Origin: Terramyces sp. JEL0728
Taxonomy: Eukaryota; Chytridiomycota; Chytridiomycetes; Rhizophydiales; Terramycetaceae
Length of the DNA: 13,078 nucleotides
Direction: 5' to 3'
NCBI GenBank assembly: GCA_027603945.1
Contig: JADIIU010000217.1
Span: 1 to 13,078, forward strand
Shown here: positions 1 through 13,078 of the stretch, in pieces
Numbering within the stretch: the stretch's first letter is position 1
Layout of the letters: each line of letters starts with the position of its first letter
Position numbers and translations under genes: made by a program
Notes under the pieces: generated by a model
Seen by the model: only the letters and a program-made list of their open reading frames with translations
What the model was told of the DNA's origin: nothing
Databases searched by the model: none

Positions 1-23
1 CCTAACCCTAACCCTAACCCTAA
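1..23. repeat. Telomeric repeat tract (CCCTAA)n
   Basis: About 3.8 tandem CCCTAA units start at the first base, read on the C-rich strand as expected at the left end of a chromosome. The complementary TTAGGG unit is the common fungal and animal telomere repeat. The tract is short, probably because the assembly stops here. There is no degenerate zone between it and unique sequence. Confidence 0.93.
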
Positions 24-146
24 AATCAACAATCTAAACCACATTCAACTCATTTCTCATCCTCATCCCCAATTGTTCGCGATTTATATCTTCCCAAGCA
101 CTAGCAATCCATTTAGCACATAGATCCGCACGAATATGAAACAGTA
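24..146. other. Short subtelomeric spacer
   Basis: This is unique sequence between the telomere and the stop codon of the Crinkler-like gene. I see no tandem repeats, transposon ends or RNA genes in it. It must hold the whole 3' untranslated region and terminator of that gene, which is transcribed toward the chromosome end. Confidence 0.6.
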
Positions 147-1823
147 CTAAAACTTTATTCTGTTCTTGGCAGACTCATCCAACTCTCCATTCCACTCCCT
201 TACCAAATCCGACAGCTCTCCATAGTTGGCTATCCTTTTCTTCACTCGATGCTGTAACACACTTTCCGCCAATCTCTTTCGAACGCTTGCATTACCGCTG
301 AATATCTGTGCGACTGTGGTTTTGAGAGCAGAATTTACATCGATGGCCAAAGAACATCCTGGGTGGTCGAATAGTGTGCCGTGGAACTCTATGCTTTCCT
401 TGACAGAAATATAAAAAGTACAGTCTCGAAGTGCGCCTTTCTCTCTTTCAGTAGAATCTATGGGAATATTTACGCTCGAGTATACACTCATTAGCCCATA
501 AACAAACAACACTTTATCTTCCTCTAAAAATAAAGGTGCTTTCGGTATTTTGGATTGGAAATCCAGAAGCTTCGACTCTGTGACATCAGACCCCCAACGT
601 TTACGTTGATCCAAAACTATGATACTGCCAAGGCCATCAGCGCGTTCCAGGATAAAGAAAATATCTACTGCTGCACCATCGTCACCGTTCATCACAACTT
701 GTAGTGTCTCGCTTTGAAACCAATCAACCGTAATATAACTATTGTTTTTTCGAGAAATTGTTCGTGGTAGGTCGGGTCCATATTTCTGAACCGAATTAAA
801 CACTTTTGCTTTTTTGAGGTATACCTTCTTTTGGAAAATCTTTGAATTTGGAAAAACCGTCCCACGCAGCAAAAACTGCAAAGGGACTTTTACTCTATCA
901 TCATTTCTGCTTTCCAATACAAGAAAAGAATTGATTCGAATACAGTAGAAATTGGCTCCAAAAGCCTCCCAAGAGAGCCATGCAGGCACATGGCTATGTG
1001 GAATTTCAACATCAAGCACCAAATCATTCAACGAATCCAGCAGAGCCTTTTCGGAAACATTTAAACTATTGACTTTAGCGGGTTTTCTCTTCAACGCTTG
1101 GGCTACAAGATGGAAGGGTACAATCACTCGGCCAGTATCTTTAAGCAGACAAAGCCCATTTGCAACCATTTGATTCCAGGTAATATCTCTTGCAGACGGT
1201 AAAGTCGAGTTCTCAAAAGGGCGTTCTTGCTCATTTCCAATCTCGGTGTTGGTAAAGGATAATGCCAACAACTTCAAGATATCCGAGAGAGACAGATCAG
1301 GGTTTTGTAACTTCCAAAGTACAGCGTTTCGGATATCCCTTAATTCGTTTTCGACCAGAGAAGAAAAGTCCATTTCCGACACCCTTTTTGCAAATGCAGT
1401 TAGCAGTCTTGGAACTCCACCTAAAAGAAAGACATTCTGAGAGAATGCATCGCTGACTACAAATCCTGGGTGTATCTTTGAAATATAAGGACCTATCGCC
1501 TTCATGGATTCCATGTGTGTAAGAAATTGAATTGGTGTTCTGGTCGTGTTTGGATGGGAGGTTCGGGCGATACGACTCTTATTCAAGTCAGTTCCAGCTA
1601 GCATACAAAAGAATGAAAGCTTGGAACTTTCATTGCGTTTGGAATTATTGCATAAATCGTCCAACAGCAAATTCAATTCTTCTTGCTCGAGTTTCTGATA
1701 TTCATCGACTCCAACAAATAAAAGTATGTTTTCGTTAGTTTTCTGGCACCAATACTGTTCAATAACCGCCAACACTAAACCCAGTGTGAGTAGTTTCCTG
1801 TTCTTTGGCGATTTTTCACGCAT
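147..1823 (-). CDS. Crinkler/RHS-like NTPase-nuclease effector, N-terminally truncated
   Basis: A long uninterrupted frame ends in TAG at 147-149. Numbering from a GTG at 1868 (not a likely eukaryotic start), it shows a Walker B strand ending VDEYQ (residues 49-58), a LAGT sensor-like strand (about 90-93), GGVPR (150-154), and then a restriction-endonuclease-like domain. That domain has a WExF-like helix (E301), D402 and a QRK motif (421-423), the D...(E/Q)xK pattern. This NTPase plus PD-(D/E)xK order is the core of Crinkler (CRN) effectors and trypanosome RHS proteins. The Walker A P-loop and the N-terminal secretion region are absent. The first in-frame ATG is at 1823, yet Crinkler-like sequence continues upstream to about 1890, and the frame stays open to an in-frame TAA at 1914-1916 with no ATG. 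I see no mini-intron acceptor there. It is therefore probably a 5'-truncated copy, perhaps a pseudogene. It has no introns, unlike the genes further in. Confidence 0.75.
   Translation of the reverse strand: MREKSPKNRKLLTLGLVLAVIEQYWCQKTNENILLFVGVDEYQKLEQEELNLLLDDLCNNSKRNESSKLSFFCMLAGTDLNKSRIARTSHPNTTRTPIQFLTHMESMKAIGPYISKIHPGFVVSDAFSQNVFLLGGVPRLLTAFAKRVSEMDFSSLVENELRDIRNAVLWKLQNPDLSLSDILKLLALSFTNTEIGNEQERPFENSTLPSARDITWNQMVANGLCLLKDTGRVIVPFHLVAQALKRKPAKVNSLNVSEKALLDSLNDLVLDVEIPHSHVPAWLSWEAFGANFYCIRINSFLVLESRNDDRVKVPLQFLLRGTVFPNSKIFQKKVYLKKAKVFNSVQKYGPDLPRTISRKNNSYITVDWFQSETLQVVMNGDDGAAVDIFFILERADGLGSIIVLDQRKRWGSDVTESKLLDFQSKIPKAPLFLEEDKVLFVYGLMSVYSSVNIPIDSTEREKGALRDCTFYISVKESIEFHGTLFDHPGCSLAIDVNSALKTTVAQIFSGNASVRKRLAESVLQHRVKKRIANYGELSDLVREWNGELDESAKNRIKF
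154..159 (-). terminator. AATAAA hexamer just before the Crinkler stop codon
   Basis: A minus-strand AATAAA lies in the last codons, four bases before the TAG stop. It is a possible polyadenylation signal, and similar stop-proximal hexamers occur at three other genes here. The motif is AT-rich and could occur by chance. Confidence 0.35.
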
Positions 1824-1902
1824 CCATTGGTTAAAGTCATAATGCGCTTTGAAGAACAAATAAAGCACTCTCCATGCAAAGGAGCATTGAAAGAGTGTTG
1901 AA

Positions 1903-2808
1903 ATGCAAACAGGTTATGATTACAATCATCCAACCTATCTCAAAGTAGCAATGCCAGAAGAAGTAGATCCAAACTTTTTCAATAGCCATATTCACAACGC
2001 GATTCAAGCCGACATGACCTGCATGAACAATATTAGTTGGAGTGGAGCAGGAAAATCAAATATTTGGGATAATATAGAACTAGAAGGAAATGCGCAAATA
2101 CATGCTCAACAAGTGTCAGTCAGTATTGCTCTGAACCATTTTGTCGCAAAAGACAGTGTTCCAAATTTGGATTCAATCTTTCAGTTGGACGAGCCAAGTA
2201 CAATAATCCAAGCCCTTATGAATCAATCTTTCCGTCCAGCGATTGAATTTAAAAATGCCAGAAACATTTCTGGAGAATTTATGGGGACTGTTAGTTCGCG
2301 CTACTATAGACAATGGAAATCTAATGGTACTATTCCAGAATATTATTCTTCTCACAATCTATTTTACAATGGAAGCTATATATTTCAAGATGGGGGATTT
2401 GATGGTTGGGTAGGACTTGGTTATTTCTCGGATTTCAGTAATTACAATTTCAGCGGGATTAGTAAATTTGAATGGAAAAACAATACTCAAGACTTTGGTG
2501 AAATGGTTTTTGCAAGCTATAAAGTTAGCTTTGTTGCTGAAAGTGTTTCAGTAATTGGTCAGTTCAACTCTACTTATTTGAGTTTCGACGGGAATACCAA
2601 AGGAAAAGTAGATTTTCATGGAATGGGAGGATTGTTAAATAGTACAGTCAGCATCAGGATATACAATCAACCCTACCAATTCTTGTTCTTTTCAAAGGAC
2701 ATGCTATTCGCCATTATTCCAACAATGTGTTTGATTGGGTTTGTCGTTCACAGAGCAATCAAGAACAAGGAAAAGTACTTTACGATCCAATCAACTGCAA
2801 ATAAATAG
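1903..2808 (+). CDS. Unrecognised single-pass membrane glycoprotein
   Basis: This is a continuous 301-codon frame from ATG 1903 to TAG, with an in-frame TGA at 1888-1890 that blocks upstream extension. I do not recognise the family. The body is rich in Asn, Ser, Tyr and Phe and has nine N-glycosylation sequons (NIS, NQS, NIS, NGT, NGS, NFS, NNT, NST, NST). One hydrophobic segment (about residues 267-283) is followed by a short basic tail, the layout of a type I membrane or cell-surface protein. No signal peptide is present at the N-terminus, which begins in polar sequence. Either it lies in an upstream exon I cannot find, or the 5' end was lost at the junction with the Crinkler-like gene 35-80 bases away. 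It has no mini-introns. It converges on the M36 gene across a gap of 188 bases. Confidence 0.65.
   Translation: MQTGYDYNHPTYLKVAMPEEVDPNFFNSHIHNAIQADMTCMNNISWSGAGKSNIWDNIELEGNAQIHAQQVSVSIALNHFVAKDSVPNLDSIFQLDEPSTIIQALMNQSFRPAIEFKNARNISGEFMGTVSSRYYRQWKSNGTIPEYYSSHNLFYNGSYIFQDGGFDGWVGLGYFSDFSNYNFSGISKFEWKNNTQDFGEMVFASYKVSFVAESVSVIGQFNSTYLSFDGNTKGKVDFHGMGGLLNSTVSIRIYNQPYQFLFFSKDMLFAIIPTMCLIGFVVHRAIKNKEKYFTIQSTANK
2800..2805 (+). terminator. AATAAA hexamer abutting the stop codon of the glycoprotein gene
   Basis: AATAAA forms the last two sense codons, directly followed by the TAG stop. It is a candidate stop-overlapping polyadenylation signal. A second, more conventionally placed hexamer lies at 2853-2858. 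Confidence 0.3.
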
Positions 2809-2852
2809 TTCTTTTGAAACATGATTATTTGCCAACTAAAAGTGATTATCAA

Positions 2853-2858
2853 AATAAA
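2853..2858 (+). terminator. Candidate polyadenylation signal AATAAA
   Basis: AATAAA lies 45 bases after the stop of the membrane glycoprotein gene, in the 188-base spacer between two convergent genes. Position and sequence fit a polyadenylation signal. No other evidence supports it. Confidence 0.35.
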
Positions 2859-2995
2859 CAATAGTTTTGGCGTTGGTTTGCAAGGTAATTCAATTAAAAA
2901 CTCGAAAATGGCTGCAGCATCAACCAATGTTGTTTCAAAAGAGTAACAACCCACCTGTCTTGCCTTTGAAAACAAAAATAGTAATTCAAGTCTGG

Positions 2996-3001
2996 TTTAT
3001 T
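2996..3001 (-). terminator. AATAAA overlapping the M36 stop codon
   Basis: On the minus strand the TAA stop (2999-2997) is itself part of an AATAAA hexamer. If used as a polyadenylation signal, the 3' untranslated region would be very short. Confidence 0.35.
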
Positions 3002-4970
3002 GACACTCTTCAGGCAAAGTGAAATCCTCAGCACCACCAGAGCGAGCTTTGACACCCAGCCCTCTCTTGGCAAACCCTTTATAGATCTCGCAATAATTGC
3101 TGCCGCCAGTATTGATTTTATCAGCCAAGATAATTGCATCTCTGGCATCAACAAAAGTAGGACTGCAAGGTTGCAATTTTAGACCATCAACAACAAGTCG
3201 GAGCATGAGTTTGTTGCCGGGAATAGGATATTCCTTGTCGGTTGAGGCTGGCACGTCAAACCATCCTGGTTCATAGCCGTGCTTTTCAACTAAATTCCAG
3301 AATACTTCGTATAAAGTAGTTGCCCAGACAGAACCTAATATTAAAGTCAAGCACCTTTTGGATGGACTCCCCAGTAGGCTGGTTTACGGATATACGAATA
3401 GGTTTGTGGGTTGGTTTTCTTGTCGGTCGAATACTTGAACGGACGAATGCCAACGCCATTGGAATATTCACCCATTCCAAAATCATCATTGCGAGTAGTA
3501 TTTGGAGTAGTTCGTAGAATAGTAGCAAACACATCTCCCCATCCTTCGCCCATACTATATGATTAGTTATTATTTACCCTATAATTAAACAAAACATTAC
3601 CTCCAGCTTCTCCCCATCCTAAACAGTTTGAATTGGCCGGTCCACCAGTCAATCTTGTCGAAATACCGTGCGCATACTCATGGATGACGATGCCACTTTC
3701 TAGATCACCATCCCTTCTTGGCTGTGTTTGAGTCCATACATACATTCTCATTCTTGGTCTTTGACCGTCTGGCGGAGTTGCAAAGTTTGCTAAATTAATA
3801 TAAAATACCATTATTCATTCCAGAACCATCTTGCGCGTTAGCAACGACAGCATCATTTCCTTTGCCACCTCTTCCCAAGTTGTTGTCTTGAAAGTTTCCA
3901 GCTTCTTCAGTAAATCCATAGACGTAAAACAAGTCATGAATAATGTTGTTCCAGTAGAATAGATTGACAATAGTAGCATCGGTGTAGGTATCAGGATCTT
4001 CTTCCAAATCAATAGGGTAGTCAAAGACTTGTCCTTTGGACGCTTTAGGGCGGTGATTGTTTTTCCAGCTTTCGCCGCCATCAGGGTTTTCTTGAGCATA
4101 GACATTGTTACCCAAAGTATAGTCAGAAACCGTATCTTTTCTGCCTTTTCTTTGAGTGTTCCAGCCTAAAGGACTGGCAACTTTGTGTTCAGGATCAACA
4201 ACTACTTGTCTTGGGCCGGAATTGGGGTCGTTGGTTCCCAGAGGATAAACATTAAATGTAGCATGAGACACCCAATCTACCAAACTGACCACATTGCCTG
4301 TTTCAGCGTCAATATGGGCATTAAACCAGTTGCTCTCAATATCAAATACTAGATCCCATACAAGCTGCAAACTTCCATCATTTTGAATCATCTGAAATTA
4401 AAATTACGCACCTTCAAGACGGCAGGAACTTCAGGATACTCGTCTACTTTTAAAGTGACGGGAGAAGCGAATGAATTTTGATTAATGCTTTTGTATGGCA
4501 AACCAATGAAATTAACAAGGGTCATCAAGGCATCCTTTTCATTCAACTTTGGCTCCAACACAAATTGATCTTGCTGGAAAGACAGCAACGACATTGGTTT
4601 CAAGAAGAACGAATGAGACATACTGATTACATTTCCATATTTATCCAAGTGACACGCACCAACACCATTTGCAACTTCCAATCCTTCAACGATCTGTTGA
4701 AGATAAATGTGGTAGACTTGGTTGTGCTTGGTCTGGTAGGCACTAGATATTTTCAAATCAACTGGCAATTTTTGCTTGAATGATCTACATTAAAAATAAA
4801 TACTCTACGGCAGCAGTTTGTGCATCGACCAGGGAAATTTCTTTGGTTTTTGATAAAATAGAGAACGGATATTCGATGGTGTGGGTTTGCACATTAGGGC
4901 CAAAGCTTTCCAAGTTACGGGTAAACGGGACTGCCGTAACTGAAAGCACAAAAAATATTGATTTCAACAT
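2997..4970 (-). CDS. Secreted M36 fungalysin metallopeptidase (seven exons including a 1-nt exon)
   Basis: Exons on the minus strand are 4970-4804, 4784-4412, 4391-3809, 3789-3601, 3578, 3554-3355 and 3334-2997, totalling 1851 nt (616 aa), the usual length for fungalysins. The N-terminus is hydrophobic (about residues 4-16), a short signal peptide. A propeptide with FTP and PepSY-like regions follows to about 222. The mature enzyme should begin near A224 (ATFNVYP, resembling known mature fungalysin starts). HEYAH at 411-415 gives zinc ligands H411 and H415 and catalytic E412. GEGWGD supplies the third ligand E441, 30 residues from the first His, as in Aspergillus fumigatus Mep (H429/E459). 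Family role: extracellular zinc endopeptidase acting on keratin, collagen or elastin. M36 genes are expanded in amphibian-parasitic chytrids. The apparent frame breaks are six 19-23 nt introns, so I call the gene intact. A subtelomeric place beside a Crinkler-like gene suits an accessory host-interaction gene. Confidence 0.93.
3335..3354 (-). other. Mini-intron 6 of M36 gene, 20 nt
   Basis: Donor GTGCTT, TTAAT, acceptor TAG; phase 1. Removal gives [13 protein letters not shown], the conserved stretch after the third zinc ligand. Retention gives an internal TGA. Confidence 0.93.
3555..3577 (-). other. Mini-intron 5 of M36 gene, 23 nt
   Basis: Donor GTAAAT, CTAAT, acceptor TAG; phase 2. It is the longest intron found here. 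Retention gives an immediate TAA at its donor. Confidence 0.8.
3578..3578 (-). other. Apparent single-nucleotide exon of the M36 gene
   Basis: One G on the minus strand lies between the acceptor of mini-intron 4 and the donor of mini-intron 5. Kept, it is the middle base of the G438 codon and holds frame between HEYAH and the E441 ligand. A single 46-nt GT-AG intron across the region would shift the frame; a 45-nt intron would need a TA-AG or GT-TA boundary. Confidence 0.7.
3579..3600 (-). other. Mini-intron 4 of M36 gene, 22 nt
   Basis: Donor GTAATG, TTAAT, acceptor TAG; phase 1. It is followed after one base by mini-intron 5. Both must be removed, and the single base kept, to give EAGGMGEGWGD in frame. 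Confidence 0.8.
3790..3808 (-). other. Mini-intron 3 of M36 gene, 19 nt
   Basis: Donor GTATTT, TTAAT, acceptor TAG; phase 1. Removal recreates the conserved [11 protein letters not shown] segment before the active site. Retention gives an internal TAA. Confidence 0.93.
4392..4411 (-). other. Mini-intron 2 of M36 gene, 20 nt
   Basis: Donor GTGCGT, TTAAT, acceptor CAG; phase 0. Removal joins PAVLK directly to MIQNDGSL, restoring the conserved propeptide strand. Retention runs into TGA just after the acceptor. Confidence 0.9.
4785..4803 (-). other. Mini-intron 1 of M36 gene, 19 nt
   Basis: Donor GTATTT, TTAAT, acceptor TAG; phase 2. Removal joins residue E56 to the FTP-like region. If retained, the TAG acceptor is an in-frame stop. 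Confidence 0.85.
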
Positions 4971-5310
4971 TTCAGTTAAACTTTTTGGGGCTTGATCACC
5001 CTGACCACGCGGTTCGACTCACAATCACTTGATAACAATCATTGTAATCATATACACAGATTCACCTATATACGTCAATCTAACCGCAACTGGCTTTAAC
5101 CACTTGGAAATTCAAATGGAATCGAGAGATAGGATCTACGTGATCTTTACGCAAGGAAGCTCTATCGTTTCTTTGCAGACCCGATGCAACAACCTTGGAA
5201 TATTCAAAGAAATCCAACCGCATAATAGCCAGCAAATTAGTTGGCTTGTTCGTTTATCGCTTGCGAAAACCTCTGTTCCCACTCTAAATCAAAAGCATAA
5301 ATCAATGTAT
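4971..5310. other. Intergenic region upstream of the M36 gene
   Basis: These 340 bases separate the 3' end of the cyclic-nucleotide-binding gene from the M36 start, both on the minus strand. They should hold the M36 promoter. A plus-strand open stretch crosses the region but starts at TTG and shows no recognisable protein features. No RNA gene or repeat is visible. Confidence 0.5.
5067..5077 (-). promoter_or_regulatory. Candidate M36 promoter: TATATA next to TGACGT
   Basis: On the minus strand a TGACGT half-site (the core bound by CREB/ATF-type bZIP factors) runs straight into TATATA, about 97 bases upstream of the M36 ATG. Position and sequence fit a core promoter. Both motifs are short and could be chance. 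Confidence 0.25.
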
Positions 5311-7794
5311 TCAGATATTGTGCAAAATTTTTGTTTTAGTTGATTTCCACTCCTGCTGCGACAATACCTTTCTCTGCAATATTACAAGATCATACAGCTC
5401 GATACACGGCTCTTGTATTAATTTATACAACAATTCGCAGGGCACGACCGGCATGAGGTCAGTCAGTTTGATTGCTGCAAGAGTCACCATTCCGTCAGCT
5501 ATCACTCCCGTCTTTTGGAACGTTTTGGAATCATCAGGGTATAATCTTTCGAAAAAATCTACATAAACATTCTTTTGAATATCTTGGTGTGAAAATGTTC
5601 CTTCTTTTACCGTGGGTATATTCGGAAAGAAATCGCCAACGTTTAGGTCCTGTGTTTCCACTAGGATTTGTGTGTAATTTTCATGCTGCATTTCGCCAAA
5701 ACTAGTGGATGCAAGTATGCCTTGGTATCTCAAAAACGGTAATTTCCTTGTGACTTTGCACACTCCATCAAGCACCCAATACAATTCGTTAAACTGTCGT
5801 CCTTCTTCTAAAATAACTTGTCCCTTTGTAAACGAGTAGATGTGAAAGAAATTGTTGGATATCAGCGTTTTCAAAAACGGCTTGAAACTTTTTAGAGCAT
5901 ACATGCCAAGCGTATCCGATATTTGCCTTTGCGCTTCTTGGTCTTCCTTTTTAGTGATATACTCTATATACTCGGCTACATTAATATAAATTCACCTTTT
6001 GATATGTACAGCAATTTGCTCTTTGCTGTTGTCGCCGCAGTAAATATCCGTTTCACTGAATTTATCGAGAGGCACTGTTCACCAAAGATCGATCCAGAGT
6101 TCAGCACATCTATTCGATATTTATATCCGTCATTGATCCTTACTAATTCCACTTGGCCTGATAACACAAAATAAAAACACGTTGGCGCTTGTCCTTCAGA
6201 TAATATTATGGTATCCTTGTCGTAGTGCTCTATAGTGATTGCTTGGCAAAGAAAGAGTCTTTCAGCAAGAGGAAACTTTGAAAACCCTGGCATTCTTAAT
6301 CTTAGGAGCATTTCCAGGTTGGCGACGCTCGATTCACTTCTCTTACATTTAGGTTGCTTTAATAACTCCTCTACTTGTCCTACAAACGCCGTATCTGGCT
6401 CAATGAGGTTCAATTTCAGGATATACGACAGCGATCCGTTATCCCTGACTGGCATTGATGATATCTTGGCGTGGTTTCTTTTCGATATTGCTTTATACAC
6501 GTTTCTAACACACCGGACTAATTTGATACAATTATGGACTCGAAGCCAATTTAAAAACGTCGAGTCTTGCAAATGTGCCTTTTTTGGTGATTTGAATGTT
6601 GCTGGAGATTTACCTGGTTTACGAAATTTGGAGACTAATTTGGAGTGTTTTAGTAAAGCGTTGTGTATCTCTTCCTTTATAGTCTTTTTTGAATTTCTGC
6701 TATTTGGCAGAGTTGCAGTTTGAATTACACTTGAAGGTACTGCGTTTCTTTTGCTAACCGAATCTCTTGGATTGTCAGAGTACCTGGCAGCAACTAAATC
6801 TCTTTGGTTATCTGAATTTTTAGCAGTTACCAAATCTCTCTGGTTTGGCACTAGATTAACTTATGGTACCTCCCATCTTTAATGATTTTCTGTTTGTTTG
6901 AGGTGTAGGCTCGCCTGCTTCTGGGGGAAATCTCAATTTGGTTTGCATAACAAAGTCATCAACTGCCACATTCTCTAGATCTTTGTTATTTACTTTTGCT
7001 GCATCAGTGGTGGGTCGTCTACTATGTCGATTAGTTGTTGAATCTCGCGGAACAGGTGTATCATGCTCATCTTCAACTGCGTCTTGAAAAATGACTCCAA
7101 GGTGTCCTGTATTAAGTTCGCTGGTCTTTGTATCGACAGCACTTTCAGCTGTACTTTCCCGTGAAGGGTTTCTGTCTAAATTGGGTTTGGTATTTTCTTT
7201 ATTCGATGTTTCTACTTTTTCTTCAATGGAAAAGTTGTTTGACTTTATGCTTTTCCTACTCTTTCTTACTTTTACAAACTCTAAAGAGCTTCCTGTTTTT
7301 AAATTACAATATTCGTTTGAATGCACAGTTAGAGAAAGTGAATTATCCGTTTTTATGCCTGGTTTACTGGCAGTGTCCAGACGAGTCGTATCAGTGCAAC
7401 TTTCTGCTACTACGAAAAAGTTTGATTTTCCATTACCTCTTGCAGACACAATTTTACCCAAAGAAGGTAATTCAATTGCATTTGAATCTTTGTATAGTTT
7501 TGAATGAAAGTTTGGCCCAACAGACTTTCGCCTGGTTCTATTTTCTTTATTCTTTTCCAAATCCTTTTTTTTCACTTGGTCACTTTCCAAGATCAAATCT
7601 ATCATAGTGTCTTTGATTTTCCTTGGTTTGCCCAGTTCCGCGTTTTGGCATTTTACTGTGGGAATGCTGGCTACTTCTTTTTGAGGCAACTCTGGTAAAA
7701 GAACACAGGTTCCTTTGATATTAAATTCTCCCTCGTGTTTTGCAAATTCTTTAAAGGGGATGGTTGGAATTTTCTGTTCTTGGTGGTGCTTCAT
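5311..7794 (-). CDS. CNBD2-like protein with two cyclic-nucleotide-binding folds
   Basis: Exons on the minus strand are 7794-6870, 6850-5996 and 5975-5311, totalling 2445 nt (814 aa). An in-frame TAA directly precedes the ATG and fixes the start. Residues 1 to about 400 are charged and low in hydrophobics, probably disordered, with a 12-residue tandem repeat near 311-346. A basic RCVRNVYKAISKR-type helix precedes the first cNMP fold (about 490-600), as in CNBD2-family proteins. Its phosphate-binding cassette keeps FGE and an Arg (KRIFT, where PKA has PRAAT), so cAMP or cGMP binding is plausible. The second fold (about 618-760) starts well (FTKGQVILEEG, VLDGVCKV) but its cassette reads VGDFFPN without the Glu/Arg pair, so it is probably degenerate. 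There is no kinase, channel or GEF domain, so its output is unknown. It shares a divergent 410-base intergenic region with GlyRS. Confidence 0.85.
5976..5995 (-). other. Mini-intron 2 of the CNBD2-like gene, 20 nt
   Basis: Donor GTGAAT, TTAAT, acceptor TAG; phase 1. Removal joins YISK to AEYIEYI, the usual helix after the first cNMP fold. Retained, the TAG acceptor is an in-frame stop. Confidence 0.92.
6738..6845 (-). repeat. Three tandem 36-bp coding repeats (12 residues each)
   Basis: Within the CNBD2-like gene, just after mini-intron 1, three 36-base units encode NQRDLVTAKNSD, NQRDLVAARYSD and a diverged NPRDSVSKRNAV. The units differ at several codon positions, so this is an older in-frame expansion. 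Confidence 0.75.
6851..6869 (-). other. Mini-intron 1 of the CNBD2-like gene, 19 nt
   Basis: Donor GTACCA, TTAAT, acceptor TAG; phase 1. Removal joins the N-terminal open frame to the repeat-bearing frame. Support is weaker because the surrounding protein is not conserved, but boundaries and motif match the others. Confidence 0.8.
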
Positions 7795-8204
7795 TTAGAA
7801 AAGAATGACGACAGCATCATCGGAACATTGTCTATACCCAATATGCAAGATATTTAGGTAAATTTATCCCTGATGTTGGGTTTCAATTCCCAGCCTTTAG
7901 ATCTTGTTGACTCAACCACCACTAGCTTTGCTTGAATCTGGGAATCGGACAAGTATTTGAGCAGCAATTATTTAGCTCAAATGAGTCGAGGAAGGAATGA
8001 CAAGCCAAATATGATTGCTTGGATTAAACACCGTTAATCTACACCGACTGGCAACTTTCACCAATTAATCCAGTAATATCAAATCTCAACTCTTTAGGAA
8101 TCTACCAAATTTTCTTTTTGAGATTCAAAATCCTTTTTTAAAAAACCCTAGCCCTATAACCATTGCAACCCTTTTGTATTTACAATACCCAAATATTAAT
8201 ATTT
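7795..8204. other. Divergent intergenic region between the CNBD2-like and GlyRS genes
   Basis: These 410 bases lie between two head-to-head genes and must hold both promoters. The GlyRS side is rich in A/T tracts and ends in a CCCTA-rich stretch (8143-8161). No convincing ORF, tRNA or repeat was found. Confidence 0.6.
8143..8150 (+). promoter_or_regulatory. Telobox-like AAACCCTA upstream of GlyRS
   Basis: AAACCCTA, followed by the near-repeat GCCCTATAACC, lies about 55 bases before the first GlyRS ATG. Telomere-like boxes are bound by Tbf1-type factors in fungi and mark translation-gene promoters in plants. Its position fits, but this is one short motif. Confidence 0.25.
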
Positions 8205-10435
8205 ATGCGCACAATAATATCAACTCTGCCAAGTCGTGGGCTTCATCTCCATTTTGTTCGACGGATGACTCTTATTGCTCCAAAGGCTAAATTAAAAAAA
8301 ATTCTCACCAATCTTCCCATGCCAACTACAGACGAAATTGAAGCCAAAATCATCCAGCAAGCTGATGTAGTGAAAAGAGCAAAGCAAGCCAAGGTCTCCA
8401 AAGAAGAATTGGAGCCATTGGTACAAACATTGCTCTCGTTGAAAGCACAGCTTAAGGATGAGCAATCCAAAATCAAATCATTTGACAGAGCTGCATTGGA
8501 AGCTTTATTAACAAAGAGATTCTTTTACGCTCCGTCATTCCAAATCTACGGTGGTATTGCCGGTTTGTATGACTATGGACCTCCAGGATGTTCCCTTCAA
8601 ACTAATATCTTGAATTTATGGAGACAGCATTTCGTTCTTGAAGAAGACATGCTTGAAGTTGAATGCACCAACTTAACACCTGAAGCTGTATTCCAAGCGT
8701 CTGGGCATGTTGAAAAATTCGCTGATTACAAAGTCACTGATTATGTTACCGGCGATATTTACAGGGCTGATCATTTGGTAAAAGAAGTCTTGGGAAAAAG
8801 ATTAGAAGACGATAGAAATTTGAAACTTGGATTACAAAGTGATGCAAAGAAACCTAAAGGACAAAAACCTGCTGAACCATTAGCTGATGAAACTAAAGCC
8901 CACTACGAAATGGTTCTTGAAACTGTAAATATTCATTAATGTAGCTGGATAATTATCAAGGCGAATCGCTGGTCAAGCTTTTCAAAGAATTGGATATTCG
9001 TGCACCTACTGGAAACTCAGTTACGGAGCCAGTCTTGTTCAACTTGATGTTTGATACTCAGATCGGTCCTACCGGCCAATTCAAGGGATATTTGAGACCA
9101 GAAACTGCCCAAGGACACTTTTTGAACTTTAAAAAGCTATTGGAAACCAACAATGAGCAGATGCCTTTTGCTTCTGCTTCAATCGGTAAATCATTCCGCA
9201 ACGAAATCTCTCCAAGACAAGGTTTATTGCGTGTTAGGTATTTCCATTTTAAAATCAAGAGAATTTACAATGGCTGAAATTGAACATTATGTACACCCAG
9301 ACCGTAAACAACATGCTAGATTCGATGAAGTTGAAAACTTGGAATTGCCACTGTACTCTGCTGCAGCGCAATTAGCTGCTAAAGGACCGAAAATGACTAA
9401 AATTGGAGAAGCAGTCAAGAATGGAACTGTCAACAATCAAACACTTGGATACTTTATGGCGAGAATTTACTTGTTCTTGATTAGAATTGGTATTGATGCA
9501 GATAGAATCAGATTCCGTCAACACATGGCCAACGAATTGGCTCACTACTCTTCTGACTGTTGGGATGCCGATATCAAGAGCAGTTATGGCTGGATTGAAT
9601 GTGTTGGATGTGCCGATCGTTCTGCTTATGACTTGACTGCCCACACCAAAAAAACCAATGAAAAATTGATTGCGCGAGATACTCTTCCGGAACCAATTGT
9701 TACCACCAAATTGACATTGGAAATTCAAAAATCTAAATTTGGACCGGTATTCAAAAAGGATGCCAAGATTGTCCAAGAAGCGCTATTGGCTTTAGATGAA
9801 TCTCAAGTCAAAGAATTTGAGCAAAACTTGAAGGATGGAAAAGCTTCCATTGCTGCCGATGGAAAATCTTTTGAAATCACCAACGAAATGGTTTCCATTG
9901 GTATGAAGACTGAAACGATTAATGGTAATTTAACACTAAATTAGTATTGGAATATGTCCCAAATGTTATTGAACCTTCGTTCGGTATTGGTCGCATTATT
10001 TACTCTTTACTAGAACATGCTTACTATGTTCGTGAAGAAGACGAACAGCGTGGTGTGTTAAAGTTCAAGTCTGCTATTGCGCCAACCAAGGCACTTGTAA
10101 TTCCAATCTCAAACAACACTGATTTTGCTCCTCACATCAAATCTCTTGTTCAAAAGCTGCGGCACGCAAATATTTCAAACAAGGTGGACAATTCATCTTC
10201 TGCTATTGGCCGTCGTTATGCTCGTAACGATGAAGTCGGTACTCCTTACGCCATCACAATCGATTTCCAAACACTCAAGGACAACACTGTTACTTTGCGT
10301 GAAAGAGATTCCACCAAGCAATTCAGAGCTACAAAGGAGCAAGTTGTTGAAGCAATCAAAGACTTGGTTGAAGAAAAAGTTGAGTGGGATGCTTTGGTTA
10401 AAAGATATGGTGAATTTGTCGGACAAGATGCTTAA
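8205..10435 (+). CDS. GRS1: Glycyl-tRNA synthetase, dual mitochondrial/cytosolic start
   Basis: Exons 8205-8924, 8945-9237, 9260-9924 and 9945-10435 total 2169 nt (722 aa), close to other eukaryotic GlyRS. It charges tRNA-Gly with glycine, as a class II homodimer. Residues 1-20, before a second in-frame ATG at 8265, have several Arg and His and no acidic residue, like a mitochondrial presequence. Residues 43-88 form a WHEP tRNA-binding helix pair. The catalytic core starts near 93 ([13 protein letters not shown], YDYGPPG), with class II motif 2 FRNE at 324-327 and motif 3 EPSFGIGR at 569-576. The anticodon-binding domain covers about 600-720. The first ATG has TTT before it, a weak context that suits leaky scanning to the second. 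All three introns fall inside conserved blocks, which fixes their boundaries well. Neighbouring genes are functionally unrelated. Confidence 0.96.
8925..8944 (+). other. Mini-intron 1 of GlyRS, 20 nt
   Basis: Donor GTAAAT, TTAAT, acceptor TAG; phase 0. Removal joins VLET to LDNYQGE, matching the GlyRS family. Retention gives an internal TAA. Confidence 0.93.
9238..9259 (+). other. Mini-intron 2 of GlyRS, 22 nt
   Basis: Donor GTATTT, TTAAA, acceptor AAG; phase 2. It interrupts class II motif 2, and removal gives the invariant [12 protein letters not shown]. The acceptor is the only AAG here. Confidence 0.95.
9925..9944 (+). other. Mini-intron 3 of GlyRS, 20 nt
   Basis: Donor GTAATT, CTAAA, acceptor TAG; phase 1. 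Removal leads into [13 protein letters not shown] (motif 3). Retained, the TAG acceptor is an in-frame stop. Confidence 0.93.
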
Positions 10436-10439
10436 TAAA
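10434..10439 (+). terminator. AATAAA overlapping the GlyRS stop codon
   Basis: The GlyRS stop TAA (10433-10435) is followed without a gap so that its last two bases begin AATAAA. A second AATAAA lies at 10640-10645, about 205 bases downstream, at a more ordinary distance. Confidence 0.35.
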
Positions 10440-10970
10440 CTCGTTTTTGTTACCATAATGGATTGTAAGTTGCCTGTACTCTATTGTGAAAAACTGCTCT
10501 CTATTAGCACCTTAAATGGAAACTAAATTAACTCTCAATTGATTATCTATGGGCTACATTTTGGAATCACAACTCAACTACAAGAGCCCATTGCATCCCC
10601 AGATCCCATGAATTACAATCTTAACTGCTCTTTGTAACCAATAAAGATACTCAACGACAAAACACATTGTAGAAAAGTAGCAAGAACAGTGAAATTGATT
10701 TCAATTCCAACTCAAAGTCACCTGTTGGCTAAAGACGATTGCACCATGCTTTTAAATGAGAGATAACCTCATCGACACGTTCAATATTCCAATCGGGAAT
10801 ACTCGCTCGCCAGTTTGCAGAGCATACTGACCCTCGCACATGAACAATAACAAGAACTAAACAAAACAGCTGTAACATTAGCCAAATCCGAACCCAATAA
10901 TGAGCCGCAGGTTGCTGTGCTGTGGCGGAAAAAGTTGATTATAAAGGGATCGTGAAAGCTGGAAAATCCA
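10436..10970. other. Intergenic region between GlyRS and the sterol glucosyltransferase
   Basis: These 535 bases hold the GlyRS 3' end and the promoter of the next gene, on the same strand. Visible items are an AATAAA (10640-10645), CCAAT boxes at 10638-10642 and 10789-10793, and a small inverted repeat ATTCC/GGAAT around the second (10786-10800). No convincing ORF or RNA gene was seen. Confidence 0.5.
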
Positions 10971-13078
10971 ATGGGCAATACCTCAGTCGTTTCATCCAAT
11001 GATTCACAACTGTCAGAAGAATTACCGGAATACGACAATATTAATCAAATACAAGTAGAGGAAAAATCAAATATCGGTAGCGATCTTCCACCTCCTCTCC
11101 CACCACGTCGAAAGATGTCTCCATTTAAAATTTATGTCGGTATCAAGCTTATACACAAGCCAGGCAAACTCGCCGAATCAATCAGTTACTTTGAAAAAGA
11201 CTTGTTTAGCGATAGCCGTAACGTACACCTGTGCTGCATAATAGAATGGGAAAACTCGTTTACCAAATACGAAGGTAAAATTAGCTAATCGCAGTTGATT
11301 TGAACGACGACAAGCGCGGAAAGCATGTTAAAACTCTGATCTCAACTGTTGGAGGGTTTGAAAACAGCTACCACTTTATGGATGATTACATACAAAAGAA
11401 TCCAAAGAATAGACTAATGTTTATCGGAGAAACTACAAAATCACCCAAAGATGCGAGTGATTTTTGTATAAAGTGGAGTGAAAATCACACCCGTTGTTTA
11501 ATGTGGGAAGATTGTCGCTCATTCGTTGATGAATTTCTAGAGTCGATTGCGGACACGAATCCAACATGGAAGACCAAAGTCAAACTTACAAGTACCAGTG
11601 ATTCTGTTATACCTGACAATTCATACGGATTTTCATCGCCAATAGAGTACATTGATTGGAAATTTAAAAAGACACAGTTGTTACTGGAGAATACGAAAGG
11701 ATTTAATGCTCGATTGGAGAATGATCGGCTGGTTGTGGAATTTGCCAAAGCTGCCACCCTTGAAAGCAGTCAAACTTCTCCTACCAGCAGTATTAGAGAC
11801 GAAGAAGCCCTATCGCATCCAGCACCTTGTTTGAATATTGTCATTCAAATTGTTGGGTCTAGAGGCGATGTTCAGCCATTCGTTGCACTTGGTATAGAAT
11901 TGCAGAAATATGGCCACCGTGTTCGATTAGCAACCCATGAAACGTTTAGAAAGTTTGTAACTGAAAACGGGTTGGAGTTTTATCCATTGTCTGGCGATCC
12001 AGCATTATTGATGGCGTATATGGTGAAAAACCCAGGCTTGTTGCCGGGTTTAGATTCGATCAAAGATGGCGAAATCCAAAAAAAGAGAGATATGATTGCA
12101 GGAATCCTTGAATCTACATGGAAATCGTGCATCGAACCCGATGAAGAATCTGGTTTACCTTTTGAAGCACAAGCAATCATTGCAAATCCGCCTTCGTTTG
12201 GCCATATCCACTGTGCAGAAAAACTAATGATTCCGGTATTTTTGGTTAATATCAGCTACATATATTTTTTACCATGCCTTGGTCTCCAACTGCTGAATTT
12301 CCTCACCCTCTCGTAAAAGTTGATCATTCTGCTGGACAAATAGGAATGATCAATAAAATGTCCTATAGTGTTACAGAAACACTGACCTGGAGTGGATTAG
12401 GAGATTTAATTAACCATTTTCGCAAAAGGACGTTAGGTCTTCGAGGAATATCTGCTACTCAAGCACCAACCTTGTTGTCAGAACTAAAAGTGCCTCACAC
12501 TTACTGCTGGTCGCCAAATTTGATTCAAAAGCCGAAAGATTGGGGAAGTCATATTGATGTTTGTGGATTCTTTTTCCTTGATCTTGCTTCAAACTACGCA
12601 CCACCTGCCGATTTAGTTGCGTTTCTAAATGCTGGACCTCCACCTGTTTATATTGGGTTTGGAAGCATTGTAGTCGACGATCCGGACAAACTCACAAAGC
12701 TTATTTTCAGCGCAGTTGAAAAGGTGATTTATTCTAATGACAGGCTGGTGTTAGGGCGATTGTATCCAAAGGCTGGGGTGGTTTAGGAACCGATAATGTT
12801 CCCTCAAACATCTACATGATTGGGAACTGTCCTCACGATTGGCTATTTACCAAAGTATCGGCTGTCTGTCACCACGGGGGTGCTGGCACTACAGCTACAG
12901 GATTGCTGAAGGGCAAACCTACAATTGTGGTTCCATTCTTTGGGGACCAACCGTTTTGGGGTGCAATGATAGCAAGAATGAAAGTTGGACCGGAACCAAT
13001 CCACAACAAGAAACTAAATGCCGACAACCTTGCCGAAGCACTCAAATTTGCCACCAGCGAGGAGATTACAAAGAATGC
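10971..13078 (+). CDS. Sterol 3-beta-glucosyltransferase (ATG26/UGT51 type), 3' end beyond window
   Basis: Exons 10971-11274, 11295-12235, 12256-12723 and 12744-13078 give 682 residues, still open at the window edge. An in-frame TGA 18 bases upstream fixes the ATG. The GT-B glycosyltransferase begins near residue 280: GSRGDVQP (289-296) is the acceptor-side signature, [17 protein letters not shown] and TMPWSPT follow, and HHGGAGTT (614-621) with FFGDQPFW (636-643) is the UDP-glucose-binding region. This family glucosylates ergosterol-type sterols at membranes. Fungal ATG26 usually carries PH and GRAM domains before the transferase. I see neither here; residues about 52-190 form an unrecognised, well-structured-looking region, preceded by a disordered start with a proline-rich PPPLPPRRK (40-48), a possible class II SH3 ligand (PxxPxR). 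Only the C-terminal tail of the transferase should be missing. Confidence 0.92.
11275..11294 (+). other. Mini-intron 1 of the sterol glucosyltransferase gene, 20 nt
   Basis: Donor GTAAAA, CTAAT, acceptor CAG; phase 1. It joins the N-terminal exon to the main frame, and retention gives an internal TAA. The flanking protein is not recognised, so support rests on frame and motif. Confidence 0.85.
12236..12255 (+). other. Mini-intron 2 of the sterol glucosyltransferase gene, 20 nt
   Basis: Donor GTATTT, TTAAT, acceptor CAG; phase 0. Removal joins AEKLMIP to [12 protein letters not shown], a strongly conserved family block. Confidence 0.95.
12724..12743 (+). other. Mini-intron 3 of the sterol glucosyltransferase gene, 20 nt
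   Basis: Donor GTGATT, CTAAT, acceptor CAG; phase 0. Removal joins VEK to [15 protein letters not shown], restoring the conserved strand before the donor-binding motif. Confidence 0.95.

Follow-up and report, generated by a model that had tools for sequence, protein, structure and literature searches.

Introns of 19–23 nt as the predicted prevailing class in the chytrid fungus Terramyces sp. JEL0728

The 13,078-nt stretch of Terramyces sp. JEL0728 DNA analysed here (the window) holds four genes interrupted by 14 GT...AG segments. These segments, and a class of the same kind found genome-wide, are predicted with high confidence to be U2-type spliceosomal introns of the ordinary kind, reduced in length to a narrow class of 19–23 nt, with a mode of 20. 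All 14 were found where a previous sequence-only reading of this DNA had placed them, each once and on the expected strand (three of 19 nt, eight of 20, two of 22 and one of 23), and their removal leaves four long open frames, repairing the genes as that reading had proposed. The features are as follows; the gene-finder calls are those of a model with learned intron lengths and of an unseeded model trained on contig C1.

2997..4970, minus strand: M36 metallopeptidase (fungalysin) gene, 616 aa, six introns (Pfam PF02128 and Boothiomyces alignment)
4785..4803, minus strand: M36 intron 1, 19 nt, GTATTTATTTTTAATGTAG (13 of 17 junction residues identical to Boothiomyces, no gap)
4392..4411, minus strand: M36 intron 2, 20 nt, GTGCGTAATTTTAATTTCAG (17 of 17 junction residues identical to Boothiomyces)
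3790..3808, minus strand: M36 intron 3, 19 nt, GTATTTTATATTAATTTAG (solved fungalysin and Boothiomyces alignments)
3579..3600, minus strand: M36 intron 4, 22 nt, GTAATGTTTTGTTTAATTATAG (fungalysin and Boothiomyces; called by the learned-length gene finder, missed by the C1-trained unseeded model)
3578..3578, minus strand: exon of one nucleotide, G, between M36 introns 4 and 5 (required for GG-M-GEGW)
3555..3577, minus strand: M36 intron 5, 23 nt, GTAAATAATAACTAATCATATAG (fungalysin and Boothiomyces; missed by both gene-finder runs)
3335..3354, minus strand: M36 intron 6, 20 nt, GTGCTTGACTTTAATATTAG (solved fungalysin and Boothiomyces alignments)
5311..7794, minus strand: cyclic-nucleotide-binding domain protein gene, 814 aa, two introns (Pfam PF00027, 69.6 bits, two stretches)
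6851..6869, minus strand: intron of the cyclic-nucleotide protein, 19 nt, GTACCATAAGTTAATCTAG (frame and motif; called by the learned-length gene finder, missed by the C1-trained unseeded model)
5976..5995, minus strand: intron of the cyclic-nucleotide protein, 20 nt, GTGAATTTATATTAATGTAG (near residue 594, within PF00027 stretch 516–600; gene-finder calls include the C1-trained unseeded model)
8205..10435, plus strand: glycyl-tRNA synthetase (GlyRS) gene, 722 aa, three introns (72–73% identity to Globomyces pollinis-pini)
8925..8944, plus strand: GlyRS intron 1, 20 nt, GTAAATATTCATTAATGTAG (ETLDNYQGE junction ungapped in the alignment)
9238..9259, plus strand: GlyRS intron 2, 22 nt, GTATTTCCATTTTAAAATCAAG (RVREFTM junction, invariant)
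9925..9944, plus strand: GlyRS intron 3, 20 nt, GTAATTTAACACTAAATTAG (ETINVxEY junction ungapped)
10971..13078, plus strand: GT28/UGT-type glycosyltransferase gene, three introns, running off the contig (Pfam PF03033, PF06722, PF00201)
11275..11294, plus strand: UGT intron, 20 nt, GTAAAATTAGCTAATCGCAG (frame and motif; gene-finder calls include the C1-trained unseeded model)
12236..12255, plus strand: UGT intron, 20 nt, GTATTTTTGGTTAATATCAG (near residue 417, within PF03033 stretch 284–431; gene-finder calls include the C1-trained unseeded model)
12724..12743, plus strand: UGT intron, 20 nt, GTGATTTATTCTAATGACAG (near residue 573, within PF00201 stretch 547–679; called by the C1-trained unseeded model)

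Most of these boundaries are indeed fixed by conserved blocks. Alignment to a homologue or a family covers 12 of the 14 introns: all six of M36, all three of GlyRS, two of the three in the UGT and one of the two in the cyclic-nucleotide protein, these last three being located in Pfam stretches by manual calculation of residue positions from the coordinates. For the segments 6851–6869 and 11275–11294 the basis is frame and motif. The M36 protein matches the whole PF02128 profile (520.8 bits, residues 225–601, profile 1–368 of 368) and the spliced product gives a gap-free alignment of 616 residues with the deposited Boothiomyces protein P0241; the three GlyRS introns give an exact fit to relatives. 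Errors of assembly or sequencing could in principle imitate introns of about 20 nt, as could gene decay, and many of the segments do shift the frame or contain a stop. Random errors, however, would not share a GT, a branch motif at a fixed distance and an AG, nor would removing them bring conserved genes into gap-free alignment at the junctions. Moreover, JGI proteins of relatives end at these sites or at comparable ones, seemingly inside short introns, and three JGI GlyRS proteins leave the alignment at the place of GlyRS intron 3. We therefore regard error or decay as very improbable.

The M36 gene also provides an addition to what had been claimed before: two of the 14 introns flank a single G at 3578. 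The resulting junction reads EAGGMGEGWGD, which matches the solved fungalysin and has 16 of 17 residues in common with Boothiomyces, while a scan of 3480–3700 turned up no single GT...AG removal and no alternative pair that yields the family motif. Such an exon would demand sequential removal, the upstream 22-nt intron going first; its excision would place an exon directly before the donor of the 23-nt intron, which could then be spliced. A scan by motif score for further tandem introns with exons of 0–8 nt gave none in C1 or in the window, but it also missed the known M36 pair and is thus uninformative on tandem introns.

The window introns are not a product of chance, given that an unseeded model trained on C1 alone, with lengths learned there, recovered 11 of the 14 when run on the window, which was held out from training, with no extra calls, and that nine control dinucleotide pairs gave no 19–23 nt peak. 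With a flat length prior the same model found six of the 14 and one other intron, of 38 nt.

That about 20 nt is the rule held outside the window too, both in 200 kb of contig C1 and in motif pairs collected genome-wide. With a flat length prior, 64 of 86 introns in the 200 kb of C1 plus the window measured 19–23 nt. The unseeded run on C1 alone placed 35 of 51 in this range, as against 0–4 of 27–40 for each of the nine control dinucleotide pairs, none of which peaked; with learned lengths the fraction rose to 119 of 128 in the 200 kb of C1, which by extrapolation implies roughly 9,600 introns in the genome. Motif pairs allowed any length from 15 to 48 nt gave 88 of 100 at 19–23 nt, the reversed control giving 34 matches. 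In frame-blind counts, 19 and 20 nt were the top two of 110 spacings; here the other spacings served as background, the reversed sequence not being comparable. The first pattern tried, GTAAGT plus 12 nt plus TAG, was not enriched (193 vs 224 in the control); it combined a wrong donor with a fixed length.

The short introns might nonetheless be one class only, with a real longer class that happens to be absent from the window. The claim that no longer intron is needed anywhere stands for the window; genome-wide it is not fully established, as nine of the 128 calls in the 200 kb were longer. For four of these nine, short introns on either side of a skipped exon can take the place of the long call; the other five, all above 30 nt, have no such replacement and are candidate long introns. 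In favour of a longer class, too, are the 22 of 86 introns outside 19–23 nt under the flat prior and the likelihood, a length limit of 300 fitting C1 better than one of 30 by 31.4 log units. On the other hand, the control dinucleotide pairs each yield 23–34 false introns of 24–300 nt, when GT-AG in the same run gives 15, and a second peak is absent from the frame-blind counts, which extend to 120 nt. On this evidence, which concerns introns outside UTRs, we consider a genuine longer class unlikely.

Individual genes of C1 agree with a prevailing short class. In six chosen genes the score against the best Pfam family was higher for the spliced than for the intron-retained form (521.4/288.6, 544.7/278.9, 208.4/30, 236.3/91, 158.2/25.8 and 104.9/68.4 bits), and two genes aligned to PDB entries without gaps at three junctions each; no homologue of DAGAT was found in PDB. 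The kinase stretch HRDLKPENLLLD is restored by removing three introns of 19, 20 and 21 nt. A stop is present in all 26 of the called 21-nt introns, compared with 55 of 93 at other lengths. This figure is at least partly a bias of the gene finder, which treated six strong 21-nt candidates without a stop as exon sequence (as against 0–1 at 15, 18, 24, 27 and 30 nt); we make no claim of selection for in-frame stops.

The signals within these introns are compact and regular. The donor is GTA(A)NT, with A at +3 in 111 of the 119 C1 introns, T at +6 in 76, and +5 most often T rather than G; the GT...AG termini themselves are imposed by the gene-finder model, and their real test is the control dinucleotide pairs. 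A branch motif resembling (T/C)TAA(T/C), assigned by a motif score specific to this analysis, puts its A at position 14–16 in 115 of 119, and the AG follows 4–7 nt later in 118 of 119, so that donor, branch and acceptor are all accommodated within about 20 nt, as had been anticipated. A canonical U2 RNA (140.2 bits) carries the branch-recognition sequence GTGTAGTATCTG, complementary to the branch motif, and genes for SF1, U2AF-large, Slu7 and Prp18 are in the genome; U2AF-large scores 251.7 bits, under the whole-protein cut-off of 310.3 in a match broken by introns, and its spliced gene has three RRM stretches. A U6 with ACAGAGA was not found by Rfam and pattern searches of the genome; a gene that has diverged, is itself interrupted or is absent from the assembly may account for this. 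Two weak Rfam matches to U6, on C199 and C111, belong to a duplicated, seemingly coding block, and among 17 candidates for a U6-like pattern the three with two mismatches were inspected and look coding as well.

Very short segments with precise bounds in many genes might also recall excision at the DNA level, like that of the internal eliminated sequences of ciliates. Yet GT...AG ends and a branch motif that fits the canonical U2, oriented in the sense of transcription, as well as the presence of spliceosomal genes, point to RNA splicing, and DNA elimination is not known in chytrids; we give this alternative almost no credence. If the segments are spliced as RNA, each would probably be recognised as a single compact unit, by intron definition. 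U1 and later U6 would occupy the first 6 nt, SF1 and later U2 about nt 11–16, with U1 and SF1/U2 probably acting successively, not side by side. Since no polypyrimidine tract would fit on the 3' side of the branch, U2AF would read at most the AG or a T-rich stretch ahead of the branch.

The host is a fungus, as supposed: it falls with the chytrids in a GlyRS tree, and its predicted eIF3c, with four short introns, is identical to the NCBI protein of Terramyces sp. JEL0728, a member of the Rhizophydiales in the Chytridiomycota, over 797 of 797 residues (one protein compared). Hence one or more genes of the deposited annotation are already freed of such introns. The annotation may lack or break the GlyRS and M36 genes of the window, as among the 120 matches listed no Terramyces entry came near 100% for either. 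This raises the question whether the phenomenon is already described, by that annotation and perhaps by a paper. The eIF3c entry equals our spliced model, and our search covered open-licence texts without supplements; within that literature we found no description of a fungus in which introns are generally about 20 nt long, in keeping with the sequence-only reading, which knew of none. The available portions of PMC5364385, PMC8476143, PMC7466969, PMC3569864, PMC6733946, PMC11210171 and PMC12316389 mention no such rule in any fungus, and the 20-bp intron in the available text of a giant-virus paper (PMC9894930) sits in a tRNA and is unrelated. A prior description is accordingly possible but rather doubtful.

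Elsewhere, comparable introns have been described chiefly in relic nuclei and in a small number of protists. The nucleomorphs of chlorarachniophytes, with more than 800 introns of 18–21 nt (PMC10245619), have a similarly narrow class near 20 nt, but are the remnant nuclei of endosymbionts with reduced genomes, whereas Terramyces has a fungal genome of 15 Mb. Mikrocytid introns of 16–17 nt are likewise very narrow in length (217 of 224 are 16 nt; PMC10245619); these, however, are parasites with a reduced spliceosome, whose 224 introns contrast with the extrapolated total for Terramyces and its retention of Slu7, Prp18, SF1 and U2AF-large. In Stentor coeruleus (class 15–16 nt), the branch A of 15-nt introns lies mostly at position 10, with 5 nt after it (PMC9505925), close to the 4–7 nt of Terramyces, and the branch-binding motif of U2 is conserved; the span from donor to branch is about 4–5 nt shorter, there is no strong branch consensus where that of Terramyces is clear, and Slu7 and Prp18 are listed as not found. 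The microsporidian Encephalitozoon cuniculi is related to fungi, and its introns are called among the smallest, beaten only by those of Paramecium and nucleomorphs, but it is an intracellular parasite with few introns, 37 in the paper cited (PMC3629993). Paramecium too has ultrashort introns genome-wide (PMC5014332), though longer ones, of about 25 nt; its 3n introns are enriched in in-frame stops, while the corresponding Terramyces figure is at least partly bias.

For gene prediction, a minimum intron length above about 20 nt in gene finders or RNA-seq aligners would produce broken genes. A study of Rhizophydiales reports 207 genes under one gene-finder setting and 9,233 under another (PMC13391722), a discrepancy that short introns might explain.

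As to the biology, we see an evenly poised case for a broader reading: a fungal clade comprising Terramyces, Boothiomyces and relatives known from JGI sequences would have turned almost all of its nearly ten thousand introns into units of 19–23 nt with a fixed donor–branch–acceptor ruler while keeping second-step factors listed as not found in Stentor. The spliceosome of this clade may no longer be able to use long introns, and could splice two introns around a single-nucleotide exon. We take Terramyces sp. JEL0728 to be free-living. Its JEL number points to a culture strain (PMC7537106). If the introns are spliced as predicted, this would be a fungus whose routine splicing operates at the lower limit of intron length, and the way in which U1, SF1, U2 and U6 share 14 nt would become open to direct test.

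The window is one of 231 contigs in a genome of 15.0 Mb and spans all 13,078 bases of that contig (C217); telomere-like CCCTAA repeats lie at its start. Each of the 14 GT...AG segments proposed as introns by the sequence-only reading is present once, on the strand and at the length claimed. Leaving them out opens long frames in the four genes said to be repaired in this way:

M36 (fungalysin-type) peptidase, 616 aa
Cyclic-nucleotide-domain protein, 814 aa
Glycyl-tRNA synthetase (GlyRS), 722 aa
Glycosyltransferase, open-ended in the window

Two other open frames were seen in the window:

147-1913, minus strand: 588 codons, near the telomere-like end; Pfam gives nothing at E 0.01 and, at E 1, only matches without significance
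1891-2808, plus strand: 305 codons, including a hydrophobic segment towards the C-terminus (by eye); no Pfam match

Over its entire 616 residues the spliced M36 protein aligns, ungapped and with 91% identity, to a protein of equal length deposited for Boothiomyces macroporosus, and this alignment determines all six M36 introns; four of the six junctions also fall in stretches that align locally without gaps to a solved fungalysin-type enzyme. GlyRS continues across all three junctions as it does in Globomyces, Kappamyces, Batrachochytrium and Spizellomyces, and two glycosyltransferase introns and one in the cyclic-nucleotide protein lie inside Pfam stretches. The assertion that conserved protein blocks fix most of the boundaries thus holds, for 12 of the 14, through homologues or Pfam stretches; for the other two the basis is frame and motif. 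In M36 a single G, a predicted exon of one nucleotide, parts a 22-nt from a 23-nt intron (3600 to 3555, minus strand). When every single GT...AG removal of at least 10 nt and every pair of 10-60 nt were tried across 3480-3700, no single removal yielded EAGGMGEGWGD, the motif that the solved enzyme and Boothiomyces both have, and this was the only pair that did. Our gene finder did not recover this tandem pair whole.

To look beyond the window, we wrote a two-strand gene finder for 200 kb of C1, another contig of the same genome. Given only GT and AG, with lengths of 10-300 nt equally likely, it called 42 introns, 15 of them of 18-23 nt; six control dinucleotide pairs gave 0-4 of 35-40. For the seeded training, the 14 window introns supplied their donor bases and -3 base, but never their length. 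With splice signals learned in this way on C1 plus the window, 64/86 introns were of 19-23 nt; unseeded, on C1 alone, the figure was 35/51, and nine control pairs trained likewise on C1 gave 0-4 of 27-40. With a learned length prior it was 119/128 in C1 (18, 62, 26, 11 and 2 introns of 19, 20, 21, 22 and 23 nt, respectively). The model from C1 alone found 11/14 window introns and no others; with a flat length prior, it found six and one other.

It had also been held that no longer intron is needed anywhere. This holds for the window, but in C1 nine long calls were made. Three (200, 216 and 265 nt) were replaced by short introns flanking skipped exons when the maximum was 30 nt, and a 177-nt call in a protein-kinase-like gene makes better sense as three introns, of 19, 20 and 21 nt (chosen by eye), restoring the kinase stretch HRDLKPENLLLD...DFG. 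The remaining five (43, 70, 132, 278 and 285 nt) persist, the first being readable as 20 + 23 nt with zero exon between, and overall a model allowing long introns fits C1 better than one limited to 30 nt, by 31.4 log units.

From 66 intron-bearing C1 predictions of at least 150 residues, six four-intron genes were hand-picked for evident conservation; listed Pfam stretches cover 18 of the 24 introns. Keeping the introns lowered the score of the best family per gene from 521.4 to 288.6, 544.7 to 278.9, 208.4 to 30, 236.3 to 91, 158.2 to 25.8 and 104.9 to 68.4 bits. Alignments free of gaps at three junctions each were also obtained for two C1 genes, one against PDB 8j4z (mitochondrial methylcrotonoyl-CoA carboxylase beta chain) and one against PDB 6di7 (a Vps1/dynamin-type protein); a DAGAT query had no PDB match.

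Across the whole genome, GTAATT...CTAAC...TAG has 100 matches (34 in a reversed control), 88 of them of 19-23 nt. In frame-blind counts of GT[AG]...TAG the spacings of 20 nt (178) and 19 nt (160) are the top two of 110, the next having 144. An initial pattern, GTAAGT at a fixed 21 nt, showed no enrichment (193 vs 224). Several motif matches recur at set spacing (for example about 29 kb apart on C3 and 18,638 bases apart on C115). L029 and L030, weak U6-like matches on C199 and C111, are near-identical in a by-eye comparison of 400 bases, and also in predicted proteins; such blocks and fixed-spacing repeats are either recent duplications or separately assembled haplotypes.

The predicted C1 eIF3c, with introns of 21, 20, 20 and 20 nt, shares every one of 797 residues with an NCBI protein of Terramyces sp. 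JEL0728 (Rhizophydiales, Terramycetaceae). For this gene at least, the deposited annotation therefore already takes out introns of about 20 nt. Boothiomyces eIF3c is equally long and 91% identical. For the GlyRS and M36 of the window, no near-identical Terramyces entry occurs among the 120 matches listed for each. In a tree, GlyRS falls together with Globomyces and three JGI sequences (95/89); Kappamyces stands beside them, and the sister is the Batrachochytrium group. By bits, two date-palm proteins labelled glycine--tRNA ligase (P0001, P0002) top the listing although just 48% identical, which may reflect their almost double length. Six database proteins tagged only 'jgi', probably of metagenomic origin, depart from the alignments as though read into an intron: GlyRS P0048, P0057 and P0058 at the site of window intron 9925-9944, and eIF3c P0144, P0160 and P0163 at a glycine (G628), a site without an intron in Terramyces. 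Four of the six end five residues after that glycine, so that a segment from a GT within the glycine codon up to and including a stop TAG would measure 20 nt; the exceptions are P0163, ending after three residues, and P0058, continuing for fourteen. Judged from the proteins, and taking their ends as stop codons, these relatives would likewise have introns of about 20 nt.

All 26 of the 21-nt introns called carry an in-frame stop, against 55/93 of other lengths. This would recall Paramecium, but we do not claim selection and set it aside: six strong stopless 21-nt candidates (C1:187372-187392 and five others) lie in exons the finder called coding, versus 0-1 at 15, 18, 24, 27 or 30 nt, an excess indicating that it reads through such introns. 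Gene models may hide them as seven extra residues.

The 119 short introns hold donor, branch and acceptor within about 20 nt, as had been supposed. They have A at +3 in 111 and at +4 in 73, T at +5 in 65 (G in only 20) and at +6 in 76, T at -9 in 97 and A at -7 in 98. By our own motif score the branch A is at position 14-16 in 115, with 4-7 nt after it in 118. Their G+C is 29%, against 39% in the sampled 200 kb. The check suggested for the spliceosome was borne out for U2 (140.2 bits, its branch-binding sequence being the usual one), SF1 and U2AF-large (an intron-broken match below the family's whole-protein cut-off), but U6 was not found in the genome. Slu7 and Prp18 are also encoded. In yeast these two matter mostly where branch and 3' splice site lie far apart, and their retention here despite the 4-7 nt is a small puzzle, the more so since PMC9505925 lists Stentor without either.

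Excerpts of published work give intron lengths of 18-21 nt in nucleomorphs, 15-16 nt in heterotrich ciliates and 16-17 nt in mikrocytids (PMC10245619), count microsporidian introns among the smallest (PMC3629993) and put mean lengths in fungal species at 63 to 469 bp (PMC8476143). The openly licensed literature searched yielded no report of a fungus in which introns of about 20 nt are the norm. Ultrashort spliceosomal introns are a known kind, whose host and scale here are, as far as we could search, not described; both the original observation and its reading stand, and extend from the window to the genome.
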